Below, one piece after another: positions 1 through 64,000 of a DNA stretch of 64,000 nucleotides (position 1 is its first letter; the number at the start of each line of letters is the position of its first letter). This stretch comes from Caballeronia telluris (GTDB taxonomy: Bacteria > Pseudomonadota > Gammaproteobacteria > Burkholderiales > Burkholderiaceae), in assembly GCF_001544495.1 (NCBI RefSeq), contig NZ_FCNZ02000004.1, positions 124,001 to 188,000 of the forward strand. Reading direction: 5' to 3'. The translations under genes and the position numbers were made by a program. Below the pieces are notes generated by a model that searched no databases, was not told where the DNA came from, and saw nothing but the letters and a program-made list of their open reading frames with translations.

Positions 1-1
1 G

Positions 2-355
2 TTCGGCATGCATCAGGAAACCGACTGGAAAGCAGGCTCGCCGTGGCGGCTGATGTTCCCGGACGGACGCGTCGCCGATTCCGGCGAAGTGGTCGAGAGC
101 GATCCGCCCCGGCGCCTCGTGCTCAAATGGCGCAACGAGTTCAGGGAAGAACTGAAAGAGGAAGGCTATTCGCATTGCCGCTTCGAGATCGAACCGGTCG
201 AGCGCGCCACCAAGCTGACCGTCACGCATTCGATCGCCCGGAAGGAGTCGAAGTTCATCGGCGCGGTGTCGGGCGGATGGCCGCGTATCCTGTCCAACCT
301 CAAGTCCCTGCTCGAAACGGGCGAACTCGTTTTTTCCCCCACCCCATCCACCTGA
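2..355 (+). CDS. SRPBCC (AHSA1-like) domain protein, 5' end outside window
   Basis: This is the C-terminal part of a START/Bet v1-like (SRPBCC, AHSA1-type) ligand-binding protein. The reading frame is open from base 2, so the true start lies upstream. The visible part has the family's alternating strands (PWRLMFPDGRVADSGEV, then PPRRLVLKW) and ends in a helix with the typical GGWPRILSNLKSLLETG pattern. Such proteins bind small hydrophobic ligands or act as small cyclases or hydrolases; no catalytic residue can be assigned. It lies 15 bp before a deaminase-like gene on the same strand, so the two may be cotranscribed. The family call is firm and the function unknown. Confidence 0.75.
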   Translation, partial: FGMHQETDWKAGSPWRLMFPDGRVADSGEVVESDPPRRLVLKWRNEFREELKEEGYSHCRFEIEPVERATKLTVTHSIARKESKFIGAVSGGWPRILSNLKSLLETGELVFSPTPST

Positions 356-370
356 CCGGGAGGAAACCGC

Positions 371-904
371 ATGAGCATCGACGTGCGTGTCAATCAAGCA
401 ACCCGCTATCCGTCGCAAGGCCTTCCGCCAACGCGCGACCAGATCGTGCGGCATCTGCGGCATGCAAGCGCCGTCGCCGAGCGCGCAACGCTGATGGGTC
501 ATCATCCGTTCGGCGCGATCCTGGTCGGCCCCGATCAGGATCGCGTGCTGATGGAGCAAGGCAACGTCGATACGGTCAATCACGCCGAGTCGGTGCTGGC
601 GCGCGTCGCGGCGCTGAACTTCACGCCCGAGTATCTGTGGGGCTGCACGCTGTACACGACGGTCGAGCCGTGCTGCATGTGCGCGGGCACGGCGTACTGG
701 GCGAATATCGGCCGCGTGGTGTTCGGCATGACCGAGGAACGGCTGCTCGAAGCCACCGGCGATCATTCCGAAAATCCGACGATGAGCGTGGCATCGCGCT
801 ACGTCTACGACCATTGCCAGAAGGCCGTGGATCTGATCGGCCCGGTGGCGGAGGTCGAAGAGGAAGTGCTGCGCGTGCAGCGCGCGTTCTGGTCGAAACG
901 CTGA
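371..904 (+). CDS. Nucleoside deaminase-like protein (cytidine/deoxycytidylate deaminase superfamily)
   Basis: This 177-residue protein has both zinc motifs of the cytidine deaminase superfamily: HAE at residues 71-73 (one zinc ligand and the proton-shuttle Glu) and PCCMC at 100-104 (two Cys ligands). The second motif leads into CAGTAYWANIGRVVFG, as in guanine/tRNA-adenosine deaminase relatives. It should hydrolytically deaminate a base, nucleoside or related amino-heterocycle in the cytoplasm; the substrate cannot be read from sequence. The start at 371 follows a GGGAGG ribosome site. It converges on the FAD oxidase gene with only 4 bp between stop codons, so a role in the neighbouring catabolic cluster is possible but unproven. 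Confidence 0.85.
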   Translation: MSIDVRVNQATRYPSQGLPPTRDQIVRHLRHASAVAERATLMGHHPFGAILVGPDQDRVLMEQGNVDTVNHAESVLARVAALNFTPEYLWGCTLYTTVEPCCMCAGTAYWANIGRVVFGMTEERLLEATGDHSENPTMSVASRYVYDHCQKAVDLIGPVAEVEEEVLRVQRAFWSKR

Positions 905-908
905 CGCG

Positions 909-2300
909 CTAGATCAGCTTGCCGGGGTTCAGGATGCCGTTCGGGTCGAGCGCGCGTTTGATCGCGGTCATCGCCGCGATCTCCTCGGGCGAACGCGAGA
1001 GCGGCAGGAACTCGCGCTTGAGCAACCCGATGCCATGCTCCGCCGAGACCGATCCGCGATACGGCACGACCCTGTCGTAGACGAACGCGTAGACCTCGTG
1101 ATGCGACACGCCCGGCACCGAATGTCCGTCCACGGTCACGTGCAGGTTCGAATCGCCGATATGGCCGAAGTAGTACGAGCGGTTCGACGGCCAGAGCGCA
1201 TCGAGCGCGGCGCGGCATTCGTCGACGAAGTGGCCGATCGAGCCGATCGGCAAGCTGACGTCGAAATTGATCGGATCGAGCCGCGCGGGAAATTCCGCCG
1301 TGCACTCGCGGATTTGCCAAAGCGCGCGTGCATCCGCCACCGATTGCGCGACGATCGCATCGCGCACCGCGCCGGCGTCGAAGGCGTCGGCGAGCGCGGC
1401 GGCGAAGCGCTCGCCGTCGTCGTCGGCATCGAAGCCCGCATGTTCGATCAGCGCGTAAAGCGGATGCGGCGCGGCAAACGGCGAGCGCGCGGAGGATGTG
1501 AGGGAAACGCCGAAGTCGAAGAAGTCCGGCCACATGATTTCGAACGCGCCGATATCGTTGCCGAAGCGTGCCGAGAGCGTACGCAATAGCGCCACGACCT
1601 GATCGTAGCCATCGAGCGCAACGAGCGCCGTGTGACGCCCCGCGCGCGGCGGATGCAGCCGCAACACCGCGCGCGTGATGACGCCGAGCGTGCCTTCCGA
1701 GCCGACGAAAAGCTGCTTCAGGTCATAGCCCGTGTTGTTCTTGATCATCTTGTTCATGGAACTCAGCACGGCGCCGTTCGCGAGCACCGCTTCGAGGCCG
1801 AGCACCTGTTCGCGCGCGGTGCCCGACTGGATCACGCGATTGCCGCCCGCGTTGGTCGCGAGATTGCCGCCGATCTGACACGAGCCGCGCGCGCCGAGAT
1901 CCAGCCCGAGTTCGAAGCCCGCCGCCGCCGCCGCTTCCTGCGCGGTCTGCAAGGTGGTGCCGGCGAGCACGGTCATCGTGGCCGATGCCGCGTCGATTTC
2001 CTCGATTCCGGCGAGCCGTTCGAGCGAAATCGCGATGTCGGTCGGGCGCGCGATCGCGCCGCCCGCGAGCCCCGTCATGCCGCCTTGCGGCACGACGCTT
2101 TGGCGCGCTTCGTTGCAGATCGCGAGCGCGCGCGACACCTCGTCGGTCGAGCGGGGCAGCACGAGCGCCGCGGGTCGCGCGGGCGCGTGGCCGGTCCAGT
2201 CGGTCATCGAGCGTTCGCCGATAGCTTCGCCCACGCGCACGCGGTCGTCGCCCAGGGCTTCGCGCAACGCGGCGATGGTGGCGTCGAGCGGCGCGCTCAT
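909..2300 (-). CDS. FAD-binding oxidase, D-2-hydroxyacid dehydrogenase (GlcD/D-LDH) type
   Basis: The 463-residue protein belongs to the PCMH-type FAD oxidases. The N-terminal FAD-binding domain carries VVPQGGMTGLAGGA and GSCQIGGNLATNAGGNRVI. The C-terminal FAD-oxidase C domain includes YYFGHIGDSNLHVTV (HxGDSNLH) and ends SAEHGIGLLKRE...NPGKL, the classical glycolate oxidase D-subunit/D-lactate dehydrogenase finish. It should oxidise a D-2-hydroxyacid to the 2-oxoacid with FAD. The ATG at 2300 overlaps the stop of the upstream oxygenase by 4 bp, so translation is probably coupled. The minus-strand frame stays open far upstream of this start, but that is read-through over the oxygenase gene and not a fusion. 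Confidence 0.9.
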   Translation of the reverse strand: MSAPLDATIAALREALGDDRVRVGEAIGERSMTDWTGHAPARPAALVLPRSTDEVSRALAICNEARQSVVPQGGMTGLAGGAIARPTDIAISLERLAGIEEIDAASATMTVLAGTTLQTAQEAAAAAGFELGLDLGARGSCQIGGNLATNAGGNRVIQSGTAREQVLGLEAVLANGAVLSSMNKMIKNNTGYDLKQLFVGSEGTLGVITRAVLRLHPPRAGRHTALVALDGYDQVVALLRTLSARFGNDIGAFEIMWPDFFDFGVSLTSSARSPFAAPHPLYALIEHAGFDADDDGERFAAALADAFDAGAVRDAIVAQSVADARALWQIRECTAEFPARLDPINFDVSLPIGSIGHFVDECRAALDALWPSNRSYYFGHIGDSNLHVTVDGHSVPGVSHHEVYAFVYDRVVPYRGSVSAEHGIGLLKREFLPLSRSPEEIAAMTAIKRALDPNGILNPGKLI

Positions 2301-3286
2301 GCGGCCGTGCCCTGCTGCTCGGCTGCGCGCTTCTTGCGATACCCCATCGAATCGTTGATGCGCCCGAGGATGTAATCGCCTGCCGCCACCGGCGCATGAC
2401 GCACCTCGCCCGCCGGCGTGCCGAGTTCGGCCGGATCGACGATGGCGCCGTAGGTCGGATCGTAGAAGGTCGCGATCGAATAGCGCTCGCGGCCCGACGC
2501 ATTGATCACGCGATGCAGCGTCGAGCGGAACCGGTCGTTGGTCCAGCGCGCGAGCAGATCGCCGACATTGACGACGAAGCTGCCCGGAATCGGCGGCGCA
2601 TCGATCCAGGTGTCGTTCGCGATTTCGCGCACTTGCAGGCCGCCCACCTGGTCCTGCCAAAGCAGCGTGATGCAGCCGTAGTCCGTATGAGGCGCGACGC
2701 CGAACTGATCTTCGCCGGATTGCGGCGGCTGCGGCGGGTAATAGACCATCTGCGTGCGCTGCATGCGCTTCGTGTAGCGCGACGCGAAAAAATGCTCGTC
2801 GATGTCGAGACTCGACGCCACCGCGCGCAGCAGATGACCGCCGCACTCGCCGATCGCGTCGTAATAGCCGTAGAGCGCCGGCCGCAGTTCGGGCATGAAG
2901 TCGGGCCAGTTGTTCGGGCCGCGCAGCGCCTGACCCGCGAGCACGTCCGGATCGTCCTCGGGTAGTTCGAGGCCGATGCTGTAGAACTCCTTGTAATCGG
3001 GGCGCTTGGCCTGATACATGGTCGCGTCGCCGAGCGAATTGAAGCCGCGATGCCGGTGATTCACCGCCGCGCGCCGCTTCGTTTCGACGGGAAACGCGAA
3101 GAACTTGCGCGCGGCGGCTTCGGCTGCGTCGATCACATGTTGCGGCACACCATGATTGATGATGTAGAAGAAGCCGAGCGTCGTGCAGGCGTCGCGAATT
3201 TCGTGGCCGACGCGCGCGAGCGCGGCAGCGTCGCCTTCGCGCACGCCGCTGAAATCGATGAGGGGAATTCGGGTGACTGACGGCAT
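2297..3286 (-). CDS. Isopenicillin N synthase-like 2-oxoglutarate/Fe(II) oxygenase
   Basis: This 329-residue protein has the DIOX_N plus 2OG-FeII_Oxy architecture. The N-terminal domain opens with IPLIDFSG and contains GFFYIINHGV. Iron ligands are H200 and D202 (APHTDYG) and H258 (RSTLHRV). The RYS pair at residues 268-270 would hold the 2-oxoglutarate carboxylate or equivalent cosubstrate. It should catalyse an oxidative reaction (hydroxylation, ring closure or cleavage) on a small molecule. The start at 3286 gives the standard family N-terminus; the longer open frame upstream runs into the promoter region. It is first in a two-gene operon with the FAD oxidase and faces the ABC transporter operon across a shared, probably HutC-controlled, promoter region. 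The substrate is unknown. Confidence 0.88.
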   Translation of the reverse strand: MPSVTRIPLIDFSGVREGDAAALARVGHEIRDACTTLGFFYIINHGVPQHVIDAAEAAARKFFAFPVETKRRAAVNHRHRGFNSLGDATMYQAKRPDYKEFYSIGLELPEDDPDVLAGQALRGPNNWPDFMPELRPALYGYYDAIGECGGHLLRAVASSLDIDEHFFASRYTKRMQRTQMVYYPPQPPQSGEDQFGVAPHTDYGCITLLWQDQVGGLQVREIANDTWIDAPPIPGSFVVNVGDLLARWTNDRFRSTLHRVINASGRERYSIATFYDPTYGAIVDPAELGTPAGEVRHAPVAAGDYILGRINDSMGYRKKRAAEQQGTAA

Positions 3287-3374
3287 CGGCTGGCTCCTGG
3301 AGCGGCGTGGCGACGGGGATGTTCGGCTCGCCGTCGCGCACATAAACACGCGCACGGCATGGCGCATCTCCGGT

Positions 3375-3403
3375 TGTATATACCGCCAATTCCAGCACCG
3401 CAA
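3375..3403 (-). promoter_or_regulatory. Promoter of the oxygenase operon with overlapping GTATATAC operator
   Basis: On the minus strand, TTGCGG (3403-3398) and TATACA (3380-3375) are separated by exactly 17 bp. The -10 box lies within the palindrome GTATATAC at 3376-3383. That palindrome matches the GTMTAKAC consensus described for HutC-subfamily GntR regulators. A repressor bound there would block RNA polymerase. Confidence 0.6.
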
Positions 3404-3476
3404 GTTGCAATGCAGCGACCGCACCGCGCGTTTTCCGGCACGCTCATGCGCCCATGAATCCGCGCGGAATTTCTTT

Positions 3477-3505
3477 TTGGTCATCGAAATTTCGCGGTAT
3501 ATACT
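3477..3505 (+). promoter_or_regulatory. Promoter of the ABC transporter operon with overlapping GTATATAC operator
   Basis: TTGGTC (3477-3482) and TATACT (3500-3505) are separated by exactly 17 bp. The -10 overlaps a second GTATATAC palindrome at 3497-3504. Flanks are related to the other copy (GTATATACCGC on the opposite strand in each case), so the two sites are inverted copies about 121 bp apart. Transcription would start about 65 bases upstream of the first transporter ATG. Confidence 0.62.
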
Positions 3506-3576
3506 GCCTCGCATACCGCGCTGACCCGCCCTCTGCCGGACGCGCGACGAGCTTTTTTGCCACCCCGGAGACTCTG

Positions 3577-4404
3577 ATGAATATCCTTGCAGGCTGGAGA
3601 AGTCGTGTGCTGATGCTGACCCTGTGCGCCGCGAGCGTGTGCGCGCATGCCGAAGATCAGCTCGCGAAGGTGAAGAAGGCGGGCGAACTCGTGATCGGCA
3701 CGGAGATGCAGTTCGCGCCGTTCGACTTCCTCGAAAACGGCCAGCAAGCGGGTTTCAACAAGGACCTTTTCGCGGAGATCGGCAAAGAGATCGGCGTGAA
3801 GGTGCGCTTCATCGACCTGCCGTGGCCGAGCGTGCTGCCCGGTCTCGAAGCGGGCAAGTTCGACATGGTCGGCGGCCCGATCACGGTGACTAAAGCGCGC
3901 ATGGAACGCTATACGTACACGCTGCCCGTCGCCGATGCCACCGACGCCTTCCTCAAGCGCGCCAACGATTCGAACCTCAAGCAATCGTCCGATGTAGCGG
4001 GCAAGACGGTCGGCGGGGGCAAGGGCTCGGCGCAGCTCGATCAGTTGAAGGCCTACGCGGCCACGTTGCCGAAGCCGCCGGAAATCCGCGAATACGTCGA
4101 CAACAACCAGGCCTATGCGGACCTCGCGGCGGGCCGGATCGTCGCGGTGGCGAATTCGATGACCAACATCGCGTACGTCGCGAAGCAGCGGCCGGAGACG
4201 TTCGCGGTCGTCCAGCCGCCGTTCGGCGCGAAGGTGTACTTCGCGTATTGCCTGCGCAAGGACGCGGACAGCAAGCCGCTCGCCGACGCGTTCAACAATG
4301 CGCTCCTCAAGCTCGACAAGGACGGACGCCTCGCCACGTTGCAGAAGAAGTGGTTCGGCGTCGCGATGCAGGTCCCGCCGACGCTGCCGGCGCCGAACTA
4401 CTGA
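3577..4404 (+). CDS. Polar amino-acid ABC transporter, periplasmic substrate-binding protein
   Basis: The 275-residue protein is a family 3 (SBP_bac_3) solute receptor. A signal peptide ending near CAHAEDQ precedes the mature domain, which shows VIGTEMQFAPFDFLENGQ, the FNKDLFAEIGKEIGVK segment and the terminal KDGRLATLQKKWFG signature. The ATG at 3577 was chosen because CGGAG lies 6 bp upstream and the signal peptide starts there; the longer frame runs into the promoter. It heads an operon of two permeases, an ATPase, an aminotransferase and a GntR regulator. Ligands of this family are amino acids or opine-like compounds; the exact ligand is unknown. Confidence 0.9.
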   Translation: MNILAGWRSRVLMLTLCAASVCAHAEDQLAKVKKAGELVIGTEMQFAPFDFLENGQQAGFNKDLFAEIGKEIGVKVRFIDLPWPSVLPGLEAGKFDMVGGPITVTKARMERYTYTLPVADATDAFLKRANDSNLKQSSDVAGKTVGGGKGSAQLDQLKAYAATLPKPPEIREYVDNNQAYADLAAGRIVAVANSMTNIAYVAKQRPETFAVVQPPFGAKVYFAYCLRKDADSKPLADAFNNALLKLDKDGRLATLQKKWFGVAMQVPPTLPAPNY

Positions 4405-4438
4405 GCCACCGCCTCAAGCGTCCGAACACGGAGGCCCC

Positions 4439-5089
4439 ATGTTCAGCATGACCGTTTTCGTGCAAGGCATCCCGCTCTTGTTGCAGGCGGCGGTCGCGAC
4501 CATCGGCATTTCGCTCATCGGGCTCGTGATCGGTTTCTTCGTTGCGGTCGGCGTGTGCTCGGCGCGGCTCTCGCCGAGCCGGGCCTGGCGCGCGGCGGGC
4601 GGCGCGTACGTGTTCTTCTTTCGCGGCGTGCCGATGCTCGTGCAGTTGCTGCTCGTCTACTACCTGCTGCCGTTCGCCGGTATCAACGTGCCGCCGCTCG
4701 TCGCCGCAATCAGCACGGTGTCGCTGTGTTCGGCGTCGTATATCGCGGAGATTTTGCGCGGCGGCTTTCTCAGCATCCCGCCAGGCCAGATCGAAGCCGC
4801 GCGCATGCTCGGCCTGCCGCCGCTCGACACGCTGCGCCGCATCCTCGTGCCGCAGGCGTTCCGGCTGACGCTGCCGTCGCTCGTGAACGAGATGGTGCTG
4901 CTCATCAAGGCGTCGTCGCTGATTTCGGTGGTCGGTATCGCCGAAATCACGCGCACCGCGCAGAACATCGCGGCGAGCACCTACCGGCCGCTGGAGGCGT
5001 ACGTCGCGGCGGGGCTTATCTATTTCGTGATCTGCGGCGCGCTGTCGCTCGTCGCGCACGCCGCCGAAGCGCGGCTGCAACACGCCTGA
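4439..5089 (+). CDS. Polar amino-acid ABC transporter permease (first)
   Basis: This 216-residue inner-membrane protein has the HisM/HisQ/GlnP-type permease fold with about five membrane segments. The loop that contacts the ATPase reads GQIEAARMLGLPPLDTLRRILVPQAF, the EAA motif. An earlier signature is FFFRGVPMLVQLLLVYY. The start at 4439 is 34 bp after the binding-protein stop. It forms a heterodimer with the next gene product to move the substrate across the inner membrane. Confidence 0.9.
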   Translation: MFSMTVFVQGIPLLLQAAVATIGISLIGLVIGFFVAVGVCSARLSPSRAWRAAGGAYVFFFRGVPMLVQLLLVYYLLPFAGINVPPLVAAISTVSLCSASYIAEILRGGFLSIPPGQIEAARMLGLPPLDTLRRILVPQAFRLTLPSLVNEMVLLIKASSLISVVGIAEITRTAQNIAASTYRPLEAYVAAGLIYFVICGALSLVAHAAEARLQHA

Positions 5090-5099
5090 GGACGACGCC

Positions 5100-5762
5100 A
5101 TGCAGCAGTTCGACCCCGCCGTCATCACGCACAACCTGTCCGCCATCGGCGCCGGACTCGCGACGACACTCGGCACGTGGATCGCCGGCGTCGTGCTCGG
5201 CCTCGCGATCGGTTTCGTCATCGCGCTGCTGCAACTCTTTTGCGGACGCTGGGTGCGCGCCGTGCTGCGCGCCTACATCGAACTCTTTCGCGGCACGCCG
5301 TTTCTCGTGCAGCTCTTTTTGCTGTACTACGGCGGGCCGTCGTTCGGGCTGACGCTCGAACCGCTGACGGCGGGCATCCTCGGCCTCGGACTCTACGGCA
5401 GCGCGTACTTCGCCGAAGCCTTCCGCTCGGGCTTTCGCGCGGTGCCGCCGGGACATCTCGAAGCGGCGTCGTGCCTTGGCATGTCGCGCTGGCAAATCGT
5501 GCTGCGCATCCAGATTCCGCAGATGTTCGTGCTGATCGTGCCCGCGATCGTCAATCTGATCATCGTGCTCAGCAAGGAAACCGCCGTGCTGTCGATCGTG
5601 ACGGTTCCCGAACTCACGTTCGTCCTGACGGGCATCGGCTCGGCGACGTTCGCCTTCGTCGAGACGCTGCTTGCGCTGTGCGTGTGCTATCTGCTGCTCG
5701 TCGAACTCGCGTCGCGCGCGGGACTGTGGGCGGAGGCGCGGCTCACGCGCTTTCTCGTCTGA
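5100..5762 (+). CDS. Polar amino-acid ABC transporter permease (second)
   Basis: The 220-residue protein is a paralogue of the preceding permease, with the same ELFRGTPFLVQLFLLYYGGP signature and EAA loop (GHLEAASCLGMSRWQIVLRIQIPQ). The two permeases would pair as in the HisQ/HisM arrangement. It starts 10 bp after the first permease ends and is followed by the ATPase gene, so it belongs to the same transcript. Confidence 0.9.
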   Translation: MQQFDPAVITHNLSAIGAGLATTLGTWIAGVVLGLAIGFVIALLQLFCGRWVRAVLRAYIELFRGTPFLVQLFLLYYGGPSFGLTLEPLTAGILGLGLYGSAYFAEAFRSGFRAVPPGHLEAASCLGMSRWQIVLRIQIPQMFVLIVPAIVNLIIVLSKETAVLSIVTVPELTFVLTGIGSATFAFVETLLALCVCYLLLVELASRAGLWAEARLTRFLV

Positions 5763-5816
5763 TGTGTGGACCATGCGGACCATGTGGATTGCTATGCCTC
5801 GTCACCAGGTGAACCG

Positions 5817-6689
5817 ATGAATGCCATGATCGACCTTCCCGTTTCCGCGTCCGAGTCCTCCGTCATCGAGACGCCCGCGCCCTCCTCGCCGCTGATCGAA
5901 GTGCGCAATCTCGGCAAGCGCTTCGGCGAGCTCGAAGTCCTGCGCGGCGTCGATCTCGACATCGAACGGTCGGAGGTGGTCTGCATCATCGGCCCGTCGG
6001 GCTCGGGCAAGAGCACGCTTCTGCGCTGTCTCGCCGCGCTCGAAACGTACGACGCAGGCGAAGTGCGCATCGAAGGCGAACTGCTCGGCTACGGCGAGAA
6101 GAACGGCCGGCGCGTGCGCGCGTCGCAGGGCGAGATCAATCGCGTGCGGCGCAACATCGGCATGGTGTTCCAGCAGTTCAATCTGTGGCCGCACATGACG
6201 GCGCTCGAAAACGTGATGGAGGCGCTCCTGCGCGTGCGCCGCCTGCCGCGCGCGGACGCGAAGCGGCGCGCCAACGCGATGCTCGACACGGTCGGCCTCG
6301 CGCACAAGGGCGACGCCTATCCGGCGAAGCTCTCGGGCGGACAGCAGCAGCGCGTGGCGATCGCGCGCGCGCTCGCGATGGAGCCGCACATCATGCTCTT
6401 CGACGAACCGACGTCCGCGCTCGATCCCGAACTCGTCGGCGAAGTGCTGCAAGTGATGAAGCAGCTCGCGCGCGACGGCATGACGATGGCCGTCGTCACG
6501 CACGAGATGGGCTTCGCGGCGCAGGTCGCGGACAAGGTGATGTTCATCGACCAGGGACGCATCGCCGTGCAAGGCAAGCCGCGCGAAGTGTTTCATAACG
6601 CCGGAGAGCCGCGTCTGCGCCAGTTCCTGCAGAACTACTTCGACCGCAACGCGTTCTGGTCGCGCGGCGGCGAAGGAGAAACCGCATGA
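5817..6689 (+). CDS. Polar amino-acid ABC transporter ATP-binding protein
   Basis: The 290-residue ATPase has a Walker A (GPSGSGKST, residues 59-67), a Q-loop ([12 protein letters not shown]), an LSGGQQQR signature and a Walker B ([14 protein letters not shown]), with the switch His in VVTHEMGF. This is the GlnQ/HisP subfamily. A roughly 25-residue Ser/Pro-rich N-terminal extension precedes the conserved domain. The start at 5817 gives the compact form; an open frame from 5766 would add an unlikely leader. Its last codons overlap the aminotransferase start by 4 bp (ATGA), coupling the two. Confidence 0.92.
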
Positions 6690-7813
6690 GCGCGGCCGAT
6701 GCGTTCATCGCGGCGTTGCGCCCCGAAGTGCGCGATCTGCCCGCCTACAACGCCGGCGCATCGGCGGAGCGCGTGCGCGAACAGTTCGGCGTATCGCGCG
6801 TCGCCAAGCTCGCGAGCAACGAGAATCCGCGCGGTGCCAGCCCGCTCGTTCGCGAGGCGTTGCAGCGCGCCGTCGAGGAAGGTGTCGCGCTCTATCCGGA
6901 CCCGTCGTGCAGCGCATTGCGCGAGGCGATCGGCGCGACGCTCGACGTCGAGCCCGCGCGCATTCTGTTCGGCAACGGGTCGGAGGATCTGCTGTCGGTG
7001 GCGGCGCAGACGTTTCTCTCGCCCGCCGATGAAGTGGTCACCGTCACGCCTTCGTTCGGCTTGCATGTGATCTATCCGCAACTCGCGGGCGCACGCGTGC
7101 GCGCCGTGCCGATGCGCAACCTGCGCTTCGACGTCGATGCGCTGTGCGAAGCGCTCACGCCGCGCACGCGCATGCTGCTGGTGAGCAATCCGTCGAATCC
7201 CGTGGGCGCGGCGCTTTCGGGCGACGAATTCGAACGCCTGCTGTCGGCGGTCGCACCGGGCACGCTGATCGTGTGGGACGAGGCGTACTTCGAGTACGCG
7301 CGCGTCGATCCGTCTTACGCGGCAAGCCTGCCGATCCTTGAGCAATCGCACTCGCCGTGGCTCGTACTGCGCACGTTCTCGAAGGCTTATGGGCTGGCGG
7401 GTTTGCGCATCGGTTACGGCATGGCATCGGATGCGCGTCTCGCCGATCTCATGAACCGCGTGCGCACGCCGTTCAACATCAACCGTCTCGCGCAGTGCGC
7501 GGCGCTCGCCGCATGGTCGGACACGGCCTATGTCGCCGACAGCGTGCAGCACGCGATCCGCGAGCGCGAACGCATGCGCGCCGCGCTCACCGCGATGGGC
7601 TACGCCTGCGCGCCGTCGCTCGCGAACTTCCTGTTCTTCGACGCGCGCGAAGACGCGGATGCGCTCGCGCAACGCCTGATGCGTGCGGGCGTGATCGTGA
7701 AGCCGTGGCACGAACCGGGTTTCACGCGATGCGTGCGCGTCTCGACAGGCAGCCGCGAAGACAACGATCTCTTCATCGAAACGCTCGGGCGTGTGCGCTC
7801 GGCGCGGCACTGA
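6686..7813 (+). CDS. HisC-like PLP-dependent aminotransferase (fold type I)
   Basis: The 375-residue protein resembles histidinol-phosphate aminotransferases. It has [13 protein letters not shown] at the N-terminus, SNPSNPVGA, the [10 protein letters not shown] strand, the Schiff-base lysine K233 in [17 protein letters not shown], and R in [10 protein letters not shown] for the substrate carboxylate. Because it sits inside an amino-acid uptake operon and not with his genes, I infer a catabolic or salvage paralogue acting on the imported amino acid or a relative of histidine. True HisC activity cannot be excluded. It is coupled to the ATPase gene by a 4-bp overlap. Confidence 0.85.
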
Positions 7814-7825
7814 GGAGGCGGCGCG

Positions 7826-8629
7826 ATGTCGGGAACTCCGCACACGAAGCCGGCCGAGCCGGCGCACAAGGCCCTCGACACCGCCGATACCGATGCCGAC
7901 ACGGACGCCCCGCTCGCCCGCTACGCGCAGGTGAAGACCTACATCCGCGGCAAGATCGAGGCGGGGACGTGGCAGCCGGGCGATCGCATTCCTTCGGAAC
8001 TGAGTCTCGTCGAATCGCTCGGCGTGTCGCGCATGACGATCAACCGCGCGTTGCGCGAACTGACGGGCGAGGGCTGGATCACGCGGCTGTCGGGCGTCGG
8101 CACGTTCGTCGCGGAGGCGAAGCCGCAGTCCACGCTGCTGATGATCGCCCACATCGGCGACGAGATCCGCGCCCGCGGCCACGAGTACAGCTCCGAGACG
8201 CTTCTCGTGCAGCGCGAGAGCGCGCCCGCCGCCGTGGCGAACGCACTGAGCCTGCCGCCGAGTTCGTCGGTGTTTCATCTGATCTGCGTGCATCGCGAGA
8301 ATGGCGTGCCGGTGCGTCTCGAAGACCGCTACGTCAATCCGGCCGTCGCGCCCGCGTTTCTCGACCAGGATTTCACGTCCCTGCGCCCGTCCGAATATCT
8401 CTCGGCGACGGTGCCGGCGCACGAGATCGAACATGTCGTCGATGCGTGCCTGCCGACGCGCTCCGAAGCCGAACTGCTGGAGATCGCAGCCGACGAACCG
8501 TGTCTCACGCTCGTGCGCCGCACCTGGTCGGGCGATGCCGCGGTCACGTTCGTGCGCTTCGTGCATCCCGGTTCGCGCTATCGGCTCGGCTGCCGCTTCA
8601 AGCCCGACGACTCGCGTTACCAAAGCTGA
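7826..8629 (+). CDS. GntR-family transcriptional regulator, HutC subfamily
   Basis: The 267-residue protein has an N-terminal winged helix (residues about 30-100: ARYAQVKTYIRGKI, then LVESLGVSRMTINRALRELTGEGWI) and a C-terminal UTRA ligand-binding domain (residues about 115-260, with VHRENGVPVRLEDRYVNP), the HutC architecture. AGGAGG at 7813-7818, overlapping the aminotransferase stop codon, sets the start. As last gene of the transporter operon it is the natural candidate to bind the two GTATATAC palindromes at 3376-3383 and 3497-3504 and to autoregulate. The inducer is probably the transported compound or a breakdown product. Confidence 0.9.
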   Translation: MSGTPHTKPAEPAHKALDTADTDADTDAPLARYAQVKTYIRGKIEAGTWQPGDRIPSELSLVESLGVSRMTINRALRELTGEGWITRLSGVGTFVAEAKPQSTLLMIAHIGDEIRARGHEYSSETLLVQRESAPAAVANALSLPPSSSVFHLICVHRENGVPVRLEDRYVNPAVAPAFLDQDFTSLRPSEYLSATVPAHEIEHVVDACLPTRSEAELLEIAADEPCLTLVRRTWSGDAAVTFVRFVHPGSRYRLGCRFKPDDSRYQS

Positions 8630-8920
8630 TCCGCCGCGACGCCGTAACGCTCGCCGCTTCCTCTTCCCTCCTCCCGGTATGTCCTGCGTGAGCACCGACG
8701 CCCGCGTTTTATTTGCGTCGCCTTGCATCCGTCCTCGTCACGCCTTCGTAACTGCTGTTGAAGACAGCCCGCGGTCGCATCCGTTCGACCCGCCGCCTCT
8801 TCGCGTTCTTCGCGCCCGCGCATCGCCATCGTCCTGTCGCGCAAGGCCGTTTCTTGCGTCCCGGAGCGCGCAGTCCCGCAGGCACGTCGTCAAATCGACA
8901 AACCATTGAAGGAGATCACC
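8630..8920. other. Intergenic region between HutC-type regulator and ferritin-like gene
   Basis: This 291-bp stretch has no supported gene. It should contain the promoter of the ferritin-like gene, but no clear -35/-10 pair is visible. No repeat or terminator with a T-run was seen after the regulator gene. Confidence 0.4.
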
Positions 8921-9889
8921 ATGAACGATGCTTCCATGCTGATGGGTGTGATGGACCGCCGCGCCGAACGACGCGCAGAGCGGCGCCGCTTCTTTCGCAA
9001 CGCGGGCGGACTGGGGCTCGGGCTCGTCGGCGGCACGCTCATCAGCGCATGCGGCGGCGGGTCGGGCAACAACGTGATGGCAAGCACGACCGCGCCGACC
9101 GACGAAGAAATCCTCAACTTCGCGCTCAACCTCGAATATCTCGAAGCGCAGTTCTACGCGTATGCCGTGACGGGCGCCGGACTGCCGGCCGGCATGCTCG
9201 GCGGACAGGGCACGCAGGGCGCGGTGATCGGCGGCGCGCAGGTGCCGTTCCAGGACCCGCTCGTCTCGCAGTATGCGAAGGAGATCGCGCGCGACGAGAT
9301 GGAGCACGTCACCTTCCTGCGGACCGCGCTTGGCGGCGCGGCGGTCGCGCAACCGGCCATCGACATCGGCGGGACCGATCCGAACGGCGCGTTCTCGACG
9401 GCGGCCCGCGCGGCGGGTCTCGTGGGCGCGGGCGTCGCGTTCAATCCGTACGCGAACGACAACAACTTCCTGCTGGGCGCGTTCATTTTCGAGGATGTGG
9501 GCGTGACCGCGTACAAGGGCGCGTCGCCGCTCATCAGCAACAAGACGTATCTCGAAGCGGCGGCCGGCATTCTCGCCGCCGAGGCCTATCACGCGGGACT
9601 CGTGCGCACGACGCTCTATGCAAAGGGACTCGAAACGCCGAGCCTGCGCACGGCGGCCGGCGCGATTTCGGACGCGCGCGACAGTCTCGACAACACGGTC
9701 GACGACGACCAGGGCATCGTCGGCGCAACGCCCGACATCGCCAATATCGTCCCGCTGGATCAGAACGGACTTGCGTTCAGCCGGAGCTATGCCGACGTGC
9801 TCAACATCGTCTATCTGACGAGCGCGTCGGCGGTCAAGGGCGGCTTCTTCCCGAATGGCGTGAACGGGACGCTGCACATGAGTTCGTAG
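8921..9889 (+). CDS. Ferritin-like domain protein with Tat/lipoprotein signal
   Basis: The 322-residue protein begins with a long Arg-rich leader, [11 protein letters not shown] at residues 20-30, matching a twin-arginine signal. A hydrophobic stretch then ends in LISAC at 40-44, which could be a lipobox with lipidated Cys44. The mature part contains [16 protein letters not shown] and the helix [15 protein letters not shown], as in the Ferritin_2 (PF13668) group, whose metal role is poorly defined. The ATG at 8921 follows AAGGAG 7 bp upstream. It stands alone between unrelated genes. It was probably folded in the cytoplasm before export, which would fit metal loading. Confidence 0.85.
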
Positions 9890-9893
9890 GCGT

Positions 9894-10760
9894 TCACGAC
9901 GCCCGTTCGAGCAGACCACGCAGCACCGCTTCCAGGCCGACATCGCCCTTCACGATGCCGGCCGGGTCGCCTCCGAAATCGATCCAGCCTTCGTTGAAGC
10001 CGTCGAGCATCTGGATGCGCGGCATCGGGTCCTTCGTGCCTTGCGATCGGAAAAGCGCGCCCCACGTTTCGCGCGGGACGGCTTCGGCGCGAACCGGCCG
10101 GCCGAGGATGCGTGCGAACGTATCGGCGATGTCGTTCGGCGTGACGCGCTGCGGCCCTTCCAGTTCGACGATGCGCTTTCCGTCCCAGGTTTCCAGGAGC
10201 ATGCGCGCGGCCACGCGCCCGATGTCCGCCGTGGCGATCATCGGGACTGGCTTGTCGAGCGGCTGCAGGAAGCTTTGGATCACGCCCGTGTCGCGCGCCG
10301 ACGCGGCATCCCACGCCGCGTTCTCCATGAACCACGCGGGGCGCAGGAACGCGACGGGCATTGGCAGATCGCCGAGCGCTTCTTCCATCAGCGTGCGCTG
10401 CGTCAGCAGGTTCGACTGCTTCGCCTGCGCGCCGATCGTCGACAGGCACACGACCTTCGCAGACCGCGCCGCTTCGAGTGCCGTTTTCACGGCGTCGATG
10501 ACCGCGCGGGCTTCGGGGAAGCCTGGCGATGGGTCGAATTCCGATGGCGGCAGGATGAAGACGCCTTGGGCGTCGCGGAACGCTTCGGTGAGCGATGCGG
10601 CATCGGTCATGTGCGCCACGGCCAGGGCGCAGTTGCGATCGGTCCATGCGCGGCCCTTCTGCGCGTCGCGCACGACGGCGCGTACTGGGATGTGCTTTTC
10701 CAGCAGCGCGTTGGCTAGTGCTCCGCCGACCTGTCCGGTAATGCCTGTGATGGCGTACAT
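9894..10760 (-). CDS. NmrA-like NAD(P)-binding SDR (atypical; azoreductase-like)
   Basis: The 288-residue protein has the NmrA/atypical-SDR nucleotide motif YAITGITGQVGGAL at its N-terminus (GxxGxxG) and the hallmark VRDAQKGRAW segment. No Tyr-x-x-x-Lys active site is evident, as usual in the NmrA group, which includes quinone oxidoreductases (QorB-like), azoreductase-annotated proteins and redox sensors. It is divergent from a LysR regulator with 151 bp between the start codons, the usual arrangement for a LysR target. The reductase function is inferred from the family only. Confidence 0.85.
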   Translation of the reverse strand: MYAITGITGQVGGALANALLEKHIPVRAVVRDAQKGRAWTDRNCALAVAHMTDAASLTEAFRDAQGVFILPPSEFDPSPGFPEARAVIDAVKTALEAARSAKVVCLSTIGAQAKQSNLLTQRTLMEEALGDLPMPVAFLRPAWFMENAAWDAASARDTGVIQSFLQPLDKPVPMIATADIGRVAARMLLETWDGKRIVELEGPQRVTPNDIADTFARILGRPVRAEAVPRETWGALFRSQGTKDPMPRIQMLDGFNEGWIDFGGDPAGIVKGDVGLEAVLRGLLERAS

Positions 10761-10837
10761 GGTTCCTTTTCCTTGTGAAGTGGGAGTGCATGCGTTGCAT
10801 CTTAGGCGTCCGCCAGTGTTGATGGAATCGACGCTGC

Positions 10838-10871
10838 GTCACATAATTGGTGACTTTTAGTCAGTAATTGG
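10838..10871. promoter_or_regulatory. Putative LysR-type operator between NmrA-like gene and LysR gene
   Basis: The divergent region contains the interrupted palindrome GTCAC-N7-GTGAC (10838-10854). It also has two TAATTGG repeats (10844-10850 and 10865-10871) spaced 21 bp apart, two helical turns. This fits cooperative binding of a LysR-type dimer pair. No experimental data are implied. Confidence 0.45.
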
Positions 10872-10911
10872 TTTGGACGGTGCAAATCAAACCCGCCCAA
10901 AGGAACAAAAA

Positions 10912-11889
10912 ATGAGCTTCGACAGCCGCATGCTGTCCAACATCAGCATCCTGACGGCAATCGTGGAAAGCGGCAGTTTCGCGCGCGCCGCCGACGCGCT
11001 CGGCCTGACCCCTTCCGGCGTGAGCCGCGCCCTCGGCCGGCTCGAAGCAAAGATCGGCGTGCGACTCTTCGACCGCACCACGCGCTCGGTCTCGCTGACC
11101 GACGAAGGCCGCCAGCTCTACGCGGAAATCGCGCCGCTCATCGCGGGCATCGGCGACGCGCTCACGCTCACGTCCAGTTCCTCAGAAGCCGTGCGCGGCC
11201 GCCTGCGCGTCAACGTCGACGGGTATTTCTCCCGGCGCATGCTCGCGCCGCACATCGCGAAGTTCCTCGACCGCTATCCGGACATCTCGCTCGAACTGGC
11301 GGCGCGCGACCAGTTGGGCGATCTCGTCGCGGAAGGTTTCGATGTCGCGGTGCGTTTCGGCCAGCCGCCGTCGTCGTCGCTCGTCGCACGCAAGCTGCTC
11401 GATACGCGCACGATCACCGTCGCCGCGCCGTCGTATGTCCGCAGGCGCGGACGCCCCGAAACGCCCGACGATCTCGCCCGCCACGACTGCATCCAGATGC
11501 GCAATACGCTGACCGGTGAACCGCTCGAATGGCAATACCGCGCGGCCCGCAAGACGCTGACCGCGAAGACGAGCGGGCGGCTGGTCGTCAACGACGCGGG
11601 CACGCTGCTCGGCGCGTGTCTCGCAGGCGCCGGCATCGCGCGGCTGAAGGCGGGCGGCGTGCAGGAACTCGTCGAGAAAGGACGCCTCGTCGAACTGCTC
11701 GCCGACTGGACCGGCGAATCGTTCGATCTCTACGCGCTCTATCCGTCGCGTCACCTGCCCGCGGCGAAGGTGCGCGCCTTCATCGATTTCGTGGCGGAAG
11801 TACTGGATGCGCCAGCGGATCAGACGACGCCCCAGGCGCCGCGCGGCCGGCCTGGTCGAGCAGCGTCGACAGCACGCTCACCTGATTGA
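10912..11889 (+). CDS. LysR-family transcriptional regulator
   Basis: This 325-residue protein has an N-terminal helix-turn-helix (FARAADALGLTPSGVSRALGRLEAKIGVRLFDRTTRSV) and a LysR substrate domain. The start at 10912 has AGGAA upstream and gives the standard N-terminus. The conserved domain ends near FIDFVAEVL; the last 30 or so residues are a low-complexity tail (Pro/Arg/Ser/Ala) that runs 110 bp into the 3' end of the convergent FUSC gene. It probably controls the divergent NmrA-like reductase. The effector is unknown. Confidence 0.9.
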   Translation: MSFDSRMLSNISILTAIVESGSFARAADALGLTPSGVSRALGRLEAKIGVRLFDRTTRSVSLTDEGRQLYAEIAPLIAGIGDALTLTSSSSEAVRGRLRVNVDGYFSRRMLAPHIAKFLDRYPDISLELAARDQLGDLVAEGFDVAVRFGQPPSSSLVARKLLDTRTITVAAPSYVRRRGRPETPDDLARHDCIQMRNTLTGEPLEWQYRAARKTLTAKTSGRLVVNDAGTLLGACLAGAGIARLKAGGVQELVEKGRLVELLADWTGESFDLYALYPSRHLPAAKVRAFIDFVAEVLDAPADQTTPQAPRGRPGRAASTARSPD

Positions 11890-13960
11890 CCGCGTCGGCT
11901 TCCAGCCGCGTGAGCCGGATCGCCGGAAACGTGCGGGCGGCGGCAGCGCCCGCGTGCGCGCGCAGGCGTTCGTCGAGCGCATGGGCACTCGCGCGCACCC
12001 ACGCCACCAGCCGTTCGTTGGGCGCGGGCGCGTCCGTCGAAAGACGCGCTCGCGTGGCCGTGCCCGCGATCCGGCGCAACAGCGCGAGCGCCGTCGAACC
12101 GAGCGCTTCGGTCGCCGATGCGTTGAGCCGCTCCAGACGCAGCCGCGTGAGCGTTTCCTCCGCGTTGTTGCTCGCGAGGCCCGCCGCGCGGCGCAGCCGC
12201 TCCAGTTCGGCATCGTTCGTGCGCGCCTTCGCGAGCGCGGCGGCAAGGTAGGCGAGATTCGCGTCGATGGCGCGCGCGAGCTTGTCGTCGAAACCGGCGC
12301 TCTCGCGGCTCGGCCACAGCAGAAAAGTCGCCGCGATCGCGATCACGCAGCCGAGCACGTTGTTGCCGAGGCGTATCGCGGCGAACGCCGGCGCGGGGCC
12401 GGTCTGCGACGCGAAATCGGCGACCAGCACGAAAGTCGGCGTCATGAAAAACACGAAAAGCGCATAGCTCACGGTGCGCAGCGCCATCGTCGCGCAGACG
12501 AGCGGGAAGACGAAAAGCGAAATGCCGAGCGGCGTATGCACGACGAGGCCGAGCCCCGCGGCGACGAGCGCGCCCGCGACGCTGCCCGCCGCCCGCTCGA
12601 CGCTGCGCGGCCAGCTCGTCGCGATCGACGGCTGGAGAATCAGCAGGGTCGCCATCGTCGCCCAATAGCCAAACGGAACGGAGAGCGCGCGCACGATCAG
12701 GAACGCGAGCGTCGTCGCCACGCCCACACGCGCCGCGTGCCGCACGGCGATCGACTCGCCCGACGCGTTCGCCCTGAGCGTCTCGCGCGCGCGGCGCAGC
12801 ACGCTCGCGGCGGCGGCGCGCCAGTGCTGTAGCGGCTCGGACGCCGCTTCCACTTCGGCGGGCTCCGTGCAGAATTCGAGCGACGTCCGCTCGCCGATCG
12901 CCGCATCGAGCCGTCTGCCGAGCGTGCGCAGGCGTTCGTGCAACTGCGGTGATTCGGCCGACGACGCCCACGATTCATCCGTCACCACGCCGCCGATGCG
13001 CTGCAGCGTCGCCGCGATGGCGTTCAACGCGCGCGCGGCGCGACGCGGGCTCGGCAGCGGAGCGTCCGGCGCGCTGCCGCCGCGCTCGCACGCGTCGCTC
13101 GCGGCGATCAGGTAGGCGAAGATCTGCTCGCTGTTCGCGAACGCGATCAGGAGGTCGTTGTAGCTGCGGCGCCGGTCCGTCCTCGCCGGCGGAATCTTGC
13201 CGAGCGCGACGCGCGCGGTCTCCACGGCGATTCGCGCGCGGCCGCGGAACGCCGCGGCGTGCGCGGCCCAGTGCGTCGCATCGGCTTCCTTGTCTTCGAC
13301 GAGGCGGGCGCAGTCGCGCGCCATGTCCGCGAGACGCTGATAGGCCGCGCGCAGTGCCGCGCGTCCCGGCCCGAACGGGTGGATGCGCCAGACGGTGAAG
13401 CTCAGGAACGTCGCGAACGCACAGCCGGCGAAGTACAGCGCGAGAAAGCGCCACTCGGCCGCGCCGCCGTGAACCGGCCGGTCGACCATCACGACGCAGG
13501 CCGTCGCCGCGAGAATCGCGACCTGCGAGGCCGCCGCGCCCCAGATCCGCCCGAGCGCGCCGAGCGTCGAAAAGACGAGGACCGCCGCCGTCGCCGCCGC
13601 GAAACCGTGCCCGGAAGCCCACGCGGTGAGGCCGCCGCAGAGCGTCGAGAGCAGCGCGAACGCCGTCATCGACGCAAAGCGCATGCGGTTCGAACCGGCC
13701 GCGTCGGCGAGACAAGTCCAGAACGCGCCGATGGCCGCATAGGAAAAATCGGGCTGATGCAGGAAATTGCCGACGAGCAGCATCGCCGTCGATGCGCACG
13801 CGGCGCGCAATCCTTCCGACAGGTTCGCCTCGGCGAAAGCGAGCGACACCATCCACGCGGGACGGCGGCGCGCGAGCGTGTCGAGAAATGCCGACCACGC
13901 GCGCGCCTGCCGGCCGGCCAAGGTCGCGGACCACGCGCGCCAGTCAGCCAGGCGGCGCAT
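11780..13960 (-). CDS. FUSC-family inner-membrane transporter (fusaric acid/aromatic acid exporter-like)
   Basis: The 726-residue protein has two clusters of hydrophobic segments (residues about 40-190 and 410-560) separated and followed by soluble parts, the YccS/AaeB/FUSC layout. Recognisable pieces are LLVGNFLHQPDFSYAAIGAFWTCLAD near the N-terminus and PFGYWATMATLLILQPSIATSWPRSVERAAGSVAGAL in the second half, the characteristic FUSC-type segment. Such proteins export aromatic acids or related toxic compounds, usually with a membrane-fusion partner, which is not seen here. Its last codons overlap the convergent LysR gene by 110 bp. Substrate unknown. Confidence 0.88.
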   Translation of the reverse strand: MRRLADWRAWSATLAGRQARAWSAFLDTLARRRPAWMVSLAFAEANLSEGLRAACASTAMLLVGNFLHQPDFSYAAIGAFWTCLADAAGSNRMRFASMTAFALLSTLCGGLTAWASGHGFAAATAAVLVFSTLGALGRIWGAAASQVAILAATACVVMVDRPVHGGAAEWRFLALYFAGCAFATFLSFTVWRIHPFGPGRAALRAAYQRLADMARDCARLVEDKEADATHWAAHAAAFRGRARIAVETARVALGKIPPARTDRRRSYNDLLIAFANSEQIFAYLIAASDACERGGSAPDAPLPSPRRAARALNAIAATLQRIGGVVTDESWASSAESPQLHERLRTLGRRLDAAIGERTSLEFCTEPAEVEAASEPLQHWRAAAASVLRRARETLRANASGESIAVRHAARVGVATTLAFLIVRALSVPFGYWATMATLLILQPSIATSWPRSVERAAGSVAGALVAAGLGLVVHTPLGISLFVFPLVCATMALRTVSYALFVFFMTPTFVLVADFASQTGPAPAFAAIRLGNNVLGCVIAIAATFLLWPSRESAGFDDKLARAIDANLAYLAAALAKARTNDAELERLRRAAGLASNNAEETLTRLRLERLNASATEALGSTALALLRRIAGTATRARLSTDAPAPNERLVAWVRASAHALDERLRAHAGAAAARTFPAIRLTRLEADAVNQVSVLSTLLDQAGRAAPGASSDPLAHPVLPPRNR

Positions 13961-14138
13961 GGAGCATGGCCTTCGGACGCGCTGAAATCGAACGGGCGGT
14001 CGCGTTCATGAGGCCGCCGCGCACGTTCTCACCATGATTTTTCGCGGCATTGACACGCGTTTTTGACGCGCGCAATTTTGTGTTGCAACGCAGCAAGCGA
14101 GCCATCCGAGCCGTTTCTTTTCGTGCGCGAGGTGCGTC

Positions 14139-14411
14139 ATGTGGAAAATCATCCTGTGCGGTTCCGTGATCGTCGTGGCGTCGACGTCGGTTCCCGGCCA
14201 GTCGTCGGTCGCGGCGGACGAAGATCGCCGGCAGGCTTCGCCGGAGGGCGCAGAGATGCAGGTCGCAGAAGCCGCCGGGCGGCCGGGGCCGGTCGTCCGG
14301 GCGCGCTACGACACGATGTGCGGCGCGAATGCGCGTCGCGTGCAAGTCGACCTGCGCGGCTCGATCGACGGCGGCGCGCGCTGCAAGCTCGAAGCGGGCG
14401 AAGAAGAATGA
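14139..14411 (+). CDS. Small exported protein of unknown function
   Basis: This 90-residue protein starts with a probable signal peptide (MWKIILCGSVIVVASTSV, cleavage near SVAA-DED). A short acidic/polar mature part follows with two cysteines (MCGAN and ARCKL) that could form a disulfide in the periplasm. I do not recognise the family. It reads away from the FUSC gene and converges on the small His-rich gene. Support is the signal peptide and start context (GAGGTGCGTC before ATG); no homology was tested. Confidence 0.5.
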   Translation: MWKIILCGSVIVVASTSVPGQSSVAADEDRRQASPEGAEMQVAEAAGRPGPVVRARYDTMCGANARRVQVDLRGSIDGGARCKLEAGEEE

Positions 14412-14473
14412 GCGGCCGGCCGCCGCGCCGGGGAAACGGCGGCGACGGCCGGGTACGAAACGACCGCGACGAA

Positions 14474-14611
14474 TCAGTGCGCTTCGTGCTTCACGTGCTT
14501 GGCAGGCGGGTACTTGTGATGATGATGCGTGCTCTTGGCGATCGCCGCGGTCGAAACGGCGAAGGAAGCGAGCAGCAAAACGGCGAGACCTTTCTTGACG
14601 ACATTTTTCAT
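14474..14611 (-). CDS. Very small His-rich exported peptide
   Basis: This 45-residue frame starts with a clear signal peptide (MKNVVKKGLAVLLLASFAVS, then TAAIA). The mature segment of about 20 residues begins KSTHHHHKYPPAK and ends HVKHEAH, rich in histidine and lysine. An in-frame ATG at 14623 would add MDRP. The composition suggests metal binding or a periplasmic cationic peptide, but no family is recognised. It converges with the 90-residue exported protein. The sharp signal peptide and the absence of GC-shadow composition (Arg/Ala) argue that it is a real gene. Confidence 0.6.
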   Translation of the reverse strand: MKNVVKKGLAVLLLASFAVSTAAIAKSTHHHHKYPPAKHVKHEAH

Positions 14612-14843
14612 CGGACGATCCATAGGTGAGTTCGCGGGGCTGATTCGGTTGACGCATCGCGTGTGCGCCGACGCCGCGATGCGGGATTAGTCTAACGCGT
14701 CATTTTTCCGGATGTCGAGATGGGTCGGTGTGTGCGCATGGCATTACCTGTGACGTAATTGTTCCCCTTCCCTCGAACTGCGACGATGAAGTCATCGAAC
14801 GGCGCCTGCCGCGCGACCTTCCCGCCACCCAGAGGAGAACATC

Positions 14844-15686
14844 ATGCTCACCGCCGCCACGCCTTTTATCAGCCGTCCGAGCCACGTCACCACGCGCGAC
14901 GGCGCCGAGCTTTTCTATCGCGACTGGGGCACGGGCCGGCCGGTCGTGTTCATCGCGAGCTTTTCGCTGCCGAGCGACATGTGGGCGTATCAAATGTTGC
15001 CGCTCGTGCGCGCCGGCTTTCGCTGCATCGCCTTCGACCGGCGCGGCCACGGACGTTCGAGCGACCCCGGCCGCGGCTACGACTACGACACGCTCGCGGA
15101 CGACATCGCCGCCGTCATGGACACCCTCGATCTCGAAGAAGCGACGCTCGTCGGCTATTCGATGGGCGGCGCCGAAGCCGTTCGCTATCTCACGCGTCAC
15201 GGGACGGCGCGGGTCGCGCGGCTCGCGCTGATCGCGTCCACGCTGCCGATGCTCGCGAAGACGCCCGACAATCCGGACGGCTTCGAACCCGCGCACGTCG
15301 AGATGTTCCAGCGCGATCTCGTCACCGACTACCCGCGCTGGCTCGCGGAAAACGCGCGACCGTTCGCGGGGCCGGAGGTATCGGAGGCGATGATCGAGTG
15401 GATTCGCGAGATGGCGTTGCGCACGTCGCAGTTCGCGCTTTCGGCGTGTTACGGCACGATCAACGGCGGCGACTTCCGTGCGGAACTTGCGACACTCGAC
15501 GTGCCGACGCTGATCGTGCAAGGCGACCACGACGCGTCGAATCCGCTCGAACTGACCTCGCGGCGCACGGCCGCGCTGATGCCGGATGCGCGGCTTGTCG
15601 TGTATGAAGGCGCGCCGCACGGCGTGTTTCTGAGCCACGCGGAGCAGCTCAACGCCGACCTGCAACGGTTCGCGAGCGGCGCCTGA
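14844..15686 (+). CDS. Alpha/beta hydrolase
   Basis: The 280-residue protein has the alpha/beta-hydrolase fold with nucleophile elbow GYSMGG (Ser106), an oxyanion region around FIASFSLPSDMW, the IAFDRRGHGRSSDP strand-turn, an acid Asp in VQGDHDASNP and the catalytic His in GAPHGVF. The closest general type is the non-haem haloperoxidase/esterase group. Substrate unknown. The start at 14844 has an AGAGGAGAAC ribosome site. It is followed by a VOC-like gene 89 bp downstream on the same strand. Confidence 0.88.
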   Translation: MLTAATPFISRPSHVTTRDGAELFYRDWGTGRPVVFIASFSLPSDMWAYQMLPLVRAGFRCIAFDRRGHGRSSDPGRGYDYDTLADDIAAVMDTLDLEEATLVGYSMGGAEAVRYLTRHGTARVARLALIASTLPMLAKTPDNPDGFEPAHVEMFQRDLVTDYPRWLAENARPFAGPEVSEAMIEWIREMALRTSQFALSACYGTINGGDFRAELATLDVPTLIVQGDHDASNPLELTSRRTAALMPDARLVVYEGAPHGVFLSHAEQLNADLQRFASGA

Positions 15687-15775
15687 GCGCCACGCGCGTG
15701 ACCGGGTAAACGAAGCTGAATCGCGCGAACGGGCGGTGATACCTTACAAGGCGTCGACGAAACCGGAGCATCGCG

Positions 15776-16249
15776 ATGATCTTCCATGCATCCATACCCG
15801 CCCGCGATCCGCAACGCGCCGCGAGCGTACTCGCCGAACTGTGGGGCGGCTTCATCGCGCCCTTCGCCGTCTTCCCCGGCTCGTGGATCGCGGTCGCGGG
15901 CGACGAGCGCGGCACGGTCATCGAGGTGTATCCGGCTGGCCGCGTCCTTCATCCCGCCGGGGCCGAGCCGGGCGTCCTACCCGCCGACGCGCCGCCCGTC
16001 CGCTACAGCGCGTTCCACCTCGCGGTCGCGACGAAGCTGCCAGCGGAGGACGTGATCGCGATCGGCCATCGCGAAGGCTGGCGCGCGGAGCGCTGCACGC
16101 GCGGCAATCGCTTTTTCGACGTCATCGAACTGTGGATCGACAACGCGACGCTGATCGAATGCCTGACGGACGAGATGCAGGCCGACTATCTGGCGTTCGC
16201 GACGCCCGACAACTTCCGCGCGATGGCGAACGCCGCGCCGCCGCGCTGA
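15776..16249 (+). CDS. VOC-like small protein of unknown function
   Basis: The 157-residue protein opens with MIFHASIPARDPQRAASVLAE, a beginning typical of one-domain vicinal-oxygen-chelate (glyoxalase/bleomycin-resistance-like) proteins. A strand YSAFHLAVATKLPAEDV and a C-terminal helix follow. Metal ligands are not complete to my eye, so an enzymatic role is uncertain. It lies downstream of the alpha/beta hydrolase and converges with the MFS transporter, with one base between stop codons. Confidence 0.65.
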   Translation: MIFHASIPARDPQRAASVLAELWGGFIAPFAVFPGSWIAVAGDERGTVIEVYPAGRVLHPAGAEPGVLPADAPPVRYSAFHLAVATKLPAEDVIAIGHREGWRAERCTRGNRFFDVIELWIDNATLIECLTDEMQADYLAFATPDNFRAMANAAPPR

Positions 16250-16250
16250 A

Positions 16251-17579
16251 CTACGCGCGCTTGGCCGGCTCCTTCGCGACACCCAGCATCAGCGCGAGGC
16301 CGCTCGCGAACAGCAATCCGGCGAGCAGATAGACGGCGAGGTCCATGCTGCCGGTCGTCGTGCGGATCTGGCCGATCACCCACGGGCTCACGATGCCGCT
16401 CGTAATCCCGATGCTGCTGATGAGCGCGATTCCCGCCGCAGCGGTCTTGCCCGTGAGATAGCTCGACGGCACGGCCCAGAAAATCGGCAGCGCGGCGAAA
16501 ATCAGCACGCAGGCGAGCGAGAGAATCGCGAGCATCGCCGGAAAGCTCGGCAGATGCAGCGTGAGCGCGGCGAGCGCGATGCCCCCGCCGATCGTGCAGC
16601 ACGCGAAGTGCTTGCGGCGTTCCTTCACGCGGTCGGAATGGCGCGCGATCAGGATCAGGCCGACCGCGCCGATCGCGTTCGGCGCGACCGAATACAGGCT
16701 GACCGAAACCACGTCCTTGATGCCGAAATCGCGGATCATCAGCGGCATCCAGAAACTCAGCGTCAGCGAGGCGCACGTCAGCGAAAAGTAGATGAACGCG
16801 AACAGATACACGCGCGGATTCTTCAGCGCGGCGAATAGGCTGTCCGAATCGTGGGCGCCCGCTGCGGCGTGACCCTGAGCGCACAGCGTTTCCAGCCGGT
16901 CGCGCTCGTGCGGCGTGAGCCATTTCGCGTGGCGCGGCGAATCGACGAGATAGACGAGCGCGACGAACGCGAGCAGCACCGCCGGCGCGCCTTCGATCGC
17001 GAACATCCACTGCCAGCCGAAGAGGCCCATCACGCCGCCCATGTCGCGCATGATCCAGCCGGACACGAGCCCGCCGAACACGCCCGCCACCGCGACGCCC
17101 GCGAAGAACACCGAGAGCACCGCCGCACGGCGGTTCGCCGGAAACCAGTAGGTCAGGTACAGCACGATGCCGGGGAAGAACCCCGCTTCGAACACGCCGA
17201 GCAAGAAGCGCAGCAGATAGAAGTGTCCCGGCGTCGAGACGAACATCATGCCGACCGACGCGATCCCCCACAGCAGCATGATCCGCGTGAAGGTGCGGCG
17301 CGCGCCGTACTTCGCGAGCAGCAGGTTGCTCGGCACTTCGAACATCACGTAGCCGATGTAGAACACCGCGGCGCCGAGGCCGTACATGGCGTCGCTGAAA
17401 CCGAGGTCGTGCTTCATCTGCAACTGCGCGAAGCCGATGTTGATGCGGTCGAGAAACGACACGACATAGCAAAGAAACAGAAACGGGATGATGCGCCACG
17501 CAACCTTGCGCAGCAGCAGGTCGTCCTCATCCGCGACGACGGTCACGGGGACCGTCGCCGGATTGATCGGCTTCGACAT
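16251..17579 (-). CDS. MFS transporter, anion:cation symporter (ACS) family
   Basis: The 442-residue inner-membrane protein has 12 predicted membrane segments. It shows the ACS/phthalate permease-like features FLCYVVSFLDRINIGFAQLQMKHDLG in segment 1 and a cytoplasmic loop before the seventh segment. Members import organic anions such as hydroxylated aromatic acids, sugar acids and dicarboxylates. The MBL-fold gene lies 110 bp upstream on the same strand, so the pair may form an operon and the transporter may supply its substrate. Substrate not determinable. Confidence 0.88.
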   Translation of the reverse strand: MSKPINPATVPVTVVADEDDLLLRKVAWRIIPFLFLCYVVSFLDRINIGFAQLQMKHDLGFSDAMYGLGAAVFYIGYVMFEVPSNLLLAKYGARRTFTRIMLLWGIASVGMMFVSTPGHFYLLRFLLGVFEAGFFPGIVLYLTYWFPANRRAAVLSVFFAGVAVAGVFGGLVSGWIMRDMGGVMGLFGWQWMFAIEGAPAVLLAFVALVYLVDSPRHAKWLTPHERDRLETLCAQGHAAAGAHDSDSLFAALKNPRVYLFAFIYFSLTCASLTLSFWMPLMIRDFGIKDVVSVSLYSVAPNAIGAVGLILIARHSDRVKERRKHFACCTIGGGIALAALTLHLPSFPAMLAILSLACVLIFAALPIFWAVPSSYLTGKTAAAGIALISSIGITSGIVSPWVIGQIRTTTGSMDLAVYLLAGLLFASGLALMLGVAKEPAKRA

Positions 17580-17689
17580 GTCTCACTCCAGAAAGCGGAA
17601 AAAGCGGGATGGATCGGCGTCTTCGCGCGCCGTCGGTCCGGGATGGGAGGCGAACGGCGAGCGCCGTTCGCTTGGGTTAGGGCAAAGGA

Positions 17690-18649
17690 TCAGTCCTGCA
17701 GCGCGGCCCACATTTCCTTGTCGCGCTGGGCGGTCCAGATGCGCGGATGCGCGAGGCCGCTCGCTTCGTCGTAGGCGCGCGAGACGTCGAACGGCAGGCA
17801 GTGCTCGTAGATGAACACCTGGCCGAATTTCGGGTCCATCGACTTGCGCGCGAGCGCCATCGCGCCCTTCAGGTCGAGCTTTTCCGCGACCGCTTCACGG
17901 CCCGCCTGAAGCAGCGTCGTGACGAAATCCTTCGTGTAGTCGATGCCCTTGTTCACGTCGGCGGGCGAAAGCAGCGCCGGGCCGCGTCCCGGCACGAGCT
18001 TGTCGGCGCCGAGCGCGCGCAGCGCTTCGAGCGTCGTCGGCCATTGTTCGAGCTGGGCGTCGCCGCAATAGCAGGCCGCGTCGTACTCGACGAGATCGCC
18101 CGAAAAAAGCACCTTCTGCGACGGCAGCCAGACGACCGTGTCGCCCTTCGTGTGCCCCGAGCCGAGATGCGCGATCTTCACTTCGAGCTTGCCGAGCCAC
18201 AGCGTGATTTCCTTCTCGAAGACGAGCGTCGGCCAGGTCAGGCCGGGCACGGTCTCGACGCCCGCGAAGAGGCGCGGAAAGCGTTCGATCTCCGACTTCA
18301 TGTCCTGCTCGCCGCGCTCGACGATCATTTCATACGTGCCGCGGCTCGCGATGACCTGCTGCGCGCCTTCCGCGAAATACGCCGACGCGCCCAGCACGCG
18401 CACCGCGTGGTAATGCGAGAGCACGACGTACTTGATCGGCTTGTCGGTGACGCTGCGGATTTTCGCGATCAGGTCTTGCGCCATCGCGGGCGTGGCCGTC
18501 GTATCGACGATCAGCACGCCGTCGTCGCCGATGATCACGCCCGAGTTCGGATCGCCTTCGGCCGTGTACGCGTAGGCGTTCTCCGAAAGCTGCGTGAACG
18601 TGATCTTCTTCTCTTCCAGATCGGCCTGCGATGCAAATGCCTTTGCCAT
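17690..18649 (-). CDS. Metallo-beta-lactamase-fold hydrolase with a degenerate metal site 2
   Basis: The 319-residue protein has an intact MBL fold: DDGVLIVDTTATPAMAQDLI, then the metal motif, then GSGHTKGDTVVWLP and VLFSGDLVEY. The canonical HxHxDH reads HYHAVR at residues 79-84, so both site-1 His remain while the site-2 Asp and His are Val83 and Arg84. H166 and the bridging D185 are present. The late His, normally in a GHG turn, is Arg222 (VPGRGP). Site 1 is therefore complete and site 2 missing. It may bind one metal. It is divergent from an IclR gene and upstream of an MFS gene. The substrate is unknown. Confidence 0.85.
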   Translation of the reverse strand: MAKAFASQADLEEKKITFTQLSENAYAYTAEGDPNSGVIIGDDGVLIVDTTATPAMAQDLIAKIRSVTDKPIKYVVLSHYHAVRVLGASAYFAEGAQQVIASRGTYEMIVERGEQDMKSEIERFPRLFAGVETVPGLTWPTLVFEKEITLWLGKLEVKIAHLGSGHTKGDTVVWLPSQKVLFSGDLVEYDAACYCGDAQLEQWPTTLEALRALGADKLVPGRGPALLSPADVNKGIDYTKDFVTTLLQAGREAVAEKLDLKGAMALARKSMDPKFGQVFIYEHCLPFDVSRAYDEASGLAHPRIWTAQRDKEMWAALQD

Positions 18650-18693
18650 ATTCGTCTCCTGCGTGTTCGTGGGAATGAGCTTGTGGGGATGGG

Positions 18694-18716
18694 ATCATGA
18701 TCGGCTGCATCATGAT
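18694..18716. promoter_or_regulatory. Two ATCATGAT palindromes in the MBL/IclR divergent region
   Basis: The perfect 8-bp palindrome ATCATGAT occurs at 18694-18701 and 18709-18716, 15 bp centre to centre, 45-67 bp upstream of the MBL-fold start. The position between a regulator and its divergent neighbour suggests an operator, plausibly for one of the IclR proteins encoded just downstream. Confidence 0.45.
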
Positions 18717-18843
18717 ATTTGTCAACAGCAAGTCGCTTTGTTATTTGCAAACACCGGGTAAACGCCGGGTCGTTTTCCATGCAAACCCGGCGGGCGGCGC
18801 GTCGGCTACCATTTGCCTTTCTCAATATTCACCGGGATTTTTT

Positions 18844-19593
18844 TTGGCACAGCAATCGACCAGCGACGCGCCGGAAAAGAAGCAGCGCGGCGTGCAGAGC
18901 GTCGAAGTGGGCGGACGGCTGCTCGACGCGCTCGCGCGCCACCGCACGCCGCTCGCGTTGAGCGCGCTCGCCGACGCCGCGCAGCTCTCGACCGCGCAGG
19001 CGCATACCTATCTCGTGAGTCTGACGCGGCTCGGGCTCGTCAAGCGCGACGCACTGAGCGGCGACTACGAACCGGGCCCGCTCTCGCTGCGGCTCGGCCT
19101 GATGCAGCTGGAGCAGCAGAACGCGTACCGCGTCGCCGTGCCGCACGTTGCGGCGCTTGCCGAGGCGACGGGCGCGAGCGTCGCGGTGTGCGTCGGCGGG
19201 CCGCAGGGGCCGACCATCGTGCGTTACGAGCGCGGCGGGTTTCCGCTGCACGTGAACCTGCACGTCGGCACGGTGATGTCGCTGTCGGCGACGTCGACGG
19301 GGCGCGTGTTCCGCGCGTTCTACGATCCGGCGCGCGTCGCCGCGATGCGCGCGCATCAGAAAGACGACGCCCCGCTCGCCGACGACGACCTTCGCCGGCG
19401 CGGCATCGAGCGCAGCATCGACGCGCCGAGTCCCGGCATCAGCAGCATGAGCGTACCTGTGTGCGATACCGACGGGCGCATGCAACTCGCGCTGACGGTG
19501 ATCGGCTCGTCGGGCTCGATCGACGTCGCGTGGGACGGGCCGGTCGCGCGGGCGCTCCTCGCCACCGCGAAAGCCATCGCCAACCTGCTCTGA
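18844..19593 (+). CDS. IclR-family transcriptional regulator (first of tandem pair)
   Basis: The 249-residue protein has an IclR N-terminal winged helix (VGGRLLDALARHRTPLALSALADAAQLSTAQAHTYLVSLTRLGLV) and the C-terminal effector domain with GTVMSLSATSTGRVF and the end motif LALTVIG. The start is placed at the TTG at 18844 because it gives the usual family length (about 250); the frame is open to 18697 but the extra residues look like untranslated leader, so the exact start is uncertain. It is divergent from the MBL-fold gene and only 7 bp upstream of a second IclR gene. Confidence 0.82.
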   Translation: MAQQSTSDAPEKKQRGVQSVEVGGRLLDALARHRTPLALSALADAAQLSTAQAHTYLVSLTRLGLVKRDALSGDYEPGPLSLRLGLMQLEQQNAYRVAVPHVAALAEATGASVAVCVGGPQGPTIVRYERGGFPLHVNLHVGTVMSLSATSTGRVFRAFYDPARVAAMRAHQKDDAPLADDDLRRRGIERSIDAPSPGISSMSVPVCDTDGRMQLALTVIGSSGSIDVAWDGPVARALLATAKAIANLL

Positions 19594-19600
19594 CGACGCC

Positions 19601-20389
19601 ATGAATTCCCCTCTCATCGACGACACCCGCGCCCAGCGCGGCATCAACGCGCTCGACAACACGGGCGAACTGCTCGTCGCGCTGGCGGGCGCAGGCAAGC
19701 CGCTCTCGCTGCGCGATCTGGCGGCGGCCGCCGGCATGCCGGCGGCGAAGGCGTTTCCGCATCTGGTCAGCCTGGTGAAAACCGGCTTGCTCGCGCGCGA
19801 CGACGCCGGTCTTTTCGAAGCCGGGCCGCTCGCGCTCGAACTCGGGCTGATCGCGCTCCAGCGACTTTCGCCGATCCGCGACGCCGAACCGGAAATCGCC
19901 GCCCTCGCCGCCGATACCGGGATGAGCGTCGCGGCTGCCGCGCTCGGCCCGCTCGGGCCGACCGTCGTGCGGCTGGAGGAATCGGCGCGGCCGCAGCACG
20001 TGAGCCTGCGGATCGGCACGGTGATGTCGCTCGTGAATACGGCGATCGGGCGCGTGTACGCGGCGCATCTGCCCGACGATGTGCTGTTGCGCCTCTTGCA
20101 GCAGGACGCGATCCGCCTCGCCGGCGCGACGCTCGCGCCCGATGAAGGCTACCGCGAACGCCTCGCCGCGATCCGCACCGGTGGCCTCGACACGGCGCTC
20201 GGCGCGCCGGTGCCCGGCATCCACACGCTGGCCGCGCCGGTTTTCGATCACACGGGCAGCGTGTGCCTTGTGATCGCGGTCATCGGGTCGTCGGGCGGGT
20301 TCGAGAGCGATCCGCACGGCGCGCTCGCCACGCGCCTGTTGGCCGCGACGCGGCGGCTGTCGTGGCGATTCGGGTTCGTCGAGGCTTAA
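19601..20389 (+). CDS. IclR-family transcriptional regulator (second of tandem pair)
   Basis: The 262-residue protein is a second IclR regulator. The helix-turn-helix is in PLSLRDLAAAAGMPAAKAFPHLVSLVKTGLLARDD. The effector domain shares SVAAAALGPLGPTVVRLEES, GTVMSLVNTAIGRVY and VPGIHTLAAPVFD with the first copy, so the pair probably arose by duplication and diverged. It begins 7 bp after the first gene ends and should be cotranscribed. It ends 4 bp inside the glgA 3' end on the other strand. Confidence 0.88.
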   Translation: MNSPLIDDTRAQRGINALDNTGELLVALAGAGKPLSLRDLAAAAGMPAAKAFPHLVSLVKTGLLARDDAGLFEAGPLALELGLIALQRLSPIRDAEPEIAALAADTGMSVAAAALGPLGPTVVRLEESARPQHVSLRIGTVMSLVNTAIGRVYAAHLPDDVLLRLLQQDAIRLAGATLAPDEGYRERLAAIRTGGLDTALGAPVPGIHTLAAPVFDHTGSVCLVIAVIGSSGGFESDPHGALATRLLAATRRLSWRFGFVEA

Positions 20390-21849
20390 GCGAGCAGCCC
20401 GCGATACACCGCGTCGTATTGCAGCGCCGCCGCTTCCCAGCCGAAATTCTGCTCCATCGCCCGCCGCGTCACCGCCTTCCACTCCGTGCGCCGCGCCTTG
20501 AGCGCAAACGCGCGCCGGATCGCCGCGACGATGCCCGCGCGGTCGAATGTCTCGAAGACGAAGCCGGTCGCGCGTTCGTCGGCGAGGTTTTCCAGCGATG
20601 AATCCACCACCGTATCCGCGAGTCCTCCCACCCGATGCACGAGCGGCAGCGATCCGTAAGCGAGCGCGTACAACTGCGTGAGCCCGCACGGCTCGAAGCG
20701 CGACGGCACCATCACGATGTCGCTGCCCGCGATGATCGAATGCGAGAGCGTTTCGTCGAAACCCAGCTCCACCGCCACCGCGCCCGGATGCGCCGCCGCC
20801 GCGTTCTTCATGCCGGTTTCGAGCGCCGGGTCGCCCGTGCCGAGCACGGCGAGCTGGCCGCCGCGCTGCACGATGTCGGGAATCGCCGAGAGCAGCAGGT
20901 CCAGCCCCTTCTGCTCCGTCAGACGGGAAACGACGCCGAACAGCAGCGCGCCGTCGTTCTGTTCCAGTCCCATGCGCGCCTGCAACGCCGTCTTGCACTT
21001 CGCCTTGCCGGCAGGCTTCGCGGCCGTGTAGCGCGTGTCGATCGTCGTGTCGGTCGACGGATTCCAGATCGAGTAATCGACGCCGTTCAGGATGCCGCTG
21101 ATGTCGTGCGAGCGCGTCTGCAAGAGGCCGTGCAGGCCCGCGCCGTGATGCTGCGTCTGGATTTCGCGGGCGTAAGTCGGGCTGACCGTCGTGATGCGCT
21201 CGGCGTAATACAGCCCCGCCTTCAGGAACGAGACGTGGCCGTAGAACTCCAGCCCCTCGACCGCGTAGAAATCGGGCGGCAGTTGCAGCACGCCGTAATG
21301 CGCGGCGGGAAAGACGCCCTGATAGGCCAGGTTGTGCACCGTCATCACCGACGGCACGCGCGGCCTGCCGCTCGCGCGCTCGAACGCGCGCAGGTACGCG
21401 GGCGCGAGCCCGGCGTGCCAGTCGTGCGCGTGCACGACGTGCGGCGTCCAGCCGGCATCGGCGCCCGTGGCGACGCGCGCGGCCGCCCAACTGAGCAGCG
21501 CGAAGCGGCGGTCGCTGTCGGCGTAGGGATGATGCGAGGCGTCGAGATACGGATTGCCCGGCCGGTCGTAGAACACATCGGCCCGCACGACGTACACGAC
21601 GACGCCGTGCGGTTCCAGCACGCCGCGCTCCAGCCGCACGTCGCCGATGCCGAACGCGTGCCCCAGATCGGCGACCGGCTCGACGCCGCTCAAACCCGCG
21701 AGGACGGCCGGAAAAGCCGGCAGGATCACGCGGGCGTCGGTGCCCAACTGCGACTGCGCGGGCGGCAGCGCGCCGACGACATCGGCGAGCCCGCCGGTTT
21801 TCAACAGCGGATACATCTCAGCTGCGACGTGCAGCACGCAAACGGTCAT
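20386..21849 (-). CDS. glgA: Glycogen synthase (ADP-glucose type, GT5)
   Basis: The 487-residue protein transfers glucose from ADP-glucose to a growing alpha-1,4-glucan. It shows the ADP-glucose-binding KTGGLADV motif at residues 17-24, HDWHAGL in the N-terminal domain, FGVVSRLTEQKGLDLLL at the start of the second Rossmann domain, and PSRFEPCGLTQLYALAYGSLPLVHRVGGLADTV near the C-terminus. It lies 77 bp downstream of glgC on the same strand, so ADP-glucose synthesis and use are encoded together. Length and motifs are complete. Confidence 0.96.
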   Translation of the reverse strand: MTVCVLHVAAEMYPLLKTGGLADVVGALPPAQSQLGTDARVILPAFPAVLAGLSGVEPVADLGHAFGIGDVRLERGVLEPHGVVVYVVRADVFYDRPGNPYLDASHHPYADSDRRFALLSWAAARVATGADAGWTPHVVHAHDWHAGLAPAYLRAFERASGRPRVPSVMTVHNLAYQGVFPAAHYGVLQLPPDFYAVEGLEFYGHVSFLKAGLYYAERITTVSPTYAREIQTQHHGAGLHGLLQTRSHDISGILNGVDYSIWNPSTDTTIDTRYTAAKPAGKAKCKTALQARMGLEQNDGALLFGVVSRLTEQKGLDLLLSAIPDIVQRGGQLAVLGTGDPALETGMKNAAAAHPGAVAVELGFDETLSHSIIAGSDIVMVPSRFEPCGLTQLYALAYGSLPLVHRVGGLADTVVDSSLENLADERATGFVFETFDRAGIVAAIRRAFALKARRTEWKAVTRRAMEQNFGWEAAALQYDAVYRGLLA

Positions 21850-21926
21850 CTGCGATTCCTTTTATTGATTGTGTCGCGGACGTCGGCCGCTCCAGCCCCT
21901 TCAAGCCACTTGAAGCCGCTTCGGCG

Positions 21927-23198
21927 CTACTGGTCGAGCCGCCGCAGCGCCTCCTGCGTGACGAGCGTAATGCCGTTCTCGGTGCGGAAAAAGCGCCGCG
22001 CATCGTCTTCCGCATCCTCGCCGATCACGAGTCCTTCCGGCACGGTACAACCACGGTCGATCACGACGCGCGTCAGCCGGCAATTCGGTCCGACAGTCAC
22101 CTGCGGCAACAATACTGCCTCGTTGATATGACAGAACGAATGCACCCGCACCGCCGACGACAGCACCGACTTCGTCACATGCGAGCCCGAAATCACGCAG
22201 CCGCCGCAGACGAGCAGATTGGTGATCTCGCCCTGCTGGCCGTTGAGGTCGCGCACGAACTTGGCGGGCGGAAGCTGCTCCTGATTGGTCCAGATCGGCC
22301 ATTTGCGGTCATAGAGGTCGAGTTCCGGGATCGTCGAGGCGAGGTCGAGGTTCGCCGCCCAGTAGGCGTCCACGGTGCCGACGTCGCGCCAGTAGGCGGG
22401 CGCGTCCGGGTCGCTGTCCGAGGTGACGCACGACATGCCGAACGGATGCGCGATCGCCCGGCCGCTCGTCACGACGCGCGGGATGATGTCCTTGCCGAAA
22501 TCGTGATCCGTGCTCGACGCCGCGATGTTTTCCTCGAGCAACTGGAACAGGTACTTCGAACTGAACACGTAGATGCCCATGCTCGCGAGCGCGATGTCCG
22601 GCTTGCCGGGCATCGGCGGCGGATCGGCGGGCTTTTCCAGGAACGCGGTGACGCGGCGGTCCTCGTCGACGTGCATCACGCCGAACGCGACCGCCTCCAT
22701 GCGCGGCACCTCGATGCAGCCGACCGTGCAGTCCGCGCCGCTCTCGACGTGGTCGAGCACCATGCGCGTGTAGTCCATCTTGTAGATGTGATCGCCCGCC
22801 AGCACGACGATGAATTCCGGCGCGATCGAACGGATGATGTCGAGGTTCTGGAACACGGCGTCGGCCGTGCCGCGATACCAGCTCGAATCGACGCGCTGTT
22901 GCGCCGGCCAGATATCGATGAATTCGTTGAACTCGCCGCGCAGGAAACCCCAGCCGCGCTGGAGATGGCGCAGGAGCGAATGCGCCTTGTATTGCGTGAC
23001 GACCGCGATGCGGCGGATGCCGGAGTTGAGACAGTTGGACAGCGCGAAGTCGACGATGCGGTATTTGCCGCCGAAGTGGACAGCGGGCTTCACGCGCTTG
23101 TCGGTGAGGGGTCCGAGCCGGGTTCCGCGCCCGCCGGCGAGAACAATAGCAAGCGTGGACTTCTGCAAATCGGTGCGATTCTTTGCCAGCGTCTCCAT
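21927..23198 (-). CDS. glgC: Glucose-1-phosphate adenylyltransferase
   Basis: The 423-residue enzyme makes ADP-glucose from glucose-1-phosphate and ATP, the committed step of bacterial glycogen synthesis. The N-terminal nucleotidyltransferase domain has [37 protein letters not shown] and [13 protein letters not shown]. The C-terminal part is a left-handed beta-helix ([20 protein letters not shown]) that normally carries allosteric control. AGGAGG upstream of the ATG at 23198 supports the start. It is the upstream gene of the glgC-glgA pair. Confidence 0.96.
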
Positions 23199-23740
23199 TC
23201 CAGCCTCCTGATTTGACTTGCGTTTTTGGTGTCGGTCTTCGTCTTTGAATCGCCTGTTGTCCTATTTATCGTATGAAGGTTGCGTGGCACGCACGCGTCG
23301 GAACATTATCCGGCGCATAAGAGAAATAGTGTGCCCGGAATGTTCGATTTTTTATCGCGCAGCGCGCGATTGAAGCGCTTTTCGATCGGCCGTCGCGATG
23401 AGCGCCGTGAGCAATTGCCATGCCGTTCGCGTCGCACGAAACGCGCCGGTGTTGCAACGGCGCGACCATTCGTGCACTGCAACGCGCGTCGGATGCCGGC
23501 AAGCACCGGCTTTGCAATTAAATAACGCTGCCGCAATGCCACGGCGCGCGGCGGCGCGGCACAATAGGCTTCGGCGCTGACGGGCCGCGCTTTCCGGTTT
23601 CGTTCTGTTTCTGTCCGGATCGCGGGGACCGGCGCGTCGCGGCAATCCATGCTTCACGCGGCTCGCGCATCGCGGCGCGAGTCCTTCGATCAACCGAGCA
23701 TCCCGTCTTGCAGGGCGCCGTCCGAATCCCGGAAGAGATC
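23199..23740. other. Intergenic region between glgC and pdxY
   Basis: I see no convincing gene in this 542-bp gap. It holds the divergent upstream regions of glgC and pdxY. One structure stands out: GAACATTATCCGG (23301-23313) can pair with CCGGAATGTTC (23335-23345) with a 2-base bulge, followed on the plus strand by six T (23348-23353), a terminator-like layout with a long loop. Short reading frames here have shadow-like composition. Confidence 0.5.
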
Positions 23741-24622
23741 ATGAACAACGTCCTCAGTATTCAGTCGCATGTGGTTTTCGGTCACGCCGGCAACAGCGCG
23801 GCCGTGTTTCCCATGCGCCGGCTCGGCGTCAATGTGTGGCCGCTCAACACCGTGCAGTTTTCGAATCACACGCAATACGGCCGCTGGACCGGCGGCGTGT
23901 TCGACGCCGACGAGTTGCAGAACGTCATCGACGGCATCGGCGCGATCGGCATGCTCGCGCGCTGCAACGCGGTGCTTTCGGGTTATCTCGGCGCGACCGA
24001 GCAGGCGCGCGCGGTGGTGGAGATCGTGAAGACGGTGAAAGCCGTCAATCCTCGCGCGCTCTTCTTTTGCGACCCAGTGATGGGCGCCACGGGCGGCTGC
24101 AGCGTCGAGCCAGGCATCGAAGACTTCCTCGTCACGACGATGCCCGAAGTCGCCGACGCGATGATGCCCAACCATATCGAGCTGGAAAAGCTGTCCGGGC
24201 GGACGATCGAGACGGTGGAAGACGCCGTCGATGCGTGTCGCGAGGTGATCGGGCGCGGGCCGCGCTTCCTGCTGGTGAAGCATCTGATCGACCGCAACAG
24301 CCGCGCCGACACCTTCAACATGCTGGTCGTCAGCGCGACCGAAGCGTGGTTCGCGCAACGGCCGCTCTACCCGTTCGCGCGGCAGCCGGTGGGCGTGGGC
24401 GACCTGACGAGCGCGGTGTTCGTCGCGCGCACGCTCCTCGGCGACTCGTTGCGCGACGCGCTGGAACACACGCTCGCGGCCGTCAACGCGGTCGTCAAGG
24501 CGACTTATCAAGCCGGGCGGTACGAGCTGGAAATCGTGGCGTCGCAGGACGAAATCGCCAAGCCGACCGACCGGTTCCCCGCGATCCGCGTATCGGGCAA
24601 CGACAGCGCCCGGCGGGCCTGA
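23741..24622 (+). CDS. pdxY: Pyridoxal kinase (PdxY type)
   Basis: The 293-residue protein phosphorylates pyridoxal to pyridoxal phosphate in vitamin B6 salvage. The N-terminus [40 protein letters not shown] is the PdxY/PdxK hallmark. Other motifs are [18 protein letters not shown], and the ATP/anion-hole region [12 protein letters not shown], where the catalytic Asp lies. The ATG at 23741 follows GGAAGAG and gives the standard start. It stands alone between a long leader and a hairpin. Confidence 0.94.
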
Positions 24623-24629
24623 GGCGCGC

Positions 24630-24679
24630 GCCAGCGCGCCTAAGCGCGCGACCGGCAGATCGCGCGCTTAGGCGCTGGC
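24630..24679 (+). terminator. Strong stem-loop after pdxY, no U-tract
   Basis: GCCAGCGCGCCTAAGCGCGCGA (24630-24651, 22 bases) pairs with 24660-24679 with only a 2-base bulge and an 8-base loop. It starts 8 bp after the pdxY stop codon. No T-run follows, so it is more likely a transcript-stabilising or rho-assisted 3' element than a classic intrinsic terminator. Confidence 0.5.
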
Positions 24680-24770
24680 CGACCCTGCCGGGTCCGGCAC
24701 TTGCTGCCTCGCCGAAGACGCGCCGCTGTGACTGGCATCCGCCGCCGGGGCGCGTCCCCAGAGGATCGCC

Positions 24771-25571
24771 ATGCACAAACCCCTCGAAGGCCAGACCGCG
24801 CTCGTCACGGGCGCAAGTTCCGGCATCGGCTTCGGCGTCGCCGAGGCGCTTGCGGCAGCCGGCGCGGCCGTCGCGATCAATTACCACTCGCACGGCGAGC
24901 CGGCCGAAAAGCTTGCCGCCGACATCGAAAAGGCCGGCGGCAGCGCGTTTGCCGTCGGCGCCGACGTCTCCGACGAAACCCAGCTCGACGCCATGTTCGA
25001 CGCGGTCCGCGAGCGTTTCGGCACGGTCGACATCGTCGTGGCGAATTCGGGCCTGCAAAAGGACGCGCGTTTCATCGACATGACGCTCGACGACTGGAAC
25101 ACCGTCATGAGCGTCAATCTCGCCGGCCAGTTCCTGACCGCCCAGCGCGCCGTGCGCGAATTCGTGCGACGCGGCCCGCGTCCGGTGTCGAAGGCGCTCG
25201 GCAAGATCATCTGCATGAGTTCGGTCCACGAGATCATTCCGTGGGCGGGCCACGTGAACTATGCGGCGTCCAAAGGCGGCATCCAGATGATGATGAAATC
25301 GCTCGCGCAGGAGGTCGCGCCGCAGCGCATCCGCGTGAACGCCATCGCTCCCGGCGCGATCCGCACGCCGATCAACCGCGACGCCTGGGACTCGAAGGAA
25401 GCGCTCGACAAGCTGCTGAAGCTCGTGCCCTACGGGCGCATCGGCGAAGTCGACGACATCGGGCGCGCCGCCGTCTGGCTCGCGTCGGACGAAAGCGACT
25501 ATGTCGTCGGCACGACGCTCTACGTCGACGGCGGCATGACGCTCTATCCCGGCTTCGCGGACAATGGCTGA
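24771..25571 (+). CDS. SDR-family oxidoreductase (glucose 1-dehydrogenase-like)
   Basis: The 266-residue protein is a classical short-chain dehydrogenase: cofactor motif TGASSGIG (residues 13-20), NSG in VVANSGLQ, catalytic Ser150/151, Tyr164 and Lys168 (HVNYAASKGG), and the C-terminal NAIAPGAIRTPIN and VDGGMTLYPGF. The pattern is that of glucose 1-dehydrogenase-annotated SDRs. GAGGATCGCC before ATG supports the start. It overlaps the GH15 gene by 8 bp, so the two are translationally linked. Substrate is inferred from family only. Confidence 0.9.
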   Translation: MHKPLEGQTALVTGASSGIGFGVAEALAAAGAAVAINYHSHGEPAEKLAADIEKAGGSAFAVGADVSDETQLDAMFDAVRERFGTVDIVVANSGLQKDARFIDMTLDDWNTVMSVNLAGQFLTAQRAVREFVRRGPRPVSKALGKIICMSSVHEIIPWAGHVNYAASKGGIQMMMKSLAQEVAPQRIRVNAIAPGAIRTPINRDAWDSKEALDKLLKLVPYGRIGEVDDIGRAAVWLASDESDYVVGTTLYVDGGMTLYPGFADNG

Positions 25572-27417
25572 CCCCGCCCGCGCGCAGGACGCCCGCGCGC
25601 ACAAGCGCGTGCCGTGCAGCACGCCGATCGAAGAACACGGCGTGATCGGCAACATGACCACGACGGCGCTCGTCGCTACCGACGGCGCGCTTAACTTCAT
25701 GTGCTATCCGCGCGTCGATTCGCCCACAATCTTCGGCGCGCTGCTCGACGCGGCGCGCGGCGGCCATTTCCGGGTCGCGCCCGCGTTCGAGCGTCCGCGC
25801 GTCAAGCAGATGTACCTGCCGGAAACGAACGTGCTGGTGACGCGTTTCATGTCGCCGGACGCGGTGTGCGAGGTGCTCGACTTCATGCCGCTCACGCGTT
25901 CCGGCGACGATGCGCCGAACTGCGTCGTGCGCGTGGTGCGCTCGGTGTTCGGGCGCATCCCGGTGGCGATGCGCTGCGCGCCGCGCTTCGATTACGCGCG
26001 CACCGCTCACACGGCCGTGCAGCCCGACCCGCACAGCGTGCGCTTCGAGCCGGCGGGCGGCGGCGAGCCGCTCACGCTGCTTTCGACCGTCGCGCTGTCG
26101 ATCGAAGACCACGACGCCTCCGCCCATTTCGAACTCGACCAACACGACAGCGCGTGCTTCGTCTTCGGCGCGGCGTCCGAGCCGCTCGAGCGCGGGCAGC
26201 CGTGCAAGGCCTTGCTCGACGAAACTGTCGCGTTCTGGCGCGCGTGGGCCGCCGAATCGACTTATCGCGGACGTTATCGCGAAGTCGTCCTGCGCTCGGC
26301 GCTGCTGCTCAAGCTGCTGAGTTCGCGCGAGCACGGCGCGATCGTCGCGGCGCCGACGTTCGGCCTGCCGGAGACGCCGCAGGGCGGCCGCCGCTGGGAC
26401 TATCGCTATACGTGGATCCGCGATGCCGCGTTCTCCGTGTACGCCCTCCTGCGCCTCGGCTATACCGGCGAAGCGCAGCATTTCATGCACTGGATCGCCG
26501 AGCGCAACCGGCGCTGCGACTCCGACGGCTCGCTCTCCGTGATGTACGCGGTCGACGGCGAAAAGCCGCCGGAAGAAGCCGCCGCCGACCGGTTGCACGG
26601 CAGCGGCGTCGCGCCGCCGCTCATCGGCAATGCGGCGCGCGACCAGATGCAGCTCGACGTCTACGGCGCGCTGATGGACGCCGTCTACCTGTACAACAAG
26701 TACGGCGAGGCGGTGTCGCACGACGGCTGGCGGCACGTGACGCGCACCGTGAATTACGTCGCCGGACACTGGCACGAGCCGGATCACGGCATCTGGGAAT
26801 TTCGCAACGGCCCGCGCGCCCTGCTGCACTCGCGGCTGATGTGCTGGGTGGCGCTCGATCGCGCGCTGCGCCTCGCGCAAAAACGCTCGCTGCCTGCGCC
26901 GCTCGCGCAATGGTTCGACATGCGCGACCGCATCCACGCGGACATCCACGAGAATTTCTGGAACGACGACCTGCAAAGCTTCGTACAGACGCCCGGTTCC
27001 ACCGTGCTCGACGCGTCCGTGCTGATGATGCCGCTCGTGCGCTTCATCGGGCCGAAGGACGCGCGCTGGCTGTCGACCCTCGATGCGGTCGGCCGCGACC
27101 TGCGCGTCGATCCGCTGATCTTCCGCTACACGCGCGGCGGCGCGCTCGACGGCCTCGACGGCGAGGAAGGCGGCTTTTCCGCCTGCTCGTTCTGGTACGC
27201 GGAAGCGCTCGCGCGGGCGGGACGCGTCGACGAAGGGCGGCTCGTCTTCGAGAAGATGCTTGCCTATTCGAACCACGTGGGGCTTTACTCGGAGGAAGTC
27301 GCGTTGGACGGCGCGTCGCTCGGCAACTTCCCGCAGGCGCTCACGCACCTTGCGCTGATCAGCGCGGCCTTCCAGCTCGACCGCAGTCTCGAAGGCCGTC
27401 ACGCGCCGTGGTCGTGA
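25564..27417 (+). CDS. Glycoside hydrolase family 15 protein (glucoamylase/trehalase-like)
   Basis: The 617-residue protein has the two-part bacterial GH15 layout. An N-terminal beta-sandwich starts IEEHGVIGNMTTTALVATDGALNFMCYPRVDSPTIFGALLD. The (alpha/alpha)6 domain follows with RRWDYRYTWIRDAAF, the catalytic-acid region GIWEFR, and GGFSACSFWYAEALARAGR. Family members hydrolyse alpha-glucosides such as trehalose or maltodextrins, and proximity to glgCA suggests alpha-glucan turnover. No signal peptide is seen, so it is cytoplasmic. It overlaps the SDR by 8 bp and precedes a flavoprotein gene by 31 bp. Confidence 0.9.
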   Translation: MADPARAQDARAHKRVPCSTPIEEHGVIGNMTTTALVATDGALNFMCYPRVDSPTIFGALLDAARGGHFRVAPAFERPRVKQMYLPETNVLVTRFMSPDAVCEVLDFMPLTRSGDDAPNCVVRVVRSVFGRIPVAMRCAPRFDYARTAHTAVQPDPHSVRFEPAGGGEPLTLLSTVALSIEDHDASAHFELDQHDSACFVFGAASEPLERGQPCKALLDETVAFWRAWAAESTYRGRYREVVLRSALLLKLLSSREHGAIVAAPTFGLPETPQGGRRWDYRYTWIRDAAFSVYALLRLGYTGEAQHFMHWIAERNRRCDSDGSLSVMYAVDGEKPPEEAAADRLHGSGVAPPLIGNAARDQMQLDVYGALMDAVYLYNKYGEAVSHDGWRHVTRTVNYVAGHWHEPDHGIWEFRNGPRALLHSRLMCWVALDRALRLAQKRSLPAPLAQWFDMRDRIHADIHENFWNDDLQSFVQTPGSTVLDASVLMMPLVRFIGPKDARWLSTLDAVGRDLRVDPLIFRYTRGGALDGLDGEEGGFSACSFWYAEALARAGRVDEGRLVFEKMLAYSNHVGLYSEEVALDGASLGNFPQALTHLALISAAFQLDRSLEGRHAPWS

Positions 27418-27448
27418 GCGGCGCGTTCAACGCTTCCGAAGGAATCAG

Positions 27449-28897
27449 ATGAAAGAAACTCAAGTGGACGTCGCCGTGATCGGGGCCGGCACGGCGGGCA
27501 TGTCGGCCTTTCGGGCCGCGCGCTCGGCGTGCGGGCGCGCGGTGCTGATCGAATCAGGCGAGTTCGGCACGACCTGCGCGCGCGTCGGCTGCATGCCGTC
27601 GAAGCTGCTGCTCGCGGCGGCGAACGGCTTGCACGACGCCACGGCGCTCGCGCCGCGCGGCATCGACGGCACCGAGTCGCTGCGCGCGAACGGCGCGCGG
27701 GTGCTCGACTACGTACGGCGCGAGCGCGATTACTTCATCGGCGGCATCCTGGAAGAAACCGACTCGTTTCCCGCCGATTCCGTGATTCGCGGACGCGCGC
27801 GGTTCGAATCCTCGGCGGCGGGTCGTCACGTGCTCTCCATCGACGATACGCGGCGCATCGAGGCGAAGAGCGTCGTGATCGCGACGGGCGCCGTCCCGAC
27901 GATCCCCGACGCGTTCAAGGTGTTCGGCGATCGCCTGATCACGAGCGACGACGTGTTCGACCTGAAGACCTTGCCGCAACGCGCGGCCGTGTTCGGCGCC
28001 GGGCCGATCGCGCTGGAACTCGGGCAGGCGTTCGCGCGGCTCGGCGTCGACGTGTTCATGTTCGGCCAGGGCGGGCGCGTGGCGTCGCTCACCGACACGC
28101 CCGTGCGCGACGCGCTCATCGCGGCGCTCTCCAAGGAGTTCTATTTCGATCCGGATGCGAAGGTCGAATCGATGTCGATGCAGGACCGCGTGCCGACGAT
28201 CCGCTTCAAGGCGCTCGACGGCCGCACGCGCACCGAGCAGTTCGACATCGTCCTGGTCGCGACGGGGCGCGCGCCGGACCTGAAGGCGCTCGATTTGGCG
28301 AAAACGGGTATCGAGCTCAACGAGAAAGGCGTGCCGCGATTCGACGAATCGTCGATGCAATGCGGCACGAGCAGCATTTTCATCGCGGGCGATTGCGACG
28401 GCACGCGGCCGTGGCTCTCGGATGCGGCCGACGAAGGCAAGATCGCCGGCGACAACGCCGCGCGCTTTCCCGACGTGCAACCAGTGAAGCGCAAGGTGCC
28501 GTTTGCGCTGGTGTTCTGCGAGCCGCAGGTGGCGATCGTCGGCGCTTCCTACGACGACCTCGACAGGCAGATGACCGTCACCGGCTCGGCGTCGTTCGAA
28601 ACGCAGGGGCGCAGTCGCGTGATGCGGCAGAATCGCGGCGTGCTGCACGTCTACGCCGATGCCAGGACCGGCAAAATGCGCGGCGCGCAGGCGTGCGGCC
28701 CGGCGGTCGAACATCTGGGGCATTTGCTCGCGTGGCTGCTGCAGCTGGACCTGACCGTGGACGAGGCGCTCAAGCTGCCGTTCTACCATCCGGTGGTGGA
28801 AGAAGGATTGCGCACGGCGCTCAAGGACGCGAGCCGCAAGTTCTACGAAGAGCGGTCCGAAACGCCGCCCGCCTTGCCGACTGCTGCGGGATGCTGA
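27449..28897 (+). CDS. Dihydrolipoyl dehydrogenase-like class I flavoprotein disulfide reductase
   Basis: The 482-residue protein has an FAD motif (AVIGAGTAGMSA, residues 9-20), the redox disulfide C43-x4-C48 in TTCARVGCMPSK, a second dinucleotide motif (AVFGAGPIALELGQAF), SIFIAGDCDGTRP near the second FAD site, and the C-terminal HPVVEEGL, equivalent to the catalytic His-Glu pair. It is expected to use NAD(P)H with a disulfide substrate. It is not next to 2-oxoacid dehydrogenase genes, so lipoamide may not be the natural substrate. The redox motif departs from the usual TCLNVGCIPSK. It follows the GH15 gene by 31 bp. Confidence 0.87.
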   Translation: MKETQVDVAVIGAGTAGMSAFRAARSACGRAVLIESGEFGTTCARVGCMPSKLLLAAANGLHDATALAPRGIDGTESLRANGARVLDYVRRERDYFIGGILEETDSFPADSVIRGRARFESSAAGRHVLSIDDTRRIEAKSVVIATGAVPTIPDAFKVFGDRLITSDDVFDLKTLPQRAAVFGAGPIALELGQAFARLGVDVFMFGQGGRVASLTDTPVRDALIAALSKEFYFDPDAKVESMSMQDRVPTIRFKALDGRTRTEQFDIVLVATGRAPDLKALDLAKTGIELNEKGVPRFDESSMQCGTSSIFIAGDCDGTRPWLSDAADEGKIAGDNAARFPDVQPVKRKVPFALVFCEPQVAIVGASYDDLDRQMTVTGSASFETQGRSRVMRQNRGVLHVYADARTGKMRGAQACGPAVEHLGHLLAWLLQLDLTVDEALKLPFYHPVVEEGLRTALKDASRKFYEERSETPPALPTAAGC

Positions 28898-28920
28898 TCG
28901 ATTTGTCGCCGTGAAAACAA

Positions 28921-28948
28921 CAAGGCCGGTTGCGAGCAACCGGCCTTG
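28921..28948 (-). terminator. Perfect hairpin terminator between flavoprotein and small membrane protein genes
   Basis: CAAGGCCGGTTGC (28921-28933) and GCAACCGGCCTTG (28936-28948) form 13-bp perfect arms around GA. On the minus strand the stem is followed by TTGTTTTC, a U-rich tract, making it a good intrinsic terminator for the small membrane protein gene. For the plus-strand gene it lacks a U-run but may still assist. Confidence 0.85.
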
Positions 28949-28972
28949 TCGGATCGAGCGTCGATTCAGCGA

Positions 28973-29320
28973 TCAGATCGCGTATTGCAGCGCGAGATCG
29001 AAGCCCAGCACGACCACCGAGCAGAACAGCCCGAGCAGCAGATTGCTCAGGCGATGCCCGAAATCGTGATGTTTGCTGAGGCCCGCCGCGGCGAGAAACG
29101 CGAGTTCGACGATCACTTGCATGGCAAACACGGCGACCATCAGCGCGAACTCATAGCCCATCGACCTGAAGTTCATGAAGTTGAAGCCGTTGACCGACAC
29201 CCACGACCCCACTCGCCACGCTTCATAGGCCAATAGCAGCAACGGGAAAATGTAGCTCGCCACGTACGTCGGCACCGTGGCGTGGCGCAATTCCATGTTC
29301 AGGTGACGGGTAACTTGCAT
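28973..29320 (-). CDS. Small integral membrane protein of unknown function
   Basis: The 115-residue protein has about three hydrophobic segments (VASYIFPLLLLAY near residue 20, FALMVAVFAMQVIVELAFLAAAG near 60, and LLLGLFCSVVVLGFDLAL near 95). No catalytic motif is visible and I do not recognise the family. It probably sits in the inner membrane. It is monocistronic, ends in the perfect hairpin at 28921-28948, and has a 298-bp upstream gap. Confidence 0.75.
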   Translation of the reverse strand: MQVTRHLNMELRHATVPTYVASYIFPLLLLAYEAWRVGSWVSVNGFNFMNFRSMGYEFALMVAVFAMQVIVELAFLAAAGLSKHHDFGHRLSNLLLGLFCSVVVLGFDLALQYAI

Positions 29321-29618
29321 CGCGTACTCCTTTGTCCATGTCGGCGAAAATGCCGAAGTTCTACGTGCATCCCAAGTTCCGGCTCACGATTCGGATCGCT
29401 AAAAACCTGTGATAGCCAGTGCTGCGTTTTCGGTAGCGCAGAACGTCGTGCTTTCAGAATAGGACAAATTTAAGAAAAGCGAATCATCGTATTCCCGATG
29501 CCTAAGCCGGATAAGCCGCTGCGGTCGTCGTTGTGCAGTGCAACTTAATAAAGCGGTTATAGGAAGCAGGGAAACAGACACGCACGTACGTGCCCGTTTC
29601 CTCCGTTAAACGCACGTT
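29321..29618. other. Intergenic region upstream of the small membrane protein gene
   Basis: About 300 bp without a supported gene. It is somewhat more AT-rich than its surroundings. It should hold the promoter of the small membrane protein gene on the minus strand, but I cannot point to a clean -35/-10 pair. No repeat or RNA motif was recognised. Confidence 0.4.
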
Positions 29619-30506
29619 TCATTCCTTCCCGTATAGCTTGATGATGCCTGAAAAATCGATTCCGCCCAGGCCCTGCTGGCTCATCGACTGGTAAAGCTGC
29701 TGCGCGAGCGCACCCAGAAAAACGGGTTGCTTTGCCTGCCGGGCGGCATCGACGGCGAGACCGAGATCCTTGAGCATCAGGTCCGCACCGAAGCCGCCGG
29801 AATAGCCGCGCGACGCGGGCGCGTTCGGCACGATCCCGGGATAGGGATTACACGTATCCGAACTCCAGCAGCGTCCCGTCGACGTATTCACGATGCTCGC
29901 CAGCTTCTGCGGGTCGATGCCGAGCGACTCGCCGAGTTTCATCGCCTCCGCCACGCCGATCATTGAAATGGCGAGCAGCAGGTTGTTGCACAGCTTCGCG
30001 ATTTGTCCGGTGCCGGTTTCGCCGCAGCGCACCATGTTTTTGCCCATTCCGGCCAATACCGGTTTGAGCGTTTCGAAAAGCGCTTCGTCGGCGCCGACCA
30101 TGAACGTGAGCGTTCCCGCCTGCGCCCCGACGACGCCGCCCGACACCGGCGCATCCGCGAACGGATTGCCGCGCGCGCGTGCCGTCTCGCCGATCATGCG
30201 CGCGGTCGCCGGGTCGATCGTGCTGCTGTCGATGAGCGGCACGCCTGGGCGCACGCCGGCAAGCACGCCGTCGTCCTCGTTCAGGTAGACGGCCTTCACG
30301 TGCGCGGACGCCGGCAGCATCGTGACGACGACTTCACTCGCTTCGGCCACCGCGCGCGGCGACGCCGCGAGCGTCGCGCCGTTCTGCTTCGCTTCGTCGA
30401 GCGCCGCTTCCGACAGATCGAACACCGTCAGCGCGTGACCCGCTTTCAGCAGGTTCGCCGCCATCGGGCCGCCCATGTGTCCCAGTCCTATGAAACCGAT
30501 TTGCAT
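29619..30506 (-). CDS. mmsB: 3-hydroxyisobutyrate dehydrogenase
   Basis: The 295-residue protein oxidises 3-hydroxyisobutyrate to methylmalonate semialdehyde with NAD+ in valine breakdown. It has the N-terminal NAD motif GFIGLGHMGGPMAANL, the substrate-binding DAPVSGGVVGAQAGTLTFMVG, and the catalytic lysine K171 in GQIAKLCNNLLL. The C-terminal GFGADLMLKDLGLAVD is also diagnostic of the beta-hydroxyacid dehydrogenase family. It follows mmsA by 18 bp on the minus strand, and the context makes HIBADH more likely than tartronate semialdehyde reductase. Confidence 0.92.
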   Translation of the reverse strand: MQIGFIGLGHMGGPMAANLLKAGHALTVFDLSEAALDEAKQNGATLAASPRAVAEASEVVVTMLPASAHVKAVYLNEDDGVLAGVRPGVPLIDSSTIDPATARMIGETARARGNPFADAPVSGGVVGAQAGTLTFMVGADEALFETLKPVLAGMGKNMVRCGETGTGQIAKLCNNLLLAISMIGVAEAMKLGESLGIDPQKLASIVNTSTGRCWSSDTCNPYPGIVPNAPASRGYSGGFGADLMLKDLGLAVDAARQAKQPVFLGALAQQLYQSMSQQGLGGIDFSGIIKLYGKE

Positions 30507-30524
30507 CGCTGTCTCCTGATTGTC

Positions 30525-32063
30525 TTATCGCAGCGAAATGGTCGTGTTGACGCCGTCGTTGACCGTCGCGTCATCGAACCAGCGCGCGGTCACGGTCTTC
30601 GTCTGCGTATAAAACTGCACGACCTGCTTGCCGTACGGACCAAGATCGCCGAGTTTCGAGCCGCGCGAACCCGTGAAGCTGAACGACGGCACCGGCACCG
30701 GAATCGGAATGTTGATGCCGACCTGGCCAATATCTATTTCACTCTGGAACTTGCGCGCCGCTGCGCCGCTTTGCGTGAAAAGCCCGACGCCATTGCCCAT
30801 CGGATTGCGGTTGACGAGCGCGATCGCGTCGTCGAGCGTCGCGGCTTCAAGCACGCAGATCACCGGTCCGAAAATCTCGGTCTGGTAGATCGACATGTCG
30901 GTCGTGACGCCGGAGAAGATCGTCGGGCCGATGAAGTTGCCCTTTTCATAGCCCGCAACCGCCACGCCGCGCCCGTCGAGTGACAGCGTCGCGCCTTCGT
31001 CGACACCCTTCTCGATCAGTCCGAGAATCCGCTCCTTCGCGCTGCGCGAGACGACCGGACCGACGTCCGTGTTCGGCTCGGTGCCGCCGTTCACCGTCAA
31101 CCCGCGCGCGCGCTCGACGAGATCCGGCAGCCAGTCCTTCGACGCCCCGACCAGCACCACCACCGACGTCGCCATGCAGCGCTGCCCGGCAGCGCCAAAA
31201 CCGGCGCCGGCGAGTGCGTTGAGCGTCTGCTCCTTGTTGGCGTCCGGCAGCACGACGGCGTGGTTCTTCGCGCCCATCATCGACTGCACGCGCTTGCCGT
31301 GCTGGCTGCCGAGGTTGTAGACGTGCGTGCCGACCGCCGTCGAGCCGACGAACGAAATCGCCTTGATGTCGGGATGCGTGCAGATCGCGTCGACCACTTG
31401 CTTGCCGCCGTGAACGACGTTCAGCACGCCCGGCGGAATGCCCGCCTGCACGGCGAGTTCGACGAGTTCCATCGTCGAAAGCGGGTCCTGCTCGGAAGGC
31501 TTGAGCACGAACGTATTGCCGCAGACGATCGCCATCGGGAACATCCAGAGCGGGATCATCGCGGGGAAGTTGAACGGCGTGATGCCCGCGCAGACGCCGA
31601 TCGGCTGGCGCAGCGTGTACGTATCGACGCCGCCCGCCACGTTCTCCGCGAATTCGCCCTGTTGCAGCGTGCTGATCGAACACGCATGCTCGACGACTTC
31701 GAGCCCGCGGAAGATATCGCCTTCGGCGTCGGGCAGCGTCTTGCCTTGCTCGGCCGTGAGCGTCGCGGCGACGCGTTTCATGTTCTGCCGCACAAGATCC
31801 TGAAACTTGAGCATCAGGCGCATGCGCACGCCGAGCGGCGTCGTGCGCCAGGTCTGAAACGCCTTGTGCGCCGCCGCGACGGCCGCGTTCACTTCGTCCA
31901 CGGTCGCGAACGGCACGCGGCCGATCACTTCCTGCGTCGCGGGATTGACAATGTCGCGCCATTCGGCCGATTTCGATTCGACGAATTCGCCGTCGATCAG
32001 CAGTTTCGCGGTGCGCAGACCTTGCTGTGCGGCCTGCGCCGGATGTTCAGCAGCGATGTTCAC
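30525..32063 (-). CDS. mmsA: Methylmalonate-semialdehyde dehydrogenase (CoA-acylating)
   Basis: The 512-residue aldehyde dehydrogenase converts methylmalonate semialdehyde plus CoA and NAD+ to propionyl-CoA and CO2, the valine (and possibly inositol) pathway. The catalytic Cys is C296 in FGAAGQRCMATSV. The motif CAGITPFNFPAMIPLWMFP and the FVGSTAVGTHVY region are typical of MmsA/IolA. The GTG at 32063 is preferred because AAGGAGG lies 6 bp upstream; the frame is open further upstream but without a ribosome site. It is divergent from a LysR gene and cotranscribed with mmsB. Confidence 0.94.
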   Translation of the reverse strand: MNIAAEHPAQAAQQGLRTAKLLIDGEFVESKSAEWRDIVNPATQEVIGRVPFATVDEVNAAVAAAHKAFQTWRTTPLGVRMRLMLKFQDLVRQNMKRVAATLTAEQGKTLPDAEGDIFRGLEVVEHACSISTLQQGEFAENVAGGVDTYTLRQPIGVCAGITPFNFPAMIPLWMFPMAIVCGNTFVLKPSEQDPLSTMELVELAVQAGIPPGVLNVVHGGKQVVDAICTHPDIKAISFVGSTAVGTHVYNLGSQHGKRVQSMMGAKNHAVVLPDANKEQTLNALAGAGFGAAGQRCMATSVVVLVGASKDWLPDLVERARGLTVNGGTEPNTDVGPVVSRSAKERILGLIEKGVDEGATLSLDGRGVAVAGYEKGNFIGPTIFSGVTTDMSIYQTEIFGPVICVLEAATLDDAIALVNRNPMGNGVGLFTQSGAAARKFQSEIDIGQVGINIPIPVPVPSFSFTGSRGSKLGDLGPYGKQVVQFYTQTKTVTARWFDDATVNDGVNTTISLR

Positions 32064-32255
32064 GTGAGCCTCCTTGGGGCGTGATCGGAGAGAAAACGGC
32101 GGGGATGGATGCGCGAGGCCGCACGCGCTGGCGCGTGGAGGGAAATGGCATGTCGTCTCCGTTTTCGATTTGCCCATCGGTCGGGCGGCGGGTCTGTCTC
32201 ATTGAGTATAGTTATGCAAAAGTCCATCAACCATCGACAAAAATACCCGTCTGAT

Positions 32256-33221
32256 ATGCAGAAAAGCATCAAACTGGATGTTGCCACGCTGAACTGGGAC
32301 GACCTGCGCTATTTCCTCGAAGTCGCCCGCACGCAGCGCGCGAGCGGCGCGGCGAAGCGCCTGGGCGTCGATTCCACGACGGTCGCGCGGCGCGTGCGCG
32401 CGCTGGAGGACGCGCTCGGCACGCTTCTCTTCGACAAATCCCGGAGCGGAGGATTCGTGCTGACGGCTGAGGGCCAGCGGCTGCTCGGCTACGTCGATTC
32501 AATCGAAACCACGGTGCAGTCCGCGACCGAGCAGATCGCCAATACGGGCCACGCGTTGTCGGGGCACGTGCGGGTCGGATCGACGGAAGGTTTTGGATGT
32601 TTTTTCCTCGCGCCGCAACTCGCGCGCTTCCAGGACGCGCATCCGAACATCACGATCGATCTGCTGCCTGTGCCGCATTTCGTGAGCCTGTCGAAACGCG
32701 AGGCCGACATCGCGGTCACGCTGGAACGCCCCGAACAGGGACAGTACGTCTACACGAAACTCTGCGACTACCGGCTGAAGCTCTACGCGACGCCCGGCTA
32801 TCTCGCGCGCCACGCGCCGATCGCTTCGCCCGACGACCTGCGCACGCACCGCTTCGCGAGCTATATCGACGACCTCGCGTTCAGCTACGAACTGCTGTAT
32901 CTGGAGCGCGCGGTGCCGGGCGCGCAGTCGCGCTGGCGCAGCACGAGCGTGATCGCGCAGTATTTCGCGGCGTTGCAGGGCGGCGCGCTCGCGATCCTGC
33001 CGTGCTTCATGGCCGCACAGGACCTGCGGCTCGTGCCCGTGCTGCCCGGCGAGATCGAGGTGACGCGCGCGTTTTATCTGTCGTGCCGGGAAGATTTGCG
33101 CAAGCTCAAGCGCATTACGGCCGTGTGGGACTACTTGCGCGCGGCGGCGGAATCGAATCGCGCGCTGTTGATGGGCGAAAACAATGCGATGGTGTGGAAC
33201 GAAAGCGGGACGCCGCCCTGA
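32256..33221 (+). CDS. LysR-family transcriptional regulator (probable regulator of mmsAB)
   Basis: The 321-residue protein has the LysR helix-turn-helix (GAAKRLGVDSTTVARRVRALEDALGTLLFDKS) and a substrate domain beginning GHVRVGSTEGFGCFFLAPQL. The start at 32256 gives MQKSIKLD. A second in-frame ATG at 32214 gives MQKSINHR, and the DNA around the two starts is nearly repeated; the upstream copy overlaps TATAGT-like promoter sequence, so 32256 is favoured. It is divergent from mmsA with 192 bp between starts and is the likely activator of that operon. Confidence 0.88.
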   Translation: MQKSIKLDVATLNWDDLRYFLEVARTQRASGAAKRLGVDSTTVARRVRALEDALGTLLFDKSRSGGFVLTAEGQRLLGYVDSIETTVQSATEQIANTGHALSGHVRVGSTEGFGCFFLAPQLARFQDAHPNITIDLLPVPHFVSLSKREADIAVTLERPEQGQYVYTKLCDYRLKLYATPGYLARHAPIASPDDLRTHRFASYIDDLAFSYELLYLERAVPGAQSRWRSTSVIAQYFAALQGGALAILPCFMAAQDLRLVPVLPGEIEVTRAFYLSCREDLRKLKRITAVWDYLRAAAESNRALLMGENNAMVWNESGTPP

Positions 33222-33260
33222 CTGGCGCGCCCCGTTTGCGCGTGACGACGGCGCCGCGCT

Positions 33261-33854
33261 TCAGTGCACCGGCGTGACCGCGACCGACACGGCTTCCGTA
33301 TAGGCGAGCGACACCTGTGTGCCCGGCATGACGCCGGCGAGCTTCGCGCGGTCGTGGACCTGCACGTTCAGCAGATTGCCTTGCGGGCCCTTCAACTGCA
33401 CGACGCCGCTCGTCTGATCGACTTTCACGACGTCGGCCATGACTGTCACCGGGGGCGCGGAGCGCGCCATCGACGTGAGGGCGGCGGCCGCGACCGCGCC
33501 GCCCTTCGCCGCACGCCCGAACCGGACGACGACGTCGCGCATCATGCGAACGCGCACTTCGTCGCCGGCATTGAGTTGAGCGAAATACTTAGCATCGGGC
33601 CGCACGGTGATTTTCGTCCGGCCTCCCTGCCTGTCGCCGATCATCACTTCGCGCGTGGTGCGGTTGACCGCCTGGATCGAGCCAACCGTCTCCACGACGC
33701 TCACGCCTTCGACTCCGCCCATCGGCGCGGAGGCGTTGATGGCCGTGGCGGGCAGCGCGGCGGCCGGCGAAGGTGCCGCGAGAGCGATCGACAGGAACGC
33801 GGGCGACAGCGAAATCATCGTGCCGGCGACGATGTTGAAAGCGTTGTTATGCAT
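33261..33854 (-). CDS. Exported protein of unknown function with repeated beta-strand modules
   Basis: The 197-residue protein has an N-terminal signal peptide (MHNNAFNIVAGTMISLSPAF, cleavage near ALAAPS or after). Two similar beta-rich units follow: one around VETVGSIQAVNRTTREVMIGD, the other around MADVVKVDQTSGVVQLKGPQG. Each links a value-setting phrase with a ligand-like strand, as in OB-like or copper-binding periplasmic proteins, but I do not assign a family. The ATG at 33854 was chosen for the signal peptide. It converges with the LysR gene. Confidence 0.7.
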   Translation of the reverse strand: MHNNAFNIVAGTMISLSPAFLSIALAAPSPAAALPATAINASAPMGGVEGVSVVETVGSIQAVNRTTREVMIGDRQGGRTKITVRPDAKYFAQLNAGDEVRVRMMRDVVVRFGRAAKGGAVAAAALTSMARSAPPVTVMADVVKVDQTSGVVQLKGPQGNLLNVQVHDRAKLAGVMPGTQVSLAYTEAVSVAVTPVH

Positions 33855-34322
33855 GTTTCCTGGATACGTCGAAAAAAGTGGCGAAGCGTGCCCGTGGAAA
33901 TCGGTTTGATTGGTTTTCCGAATTTTCTGAAAAGGCGGTCCGAACGCAGTGTGTTTTTCGAGATAGCGTTTGTCAACGGCGGCCGGCCGGACGCGATTAC
34001 CAAGCATTGCAGATCATCCGAAACGGCGCCGCGCAAGGGAAGCCGGACTTCGCCGGTGCGGTTGAAAGCGGTTTCGACGACGCTCGTCACGTCGCGCGCC
34101 GGGGAAGATCGCACGCATCGACCCGGCAAATCCCGCAGCCGGAACAGCGCATTGCCGACTTACTGAGATGCGGCGCTCGCGAGGCCATGCATAATTGCCG
34201 ACCGATTCAAATATCGCCCGCGAGTTGCCGCGGCACCCTTTCCACGACGTGACACTCATTCCGATCAAGCCGACCGCGCAGTCCGCGCGCCAGGCGGCCG
34301 CCTTCACCCGCAAGGTTCACTG
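33855..34322. other. Intergenic region between exported protein and M23 peptidase genes
   Basis: No gene is supported in this 468-bp gap; frames here look like shadows. On the minus strand TTGACA (33976-33971), 17 bp, then CACACT (33953-33948) could be the promoter of the exported protein gene. On the plus strand CATAAT (34190-34195) may be a -10 for the peptidase operon, but no good -35 precedes it. Confidence 0.4.
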
Positions 34323-35303
34323 ATGGCGTTCGTCATCTGGTCCCGCCGATCCGTTTCCAGCCAGCGTGTGCGCTTCGTCGAAGCGCGCACGGCGCGCGTG
34401 ATCGCGATCGTCGCCGGCATCGCGCTGATTCTGGCCGCGCTCGCGCTCGGCATCGCGATTGGTTCGACGCTCGGAAGCAGCCACGCCTTCGACGAGCGCG
34501 CCCAGTCCGCGCGTCATTCGTACGAGCTGGAGGAACTCGGCAAGGTCAGCGCGACGTTGACGAAGATCGAGCCGCGCGTCGCGCAACTGAGCGCGCAGGT
34601 CGGCGAGCTGCGCGACTTCGAGGATCGCCTGAAGGCGTCGCGCAAGTCCGCCGACGGCCCCGACGTTCATATCGTCCCGCCGCTGCCCGACAGCGAGGAA
34701 ACCGCGCCGCTCGACGGCGCGGGCGGCCCGCTCCTGCCGCCGCGGCTCTGCGGCGCCGGCAAACCGGCGAACGAAGGCAGCGCGCCGCAGCGCATGAAAC
34801 GCACGCAGAAGTTCATCGACTGTCTCGACGACACGCTCTCGCAACTCGAAAGGGACGTGTTGCCGCACTACGCTTCGTATATGGCGTTTCCGGGACGCGA
34901 CCCCGCGCCGGGCTCGCACGCGGGTTCGCCGTACGGCAACCGCATCGATCCGTTCACGAAGCATGCGAGCTTCCACCCGGGCGTCGATCTCGTCGCACCG
35001 ACCGGCGCCACGATCCTCGCCACCGCGGGAGGCCGCGTGATCCAGGCGGGTCCGCACGGCGGCTACGGCAATGCCGTCGACATCCGGCACAGCGACGGGA
35101 TCGTCACGCGCTACGGCCATACGTCGAAGATTTTCGTGCGGGTCGGCGACGTCGTCATGCCCGGACAGAAGATCGCGGAAGTCGGATCGACCGGACGTTC
35201 GACCGGGCCGCACCTGCACTTCGAAGTGATCGTCGATGGCGCTCAGATCAATCCGACGCCTTATCTGGCGCTTTTCAGGCTCAAGTCCCATGCGCAAAGT
35301 TGA
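34323..35303 (+). CDS. M23-family (LytM-type) peptidoglycan endopeptidase, membrane-anchored
   Basis: The 326-residue protein has a cytoplasmic N-terminus, one membrane helix (about residues 27-50, VIAIVAGIALILAALALGIAIG), a helical region, and a C-terminal LytM domain. Zinc and catalytic residues are H218 and D222 (HPGVDLVAPTG), and H297/H299 (GPHLHFEV), with YGHTSKI between, so it looks active. It should cleave peptide cross-links of peptidoglycan in the periplasm. It overlaps the next small membrane protein gene by 14 bp and lies just upstream of a bactofilin gene, an arrangement seen in bactofilin-guided cell-wall remodelling. Confidence 0.92.
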   Translation: MAFVIWSRRSVSSQRVRFVEARTARVIAIVAGIALILAALALGIAIGSTLGSSHAFDERAQSARHSYELEELGKVSATLTKIEPRVAQLSAQVGELRDFEDRLKASRKSADGPDVHIVPPLPDSEETAPLDGAGGPLLPPRLCGAGKPANEGSAPQRMKRTQKFIDCLDDTLSQLERDVLPHYASYMAFPGRDPAPGSHAGSPYGNRIDPFTKHASFHPGVDLVAPTGATILATAGGRVIQAGPHGGYGNAVDIRHSDGIVTRYGHTSKIFVRVGDVVMPGQKIAEVGSTGRSTGPHLHFEVIVDGAQINPTPYLALFRLKSHAQS

Positions 35304-35658
35304 CCGGAACCGCGCGACGCACCGGCTCGCGCGGCGCACCTATTCGCTCACGGCCCGGCGCGCGCCGACGCTCCTGCTGGGCGGCATCGCGGCGGCGTGT
35401 GCGATTTCGGCGCTGGCGGCAGCCGGTTTCGCGCTGAAGAGTTCGCGCGAGCACGTCCGGCAAGTCGACGCGATCTGCGCGCCGCCCGTCTCCGAGCAGG
35501 AACTGCGCGACCAGCTCACGCACGCGCAACTCGCGCTCGATCACGAAGCCGCCACGCGTGCCGCGCTCGAGAAGCAGGCGCAAGGCACGGCGGCCGAACT
35601 AAGCCGCCTGCACACCGACCTCGCCTTTTTCAGACGCCAGCACGACAAGTCCGACTGA
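35290..35658 (+). CDS. Small membrane-anchored coiled-coil protein in LytM-bactofilin operon
   Basis: The 122-residue protein has a basic N-terminus (MRKVDRNRATHRLARRTYS), one hydrophobic helix (LLLGGIAAACAISALAAAGFAL, residues about 28-50), and a C-terminal helical segment with coiled-coil character (EQELRDQLTHAQLALDHEA). It overlaps the M23 gene by 14 bp and ends 62 bp before the bactofilin start. By position and topology it could link the periplasmic peptidase to the cytoplasmic filament, but no family name is recognised. Confidence 0.75.
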   Translation: MRKVDRNRATHRLARRTYSLTARRAPTLLLGGIAAACAISALAAAGFALKSSREHVRQVDAICAPPVSEQELRDQLTHAQLALDHEAATRAALEKQAQGTAAELSRLHTDLAFFRRQHDKSD

Positions 35659-35720
35659 TTCAACGAAGTCCTACTGAACCACCGCTTTTCAACGAACCGA
35701 CGCAACGGAAGAACCCCGCC

Positions 35721-36131
35721 ATGTTTGCAAAGAAGAAATCCCCCGGCATCCAGCAGGCCAAGCTTGCCACGCTCATCGCGCATGACGTCCATCTCAGGGG
35801 CGATCTCGAATTCAGCGACGGCCTGCGCATGGACGGCCACATCACCGGCAATGTCACCGGGCGCCCGGGCGAACAGACACTGCTCGTCGTCAGCGATCAG
35901 GGGGCGATCACGGGGAACGTCTGCGCCTACGACATCGTGATCAACGGCACAATCACGGGCGATGTCACTGTCGAACATTTCGTCGAGCTTCAGTCCAATG
36001 CGCACGTGAACGGCAATATCTTTTACCAGCAACTGCGGATGGACGTCGGCGCGTCGGTGGAAGGCAAGCTCACGAAGCGCGAACACGCGCCCGCGCGTCC
36101 CGACGCCATCGCCGACCACACCACCGACTGA
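35721..36131 (+). CDS. Bactofilin (polymer-forming cytoskeletal protein)
   Basis: The 136-residue protein has the bactofilin (DUF583) core: a right-handed beta-helix of short repeats, LIAHDVHLRGDLEFSDGLRMDGHITGNV then ITGNVCAYDIVINGTITGDV and VNGNIFYQQLRMDVGASVEG. Short, disordered tails flank the core. Bactofilins assemble nucleotide-free filaments on the inner membrane and often position M23 peptidases. The ATG at 35721 starts the standard MFAKKK N-terminus. It is third in an operon with the LytM peptidase and the coiled-coil protein. Confidence 0.93.
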   Translation: MFAKKKSPGIQQAKLATLIAHDVHLRGDLEFSDGLRMDGHITGNVTGRPGEQTLLVVSDQGAITGNVCAYDIVINGTITGDVTVEHFVELQSNAHVNGNIFYQQLRMDVGASVEGKLTKREHAPARPDAIADHTTD

Positions 36132-36340
36132 TCGCGTCTCCCGTTCCATCCGGCCCGCGCCCGACCTTCGCCGGCGCGCGCACGGCACAAGCAAGCCCGG
36201 GCAAATCCGCTAAGATGCAAAACAAGAGCGACGCGCCGGAAGCATGCTGAAAGACACGCGCCACGGCCGTCGCAGCACAAGCGCGCTGTAAGCCGGCGGC
36301 GCGCGCGGACCTCAATACATCACACCCGGGGCACTCATTC

Positions 36341-37318
36341 ATGCTGGTCAATTGCGCGGCCTATCAGAACGGCCGCAAGCTCGCCGATGTGCCGATCGAC
36401 GATATCAACGCATATCGCGACCTGCCCGACAGCTTCATCTGGGTGGCGCTCAAGGAGCCCGGCCCGGGCGAACTCGCGCACATGATGCATCAGTTCGGCC
36501 TGCACGAACTCGCCGTCGAAGATGCGCAGCACGGCCATCAGCGGCCGAAGATCGAGGAGTACGCCGAGTCGCTGTTCGCCGTGTTCCACACCGTCGAATT
36601 CGACGAGGAAGGCGAACTGCTCGTCGGCGAAATCAATGTGTTCGTCGGGCCGAACTACGTCCTGTCCGTGCGCAACCGGACGACGCAGGGCTTCCAGGAA
36701 GTGCGCAAGCGCTGCGAGCGCGAACCGCATCTGTTGCGGCACGGTCCGGCGTTCGTGATGTATGCGCTGCTCGACAACGTCGTCGACCGCTATTTTCCGG
36801 TGCTCGAACAGCTCGCCGCCGAACTCGACGAAGTCGAGGAGCGCATCTTCGAGCGCAACGGGCTGGCGGCGTCGCGCGAGATCATCGAGGACCTGTATTC
36901 GCTCAAGCGCCGTCTCGTGCTGCTGCAGCATCACACGGCGCCGCTGCTCGAAGCCGTCAGCAAACTGTACGGCGGACGGCCGCCGGGCGTCTGCGCGGGC
37001 ATGCAGGAATATTTCCGCGACGTCTACGACCACCTGCTGCGCATCGTGAAAACGATCGAAGGACGGCGCGAAATGATCGTCACCGCGATTCAGGTGAATC
37101 TCGGCCTGATTTCGCTCGCGGAAAGCGAAGTGACCAAGCGTCTCGGCTCGTTCGCGGCGCTTTTCGCCGTGCCGACGATGATCGCCGGCATCTACGGGAT
37201 GAACTTTCACCGCATCCCCGAACTGGACTGGGCATACGGCTATCCGGCGTGCCTCGGCGTGATGCTGGTGGTCGACATCTTGTTGTATTGGCGGTTCCGC
37301 AAGTCGGGTTGGTTATAA
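36341..37318 (+). CDS. corA: Magnesium/cobalt transport protein CorA
   Basis: The 325-residue protein has a large N-terminal cytoplasmic alpha/beta domain and a long helix, then two C-terminal membrane segments with the selectivity signature YGMNF near residue 287 (followed by HRIPELDW). That is the complete CorA layout, so it should form a pentameric Mg2+/Co2+ channel in the inner membrane. It ends in the positively charged tail RFRKSGWL. A TAAGAT box at 36211-36216 could be its -10. It follows the bactofilin operon by 209 bp. Confidence 0.94.
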   Translation: MLVNCAAYQNGRKLADVPIDDINAYRDLPDSFIWVALKEPGPGELAHMMHQFGLHELAVEDAQHGHQRPKIEEYAESLFAVFHTVEFDEEGELLVGEINVFVGPNYVLSVRNRTTQGFQEVRKRCEREPHLLRHGPAFVMYALLDNVVDRYFPVLEQLAAELDEVEERIFERNGLAASREIIEDLYSLKRRLVLLQHHTAPLLEAVSKLYGGRPPGVCAGMQEYFRDVYDHLLRIVKTIEGRREMIVTAIQVNLGLISLAESEVTKRLGSFAALFAVPTMIAGIYGMNFHRIPELDWAYGYPACLGVMLVVDILLYWRFRKSGWL

Positions 37319-37860
37319 TGGATACTTCGGTGCATTGGACGCGACATTGAAAACACGATTCGCGGCATCGAGAGGCGGGGCTTCCGGCGACAGCGGAACT
37401 ATTTTCCGATTTCGATGTCTTACTTGATCTTGCGCGTGAGCGGCACTACATGCGTCGCAGGATCTCCCCGGCAGCAGCGACCACCCAGCATGTCAGCGCG
37501 AACTCCCAGAATCAGGCGCTGAATGTCATCGCCCCGGCAATGTCGGCAGCAGTTTCCCGGCATTCGTCTTCAAGATTCGGCCCGGGTTCGGGCTACAGTT
37601 GAGTTTCAGCGACGTCGGCGGTCGTGACCGTCACGTTCTTCATTACGAAAAGCCCATGAAGCGACCGCGCCGCCGAAGCGCAGCGCTTCGTTTTTTTGCT
37701 CGCTTGGCATACGAGCCGGCCCCGAGCCGCGCTTTTGAGCCGCCTCTGGCCGCTTGTGGCTGTCCGCAGCCTCTTGCAGAGCCTCGCCGGCTCGCGGCCT
37801 CGGCTTCATGGCCGCTCACGTGCGCGTTCCGGGGCGAGCGCAACACAGGACACAGGAAAC
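37319..37860. other. Intergenic region after corA with an orphan terminator
   Basis: No protein gene is supported in these 542 bp. The notable element is the intrinsic terminator at 37674-37697, more than 350 bp past the corA stop and about 160 bp before the next gene. A short hairpin-forming stretch (CGTGAC-C-GTCACG, 37625-37637) lies just upstream. A small RNA ending at the terminator is possible; a corA long 3' leader is the plainer alternative. Confidence 0.4.
37674..37697 (+). terminator. Rho-independent terminator, orphan
   Basis: CGAAGCG-CAG-CGCTTCG (37674-37690) is followed directly by seven T (37691-37697), a textbook intrinsic terminator on the plus strand. It ends either a long corA transcript or an unannotated short RNA starting in the gap. 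Confidence 0.8.
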
Positions 37861-38151
37861 ATGAAAGACACGATCAAGACGTATAAAGGATACGAAATTC
37901 ATCCGCTGATTTATCCGCGCGGCGCGCGGGACGGCGTCGCGGTTCGCGCGGCGGATGCGGGCTACGAGGCGTCGGTGCGAATCCGCCGCGCGGTGCCCGA
38001 AGGCGAGGAAGCCGCGGGCGACAGCCGCGTGTTTCGCGTCACCCAGCCGCAGGCGTTCGAAAACGGCGGTCAGGCGCGCCGCGCATGTCTCACGCATGCC
38101 GAAAAGCTGATCGACGGAGAAATCGACGGCCAGACGGTCGCGGACCTCTGA
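37861..38151 (+). CDS. Small conserved protein of unknown function
   Basis: The 96-residue protein is basic/acidic mixed and soluble, starting [21 protein letters not shown] recall similar small beta-proteobacterial proteins of unknown function, but no catalytic motif is seen. Start at 37861 follows CAGGAAAC. It sits 85 bp before the IF-1 gene on the same strand. Its composition and codon pattern (not Arg/Ala-shadow) support a real gene. Confidence 0.7.
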
Positions 38152-38236
38152 CACCCGTTTCGATATCCGCGTGATGCGGGAGCGCAAAGCCCGCGCGTCA
38201 CCTACAATCTCATTATTGTTCAGACAGGAGCTTCAT

Positions 38237-38503
38237 ATGGCGAAAGAAGAACTCATCGAGTTAGACGGCATTGTCGACGAAGTACTTCCCGATAGCCGCT
38301 ACCGCGTTACGCTCGATAACGGCGTCGTGGTCGGTGCTTACGCGTCGGGCCGCATGCGCAAGAATCACATTCGCATTCTCGCGGGCGACCGCGTGACGCT
38401 GGAATTGTCGGTGTACGACCTGACCAAGGGCCGCATCAACTTCCGGCACAAGGACGAGCGCGCAGGCGGCGGCGGACCCCGTCCGCAGATGCGTCGCCGC
38501 TGA
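38237..38503 (+). CDS. infA: Translation initiation factor IF-1 (second-copy type)
   Basis: The 88-residue protein is an S1/OB-fold IF-1: [68 protein letters not shown]. It has a C-terminal basic extension ([12 protein letters not shown]) that the usual 72-residue IF-1 lacks. It is not next to ribosomal protein genes, so it is probably the extra infA copy found in many beta-proteobacteria. It binds the 30S A-site during initiation. A TACAAT box at 38203-38208 and CAGGAG before the ATG suggest its own promoter. Confidence 0.93.
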
Positions 38504-38632
38504 TGCATCGGCGTGCGTCCGCCATTTCGACGGACGAGCGCCAGGAAGAGCACGGTTCGACGTCGCCCGGCATTGCCGCCGGCGGTGCGCGCGCGTCGAA
38601 GCCGCCCTCTCCCGTCCCGTTTTCCTCACGGC

Positions 38633-39523
38633 CTATCCCGCGACCTCGGCGCGCGCAGCCAGCAGCGCATCGATCGCAATAGCAAATCCCTCTTCGTCGT
38701 TGCTCGCCGACACCAGGCACGAACGCGCCTGCACGGCTTCCGACGACTGCCCCATCGAAATCGCAAGCCCCGCTGCATCGAACATCGGGACGTCGTTCGC
38801 CATGTCGCCGAGCACGGCCACGCGGCCGAGCGGCACGCCCGCATGCCGCGACAGCTCGCACGCCGCGTCGCCCTTGTTGGCGAGCACGTGCGTGACGTCG
38901 AGGTAATAGCTTTGCGAACGCGCGGCGTTCGCGCGGCCGCGCAACGCCGCCTGCAATTCGCTTTCCGCGCGCGCGAGAAGCGTAGCGTCGGCGCTCGACC
39001 CGACGATCTTGTCCACGGCCGCCAAATCCACCTCGTCGAAGCTTTTCACCGATACGCCGTCGTAACCCACCGTGCGCCGTTCGAGCGGCACGTAGGCGCC
39101 CGCGGGGTTCGTCAGATACCACGCGTCGCCGATGAACACCCACGCGTCGATTCCGTCGCGTTCGAACCGCGCGAGCACGGTATCGACCGCCTCGCGCGGC
39201 AGCTTGTGCGCGCCCAGCACGTCCCACGTGCCCGGCGCCACGATATTGCCGCCGTTGTACGACGCGAACGGCAATTTCACATCGAGCGCCTCGACGATCT
39301 TTCGCATGCCCGCGCCCGGCCGGCTGCTCGCGACCGTGAACTTGACGCCCGCCGCTTGCAGGCGCCGGACCGCGTCGATGGCGGCGGCGCTGAGCGTCTT
39401 GTCGGTATGCAAGAGCGTGCCGTCGCAATCGGTGATCACGAGGTCGATTTGCGCGAGCGCGTCGAACGCGGCCTGGCCGTCGCCGATCACCGCGCGCAGT
39501 CCGTATTTGCGATGAGCCGTCAT
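38633..39523 (-). CDS. Cof-type HAD-IIB phosphatase
   Basis: The 296-residue protein has HAD motif I DCDGTLLHTD (nucleophile Asp), motif II/III with SSRPG and a Lys region, and motif IV GDMANDVPMF, with a C2 cap between them: the Cof/YbiV/YidA group, acting on sugar phosphates or related phosphomonoesters. The start at 39523 gives a standard N-terminus and overlaps the upstream glucokinase stop by 4 bp. The frame stays open further but only across the neighbour. Operon context suggests a sugar-phosphate substrate. Confidence 0.9.
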   Translation of the reverse strand: MTAHRKYGLRAVIGDGQAAFDALAQIDLVITDCDGTLLHTDKTLSAAAIDAVRRLQAAGVKFTVASSRPGAGMRKIVEALDVKLPFASYNGGNIVAPGTWDVLGAHKLPREAVDTVLARFERDGIDAWVFIGDAWYLTNPAGAYVPLERRTVGYDGVSVKSFDEVDLAAVDKIVGSSADATLLARAESELQAALRGRANAARSQSYYLDVTHVLANKGDAACELSRHAGVPLGRVAVLGDMANDVPMFDAAGLAISMGQSSEAVQARSCLVSASNDEEGFAIAIDALLAARAEVAG

Positions 39524-40308
39524 TCGAACGCTCCCGTGCGCTGATTGGCGGCGGGCAACTGACGCGACTCGCGCACCGAGCGCGGATGCCAGAGCCGCGC
39601 GCCGCCCTCGATGCCCGCCGCGTTCGACACCACGCCCACGTTCGCGGGCAGGTCGAACGTGAGATGCACGGCGTTGCCGCCGCCGATCCACAGCCGGTCG
39701 AAATTCACGAGCGACGCCAGCACGCCGAGGATCTTCTCGACGCGCCGGTTCCAGCGCTTGCCGCCGACCTTTTCGCGCGCCGCATTGCCGATGTACTCGT
39801 CGTAGGTCTTCTTCTTCGCGACCGGATGATGCGCGAGTTCCAGATGCGGCATCAGTTCGCCGTCGCGAAAGATCGCCGTGCCCGCGCCGGTGCCGAGCGT
39901 CAGCACGAACTCGATGCCGTGCCCTTCGATCGCGGCGAGACCCTGCATTTCGGCGTCGTTGATCATTCGCACTGGCGGGTTGCCGATGCGCGCGGCGAGC
40001 AGGTCGGCGAGCGGAAAATCGCGCCAGCTCGCGTCGCCGATATTCGGCGCCGTCAGCACGCGGTTGTTGCGCACGACGCCGGGAAAGCCGATCGAGACGT
40101 GCGTCGGCGGCGGTGCGACGAGCGGTGCGACCAGTTCAGCGAGCGTGTCGACGAGTTGTTGGGGCGTGCACGGATGCGGCGTCGCAACGCGCAGGCGCTC
40201 GCTCTGCATGTCGCCGTCCGCGCCGATGAGCGCCGCCTTCAGGCCCGTTCCGCCAATGTCGATAGCAAGAATTCGCTCGGGCCGGCCTGGTTTCTTTTTT
40301 GTTGCCAC
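39520..40308 (-). CDS. ppgK: Polyphosphate glucokinase (ROK family)
   Basis: The 262-residue ROK-type kinase phosphorylates glucose with polyphosphate (and usually ATP) as donor. It has ILAIDIGGTGLKAALIG at the phosphate site, GFPGVVR, VLTLGTGAGTAIF, and the PPGK-type segment LELAHHPVAKKKTYDEYIGNAAREKVGGKRWNRRV. The GTG at 40308 is preferred: GGAG lies upstream, and the longer frame overlaps zwf. It is 13 bp downstream of zwf and overlaps the HAD phosphatase gene by 4 bp, so glucose is fed into glucose-6-phosphate oxidation from the same operon. Confidence 0.9.
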   Translation of the reverse strand: MATKKKPGRPERILAIDIGGTGLKAALIGADGDMQSERLRVATPHPCTPQQLVDTLAELVAPLVAPPPTHVSIGFPGVVRNNRVLTAPNIGDASWRDFPLADLLAARIGNPPVRMINDAEMQGLAAIEGHGIEFVLTLGTGAGTAIFRDGELMPHLELAHHPVAKKKTYDEYIGNAAREKVGGKRWNRRVEKILGVLASLVNFDRLWIGGGNAVHLTFDLPANVGVVSNAAGIEGGARLWHPRSVRESRQLPAANQRTGAFE

Positions 40309-40321
40309 GTGTTGGGTCTCC

Positions 40322-41881
40322 TCAGTCTTCTTTCTTGCGAGTATCGACGAGCGGCCGCCAGGCGCGCCCATCGGCGGCGAGCAGCGCGTCGGCTTCGGCC
40401 GGACCGCTGCTTCCGGCCGCGTAACCGTGCACCGGCAGCGGCCCGTCTTTCGGATGCAGCACCGGATCGGCCGCGGCCCACGCTGTTTCGATGCTGTCGG
40501 CGCGCTGGAACAGCGTTTCGTCGCCGAGCATGCAGTCGTAGAGCAGCGTCTCATAGCCGACGTTCGCGCGCTCGGCGAAAAAGTCGGCGTAATCGAACGA
40601 CGACCGCACCGCGCCGATTTCCATCACCGGCCCCGGCACCTTCACGTTGAAATCGAAGCTCGTGCCGTGCGCCGGATCGATGCGCAGCGTGAGCACGTTG
40701 GGCGTCAGGCGGTCGACGGGCGTATCGCGGAAAAGGCGAAACGGCACGGTCTTCAACTGCACCGAAAGCTCCGTGCGGCGCGCCGCGAGCCGCTTGCCCG
40801 TGCGCAGGTAAAACGGCACGCCGGCCCAGCGCCAGTTGTCGATGAACACGCGCGCCGCCGCGTAGGTCTCCGTCTGGCTGTCGGGCGCGACGTCGGGTTC
40901 TTCCCGGTAGCCGGGGCCCGCCGGCCCCTTTTCGTACTGCCCGAAGACGACGTCCTGCGCCGTGAGCGGCTTCATGGCGTCGAAGACTTCGGCCTTCTTG
41001 TCGCGCACGGTTTCGGCGTCGAACGAATTGGGCGGCTCCATCGCGATCATGCCGAGCAACTGGAACAGATGGTTCGGCACCATGTCGCGAAACGCGCCCG
41101 TCTGCTCGTAGAAGCGCCCGCGCCCTTCCACACCGATCGTCTCAGCCGCCGTGATCTGCACGTGGTCGATGTATTCGCGCCGCCACATCGGCTCGAAAAG
41201 CGCGTTCGCGAAGCGCACGGCGAGAATGCTCTGCACCGTGTCCTTGCCGAGAAAGTGATCGATGCGATAGATCTGCTGTTCGTTCGCGTAGCTCAGGATG
41301 TGCGCGTTGAGGTCCTTCGCGGAGGCGAGATCGGTGCCGAACGGCTTCTCGATCACGATCCGCCTGAAGTTGCCGTTCTCTTCCTTCAAGAGCCCCGCGC
41401 GCCCGAGATGCTCGACGATCGGCTTGAAAAAGCGCGCCGTCACGGCGAGATAGAACACGACGTTGCCTGTCTTGATCGTCGAGAGAAGCTGCTTCAGGCC
41501 TTCGAAGGTATCGTCGGATTCGAACTCGCCCGCGAAGTACTGCGTGCGCTCCACCACCCAGTTCCACGCCTTTTCGTTCAGCTGCGACGTGTGGAACGTG
41601 CTCGCGCGGTCGGCGGCGAACTTGCGCAGCGACTGCGTCAGCTCGTCGCGAAAGTCGCTGGTCTCGCGCGCGCCATGATTCACGCCGACGATCTGCATGC
41701 CCTCGTCGAGCAATCCGTCCGACGACAGGTTGTAGAGCGCCGGCATCAGCAGGCGCTTCGTCAGGTCGCCGCCCGCGCCGAAGATGACGAGCGCGCAGGG
41801 CGGCGCCGGATGCTTGCCGGCGAGCGGCGCGGCGTCGGTCCCTTCGGCATGCGTGGCGGGTTGGTCGTGTTCGGTGGGCAT
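40322..41881 (-). CDS. zwf: Glucose-6-phosphate 1-dehydrogenase
   Basis: The 519-residue enzyme oxidises glucose-6-phosphate to 6-phosphoglucono-lactone with NADP+ (or NAD+). It has an N-terminal nucleotide motif (ALVIFGAGGDLTKRLLMPALYNL), VIEKPFGTDLASA, and the active-site RIDHFLGK near residue 205. A roughly 28-residue polar N-terminal extension precedes the conserved domain. The ATG at 41881 is the first usable start after the promoter region. It heads the zwf-ppgK-HAD operon and is divergent from an arylamine N-acetyltransferase gene. Confidence 0.96.
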   Translation of the reverse strand: MPTEHDQPATHAEGTDAAPLAGKHPAPPCALVIFGAGGDLTKRLLMPALYNLSSDGLLDEGMQIVGVNHGARETSDFRDELTQSLRKFAADRASTFHTSQLNEKAWNWVVERTQYFAGEFESDDTFEGLKQLLSTIKTGNVVFYLAVTARFFKPIVEHLGRAGLLKEENGNFRRIVIEKPFGTDLASAKDLNAHILSYANEQQIYRIDHFLGKDTVQSILAVRFANALFEPMWRREYIDHVQITAAETIGVEGRGRFYEQTGAFRDMVPNHLFQLLGMIAMEPPNSFDAETVRDKKAEVFDAMKPLTAQDVVFGQYEKGPAGPGYREEPDVAPDSQTETYAAARVFIDNWRWAGVPFYLRTGKRLAARRTELSVQLKTVPFRLFRDTPVDRLTPNVLTLRIDPAHGTSFDFNVKVPGPVMEIGAVRSSFDYADFFAERANVGYETLLYDCMLGDETLFQRADSIETAWAAADPVLHPKDGPLPVHGYAAGSSGPAEADALLAADGRAWRPLVDTRKKED

Positions 41882-42107
41882 GGTCCGTCCGTAAGTGAGT
41901 GAAGCGGAGGGTGAGCGCGTGAATCTGGAAAGACCGCTTTGCCTGCGGCACAGTTCAAAACGTCGGCATCGCGCGTCGAGAAAGCGCATGAGAGAGCACG
42001 TCGTCGTAGGTATTTTGTAATTTTTAACCTTTCGTGTCGTAAAATGTGCGCCATTCGGCGGCGGGCGGTCGCGCCCCGGCACGCTTTCACGGACAAGACT
42101 TCGAACA

Positions 42108-42932
42108 ATGAACGCACCCAATTCTTCGATCGACCTCGACGCGTATTTCGAGCGCATCGGTTATGACGGTCCGCGCGAGGCCTCGCTCGACACGCTCGCG
42201 GCGCTTCACCGGCTGCATCCGCAAACGATTCCGTTCGAAAATCTCGATGCGCTGCTCGGGCGTCCCGTGCGACTCGATCCGCAATCGATCCAGCAAAAGC
42301 TCGTCGGCGCGCGGCGCGGCGGCTACTGCTTCGAGCACAACCTGCTGTTTCGCGGCGCGCTCGACGCGCTCGGCTTTACGACCCGCAGCCTCGCCGCGCG
42401 CGTCGTCTGGGGCCGCACCGATCCGCAGATGCCGGCGCGCACGCACATGCTACTGCTGGTCGATCTGGAAGGCGTCACTTATCTGGCCGACGTCGGGTTC
42501 GGCGGCGTGACGCTGACCGCGCCGCTCGTTTTCGAAACCGGGCGCGACCAAGTGACGCCGCACGAGCCGTTCCGAATCGACGCCATCGACGCGAACAACT
42601 ACCTGCTGCAAGTGAAGCTGGACGATACGTGGGCGCCGCTCTACCGCTTCGACCTCGAACCGCAGTTCGACATCGACTATGAACTCGCGAACCACTTCGT
42701 TGCAACGCATCCGCAGTCGATTTTCGTGAGCAACCTGCTCGTGGCGCGCGTCGCGGCGCATTCGCGCTACGCGATGTTCAACCGACGGCTGACCGTGTAC
42801 GGCCCCGATCCGTCGCAACGCGAACTGACGACGGTCGACGCATTGCGCGACGTGCTGCAAAACGAAATCGGCATCCGTCTGCCGGATGACGCGAACCCCG
42901 CTCTCGACGCCATGCTCGCACGCCTGCCCTGA
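42108..42932 (+). CDS. nat: Arylamine N-acetyltransferase
   Basis: The 274-residue protein uses acetyl-CoA to acetylate aromatic amines and hydrazines. The catalytic triad is complete: C74 in RRGGYCFEHN, H113 in ARTHMLLL and D128 in LADVGFGG. IPFENLDALLG near the N-terminus is also typical. It is divergent from zwf; a TAAAAT box at 42040-42045 with TTGTAA at 42015-42020 (19 bp spacer) may be its promoter. It is followed by an FtsI-like gene after 9 bp, so the two may share a transcript. Confidence 0.93.
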   Translation: MNAPNSSIDLDAYFERIGYDGPREASLDTLAALHRLHPQTIPFENLDALLGRPVRLDPQSIQQKLVGARRGGYCFEHNLLFRGALDALGFTTRSLAARVVWGRTDPQMPARTHMLLLVDLEGVTYLADVGFGGVTLTAPLVFETGRDQVTPHEPFRIDAIDANNYLLQVKLDDTWAPLYRFDLEPQFDIDYELANHFVATHPQSIFVSNLLVARVAAHSRYAMFNRRLTVYGPDPSQRELTTVDALRDVLQNEIGIRLPDDANPALDAMLARLP

Positions 42933-42941
42933 CCCGCCGCC

Positions 42942-44648
42942 ATGTTCAACAAGAAGAAGACGCCCGGCCGCGTCGCTTACCAGACGCCGCACCCGAATCC
43001 GATGCTCGCGAGCCGCCTTCCGAAGTGGCGCTCGACGCTCGTCCTCTTGTGCGTCTCCAGCGCGTTCGCCGCGCTCGCCGGCCGCGCGCTGTGGGTGCAG
43101 GTGCTCAACCAGGACTTCTACATCAACGAGGGCCAGAAGCGTTATCAGCGCACGCTCGAACTGGAGGCGACGCGCGGCCGGATCGTCGACCGCAACGGCG
43201 CGATGCTCGCTGTGAGCCTTTCGACCTACGAAATCTGGGCGACGCCGAAGCTCTTCGATGCCGAACGCGCCCGCGACATCGCGCGCCTCATCGACATGCC
43301 GGAGAAGGAATTGCTGCGGCGCCTCAACGCGAGCCGCTCGTTCGTGCTGCTCAAGCGCCAGGTCGACGCCGACACGGCGACGCGCATCGCCGAAGCCGGC
43401 CGTGCGGGCGTCACGCTCGTGCCGGACACGAAGCGTTTCTATCCCGAAGGCGAGTCGGCGGCACACATCGTCGGCTTCACGAACAGCGAGGACAGCGGCC
43501 AGGAAGGCATCGAACTCGCCGCCGACGCGCGCCTCACGGGCGAGCAAGGCCAGCGCGAAGTGATCCGCGACCGGCTCGGGCGGGTGATCTCCGAAATCGG
43601 CGAGAGCGCGCCGCCGCAGAACGGCGAAACGATTCACCTGACGATCGACCGCCGCATCCAGCAGCTCGCGCACACGCAGCTGAAGGCGGCGATCACGAAG
43701 CATCAGGCGCGCGCGGGGAGCGTCGTCGTGCTCGACGCGCGCAACGGCGAGATCCTCGCGCTCGCGAACTATCCGACCTTCGACCCGAACGACCGCGCCC
43801 GTCTGACGGGCGAGCAGTTGCGCAACCGCGCGCTCACCGACACGTTCGAACCCGGCTCGACGATCAAGCCGCTCGTCGCGGCGCTGTCGATCGACCTCGG
43901 GCTGGCGCGGCCCGACACGCGCATCGACACGTCGCCGGGCACGTTCAAACTCGGGCCGAACGTGATCCACGACACGTCGAATCACGGCGTCATCACGGTG
44001 TCGCAGGCGGTGCAGATGTCGAGCAACATCGCGCTCACCAAGCTCGCGCTCAGGCTGCAGCCCGAAACGATGTGGCAGAAGTATCGCGAATACGGCATCG
44101 GCAGCGCGCCCGACTTGACGTTCCCCGGCGCCGCCACCGGCCGGCTGCGCTCGCACGAGCGCTGGAAGCCGATCGAGCAGGCGACGATGGCCTACGGCTA
44201 CGGACTCTCGCTCTCGCTATTGCAGATTGCGCAGGTCTACACCGCCTACGCCGGAACCGGCCACTTCCATCCGGCCACGCTCGTGCTCGACGACACGCGC
44301 GCCGCGCCCGTCGCCGTCACGAAACCCGCGACCGCCGCCGCGATCCGCACCATGCTCGAAATGGCGATGGGACCCGAAGGCACCGGACGCGCGGCGAACG
44401 TCGAGGGGTATCGCGTCGGCGGCAAGACGGGCACGGCGAGAAAGCAGGTCGGGCGCGCGTATGCGAAGAATAAATACCGCGCGTCGTTCGTCGGCATGGC
44501 GCCGATGAGCGCGCCGCGCGTGATCGTCGCGGTGATGATCGACGAGCCGTCGACGGGGTCCTACTACGGCGGGACGGTGGCGGGGCCGGTGTTCTCCGGC
44601 GTCGTCGGCGGGACGATGCAGCTGCTCGGCGTGCCGCCCGACGCGTGA
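42942..44648 (+). CDS. FtsI/PBP3-like peptidoglycan D,D-transpeptidase
   Basis: The 568-residue class B penicillin-binding protein has a short cytoplasmic N-terminus, one membrane helix (residues about 31-50), a pedestal (RGRIVDRNGAMLAVS), and a transpeptidase domain with S306-x-x-K309 (GSTIK), S360-x-N362 and K495TGT498. All catalytic residues are present. It cross-links peptidoglycan in the periplasm. It lies next to nat and not in a division gene cluster, so it is probably a second FtsI-type PBP; its division or elongation role is not determinable. Confidence 0.93.
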   Translation: MFNKKKTPGRVAYQTPHPNPMLASRLPKWRSTLVLLCVSSAFAALAGRALWVQVLNQDFYINEGQKRYQRTLELEATRGRIVDRNGAMLAVSLSTYEIWATPKLFDAERARDIARLIDMPEKELLRRLNASRSFVLLKRQVDADTATRIAEAGRAGVTLVPDTKRFYPEGESAAHIVGFTNSEDSGQEGIELAADARLTGEQGQREVIRDRLGRVISEIGESAPPQNGETIHLTIDRRIQQLAHTQLKAAITKHQARAGSVVVLDARNGEILALANYPTFDPNDRARLTGEQLRNRALTDTFEPGSTIKPLVAALSIDLGLARPDTRIDTSPGTFKLGPNVIHDTSNHGVITVSQAVQMSSNIALTKLALRLQPETMWQKYREYGIGSAPDLTFPGAATGRLRSHERWKPIEQATMAYGYGLSLSLLQIAQVYTAYAGTGHFHPATLVLDDTRAAPVAVTKPATAAAIRTMLEMAMGPEGTGRAANVEGYRVGGKTGTARKQVGRAYAKNKYRASFVGMAPMSAPRVIVAVMIDEPSTGSYYGGTVAGPVFSGVVGGTMQLLGVPPDA

Positions 44649-44758
44649 TTCGCCGCGTGCCGGGCGCGCGCCTTGCTGCCGTCATACTGTCGAAACCGTA
44701 AGGGCGCCGTGCTCTAATGACGCCTTCAGAACGAGAGAAACGAATGCTCAGAGAGACC

Positions 44759-45088
44759 ATGAAGAAACGCGCAGCGCTCTTCGCGCTTCCCCTGCTGCTC
44801 GGCGCATGCGGCTACTTTCACAACCCGGACGCCGGCGAACCGGAAGTCGAGAAGGCGTCGAACAGTTCCGTCGACAGCATCGTGCGGTGCATCACGAAGG
44901 AAGCCGACAAGCACGACGCGCCCTACAAGAAAACGCCGATCCCGCAGGGCGTGATGCTCGAATTCGGCGAATCCAACGTGATCAAGGTGCGCTTCGACAA
45001 CGGCGAGACGAGCTATCGCTTCTATCCGGGCCAGCGCCACACGTCGAACATGTGGATCGAGGGTGCGGGCAAGAAGTGCGCGCCTTGA
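44759..45088 (+). CDS. Small lipoprotein of unknown function
   Basis: The 109-residue protein has a classic lipoprotein signal: MKKRAALFALPLLLGAC, with the lipobox LLGAC giving Cys17. The mature part (about 92 residues) has PIPQGVMLEFGESN and a polar, beta-like C-terminal segment with a second Cys near the end. Start choice: the ATG at 44759 gives the cleanest signal peptide; upstream in-frame ATGs at 44717 and 44744 would add a polar leader. Family not recognised. It ends 13 bp before the next small gene. Confidence 0.8.
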   Translation: MKKRAALFALPLLLGACGYFHNPDAGEPEVEKASNSSVDSIVRCITKEADKHDAPYKKTPIPQGVMLEFGESNVIKVRFDNGETSYRFYPGQRHTSNMWIEGAGKKCAP

Positions 45089-45101
45089 GATAAGACCGAA
45101 C

Positions 45102-45380
45102 ATGCGCTCCACCAAGGCAATCGCCGCTGTCGAGCGGCTCAAGATCCGCAGCGGCAATCCGCAGTTCGCGGCCGTTAGCCTGAGCGGCGGCCTGTTCTAT
45201 CTCGTCGACAAATCGGCGGACGGCGACCAGAAAGTCTCCGCGCCGCTGCCGATGGACCAATTCGTCGCGTTCGTCAACGCGATCCAGCCCGCGAAGCCGC
45301 GCAAGACCAGCAAGCTCGATCTCGCGATGGAAGAGCAGATCCGGCGCAGCGGCAAGACGCGCGACACCGGCGAAGGCTGA
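45102..45380 (+). CDS. Small protein of unknown function
   Basis: The 92-residue protein is soluble and polar with no signal peptide (MRSTKAIAAVERLKIRSG, then GGLFYLVDK). A PxDQFVAFVNAIQPAKPRKTSK segment and a Lys/Arg-rich tail could bind nucleic acid, but this is only compositional. The start at 45102 avoids the overlapping upstream frame. It follows the lipoprotein gene by 13 bp and probably shares its transcript. No family is recognised. Confidence 0.6.
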   Translation: MRSTKAIAAVERLKIRSGNPQFAAVSLSGGLFYLVDKSADGDQKVSAPLPMDQFVAFVNAIQPAKPRKTSKLDLAMEEQIRRSGKTRDTGEG

Positions 45381-45642
45381 ACGCTCGCACTTTTTCATTG
45401 CCCCTGCGCGCATCCCTGTTCGCCGCGCCACGGCACGACGCAAACATGGCGCCGTTCGGCGAAACAATGTGCGATGCCAGACGGAGCACCTACCCTCGCC
45501 TTGCGTACATTTTTGACAACGGTCGCAAAAACCGAGGGGCCGCCTGAAACGACGTCGAGCGTTCGGGCGAACGGGGTGCCCGCGCGGCGACGGAAGCGTT
45601 GATTCGCGTCCGTTGCCGCGTGGCTCAAACGGTGACGAGTAC

Positions 45643-45951
45643 ATGAAAAAGAAGAAAACCGAGACCACGGGCAGCCTGCTGCCCTCGGCGATGGCCGATG
45701 TCGAACTTCAGCACATCGAACGCGCGCTCGCCCAGCTTCGGACGATGAGCGCGCAATCCTCCGGAACACTGAACGTCGAATACTGGCGCGAGCGGCTCAA
45801 CGCCGTTGGCACGCAGTACGCGCTCGTGCCCGCGCAGAGGCGGCGCATCGAGGCGCTGCGGGGCGCGCTCGACGCGGTCGGCAAAGGACCACGCGACTCC
45901 ACGCCGGGTCGCAGGAAAACCACCAATAGGCTTTGGGCGAAAGCGGCCTAA
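45643..45951 (+). CDS. Small basic protein of unknown function
   Basis: The 102-residue protein begins MKKKKTETTGSLLPSAMADVELQHIERALAQLRTM, continues with helix-forming stretches and ends in an Arg/Lys-rich tail (GRRKTTNRLWAKAA). No membrane or catalytic motif is visible. It may be a small DNA- or RNA-associated protein, which is inferred from charge alone. A 262-bp gap precedes it and a GC-rich hairpin follows at 45992-46015. Confidence 0.55.
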   Translation: MKKKKTETTGSLLPSAMADVELQHIERALAQLRTMSAQSSGTLNVEYWRERLNAVGTQYALVPAQRRRIEALRGALDAVGKGPRDSTPGRRKTTNRLWAKAA

Positions 45952-45991
45952 CCACCGCTTTCGCCCCTTCGCGCCGCGGCGCGAGCCACGA

Positions 45992-46015
45992 GCGCCGTCG
46001 CGCGAGCGACGGCGC
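45992..46015 (+). terminator. Perfect 10-bp stem with GCGA tetraloop
   Basis: GCGCCGTCGC (45992-46001) and GCGACGGCGC (46006-46015) pair perfectly around GCGA, a GNRA-type loop. It lies 41 bp after the preceding stop and has no T-run, so it may be a rho-assisted end, a stabilising 3' hairpin or part of the next gene's leader. A 14-bp palindrome (CGCGCCGCGGCGCG, 45970-45983) precedes it. Confidence 0.45.
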
Positions 46016-46100
46016 GCAAGCTTTCCTGTAAGCGTTCCCGTCGATGCCGTCAGGCATTGTTCCTGCTCCTCGCAGAGACCTTGGTCTTTCTGGAGCCCGC

Positions 46101-46415
46101 ATGTCCCGATTCGATTCCACTTTCCTTCGCCGCGCTGCAACGGCCGCTTTCGCGTGCTCGATCGCTTTGACCAGCAGCAGCGGCTTCGCGCAGATCACGA
46201 GCAGCAGCGGCTCCGAGCAGCAGGAAAATCGCACGTCGGCGATGGGCACGCAGCCCGCCGCCGCCAACTCGGCCGTCCACGAATCGCAGGCGCCCCAGTC
46301 GAAGGACGCCGCCGGCACGAACCGCGGCGCGACCGCCGGCAAGGGCCATAAGACCGAAGGCGCCGGCGGCTTCAACAACGGCCTGTACGGCACGGGCGCC
46401 GGCAGCAACAAATAA
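46101..46415 (+). CDS. Small exported Ser/Gly/Ala-rich protein of unknown function
   Basis: The 104-residue protein has a signal peptide (MSRFDSTFLRRAATAAFACS, cleavage near SSGFAQ). A low-complexity mature part follows, rich in Ser, Gly, Asn, Gln and Ala and ending GGFNNGLYGTGAGSNK. Such tails occur in small secreted or cell-envelope proteins of Burkholderia relatives. TGGAG before the ATG at 46101 supports the start. It converges with the formate/nitrite channel gene with 20 bp between stops. Confidence 0.7.
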   Translation: MSRFDSTFLRRAATAAFACSIALTSSSGFAQITSSSGSEQQENRTSAMGTQPAAANSAVHESQAPQSKDAAGTNRGATAGKGHKTEGAGGFNNGLYGTGAGSNK

Positions 46416-46435
46416 CGCCGTCGCGCCGGCTCGCG

Positions 46436-47350
46436 TCAGTCCTGCCGGTTCGGCGCGCCGGCGATCTCCGGTGCGATCGCCGCGTGGTTGACGATCGCCA
46501 CGAGCGAGATTCCGCCGATCATGTTGCCGATGAACGTCGGCAGCAGGAACACGCCGAAGTAATCGCCGATGCTCGCCGCGCCGGTCATCACCGCGTACGA
46601 CGCCTCGACCGACCCCGCGATCACGTGCGACAGCTTGCTCACCGCGACCGTGTAGGTGATCAAGAGGATCGTCAGGAGTCGCGCCGAACGCGCGCTCGGC
46701 AGCAGCCACACCATCAGCGCGATCAGCCAGCCGGCGAACATGCCACGCACGACGGTCACGCCGAAGCTTCCCGTCAGCGGCGCCTGCGCGACGTTGGCGA
46801 GCGACTCGGTGACCTCGGGCGAGAACACGCCGGGAAACTGCAAAAACCCCGCGAAGATTACCGTGCCGACCAGGTTGAACAGCAGCACGATCGACCAGAG
46901 GCGCAGCGTCTTGAGCAGCGTCTTCATGTCGCGCCGCGTGAGCACCGGCAGCACCGCCGAGAGCGTGCTCTCGGTAAAGAGTTGCTGGCGCCCGAGAATC
47001 ACGATCACGAAACCGACCGTATAGCCGAAGCTCGATACGAGCCCGCGCCAGCTCGTGTCGGGCAGCGCGCTTTCGAGGGTCGCCTGCACGAGAAAAGAAA
47101 ATCCCATCGACAACCCCGCCGCCAGCGCCGACCAGATCAGCGCCCCCGCGGTGCGGTCCATCGCGGCCTCGCCTTCCTCGCGCACGATCTCGTGGATCAC
47201 CAGCGCGCGCGGCGTCGAGTGCTCGGCGGCCTGGTCCTGCTCGTCACGGTTCAGGTGGGGCGAATTCGCGCCGGCCTCCGACGCTTCCGGCGTGGCAGCG
47301 GACGCGTCCGATCCGGAACGCGCGCGTGAAGGGTTCTGCTCGTCTGACAT
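46436..47350 (-). CDS. Formate/nitrite transporter (FNT) family channel
   Basis: The 304-residue protein has a roughly 50-residue polar N-terminal extension followed by six predicted membrane helices with FNT features (GLVSSFGYTVGFVIVILGRQQLFTESTLSAVLPVL, then VIAGSVEASYAVM, and FLLPTFIGNMIGGI). Family members conduct formate, nitrite, hydrosulfide or lactate with proton coupling; the substrate here is not clear. It sits just downstream of pelG but appears independent, separated by 127 bp. Confidence 0.9.
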   Translation of the reverse strand: MSDEQNPSRARSGSDASAATPEASEAGANSPHLNRDEQDQAAEHSTPRALVIHEIVREEGEAAMDRTAGALIWSALAAGLSMGFSFLVQATLESALPDTSWRGLVSSFGYTVGFVIVILGRQQLFTESTLSAVLPVLTRRDMKTLLKTLRLWSIVLLFNLVGTVIFAGFLQFPGVFSPEVTESLANVAQAPLTGSFGVTVVRGMFAGWLIALMVWLLPSARSARLLTILLITYTVAVSKLSHVIAGSVEASYAVMTGAASIGDYFGVFLLPTFIGNMIGGISLVAIVNHAAIAPEIAGAPNRQD

Positions 47351-47477
47351 GGACTGGTTGCTCCGGGATGCTCGCCGACGATCCAGGAACGAACGCGGCG
47401 AATGAACGGGAATGGCGCGTCCGTGTGTGTGCGGAAACGACGTCCCGATCTAGCACGAACGATGCCCGCCACGCGCA

Positions 47478-48848
47478 TCACTGGAGCATGAAGGTTTCGT
47501 ATTCGAGCGTATCGAGCTTGCGGTCGAGCCAGTAGAGGCTCAGGAGCACGACGGCAAGCAGCGCGAGCGCAAAACCGTAGCCGTACCAGCCCGGGTTGAG
47601 CGCAAGCGTGATGCCGGTGAACGCGACGTTCAACAGCACGAACAGCGCGACGAGCGTGAGCACCACGCGGCGCTTGTCGAGATAGAAGAACACATTGATC
47701 ACGCCCATGAAGATCACCTGCAGGCTCGCGGCGATCACGTCGACGTAGAAGAGCGGCAGATAGAGCGTCGAAATCCGCAGCCAGTCGAGCAGCACGGTGC
47801 CGATCGCGAACAGCATCAGCGCGGCGGTCGCCTGCACTTTCACGATCTCGTAGAGCCCGTTGCGCAGCGCCTCGACCATCGCGTTGCGCATGCGCTCGAT
47901 GTGCTGCAGCGAGGCGCCCTCGCGCACGGCGTTGTAGAACTCGTCGTAATACTCGACGAAGTCCGTCTCGATGCGCATCAGGAACACCGCCATCCCCGGG
48001 ATGATCGCGAGGTAGGAGAGGAACACCGGAATGTCGTAGATGATCGACGCGCGCAGCGGTCCGATCACGCTTTGCCCGGTCGCCGGCGAGTACCAGAACA
48101 TGAACTTGTCGGCCCAGACGCCGAGGTTGTACAGGAAGCCGGTGAGCATCAGCGTCGGATAGCGATAGCGCTTCATGAAGAGCTCGAACGCCATGAAGCG
48201 GCTGCCGGTGTAGTCGCGATAGATCAGCGTGAGGAGCCCCGCGAGCAGCACCGTCTGTCCGACGACGAAGCCGCCCAGCAGGCCCGTGAGCCCGAACACG
48301 TTCAGCGTGATCGCGGCGCCGGTCGTCAACGCATAGCCGATGAAGAACACCCACAGGATCGACATGTACTGCTTCATGCCGGAGAGGAAGATCGTCGCGA
48401 GCCAGATGTTGCTCATCACGACGAAGCCCGCCAGCATCAGCAACCGGTAAGCGGCGCTTTGCGCCGGAAAGAGCATCACGACGGCGAGCCCGCCCAGCAC
48501 CGCCGCCGCCACTGTGATGACGAGCGCCGCGCCGTGGAAATTCGGCAGCACGAGGTCGGCACGCTTTTCGAAGAGGCGATCCGACGTGAAGCGCGTATAG
48601 GCGAGTTGCAGCGGCCCCGTCAGCACGAGGCTCAGCGAAATCAGATACGTGACCGACACCTGGAACTGCGTGATGAGTCCCGTCGGCAGCACGAACGGCA
48701 AGCTGAGAATGCCGATCAGCAGAATGCCGACGATCGAGAGAATCCACGGCCCCGCGCTGATGAGGCCAGCGTACGCGTAGGCCTGCATCAGTCCCGCGAG
48801 CGTGTCGCGGCGGAGCATCTTGCGCAGTTCGAAGCCGATTCCAGCCAT
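47478..48848 (-). CDS. pelG: Pel polysaccharide inner-membrane exporter component PelG
   Basis: The 456-residue polytopic protein opens MAGIGFELRKMLRRDTLAGL, the conserved PelG start, then GPWILSIVGILLIG, and has about 12 membrane segments. PelG belongs to the MOP/flippase-type transporters and is thought to move nascent Pel across the inner membrane with PelD, PelE and PelF. It is last in the pel operon, 27 bp after pelF. Length matches the family. Confidence 0.95.
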   Translation of the reverse strand: MAGIGFELRKMLRRDTLAGLMQAYAYAGLISAGPWILSIVGILLIGILSLPFVLPTGLITQFQVSVTYLISLSLVLTGPLQLAYTRFTSDRLFEKRADLVLPNFHGAALVITVAAAVLGGLAVVMLFPAQSAAYRLLMLAGFVVMSNIWLATIFLSGMKQYMSILWVFFIGYALTTGAAITLNVFGLTGLLGGFVVGQTVLLAGLLTLIYRDYTGSRFMAFELFMKRYRYPTLMLTGFLYNLGVWADKFMFWYSPATGQSVIGPLRASIIYDIPVFLSYLAIIPGMAVFLMRIETDFVEYYDEFYNAVREGASLQHIERMRNAMVEALRNGLYEIVKVQATAALMLFAIGTVLLDWLRISTLYLPLFYVDVIAASLQVIFMGVINVFFYLDKRRVVLTLVALFVLLNVAFTGITLALNPGWYGYGFALALLAVVLLSLYWLDRKLDTLEYETFMLQ

Positions 48849-48875
48849 GTCCGTGCCTTGGAAGTGGGTGAGCGT

Positions 48876-50432
48876 TCAGCCCGGCGTCGCGATCAGGCGC
48901 GCGTAGAGCGACCGATAAGCGCCGACCATTCTGTCCTGCGTATAGAAGCGCTCGACCCGCGCGATGCCGGCCGCCTGCGCCGCGTGCCAGTTTCTGTCGT
49001 CGAGGAGGTCGAGCGCGGCCTGCGCGAGCGCGCGCGGATCGGCGATCTGCACGACGCGTCCCGCCGCGCCGAGCGCCGCGTCCTCGCCGGGCAGCCCGTC
49101 AATCAGTTGCCGGCACGAGCCGACATCCGTCGTGACGGACGGCACGCCCGCCGCGAACCCTTCGAGCACGACGAGCGGCAGCGCCTCCGAGATCGAACTC
49201 AGGATCAGCACGCCGCAGCGCGGCAACAGTTCGTCGATCTTCTGGAAGCCGAGAAACTTCACCTTCTCTTCGAGCCCCAGGCTCTCGACGAGACTGCGGC
49301 ATTCCTTCGCGTATTCCTCGTCTTCGTCCTCGGGACCGGCGATCCACGCCTCGGCTTGCGGCTCCTCGCGCACCACCGTCAGCATCGCGCGGATGAAGGT
49401 CTTGATGTCCTTGATCGGCACCACGCGGCCGATCAGGCAGAGCGTCTTCGGCACCTGCGACGCGCGCTTGCCGCGCAGCGCCGCGAGCCGCGCGAGATTC
49501 ACGCCGTTCGGAATGCTCGCGGTCTTGTGCGCGGGCGCGCCGTCGGCGACCTGGCGTTGCCGGTTGCCTTCGTAGAGCGCGATGATGTCGGCGGCGGCGT
49601 CGTAGCACACGCGTCCGAGCGTTTCGAAGAAGCGCACCCACAGATCGCGGAAATAGCCGACCTGCGAGACGTCGCGCTCGAAGATGCTGCGGTTGTCGCG
49701 AATCCACTGGCTCTGGAACAGGTCGATCTTGCGTTCCTTCGTGTAGATGCCGTGTTCCGAGACGAGCAGCGGGCGCCCGGTCCGATGATGCGCGAGCGCG
49801 CCGAGAAAGCCCGCATAGCCCGTCGATACCGTGTGGTAGACGCCCGCGAGCGGCAGCGTCTGCGCGATGCGCGCGAGTTGCCAGAGCGGCTTGTGCATGA
49901 TCCGCACGGTCCAGAAGTAATCGACGAAGGACGGGTCCGTGCAGCGCTCGCGATACTGCTCGGTGATGAACTTCCACGCCTCGCGCGAGTAGAGGAATTC
50001 CTGCTCGGAGAGCTTGCCGCCGGGCGCCAGTTCGCCGAGCATGTCCTTGAGCATCGCGCCGGCCGCCGCGCGCATCGCGGGGTTGCGCATCGCGTCGTGC
50101 AGTTGCGCCGACTGCGCGAACGCCGCACGGTCGCCACGGCCCTTTTCGATCGACGGCGGCGCGTCGAAATCGTAGAGGAAGTGGTTTTCCTGATGCACGA
50201 CGTTGTCCGGCAGCGGATACGAAAGCTTCGGATAATCCTGCGGCCGGCTGCCGAGAAAGCACAGCGCGAACGAGTGCTCCGGAAACGCGCGGATGATCTG
50301 GTTGACCCAGCTCGACACGCCGCCGCTCACATACGGAAACGTGCCTTCGAGCAGCAGGACGACATCGGCCTTCGAAGCCTTCGGAAGCGCCGCGCTGGCG
50401 GTTTGCTTCGAAACGTGCTCGACGGTACTCAT
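48876..50432 (-). CDS. pelF: Pel polysaccharide glycosyltransferase PelF
   Basis: The 518-residue cytoplasmic GT4-type glycosyltransferase begins, after a short leader, with VVLLLEGTFPYVSGGVSSWVNQII, the PelF hallmark. The C-terminal domain has IGRVVPIKDIKTFIRAM and the EALPLVVLE pair (E-x7-E) expected for a retaining GT-B enzyme. It polymerises Pel from UDP-activated N-acetylhexosamines. The ATG at 50432 starts the conserved part; an open frame upstream crosses pelE. It overlaps pelE by 4 bp. Confidence 0.95.
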   Translation of the reverse strand: MSTVEHVSKQTASAALPKASKADVVLLLEGTFPYVSGGVSSWVNQIIRAFPEHSFALCFLGSRPQDYPKLSYPLPDNVVHQENHFLYDFDAPPSIEKGRGDRAAFAQSAQLHDAMRNPAMRAAAGAMLKDMLGELAPGGKLSEQEFLYSREAWKFITEQYRERCTDPSFVDYFWTVRIMHKPLWQLARIAQTLPLAGVYHTVSTGYAGFLGALAHHRTGRPLLVSEHGIYTKERKIDLFQSQWIRDNRSIFERDVSQVGYFRDLWVRFFETLGRVCYDAAADIIALYEGNRQRQVADGAPAHKTASIPNGVNLARLAALRGKRASQVPKTLCLIGRVVPIKDIKTFIRAMLTVVREEPQAEAWIAGPEDEDEEYAKECRSLVESLGLEEKVKFLGFQKIDELLPRCGVLILSSISEALPLVVLEGFAAGVPSVTTDVGSCRQLIDGLPGEDAALGAAGRVVQIADPRALAQAALDLLDDRNWHAAQAAGIARVERFYTQDRMVGAYRSLYARLIATPG

Positions 50433-51493
50433 GGCAGCGCCTTTTTTGGGGAGGCAGTTGAAGCAGCGAAAGCCGGCAGCCAGTAGTCGAGCACGGGCTC
50501 CATCACGGGCAGCACGGCGGACGAATTCATCTGCACAAGGAGCGATCGCACGCGGACATAATCGCCGCGCAAGTACGCGGCTTCCGCGAGATAAGGCAGC
50601 ATGCGGTCGCGGGCGAAGCCGCATTCGATGGCGCGCGCGAGCAGCGCTTCGGCGTCGTCGAGATCGCGCCGGTCGAGCGCGAGACGCCCGCGCATGCGCC
50701 ACAGCGACGCATCGCCCGGCTCGATGGCAAGCGCCGCCTGCGCGTAGGCGTCGGCCTGCTGGGCTGCGTTGCGATAGACGTCGCCCTGCACCAGATACCC
50801 GTAGATCAGCTCGCCGTAGAGCGCCGCCAGCGTCTTGTTCACGCGATACCGCTCGCGCGGCGCGAGTTCGCGCGCGAGCTTCGGGCGCTCGGCGAGAATC
50901 TTCTGTGTCAGGAGCTTCTCCTGGCTGTCGAGCATGCCGTAGGCGAGCAAGCGAATGTCGTCGAGCGGATCGGCCAGCATGCCGCGCAGCAGCGGACTGA
51001 TGGTGTGCGCGGGCATCGACTGCATCGCGAGCAGCGCGGTCATGCGCAGCGACGTCGCCGCTTCGGCGTTCTGCAATTCGGCCTTCAGGCGCGCGCCGCG
51101 CCCGTACGACACGTGCGGGATCAGGTGCGTGGCGAACTGCGGCTCCTCCACATAGGCGATGCCGCTCGCCTCGACCCGGCGCGGCAGCGCGAGCGCGAGC
51201 GTCATTGCGCAGACGGTGGCGAGCACGCCGCCCACCGGCACGCTGAAGTTGAAGAGCCACAGATAGAACCACGACGCCTTGCCCGGAATCCGGTAGCGGC
51301 GCGGCAGCACCTGCCATGCCGCGAGCGCGATCAGCGCGGCGGCGAGCGCCTGCAGTTCGAGACAGCGCAACAGCAACGCGGTCTGCGGCCCGTCCCCCGC
51401 CGCCATCACGAAGACGCGAACTTGCAGCGCCGCCCCGGCGACTGCCGCGACGAGCGCGAACGCGGCGACGACGCGCGAATCACCGATCGACAT
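50429..51493 (-). CDS. pelE: Pel biosynthesis inner-membrane protein PelE
   Basis: The 354-residue protein has two or more N-terminal membrane helices (VVAAFALVAAVAGAALQVRVFV and further, up to about residue 130). A helical, TPR-like soluble part follows (ATSLRMTALLAMQSMPAHTISPLLRGMLADPLDDIRLLAYGMLD, then repeats up to the C-terminus). That is the PelE arrangement, a partner of PelD and PelG in the inner-membrane synthase complex. It overlaps pelD by 14 bp and pelF by 4 bp. The start at 51493 is the natural end of the pelD overlap. Confidence 0.92.
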   Translation of the reverse strand: MSIGDSRVVAAFALVAAVAGAALQVRVFVMAAGDGPQTALLLRCLELQALAAALIALAAWQVLPRRYRIPGKASWFYLWLFNFSVPVGGVLATVCAMTLALALPRRVEASGIAYVEEPQFATHLIPHVSYGRGARLKAELQNAEAATSLRMTALLAMQSMPAHTISPLLRGMLADPLDDIRLLAYGMLDSQEKLLTQKILAERPKLARELAPRERYRVNKTLAALYGELIYGYLVQGDVYRNAAQQADAYAQAALAIEPGDASLWRMRGRLALDRRDLDDAEALLARAIECGFARDRMLPYLAEAAYLRGDYVRVRSLLVQMNSSAVLPVMEPVLDYWLPAFAASTASPKKALP

Positions 51494-52976
51494 GACAGAG
51501 CCTCAGAAAAGCGAGCAGCGCCTCGACGGGCGCCGCGCGTCCGACGCGCATCGAATAGGTCGCGACGTGCGCCGTTTCGAAGTCGGTGCCGAATTGCGCG
51601 CGCAGGTTCTCCTCGATGCGCAGCAAATAGCCGTCCACCGCGCCCTCGCCCGACAGCGGCATCAGCGTGAGCACGGCGCGCTGGCCCTGCTGCGCGATCG
51701 GCCACTGCACGTCGAGCGAGCGGCGCGAGCGCAGCACGTGCTCGTAGAGTGACGCGGACAGCGCGCTCGCATCGAACACCAGCGCGACGAGCGACGATTC
51801 GATGCCGGTATCCTTGTGCAGATGTTCGAGGCGCGCGTAGTCGAGAGCGAAGTCGTAAGGGACGCCCGGAAACGCTTCGATGAGCGCGCGCGTGATCTCG
51901 GCGTGGCGCACGCCGTCGGCGTAATAGCCGCACAGCACCAGCAGGAATTGCAGGTTGTCGCGCGTGAGCGCCAGGAACGGCATGCGCTCGACGACCAGCA
52001 GCGCCACCCGGCGCCCGCCCGCATCGAGCAGCGGCGCGACCGCCTGATAGCGCGTGTGCAAGCGCGTATCGGCGCCGCTCGCGTCGCCTTCGGCCGAGCG
52101 CGGGTGAGCGAGCGCGTGTTTGTCGAGCGCCTCCACGACGAGCGGATCGGCAAGATCCAGCTCGAACGGCGCGCCGACCGTCGCGGCGGGCGTCGACACG
52201 ACGCCGCCGTCGCGCCATTCGTAGAGCGCCGCCGTCTCGATCTGACAGGCCTGCGCGGTCGCCTCCAGAAAGCGCGCAGCGCCCTTGAGCGCGCCCGGGT
52301 CGTCGTCGCGCAACGCGAGCGCGCGCAGGCGCCCGAGCGAATCGCGCAGGGTCGCGGGCCGCGCGAGCAGGTCCTGTTCGAGCCGCTCGTGCGAAAGCCG
52401 CAGCAGGAACTGGTTCTTCGTGAGGATCGACAGGCGCTCGGCGAGATAGTCGTTCGCGACGCGCGCCTGCCGTTGCCGCCCGATCCAGATATCGCCGAAC
52501 TGGCCGCAGAGCAGCGTCGCGATGAAGCCGCCGAAGAAGAACGCGCCCGGAAACGCCGCGCGGACAGGCGCGCCCGTGTGCGCGCCGGACACGAGCGGCA
52601 CGAGCGGCCCGGGCGCCTGCACATACCAGCCGGCGAGCAGCAGCAGGCCGCTCGCGGTCCCGGCGATCGTCCCGTAGCGCAGCGCGAGCACGATCGGCAC
52701 GAGCCAGACCCAGCCGAAGCCAGTGCGCACTAGGAGCGGATCGGCGGGATCGACGAGCCGGCAGATCGCGAGCAGCACGAACGTCGCCACGACGACTTCC
52801 GCCGCGACATACGCGGCGCGCTTTCGCGAAATGCGCGACGGCGCGATCACCCGCGCCCACAGCATGTCCTGCGCGATGCTCTGGCCGCCCTGCGAGCTGG
52901 TGCGGCGCACGCGCGAGTCGCCGCGCTTTTCGCCTGCGGCACGCCCTGTCTGGTTCGCCACGTCGTCTCTCCTCAT
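51480..52976 (-). CDS. pelD: c-di-GMP receptor PelD
   Basis: The 498-residue inner-membrane protein has about four membrane helices (residues about 58-155), a GAF-like domain (about 180-345), and a degenerate GGDEF domain at the C-terminus. The latter keeps an RxxD inhibitory-site motif, R419-S-L-D422, where c-di-GMP would bind, and R453 is a possible second contact. Binding c-di-GMP switches on Pel production. The catalytic GGDEF signature is absent. It is 16 bp downstream of pelC and overlaps pelE by 14 bp. Confidence 0.94.
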   Translation of the reverse strand: MRRDDVANQTGRAAGEKRGDSRVRRTSSQGGQSIAQDMLWARVIAPSRISRKRAAYVAAEVVVATFVLLAICRLVDPADPLLVRTGFGWVWLVPIVLALRYGTIAGTASGLLLLAGWYVQAPGPLVPLVSGAHTGAPVRAAFPGAFFFGGFIATLLCGQFGDIWIGRQRQARVANDYLAERLSILTKNQFLLRLSHERLEQDLLARPATLRDSLGRLRALALRDDDPGALKGAARFLEATAQACQIETAALYEWRDGGVVSTPAATVGAPFELDLADPLVVEALDKHALAHPRSAEGDASGADTRLHTRYQAVAPLLDAGGRRVALLVVERMPFLALTRDNLQFLLVLCGYYADGVRHAEITRALIEAFPGVPYDFALDYARLEHLHKDTGIESSLVALVFDASALSASLYEHVLRSRRSLDVQWPIAQQGQRAVLTLMPLSGEGAVDGYLLRIEENLRAQFGTDFETAHVATYSMRVGRAAPVEALLAFLRLCHVDR

Positions 52977-52992
52977 TGCCCGGCGCTGCCGC

Positions 52993-53544
52993 TCAGCGCG
53001 TGAGCGGCGCGAGCAGTTGCTTTTCGAGCTTCTGCGCGACGCCCGAAAGCGCGTCGCGGCTCCAGCCGGTGCGGCTGCCCGCCGCGCTCCAGAGCACCTT
53101 GCCGCTCTCGACGTCGATCACGTCGAAGGTCAGGCCGACGGCGGGCTCCCCGTCGACGCCCACTTTATAGCGCCACTCCGTCACGGTGCCCGTGAGCGCG
53201 TAGCGGATCTTCTGCGAGCGCGCCCAGTCGAGCGCCTTCGCGGCGGCGTCGGGCCGCGCGGGATCGAAGAGATTTTCGTCGTCGCCGCTTGCCGGATAGC
53301 GCGTCAACTGCCGGAAGCCGCCCGATGACAGCAGGCTCTGCGCAATCGACGCGGCCCGCTGACCCGCCTGCGGCGTCTCCGTCTGATTGACGATCGGCAG
53401 GACGGTGAAGCTGTCGTCCTTTGAAACGCTCGTCACCGCGTCGCTGCGATCGACGACCGCGCACGCGTTGAGCGCGAGCGCCGCCACGAGCGCAATGCTC
53501 ACGCGGACGGCGCCGCCGTTGACCTTTGCAATCCTGTTCTTCAT
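52993..53544 (-). CDS. pelC: Pel outer-membrane lipoprotein PelC
   Basis: The 183-residue lipoprotein has a signal peptide ending in ALNAC (lipid on Cys28). The domain opens with SFTVLPIVNQTETPQAGQRA and ends with VLWSAAGSRTGWSRDALSG. It is the PelC group, which forms a dodecameric funnel guiding Pel to PelB. The ATG at 53544 begins the signal peptide directly; an upstream ATG at 53643 would add an unlikely leader. It follows pelB by 28 bp. Confidence 0.92.
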   Translation of the reverse strand: MKNRIAKVNGGAVRVSIALVAALALNACAVVDRSDAVTSVSKDDSFTVLPIVNQTETPQAGQRAASIAQSLLSSGGFRQLTRYPASGDDENLFDPARPDAAAKALDWARSQKIRYALTGTVTEWRYKVGVDGEPAVGLTFDVIDVESGKVLWSAAGSRTGWSRDALSGVAQKLEKQLLAPLTR

Positions 53545-53572
53545 GTCGATTCTCCATGTGCTGCAAACCGGT

Positions 53573-56500
53573 TCAGTACAGCCAGCGATATCGCACGCCG
53601 TATTCCGTGAAAGGCTGCGAGCGGCCTGAACTCGCGCCCGCATGCTCGTAGTAGACGACCGCCTGATCGTTGCCGAAGACGCTGCCCGCGAGCCCGACGC
53701 GCACTTGCGCGACCCAGCCCTGGTTCGAGTCGTGCACGGGGCCGGCCGCGAAAAAAGGCCCCCAGCGGCGCGTGTAGCCGCCGTCGAGATCGTCGCCGAC
53801 CGAGAACAGCACGCCCGCCTGCGTGAACGTCTGCGGCATGAACTGCGAAGCGGTGAGCGGCACGCCCGCCGGCAGGAGCCCGAGAAGCTTGCCGCCCGGT
53901 GTGCCCGAGGCGCTGTATTGTCCGTGCGTGAAAACCGCGCGCACGGTGTAGTCCGGATAGCCCGTGCGCAGCTTGTAGCCGGCGCTCAGGTCGTAGACGG
54001 CGCCCGTGCCGAGAAACGACTCGTCCTGTCCATAGAAGCGGTCGTATTCGAAGCGGCCGTTCAGGAACACATGCGGATCGGGGCGATACAGAAAGCCCAC
54101 GCTCGCGAGATTCTTCATCCCGCCGACGATCAGCTGGCTCGTCTCGGTCGCCATCTGATGCACGCCGAGCGCGTAGCTGAAGCTCAGGTTGCGCGTATCG
54201 CGCAAGGTGCCTTCGAGGCGGAACGTCGTGAAATCGTCGAGTGCGTTGCGGCGGCCGAGCGTCGCCTTTTCGCTGTGATCGAGGCCGAGGTTGCGAAACG
54301 TCAGGTCGAGCCTGCGATCGTGCTGCGGCACGCCCGGCAGCGACTCGCTGCCGGTCTGGTTGCGCTCGCTGTAGTCGAGCGCGAGCGACTGCGTCGGCGA
54401 AAGACGGAGGCCCGCGCCGATGCCGCTTTCGGTGAAACGCAGCCCGCCCTGATCGACCACCCGGAAGCGCGGCGCGAGCGCCTGCGCGTTGCGCAGCAAC
54501 TGCTCGCGCAGCACCGCGTTGACGGTCTCGTCGTCGGGCAGCGCGAACTGCTGGTCGTATGCGTGAGTCTGCACGGCGCCGAAGCGGCCCGTCGCCGCTT
54601 CGGCATCCAGACGGTTCTGGCGCGGCACCCAGTCCGGCTCGGTGTCGAGCAGACGTTCGATCGTCGGCGTGTCGCGTTCGGCGAGCGCGATCGTCATCTC
54701 GGCGTAGACGGGGCGCGTCGCGCTGTCGATGTATTCCCGCAGCAGCCACACGCGCTCCAGATCGTAGGCTTCGTGCGACTGCGCCCAGCCGAGCGCCGCC
54801 TCGCGCGCGACCGCCGAATAAAGACGCTGCCTGCCCGCGATGCGCGCCGCCTCGCTCGCGGGCAAGGCATTGGCGGGCGATGGCGCGGCCGCCGTATCCG
54901 AGTCGCGGTCTTCACGCAGCAATTCGATCAGCACCGCCCGCGACGCATCGCCGCCCCGGAACAGGTCCGTGAGGCCGACCATCCGCGCGCGCAGGTCGGC
55001 ACGCTGCGCGTCGTCGAGCTTCGGGCCGGCGTTGCCCGCGCGCGCTGTCATCTGGCGGCGCCAGACGGCGTTGCGCACGCGCCAGGCTTCGTCGATCCGG
55101 CTGTTCAGCTCCAGCGCGTCCGCGTAGCCGAGCGCCCAGAGCGGATCGTCGCGGCGCGTCGCGGCTTGCTTGTGCATCATGTGCAGTGCGGCGCGGCCGT
55201 CGCCGAGACGCAGATAGGCCGCCGCATAAGGTCCCCACAGCGAGCCGTCGTCTTCGGCGTCGCGGGCGTAGCGTCTGAGCGCGGCGCGCAATTCTGCGTC
55301 GCTGCCGCGCTCGGCGAGCGCCCACATCAGCGCCGTGCGCGCTTCCGCATTGCCGGGCGCGAGCGCGAGCGCCGCGCGCACGTCGCGCAACGCGCCGTCC
55401 GGATCGCCCGCGTCGCGCAGATACTGCGCCCGCGCGAGCAGGAACGCCGGACGCCGTTCGGCGGCGGCCCGCTGCGCCGGATCGAGCGACGCCAGCAGCG
55501 ACGCGATGCGCGCCGTCGCATGCGCGCGCGTGTACTCGTAGACGGCGAGTTCGAGCAGGCGCTCGCGGCCCGTCGAGCGATAGGCGAATTCGGCGAGCCG
55601 CCCCGCTTCGAGCGGCGCGTCGTCGTAGAGGCCGACCATCGACGCCATGTCTTCGGACGACGCCTTCCCGCCCTGCACGAGCGCCTGATAGCCCTCCTTG
55701 GCGGCGGCGTCGTCCTGACTCACGGACGCCGTCATCGTGTAGAGACGCCAGAAGTCCTCGTCGGCGGGCGTGGCCGCGCGCCTCGCGTTCTTCAGGACCG
55801 CGAGCGAGCGCTCGAAGTCCGTGCGCACGTAATACAGGATGCCGAGCCTGAACGCGTACTTCGGATCGGGACCGTACTCGCCGTTCAGGCGCGTGTAGGT
55901 GGCAAGCGCGAGATCGTCGTCGCCCTTGCGACCGGCGAGCGCCGCATAGCGTTCGAGCAGCGCGCGGCGAACCGGGCCGCGCGGCTGGCGGTCGATGCGC
56001 GCTTTCAGGAAGCGCAGCGCGGAATCCGGGTCGCCGAGCAGTTCGTAGGCGTTCACGACGCGATCGACTCGATTCATGTCGGCGGGATCGCGGTCCGCTT
56101 CGAAGATCGACGCTTCGAGCAGCGCCGCGTCGTCGCCCAGCGCCGGGGCGAGGCGCTCGACTTGCGCCCAGCTTGCGGCGTCGTTGCGACGGCGGGCGAG
56201 GATCGCGTAGTTCTTCAGCGCGACGTCCGGCGCGTGATTCCATTCGGCGACCTGCGCCAGTCGCTCGCGCCAGACGATCGAATCGGGATCGTGGTCGACG
56301 GCGCTTTGCGCGACGCGCTGCGCGTTCGCCACGTTGCCGTTCGCGAGGAAGACCTTGAAGGCGAGTTCGTAGTCGTCGTTGTCGAAGGCGGCGCGCGGGG
56401 CGCTCTGGTGCGATGGCGGCGCTGCATCCGATGCGATCCGGCTCAGGCCGTCGCGCAGCGTGTCTCGCGGACCGGGCGTCCAGACGGCGCGTCTCACGTT

Positions 56501-57436
56501 GTCTCGATTCGACGCCATATTCGCGCGGACAAACGGCGTTTCGGAAATCGCTTCGGGTCGCGATTCGCCATCGCCACGCCCGCGCGCGGACATGTCGACG
56601 AGCCGCCGCGCATAACGGTCCGCGAGATCCGGCCGCCCCGCCGCCAGCGCGAGCCGCGTCAGAAAGCGCAACGTCTCGCGGTCGCGCGAGAGCGAGCCGA
56701 GTTGCTGATCGGCGGCCAGCAACGCTTCGTTCAACCGATTTCCCGCCTGCAGCGCCTGCACTGCGCTCAGGAAAAGACGCCGCTCTTCGTCGATGCCGTG
56801 CGCCTTCCCGCGCGCCGCGAAGAACGCATCGGCCGCTGCGGCATAGTCGCGCGCGCCCAACTTCAGCTTCGCGCTCGCCTCCAGCCAATCGCCTGCGCGC
56901 GCCGGCTCCGCATCGGCGAGACGCGCGTAGTAGCGGCCCGCGAGCGCGGCATCGCCGAGCGCCGCGGCCTTCGCCGCGAACGCTTCCAGTTCGCCCGGCG
57001 GCCACGGCCTGGTGGCCGCGACCGTCAGCAGCCGGTCGAGTTCGCGCAGCCGCGCTGCGCGCGCCGGATCGTTCGGCTTCAACGCGTACGCCTGCGTCTC
57101 CGCCAGTTCGATGCGCACTTTCAGCGAGCGCGTCTGCGCGTCTTCGTCGGACGACCCGGCGAGCCGCGCGAGCAGCCGTTCGGCATCCGCGATGCGTTGC
57201 GCTTTCAGATACTGCCGCGTCAGTTCGGTCAGCACTTCGGCGTTGTCCGGCGCGATGCGCAGCCACGCCTCCAGGTACGCGATGGTCAGCGTGTCGGTCT
57301 TCTGGCCCTGCAGCAGCCGCTCCTGCAAGCGCTCGCGCGGAAACGCGAGCATCAGCGTGAGCATCACGAGCAGGCCGAACGCGGCGATGACAATGGGCGA
57401 GAACAACCGCTCGCGATCAGGTTCCGCAGGCGACAT
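53573..57436 (-). CDS. pelB: Pel outer-membrane porin and TPR scaffold PelB
   Basis: This 1287-residue protein has an N-terminal membrane segment (residues about 15-35), then a long array of TPR-like helices (about residues 40-930), and a C-terminal beta-barrel that ends in an aromatic residue (YGVRYRWLY), a typical outer-membrane signature. PelB exports the polymer and its TPR part binds PelA. The ATG at 57436 follows pelA by overlap of 20 bp; an in-frame ATG further upstream (57694) lies inside pelA and is not preferred. It is slightly longer than the roughly 1190-residue P. aeruginosa protein. Confidence 0.94.
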   Translation of the reverse strand: MSPAEPDRERLFSPIVIAAFGLLVMLTLMLAFPRERLQERLLQGQKTDTLTIAYLEAWLRIAPDNAEVLTELTRQYLKAQRIADAERLLARLAGSSDEDAQTRSLKVRIELAETQAYALKPNDPARAARLRELDRLLTVAATRPWPPGELEAFAAKAAALGDAALAGRYYARLADAEPARAGDWLEASAKLKLGARDYAAAADAFFAARGKAHGIDEERRLFLSAVQALQAGNRLNEALLAADQQLGSLSRDRETLRFLTRLALAAGRPDLADRYARRLVDMSARGRGDGESRPEAISETPFVRANMASNRDNVRRAVWTPGPRDTLRDGLSRIASDAAPPSHQSAPRAAFDNDDYELAFKVFLANGNVANAQRVAQSAVDHDPDSIVWRERLAQVAEWNHAPDVALKNYAILARRRNDAASWAQVERLAPALGDDAALLEASIFEADRDPADMNRVDRVVNAYELLGDPDSALRFLKARIDRQPRGPVRRALLERYAALAGRKGDDDLALATYTRLNGEYGPDPKYAFRLGILYYVRTDFERSLAVLKNARRAATPADEDFWRLYTMTASVSQDDAAAKEGYQALVQGGKASSEDMASMVGLYDDAPLEAGRLAEFAYRSTGRERLLELAVYEYTRAHATARIASLLASLDPAQRAAAERRPAFLLARAQYLRDAGDPDGALRDVRAALALAPGNAEARTALMWALAERGSDAELRAALRRYARDAEDDGSLWGPYAAAYLRLGDGRAALHMMHKQAATRRDDPLWALGYADALELNSRIDEAWRVRNAVWRRQMTARAGNAGPKLDDAQRADLRARMVGLTDLFRGGDASRAVLIELLREDRDSDTAAAPSPANALPASEAARIAGRQRLYSAVAREAALGWAQSHEAYDLERVWLLREYIDSATRPVYAEMTIALAERDTPTIERLLDTEPDWVPRQNRLDAEAATGRFGAVQTHAYDQQFALPDDETVNAVLREQLLRNAQALAPRFRVVDQGGLRFTESGIGAGLRLSPTQSLALDYSERNQTGSESLPGVPQHDRRLDLTFRNLGLDHSEKATLGRRNALDDFTTFRLEGTLRDTRNLSFSYALGVHQMATETSQLIVGGMKNLASVGFLYRPDPHVFLNGRFEYDRFYGQDESFLGTGAVYDLSAGYKLRTGYPDYTVRAVFTHGQYSASGTPGGKLLGLLPAGVPLTASQFMPQTFTQAGVLFSVGDDLDGGYTRRWGPFFAAGPVHDSNQGWVAQVRVGLAGSVFGNDQAVVYYEHAGASSGRSQPFTEYGVRYRWLY

Positions 57437-60332
57437 CGACGTGGACCGGATTTGTGTCGGCTGAAGACCGGCGCGGCGGCGCGTACTCGGCGCGCGCCTG
57501 CCGGCCGGAGCCAGGCGTGGCCGACAGCGCGCGGCCATCGGCGCTGACGCGGCACGCGCGCGCGCCCGCGAGCGAAAAGCGCGGCGCCACATGCGATGCA
57601 AGATCGAACGACAGGCCGTTCGCGGTGCGCGTGAAGCGCGAGATCGCGCCGTTCGCGTCGGCGAGATACGGGAGGCTTTGCGCCCGCGCGGCATCGACGG
57701 TGCGAAAGCGCGCGTCGGTGCCCGTCAGGTGCACGTAGACGCCGCCCGGCCCCGCGAGATAGCCCGCGACGCCTTCGGCGCTTGCCAGCTCCGGCGCGCG
57801 CCCCGGCGGCAGCCGCACGGTGCGCAGCGCGCCGCCGCCGTGGACGCGCCAGAAATCGCCGTCTTGCTCGATGCTCATGCGCTCGAAATCGAGCACCTTC
57901 TGCGCATATTCCGATGCGTACACCGGCATCAGCGGCTCCGCGAGCAGCCTGCCGTAGACCTGCTTCAACGCCTCGACCGACGCGAACTTCGTTCCGCTGA
58001 ACATGTGGTAATAGACGTCGACGGGCTTGAAGCGGATCGGCGTTCCGGTCATCTCGAAGGTTTCGAGCACGCGCGTGTAGCCGTAATACGGCCCCTGCCA
58101 GAGCTGCGTGTACGCCTCTTCGTTCTGGTTCGGCGCGAACACCTGAAAGTAGCCGTCCTTGTTCACGCCGAGCGGCGCGATCGCGCTCCAGGTCGGGTCG
58201 CGCTTCGTGATCAGCGTGTCGCCGCCATTCATGTTGTAGACGCCCGCCGCGTCGGCGGCCTGGATCACGCTCGCCGGCACCTGGCAGTCGCCGCTCAAGA
58301 GCAGCACCTTCACGCGCTTGCCCGGCGGCGCGAGACGGTCGATATAGCCGATCGATCCGCCGATCTCGCGCGCGGTGTCGTACCGGTAGCCGGGAATGTC
58401 GATCGACAGGCCGTTGTAGTTCGCGCGGCTGCCGCCCTCGGTCGTGGTGTCTTCGCTGTTCTGCGCGGCGAGGCCGGTCACGCGCATCCATTGCAGCGGA
58501 TGCGTGTAGGTGTGGCTCGCCATCTCGACGTTCGGCAGCGCAAACATCCGGCGCGCGATCTCCCGCAGACGCGGCGCGATGCTGCGATACGGGCCGTCGT
58601 CGGAGACTTCGCCCTCGATCACGGAGACGGTCGTCGGCAGGCCGAATTCGCGGATCACTTCGTAGAGCGCGTCGCCGGAGTACTGCGGGGCCTTCGAATT
58701 TATCGCGCCGCCGTCGACCGGATATTCGGCGCGCGACGCGAGACCGTCGCCGTCGATATGCGTCATCAAAAGACGGCGGCCGTTTTCCGTCGACGGGTCG
58801 GGCGCGGGCATGTCGTCGGGCAGGCGCAGCGCCGCCTTGAAGAAGCGGATCGGCTGCACGACCCAGCGCGCCTGGTTCGCCATCGGCATGTCGAACACCG
58901 CAAACGGCCGAAGCGCATAGCCGCCCCACGGCGTGATCGCGGCGGCGTCGATGGCGTAGTCGTTGCCGGGGTCCGCCGAAACGAGGCGCAGGAGCGAACG
59001 GCTGTGCGGACCCGCGCGCACGCCGGTGGTGTCGCGCGGATCGGGACGCGGCTTCATTTCGAAGCCCATCATCGCGTCGTCGATCGATTCGACCTGCAAA
59101 CGTTTGCCCGCAAGACCGCGAACCGGCTTCAGATCGAGCCTGGCGGCGAGCGCATCGTCGAGGTTCATGCCGAAGCTCGTCAGCATCGCGACATGCATGC
59201 CGTTGCCGATCTGCGCGAGCAGCCACGCGCGGAACGCGCCGGCGTCGGGCGGCGGGCCGTCGAGCCAGACGACGATGCCCGCATAGCGCGCATCGAGCGG
59301 CGCGGCGGGCAGCTTCGATGCATCCGCGAATTCGACGCGGTAGCCGAGGTAATTCAGCGGCATCGACACGTAGCGCACGCCGGGCGTCACGTTCAGGTTG
59401 GTGCTCGCGGGCACGTTCTGGACGACGAGGATCGTGCGGGCGAGCGCGTGCGGGGCGCCCGTCCGCGCGTTCTGCTGCGGCGCGTCGCCAAGCGCGTTCG
59501 CCGCGCCGACGCCGACCGTGCTCAACGCGCCATCGGTGACGTACGGAATCAGGCCGTCCGCGCTGATTTTCGCGGCGGTTTCGCGCGCGCAGCGCCGGTC
59601 GGCGGGCGCGCAATAGTCGATGGCGAGGACCGGCAGGCCGTACTGCTCGCGCAGCGTCTTCGCCTGCGCGAGCAGCCAGTCGCGATCCGCCTGCGGGACC
59701 GCGACATATTGCTTGCGCGCCTGATTCCAGCCGCGATAAAGCGATTCGAACGCGACCGCATACGCGAGATCGTGGACCTGCGGCATCAGTTCGAAACCGC
59801 GATTGAAGATGAGCCGCGCCTCGGGATAACGCGTCTTGATCGCGCGGATCACCGCGACGAGGCCGGCTTGCTGGCGCGCGCGGGCGTCGTCGGAATGCGC
59901 GGCGAGCTGATAGGAATCGAGCGTATCCAGGAAAAAGCCGCGATAGCCTTTGTCCCACAGCGGCGCGATCACTTCGTCGACGAAAAAGCGCGGCCAGCCT
60001 GGCGCCGACTGATCGACGACATGCGATTGCCACGCCGCATTGCCGCCCACGAGCCAGGACGGCGGGATCTTCCGATAGTACGAACGCGACGACGTCACCT
60101 CGCCGACGCTCACGTACGCGAGCCATCTGGACGCATCGGTGGATTGCGCACGCGGATCGAAGCCGCTGTCCGGCTCGACGACGACCGCATCGAACGCGGA
60201 CAACTGCGCGGCCGGCACCTTCGCCCCGTAAAAAAGCGCGATCGACGGCGCGCCCGACGCGGCAGCGCCCGCGCACCACGGCAGGAGCATCGCCGCGAAA
60301 GCGGAGAACCACGCCAGCGCGGTGGCTCGCAT
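57417..60332 (-). CDS. pelA: Pel polysaccharide deacetylase/hydrolase PelA
   Basis: The 971-residue protein has a signal peptide (MRATALAWFSAFAAMLLPWC), then the N-terminal glycoside-hydrolase domain (YVSVGEVTSSRSYYRKIPPSWL and FFLDTLDSYQL), a middle region, and the NodB-like deacetylase with THIDGDG (around 58750-58765) and SHTYTHP (around 58500-58523). It deacetylates Pel in the periplasm and can cleave it. The start at 60332 gives the cleanest signal peptide; in-frame starts at 60380 (ATG) and 60398 (GTG) would add up to 22 residues. It is first gene of the pel operon and overlaps pelB by 20 bp. Confidence 0.95.
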   Translation of the reverse strand: MRATALAWFSAFAAMLLPWCAGAAASGAPSIALFYGAKVPAAQLSAFDAVVVEPDSGFDPRAQSTDASRWLAYVSVGEVTSSRSYYRKIPPSWLVGGNAAWQSHVVDQSAPGWPRFFVDEVIAPLWDKGYRGFFLDTLDSYQLAAHSDDARARQQAGLVAVIRAIKTRYPEARLIFNRGFELMPQVHDLAYAVAFESLYRGWNQARKQYVAVPQADRDWLLAQAKTLREQYGLPVLAIDYCAPADRRCARETAAKISADGLIPYVTDGALSTVGVGAANALGDAPQQNARTGAPHALARTILVVQNVPASTNLNVTPGVRYVSMPLNYLGYRVEFADASKLPAAPLDARYAGIVVWLDGPPPDAGAFRAWLLAQIGNGMHVAMLTSFGMNLDDALAARLDLKPVRGLAGKRLQVESIDDAMMGFEMKPRPDPRDTTGVRAGPHSRSLLRLVSADPGNDYAIDAAAITPWGGYALRPFAVFDMPMANQARWVVQPIRFFKAALRLPDDMPAPDPSTENGRRLLMTHIDGDGLASRAEYPVDGGAINSKAPQYSGDALYEVIREFGLPTTVSVIEGEVSDDGPYRSIAPRLREIARRMFALPNVEMASHTYTHPLQWMRVTGLAAQNSEDTTTEGGSRANYNGLSIDIPGYRYDTAREIGGSIGYIDRLAPPGKRVKVLLLSGDCQVPASVIQAADAAGVYNMNGGDTLITKRDPTWSAIAPLGVNKDGYFQVFAPNQNEEAYTQLWQGPYYGYTRVLETFEMTGTPIRFKPVDVYYHMFSGTKFASVEALKQVYGRLLAEPLMPVYASEYAQKVLDFERMSIEQDGDFWRVHGGGALRTVRLPPGRAPELASAEGVAGYLAGPGGVYVHLTGTDARFRTVDAARAQSLPYLADANGAISRFTRTANGLSFDLASHVAPRFSLAGARACRVSADGRALSATPGSGRQARAEYAPPRRSSADTNPVHVDVACGT

Positions 60333-60398
60333 CCGGCAGCAGCGCTTTTCGCCCACGCGTGCGCGGCGCGGTGACCGCATCAGTCGACCGGGCGGCAC

Positions 60399-60737
60399 GC
60401 TGCGCCGCCTGCTTCGCCGGGCATCGGGCGCGGGCCCGGCTGCCTCGGCGCTGCGCGTGTGCCCGGGACAGCCGCTCCCGAACGGGTGTTATTGAGAGTC
60501 ATCTATTGTTCTCGATTTTTTAAGCCGCGCTCACGTACTCGGAAACGGGATTTACTCAGACTAGTGCCAAAACCGTCTTAAGACACGGAAGCGACGTGGC
60601 TCCGGTAGCAAATGCCGTACCGCGCCGCGTCGATGCGCAAACCTTTCCCGTCGGCGGCACATGGTTAGGCGCAATGCTTGGTTGGGCTGGGCGGCGGGCG
60701 TCGCTACCATTTGGGCTCGCCAAGTCACCGAACGCCG
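60399..60737. promoter_or_regulatory. Divergent region between pelA and desaturase genes
   Basis: This 339-bp gap must hold the pel promoter and the desaturase promoter. It contains the perfect palindrome GTCTTAAGAC (60575-60584), which may be an operator. An AT-rich stretch at 60506-60522 lies upstream of pelA, but I cannot assign a definite -35/-10 pair. No FleQ-type box was confidently recognised. Confidence 0.4.
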
Positions 60738-61874
60738 ATGTCCCTCTATCTCGACGACGCCCAACGCCGCGACATCCACCGCCTGCGCGCCTCGTGGCGC
60801 TGGCGCAGCCAATGGCCGACGTGGCTTTTGATCGCCTGCGTGTACGGCGGATGGTTCACCGTCGCGCTCAATGCCCGCACGCTCGGCATGCCGCTCGCGC
60901 TCGGCGCGCTGGCGCTGCTGTCGTGCTGGTACATGTCGCTGCAACACGAACTGCTGCACGGCCATCCGACGCGCTTTCCCCTCGTCAATGCGCTGTTCGG
61001 CATCGCGCCGCTCGCGGTCTGGTTCCCGTATGCGGTGTATCGCGAGTCGCATCTGCGTCATCACGACGATGCGCATCTGACCGATCCCGCACGCGATCCC
61101 GAGAGCTTTTTCGTGTCGGCCGAGTGCTGGGCGCGCGCCGGAACCTGCCTGCGCGCGCTCTTCGCCATCCGCAACACGCTGCCCGGCCGCATGCTGATCG
61201 GGCCCGCGTTCGCGATCGCGGGGACGTTGCGCGGCGCGGTATCGTCGATGGCTCGCGGGGATTGGCGCGCCGCCGGCAGCTGGGCGCTGCACGGCGTGTT
61301 GCTCGCCGTGCTGGTCGACTGGCTCGATCGCCGCTGCGGCATCGGCTGGTTCGCGTTCCTGTTCGGCGTCGGCTATCCGGCGCTCGCGCTGGGCGCAATC
61401 CGCTCGTTCCACGAACACCGCGAGGCCGCCGATCCGGCCGCGCGCACCGTCATCAACGAAGCGGGCTGGTTCTGGCGACTGCTGTTCCTGAACAACAACT
61501 ATCATTTAGTGCATCACGATTTGCCGCACGTCCCGTGGTTCGCGCTCCCCGGCATCTACGCGAAGGCGCGCCCGGCGTACCTGAAACGTTGTAACGGCTT
61601 CATGTACGACGGTTACTGGGCGATGGCGCGCCGCGTGGCGTTCGCCGCCGTCGCGCATCCCGTGCATGTGCGGACCTCGGCCGGCATCCCGCTTCGCCCG
61701 GCGCGCGCCGGCACGCACGCGACGGCCGCAGGCATCGCCGCCATCGTGCGCGCGGTCCAACCGAGGAAGCCATGTCTGCCACCGAGCCCTGGACATGCCC
61801 GACGTGCGCCATCCGCGTCGCCAGCCCGTTCTGCCCACAATGCGGCGAGAGCGCTCTTCGGCCGCCAGACCTGA
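60738..61874 (+). CDS. Membrane fatty-acid desaturase
   Basis: The 378-residue membrane protein has the three His boxes of di-iron desaturases: H70-x3-H74 (HELLH), H105-LRH-H109 and H256-LVH-H260, separated by hydrophobic segments (about four). It should insert a double bond or hydroxyl group into acyl chains or a similar lipid. The conserved domain ends near residue 300. The frame continues as a low-complexity tail overlapping the next gene by 103 bp (residues about 345-378) in another reading frame. The start at 60738 has no strong ribosome site. Confidence 0.88.
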   Translation: MSLYLDDAQRRDIHRLRASWRWRSQWPTWLLIACVYGGWFTVALNARTLGMPLALGALALLSCWYMSLQHELLHGHPTRFPLVNALFGIAPLAVWFPYAVYRESHLRHHDDAHLTDPARDPESFFVSAECWARAGTCLRALFAIRNTLPGRMLIGPAFAIAGTLRGAVSSMARGDWRAAGSWALHGVLLAVLVDWLDRRCGIGWFAFLFGVGYPALALGAIRSFHEHREAADPAARTVINEAGWFWRLLFLNNNYHLVHHDLPHVPWFALPGIYAKARPAYLKRCNGFMYDGYWAMARRVAFAAVAHPVHVRTSAGIPLRPARAGTHATAAGIAAIVRAVQPRKPCLPPSPGHARRAPSASPARSAHNAARALFGRQT

Positions 61875-62617
61875 CGCTGCGCGGGATCGGCGCGAAGCTG
61901 CTGCACGCGGCCACGAGCATCGACGGCAAGCTGGTTCGCACGCTCTGGCTGCTGTTGCGTCATCCGGGGCGGTTGACGGTCGCGCATCTGAACGGCCAGC
62001 GCATGCCCTACGTGCCGCCGTTCCAGTTGTTTCTCGTCGCGAACGCGTTTTTCTTCGCGATGCAGTCGCTGACCGACACGCAGATCTTCGGTTCGACGCT
62101 CGACTCGCATCTTCATCATCAGGACTGGAGTCCGCTCGCGCAGTCGCTGGTGGCCGAACGCGTCGAGACATTGCGGATGGACGCGGCGCAGTACACGCTC
62201 GTTTTCGACCGCGCCGCCGTGCTCAACGCGAAGTCGCTGATCATTCTGATGGTCGTCCCGTTCACGCTGATGTCGTGGCTGCTCCTGCCGCGCGCGGGCA
62301 GGCCGTTCGTCGCGTTCTTTTATTTCTCGCTGCATCTTTACGCGTTCCTGTTGCTGCTGTTTTCGCTCGCGCTCGCGATCGCGGCCATCGACGTCCGGCT
62401 GGGCGGCGCCGGCCTCGGCTCGCCCGTCGTGGACAAGATTCTCTCGATCGTCAATCTGGGCGTGTGCGGCGGTTATGCGTTCCTGGCGCTGAAGCCCGCG
62501 TTCGGATCGCGGGGAATCGGGCGCGTCGTGAAGGCGGTCGCGATGGCGCTCGCGGCGGGTGTCATCGTGCTGGGTTACCGGTTCGCCATTTTTCTGATCA
62601 CGCTTTACACCGCGTAA
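61772..62617 (+). CDS. DUF3667-type membrane protein with N-terminal zinc ribbon
   Basis: The 281-residue protein has a zinc-ribbon motif (CPTC at residues 9-12 and CPQC at 21-24) followed by about five or six membrane helices. Landmarks are YVPPFQLFLVANAFFF and VPFTLMSWLLLPRAGRPFVAFFYFS. It matches the DUF3667 group, of unknown function. GAGGAAG before the ATG at 61772 supports the start. The first 103 bp overlap the desaturase 3' end in a different frame, so translation coupling is likely. Confidence 0.85.
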   Translation: MSATEPWTCPTCAIRVASPFCPQCGESALRPPDLTLRGIGAKLLHAATSIDGKLVRTLWLLLRHPGRLTVAHLNGQRMPYVPPFQLFLVANAFFFAMQSLTDTQIFGSTLDSHLHHQDWSPLAQSLVAERVETLRMDAAQYTLVFDRAAVLNAKSLIILMVVPFTLMSWLLLPRAGRPFVAFFYFSLHLYAFLLLLFSLALAIAAIDVRLGGAGLGSPVVDKILSIVNLGVCGGYAFLALKPAFGSRGIGRVVKAVAMALAAGVIVLGYRFAIFLITLYTA

Positions 62618-62714
62618 CCGGCCGCAAGCGCAGGCCGAACGGGCGACTATACTGCGCCTCTGCGGCGCGCGCCGCTATGCCATCGCGCCCTAGCGGCAAA
62701 CGAACCCCAAAGCC

Positions 62715-63530
62715 ATGAACTGGATCGCCGCCCTGCCGATGTACAACGTGACACCCGAGCTCGCCGCCCACTGGCGGGCGCTGCTCGCGCACGTCGGCGC
62801 GCGGCTCGAACCGTGGCTCGCGGCCCGCGGCGATTCGCTCGCGCTCATCGAGCCGGACGAGCAGCTCGAACGCTTCTGGCTGCGCGACGATCTTCTGCTG
62901 TCGCAGACCTGCGGTTATCCGCTGGTCCACGCGCTTTCGGAGCGGGTTCGCGTGATCGCGACGCCCGCATTCGACATCGACGGCTGCGCGCACGGCAACT
63001 ATCGCAGCGTGCTCGTGACAGGCGCGCACGTCGACGCGACGACGCTCGCGCAGTGCCAAGGCCTGCGCGCCGCCTTCAACGACGACGACTCCAACAGCGG
63101 CATGAACCTGTTTCGCGCGGCCGTCGCGCCGCTCGCGCTCGGCAAGCCGTTCTTTTCCGCCGTGCTGCGAACCGGCGGCCACCTGCAATCCCTGCGCGCG
63201 CTCGCGATCGACCGCAGCGCCGACGTCGCCGCCATAGACTGCGTGACGCTCGCGTTCGTGCGCGACCGGTTACCCGAACTGGCCGATGGAATACGCGAGA
63301 TCGGCGTGACGCAAAGCGCGCCGGGCTTGCCGTTCATCGCGTCGAAGGCGGTGCCGGCCGAAGTGCCAGCCCTTCTCGCCGACGCGCTCGACGACGCCGT
63401 CCGCGCCGATCCCGCGCTCGCGCGCCGGCTGAAACTCACCGGCTTCGTGCGCCGCCCGGCGAGCGACTATGCCTCGATTCTCGACATCGAGCGCGGCGCC
63501 ATCGAGCAAGGTTATCCGGTGCTTGCGTGA
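62715..63530 (+). CDS. PhnD-like substrate-binding-fold protein without signal peptide
   Basis: The 271-residue protein resembles phosphate/phosphonate-type binding proteins (PhnD family): [19 protein letters not shown], then [41 protein letters not shown], then [20 protein letters not shown] and [19 protein letters not shown]. It has no signal peptide, unlike ordinary periplasmic receptors, and no transporter genes lie beside it. It may be a cytoplasmic enzyme or sensor built on this fold. Start at 62715 is the first ATG in frame. Confidence 0.8.
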
Positions 63531-63711
63531 TCGCCGGGGCTTTCGCAAACGTCCCGCGAATAACCCTACATTCGGTGTGACGGGCAGGTTTTCCCGACTT
63601 TCGGCACAATCGGGGTTTCATACGGCGTCGCGAGACGCGCCCCGCAATCTGCACACGCCTCATGCAAGTCGCCCTGCGCGCCCCGACGCCTCCAGACACC
63701 GGAGCCGTCGA

Positions 63712-64000
63712 ATGATCCCCTTTTCAGTACTCGATTTATCCCCGATTCCGGCCGGCGCCACCGCCGCCGACGCCTTTCGCCATTCGCTCGACCTCGCGCA
63801 GCACGCCGAACAGTGGGGTTATCTGCGCTACTGGCTCGCCGAGCATCACAACATGACGGGCATCGCGAGCGCGGCCACGTCGGTCGTGATCGGTTATATC
63901 GCGGGCGGCACGAAGACGATTCGCGTCGGCTCAGGCGGCGTGATGCTGCCGAATCACGCGCCGCTCGTGATCGCTGAGCAGTTCGGCACGCTCGCCTCGC
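63712..64000 (+). CDS. LLM-class flavin-dependent oxidoreductase, 3' end outside window
   Basis: The visible 96 residues read [15 protein letters not shown], then [27 protein letters not shown] and [32 protein letters not shown]. These are the N-terminal segments of luciferase-like monooxygenases, including the WLAEHHN and [12 protein letters not shown] motifs. Such enzymes use reduced FMN to oxygenate small molecules. The ATG at 63712 follows GGAGCC. The gene runs off the window end. Confidence 0.9.

What the first reader, a model, noticed from the sequence alone, without database searches (positions are those of the whole stretch)
909..8629. Uncharacterised oxidation/uptake cluster: 2OG-Fe oxygenase, FAD-linked 2-hydroxyacid oxidase, amino-acid ABC transporter, HisC-like aminotransferase, HutC regulator
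The genes combine an isopenicillin N synthase-type oxygenase with intact iron and RxS residues, a D-2-hydroxyacid FAD oxidase, a polar amino-acid importer and a HisC-like aminotransferase. I know no named pathway with exactly this set. A histidine-like or other amino-acid substrate is plausible, through HisC and HutC, with transamination and 2-hydroxyacid oxidation steps, but this is inference.
Basis: inference. Interest (0 to 1): 0.7.

Follow-up and report, generated by a model that had tools for sequence, protein, structure and literature searches.

The report
Imidazole-acid branch of histidine breakdown
A conserved set of soil-bacterial genes appears to import an imidazole acid, most likely imidazole propionate, and turn it into histidine so that the ordinary histidine-degrading pathway can consume it; the gene set is real, the substrate is untested.

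Summary
Window 909-8629 (a Caballeronia-type genome) holds a 2OG-Fe oxygenase and an FAD 2-hydroxyacid dehydrogenase, divergent from an ABC importer, a HisC-like aminotransferase and a HutC repressor.

The set is a real unit. In 80 of 80 named relatives oxygenase, dehydrogenase, importer and HutC stay together, with two (79) or three (1) GTATATAC sites in the shared promoter. GTATATACCG occurs twice in the window's own 7.06 Mb genome, both there.

It belongs to histidine utilisation (hut). Nine of the 80 add a histidine ammonia-lyase. In 6 of 6 sampled second-family genomes that have the oxygenase, the set is interleaved with hutH, hutU, hutI, hutF and hutD. An Azospirillum plasmid has oxygenase and importer within a hut cluster. 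In two Hyphomicrobiales plasmids a Rieske oxygenase stands near the same importer, an FAD dehydrogenase and a HisC-like aminotransferase.

The solute receptor keeps the carboxylate Arg but has Ser where the alpha-amino-binding Asp usually sits. The dehydrogenase lacks the Lys that binds a second carboxylate.

Most likely route: imidazole propionate -> imidazole lactate -> imidazole pyruvate -> histidine -> urocanate. The hut side branch is well supported; the substrate is inference. Nothing was assayed.

The parts
909..2300 (-). FAD-linked D-2-hydroxyacid dehydrogenase (D2HGDH/GlcD type)
   Evidence: PF01565 + PF02913; nearest solved chains 3pm9 and human D2HGDH 6lpn; Arg, Zn ligands and catalytic His conserved, C5-carboxylate Lys replaced by Asn
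2297..3286 (-). 2OG-Fe(II) oxygenase, IPNS/EFE-like
   Evidence: PF14226 + PF03171; HxD...H and RxS the same in 80 of 80 and 7 of 7 relatives
3376..3383 (.). operator-like palindrome GTATATAC (TGTATATACCG)
3497..3504 (.). operator-like palindrome GTATATAC (AGTATATACCG on the - strand)
3577..4404 (+). periplasmic solute receptor (SBP_bac_3) with Pro101, Arg108, Ser194 signature
   Evidence: PF00497; signature 81 of 81 and 6 of 6
4439..5089 (+). ABC importer permease 1
   Evidence: PF00528, TIGR01726 over cut-off
5100..5762 (+). ABC importer permease 2
   Evidence: PF00528, TIGR01726 over cut-off
5817..6689 (+). ABC importer ATPase
   Evidence: PF00005; 80 of 80 relatives
6686..7813 (+). HisC-like PLP aminotransferase
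   Evidence: TIGR01141 over cut-off; 11 of 80 named loci, 6 of 6 second-family genomes
7826..8629 (+). HutC-family GntR/UTRA repressor, second HutC paralogue of this genome
   Evidence: TIGR02018 299.7 bits, cut-off 220; 43% identical to the HutC of the genome's main hut operon

Best explanation
The cluster is a HutC-controlled side branch of histidine utilisation. The ABC importer takes up an imidazole acid without an alpha-amino group, most likely imidazole propionate. The 2OG-Fe oxygenase hydroxylates its alpha carbon to imidazole lactate, the FAD enzyme oxidises this to imidazole pyruvate, the HisC-like aminotransferase makes L-histidine, and HutH turns histidine into urocanate, which enters the hut pathway and relieves HutC. 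Shown here: gene content, conservation, operator-like sites, linkage to hut genes, conserved residues. Inferred: the substrate, the order and stereochemistry of the steps, HutC binding and its inducer. Confidence by layer: hut side branch 0.85; 2-hydroxyacid to histidine as the chemistry 0.58; imidazole propionate as the oxygenase substrate 0.4 (the last two lowered slightly after one search showed the Rieske enzymes to be of the VanA demethylase type).
For: (1) Unit: 80 of 80 named loci keep oxygenase, FAD enzyme, receptor, both permeases, ATPase and HutC. (2) Regulation: GTATATAC occurs twice in the receptor/oxygenase interval in 79 of 80 loci (three times in 1) and 8 times elsewhere in 1.479 Mb of these loci, all 8 in loci that carry hutH and the aminotransferase; GTATATACCG occurs twice in the own 7.06 Mb genome, both here. 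A HutC consensus is TGTA-N2-TACA (PMC12977541, passage). (3) Hut link: 9 of 80 loci add hutH; two cluster HutH, those of L022 and L027, were tested and pass TIGR01225. 6 of 6 second-family genomes with the oxygenase have it in one island with HutH, HutD, HutF, HutU, HutI, aminotransferase, FAD enzyme and importer, 24 of 32 GTATATAC sites there being perfect TGTATATACA. Azospirillum plasmid L224 has oxygenase + importer in a hut cluster. (4) Chemistry: an FMN 2-hydroxyacid dehydrogenase joins the island in 3 of 6 and lies near the one extra oxygenase copy. In Aureimonas L232 and Mesorhizobium L231 a Rieske oxygenase stands near the same importer, an FAD dehydrogenase homologue (36-37%) and a HisC-like aminotransferase (45-48%). 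Mesorhizobium also has a CoA transferase and an acyl-CoA dehydrogenase divergent from the importer, which would suit a saturated acid. (5) Residues: the receptor keeps Arg108 but has Ser194 at the usual Asp (81 of 81, 6 of 6, and 7 of 7 further plasmid receptors). The FAD enzyme has Asn349 for the Lys401 that binds the C5 carboxyl of D-2-hydroxyglutarate (window, 80 of 80, 6 of 6). (6) Imidazolepropionate is reported as a non-metabolised inducer of histidine-degrading enzymes (only the title of Schlesinger and Magasanik 1965 seen, in a reference list).
Against: No biochemistry and no structure model. The Azospirillum island lacks both FAD enzyme and aminotransferase, and a Comamonadaceae hut operon has the FAD enzyme without the oxygenase, so the steps are separable. 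Within the stretches held the aminotransferase is absent from 69 of 80 named loci and hutH from 71 of 80. The Rieske enzymes of L231 and L232 belong to the VanA (vanillate O-demethylase) type, which suits demethylation rather than alpha-hydroxylation. Receptor relatives occur without this or a Rieske oxygenase (L227, L233, L234) or without a hut gene among those listed (L229). Only 9 of 17 receptor paralogues of the own genome show Asp at that column in a rough alignment, so Ser is suggestive only. Oxygenases at 49-54% identity (L205, L223) have no hut neighbours, nor has the extra copy L216. None of the 161 promoter sites in the 80 loci is the full consensus TGTATATACA; they miss one or two ends. 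From memory, GapMind lists an L-histidine importer of P. phytofirmans whose gene order resembles this one; I could not check it (one search found no paper).
Confidence: 0.48

Rival explanations
1. The importer is mainly an L-histidine (or urocanate) uptake system, and oxygenase and FAD enzyme handle minor side products.
For: Linked to hutH and hut clusters; PAAT-type receptor. Recalled, unchecked: GapMind lists a P. phytofirmans L-histidine importer with similar gene order.
Against: Ser instead of the alpha-amino-binding Asp in the receptors of this family examined (81 of 81, 6 of 6, 7 of 7). Oxygenase and FAD enzyme are kept in 80 of 80 loci, which a side job would not explain. The receptor family also lies in an ergothioneine-type (thiourocanate) cluster in Neorhizobium.
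Confidence: 0.2
2. The oxygenase is an alpha,beta-desaturase that makes urocanate from imidazole propionate directly; FAD enzyme and aminotransferase serve imidazole lactate as a parallel substrate.
For: Azospirillum has oxygenase + importer + hut without FAD enzyme and aminotransferase; Comamonadaceae L230 has the FAD enzyme in a hut operon without the oxygenase; Mesorhizobium L231 has CoA transferase + acyl-CoA dehydrogenase by the same importer.
Against: Oxygenase and FAD enzyme occur together in 80 of 80 and 6 of 6 loci; in two loci with a Rieske oxygenase an FAD enzyme and a HisC-like aminotransferase are again beside it.
Confidence: 0.15
3. The oxygenase demethylates an N-methylated histidine derivative or methyl-imidazole acid.
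For: The Rieske enzymes of L231 and L232 are of the VanA demethylase type. Betaine-type modules lie next door: BCCT + MIO-less lyase in L204, L218 and L220; thiourocanate hydratase, ErtD and ErtE beside the receptor in Neorhizobium.
Against: Gives no direct role to the 2-hydroxyacid dehydrogenases. I did not search the neighbours for formaldehyde-handling genes.
Confidence: 0.13
4. Arginine/homoarginine hydroxylation as in ethylene-forming enzyme, or guanidine metabolism.
For: The nearest solved chain is an ethylene/succinate-forming enzyme (9ovh, E 2.9e-65).
Against: The Arg of 9ovh in the stretch FRIFHYP aligns with Met in the query (the role of that Arg was not checked). The genes sit with hut genes in relatives, and no Rfam family reached its gathering score in the window.
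Confidence: 0.03

Closest known systems
Histidine utilisation (hut) pathway
   Same: HutC-family regulator, HutC-like operators, and in relatives HutH and often hutU/I/F/D in the same regulon or island
   Different: Adds importer, 2OG oxygenase, FAD 2-hydroxyacid dehydrogenase and HisC-like aminotransferase upstream of histidine
Glutarate hydroxylase CsiD/GlaH with L-2-hydroxyglutarate oxidase LhgO (recalled)
   Same: Logic: 2OG-Fe hydroxylation of an acid's alpha carbon, then flavin oxidation of the 2-hydroxyacid
   Different: Different enzyme families, D-type FAD enzyme, histidine regulon; substrate side chain not a carboxylate by residue evidence
Degradation of imidazolyl-lactate and imidazolylpropionate by Pseudomonas (Comamonas) testosteroni (Coote and Hassall 1973, recalled)
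   Same: Same compounds funnelled into histidine breakdown
   Different: As I recall it named no genes; whether the route is the same is unknown
Human D-2-hydroxyglutarate dehydrogenase (6lpn)
   Same: Arg for C1 carboxyl, Zn ligands and catalytic His conserved
   Different: Lys401 for the C5 carboxyl is Asn
Ergothioneine utilisation (Ert) cluster
   Same: In Neorhizobium the same receptor/importer family and a HutC-like regulator
   Different: No Ert model is among the NCBIfam matches shown for the ten window proteins examined (lists capped at 25 for two of them); the Neorhizobium cluster lacks this oxygenase among its listed genes

Membership tests
HutC repressor (TIGR02018) | Score over curated cut-off | tested here: met
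   299.7 bits, cut-off 220; PRK14999 not met (254.3 of 424)
HutC repressor (TIGR02018) | Operator TGTA-N2-TACA at target promoters | tested here: inconclusive
   Core GTATATAC twice in the promoter; window sites TGTATATACC and AGTATATACC are one or two ends off consensus; none of 161 sites in the 80 loci is perfect; 24 of 32 sites in second-family islands are perfect
HutC repressor (TIGR02018) | Binds urocanate / operator DNA | not testable with these tools
   needs EMSA and ligand assay
Hut pathway (window locus) | hutH/hutU/hutI in the same locus | tested here: not met
   None in the window locus; hutH and urocanase lie on contig C11, with hutC, hutD and hutF beside hutH by my reading of the translations; hutI of this genome was not sought
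Hut pathway (relatives) | Set linked to hut genes elsewhere | tested here: met
   hutH in 9 of 80; hut islands in 6 of 6 second-family genomes; models passed for G404
2OG-Fe(II) oxygenase | HxD...H and RxS | tested here: met
   window, 80 of 80 and 7 of 7
Ethylene-forming enzyme | Ethylene or arginine hydroxylation activity | not testable with these tools
   one aligned Arg of 9ovh absent, role unchecked
D-2-hydroxyglutarate dehydrogenase | Lys401 binding the C5 carboxyl | tested here: not met
   Asn in the window, 80 of 80 and 6 of 6
VAO-type D-2-hydroxyacid dehydrogenase | Arg386, His434, His441, Glu475, His476 equivalents | tested here: met
   80 of 80 and 6 of 6
HisC (TIGR01141) | Score over curated cut-off | tested here: met
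   292.4 bits, cut-off 276.55; the higher-scoring model PRK05166 not met (501.7 of 540)
Alpha-amino-acid receptor (PAAT) | Acidic residue contacting the alpha-amino group | tested here: not met
   Ser194 in 81 of 81 and 6 of 6; by alignment, the role of the Asp is recalled

The most novel reading that the evidence does not exclude
A complete aerobic pathway that degrades imidazole propionate through D-imidazole lactate and imidazole pyruvate to histidine, under a dedicated HutC, found in two proteobacterial families with all its enzymes, with oxygenase and importer alone in an Azospirillum hut cluster, and rebuilt around a Rieske oxygenase in two Hyphomicrobiales. It would give genes to a degradation that I know only at the level of growth and enzymes.
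Probability: 0.38. Interest if true: 0.85.

Novelty: new variant of a known kind. Interest (0 to 1): 0.68.

Why it matters
Imidazole propionate is a microbial histidine product reported to impair glucose metabolism (abstract start of PMC7676231 seen in the listing). My searches showed no paper naming genes that degrade it or imidazole lactate (listings only, open-licence library only). If the reading is right, this cluster supplies the genes, a sensor and candidate enzymes for measuring or removing the compound, and widens the histidine pathway by a new entry route.

Tried and rejected
Deaminase and AHSA1 neighbours as part of the set: rejected, found in 1 of 80 relatives. Guanidine/arginine chemistry: disfavoured on context and on one aligned residue (abstract read for comparison). 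D-2-hydroxyglutarate as substrate: disfavoured, Lys401 is Asn. P. aeruginosa PA4191 as a guide to function: 5 papers in the listing, none opened. The literature listings on imidazole propionate gave production and disease, no degradation genes. Distant oxygenases (L205, L223, L226) and the extra copy L216 gave no hut context. S. meliloti FAD homologue L228: no hut or oxygenase gene among those listed. NCBIfam gave no family for the two Rieske proteins; Pfam did. Structure prediction never ran, so pocket claims rest on sequence alignments. In one search the ATPase query cut from L204 was out of frame; the check was repeated with the window's own proteins. The nine unnamed genus genomes overlap the 80 named loci (L065 and L021, for example, have contigs of the same length), so the two counts are not independent; the 80 were gathered by oxygenase similarity (best 80 of 98), belong to closely related genera, and gene presence depends on identity limits set in that script (45 to 60%).
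Full report
What is there. Window 909-8629 holds two divergent units. Leftward: a 2OG-Fe(II) oxygenase (2297-3286) followed by an FAD-linked 2-hydroxyacid dehydrogenase (909-2300), overlapping by four bases. Rightward: a solute receptor (3577-4404), two permeases, an ATPase, a HisC-like aminotransferase and a HutC-family repressor (7826-8629). Between them lie two exact GTATATAC palindromes at 3376 and 3497; there are no others in the 64 kb window, with 0.05 expected. The nearest named relatives are Caballeronia arationis and a record named Burkholderia turbans (96% for the oxygenase).

It is a conserved unit. In the own genus 9 of 25 genomes searched, the own included, have an orthologue of the oxygenase at 74% identity or more (13 of all 41 genomes pass E 1e-40, the other four with remote homologues only). 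A scan of named genomes gave 98 relatives, of which the best 80 were kept (Caballeronia, Paraburkholderia, Trinickia, Pararobbsia, Burkholderia sp. and one unnamed Burkholderiales record). In 80 of 80 the oxygenase, FAD enzyme, receptor, two permeases, ATPase and HutC lie together in one arrangement; the aminotransferase is there in 11, a histidine ammonia-lyase (HutH) in 9, the deaminase and AHSA1 genes in 1. These 80 are close relatives, so shared descent contributes. In sampled genomes the oxygenase family is patchy: 19 of 150 of the family at E 1e-120, 3 of 369 of the class and 4 of 398 of the phylum at E 1e-90, the own genome included each time.

Regulation. GTATATAC occurs exactly twice between receptor and oxygenase in 79 of 80 loci and three times in one; elsewhere in the 1.479 Mb of these loci it occurs 8 times, all in loci that also carry HutH and the aminotransferase. 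In 6 of the 9 loci with HutH a site lies 58 to 103 bases upstream of the hutH match. In the own genome GTATATACCG occurs twice in 7.06 Mb, both in this promoter. A HutC operator is described as TGTA-N2-TACA (PMC12977541, passage); none of the 161 promoter sites of the 80 loci is the full TGTATATACA. The cluster HutC is a second paralogue, 43% identical to the HutC of the main hut operon; the three genomes of the twelve searched that lack the cluster (G001, G004, G010) have one match each, at 44-45%.

Link to histidine. The two cluster HutH tested (L022, L027) pass the hutH model (680.5 and 694.6 bits, cut-off 539.15). In G024, G023 and G008 another copy at 87-88% lies elsewhere, in G019 and G002 pieces at 83-85% on other contigs, while in G012 and G018 the other match is a 38% homologue. 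The own genome has no cluster HutH; its 86% HutH is on contig C11. In a second family (G404 and relatives) 6 of 151 genomes have the oxygenase, in 7 copies. In 6 of 6 genomes one copy lies in an island with HutH, HutD, HutF, HutU, HutI, the FAD enzyme, the aminotransferase and the importer (models for HutU, HutI, HutF, HutH and both HutC passed for G404). Of 32 GTATATAC sites there 24 are perfect TGTATATACA. The seventh copy (L216) is not in a hut context but lies one gene away from an FMN 2-hydroxyacid dehydrogenase; such an enzyme also sits in 3 of the 6 islands. An Azospirillum thermophilum plasmid carries a 57% oxygenase, the importer and hutC, hutI, hutH, hutU, hutG and a formimidoylglutamate deiminase, but neither FAD enzyme nor aminotransferase.

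Swapped enzymes. The receptor matches 433 plasmid records, reaching rhizobia at 55-60% identity. I looked at eight of these loci. L225 (Caballeronia SBC1) has the standard set with HutH and aminotransferase; L224 is the Azospirillum island. Mesorhizobium L231 and Aureimonas L232 have a Rieske oxygenase of the VanA type with a reductase, an FAD 2-hydroxyacid dehydrogenase homologue (36-37%), a HisC-like aminotransferase (45-48%) and a hutC; Aureimonas also has hutH, and Mesorhizobium a CoA transferase and an acyl-CoA dehydrogenase. Neorhizobium L233 places the importer in an ergothioneine-type cluster: thiourocanate hydratase, ErtD and ErtE models are passed. R. leguminosarum L227 and R. ruizarguesonis L234 have a HutC-like regulator, a flavin-dependent oxidoreductase and an aminotransferase; Caballeronia M1242 L229 lists no hut gene. 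Apart from these, a Comamonadaceae plasmid has the FAD enzyme (56%) at the end of a hut operon. Plasmid gene tables are incomplete by the tool's own statement.

Residues. The receptor keeps the Arg expected to hold a carboxylate (R108) but has Ser194 where the solved relatives shown have an acidic residue at or next to that place; Ser in 81 of 81, 6 of 6 and 7 of 7 further plasmid receptors. Of 17 receptor paralogues in the own genome 9 show Asp, 8 something else and none Ser in a rough alignment. The role of that Asp is recalled knowledge. The FAD enzyme keeps the Arg, zinc ligands and His of human D-2-hydroxyglutarate dehydrogenase but has Asn for Lys401, which binds the C5 carboxyl (PMC7801405, passage); the Rieske-linked homologues have Ser there. 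So the substrate side chain is probably not a carboxylate.

Reading. Hydroxylase, 2-hydroxyacid dehydrogenase, aminotransferase and histidine ammonia-lyase form a chain from R-CH2-COOH to R-CH(OH)-COOH, R-CO-COOH, R-CH(NH2)-COOH and urocanate. With histidine as the amino acid, the starting acid is imidazole propionate, which is also reported as an inducer of histidine-degrading enzymes (title of a 1965 paper in a reference list). Hut side branch 0.85; 2-hydroxyacid chemistry 0.58; imidazole propionate 0.4. The main weaknesses are the Azospirillum island without the later enzymes, the optional aminotransferase and hutH in Burkholderiaceae, the VanA type of the Rieske enzymes, and the lack of any assay or structure model.

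Novelty. The separate families are known. The combination as an entry branch to hut, with its own HutC, is in no paper that my searches listed (an open-licence library only). Papers seen: PMC12977541, PMC12772324 and PMC7801405 as passages; PMC12508155 as abstract and outline; all others as listings. Coote and Hassall 1973, CsiD/LhgO, ergothionase and GapMind are recalled and were not seen.

Noticed in passing
L104:2121-3770 and neighbours: In Paraburkholderia a HAL-like lyase (47 of 80 loci) and a second HutC-like regulator (55 of 80), with ABC genes (33-38 of 80), lie next to the cluster HutC. In L104, the one read in full, the lyase has YLS where HutH has the MIO-forming ASG, as recalled for ergothionase; a hercynine or ergothioneine lyase is possible. 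Its regulator passes TIGR02018.
   Followed up: partly
L204:14809-17947: In G404 a BCCT betaine transporter and a MIO-less HAL-like lyase (GSVGYLTHMAH) sit between hutU and hutI, and both are also in L218 and L220: a candidate histidine-betaine module.
   Followed up: partly
L233:2052-14108: Neorhizobium plasmid with thiourocanate hydratase, ErtD and ErtE next to the same importer family and an FMN monooxygenase.
   Followed up: partly
L138: A second copy of the whole set in Caballeronia sordidicola PAMC 26633 with six GTATATAC sites, aminotransferase, HutH and a GntR-type gene downstream.
   Followed up: partly
G000 contig C11, 62591 and 168017: The hut operon and its surroundings occur twice in inverted order on one contig of the window's genome with identical scores, probably an assembly duplication.
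   Followed up: no
G012:C23, G018:C1, G024:C19 and others: HutH homologues of only 38-39% identity lie close to the urocanase in several Caballeronia genomes, so the main hut operon there may use a different HutH type.
   Followed up: no
L231:8505-8979: The Mesorhizobium divergent promoter has two copies of a different palindrome, ATATGTATAG-(A/T)-CATAT, a possible operator of its HutC-like regulator.
   Followed up: no
plasmid records: 273 Klebsiella plasmid records hold a receptor homologue; those listed show about 40% identity. Their surroundings were not looked at.
   Followed up: no
window 8-904: AHSA1 protein and a CMP/dCMP-type deaminase lie beside the FAD gene on the other strand; found in 1 of 80 relatives, function not pursued.
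   Followed up: no
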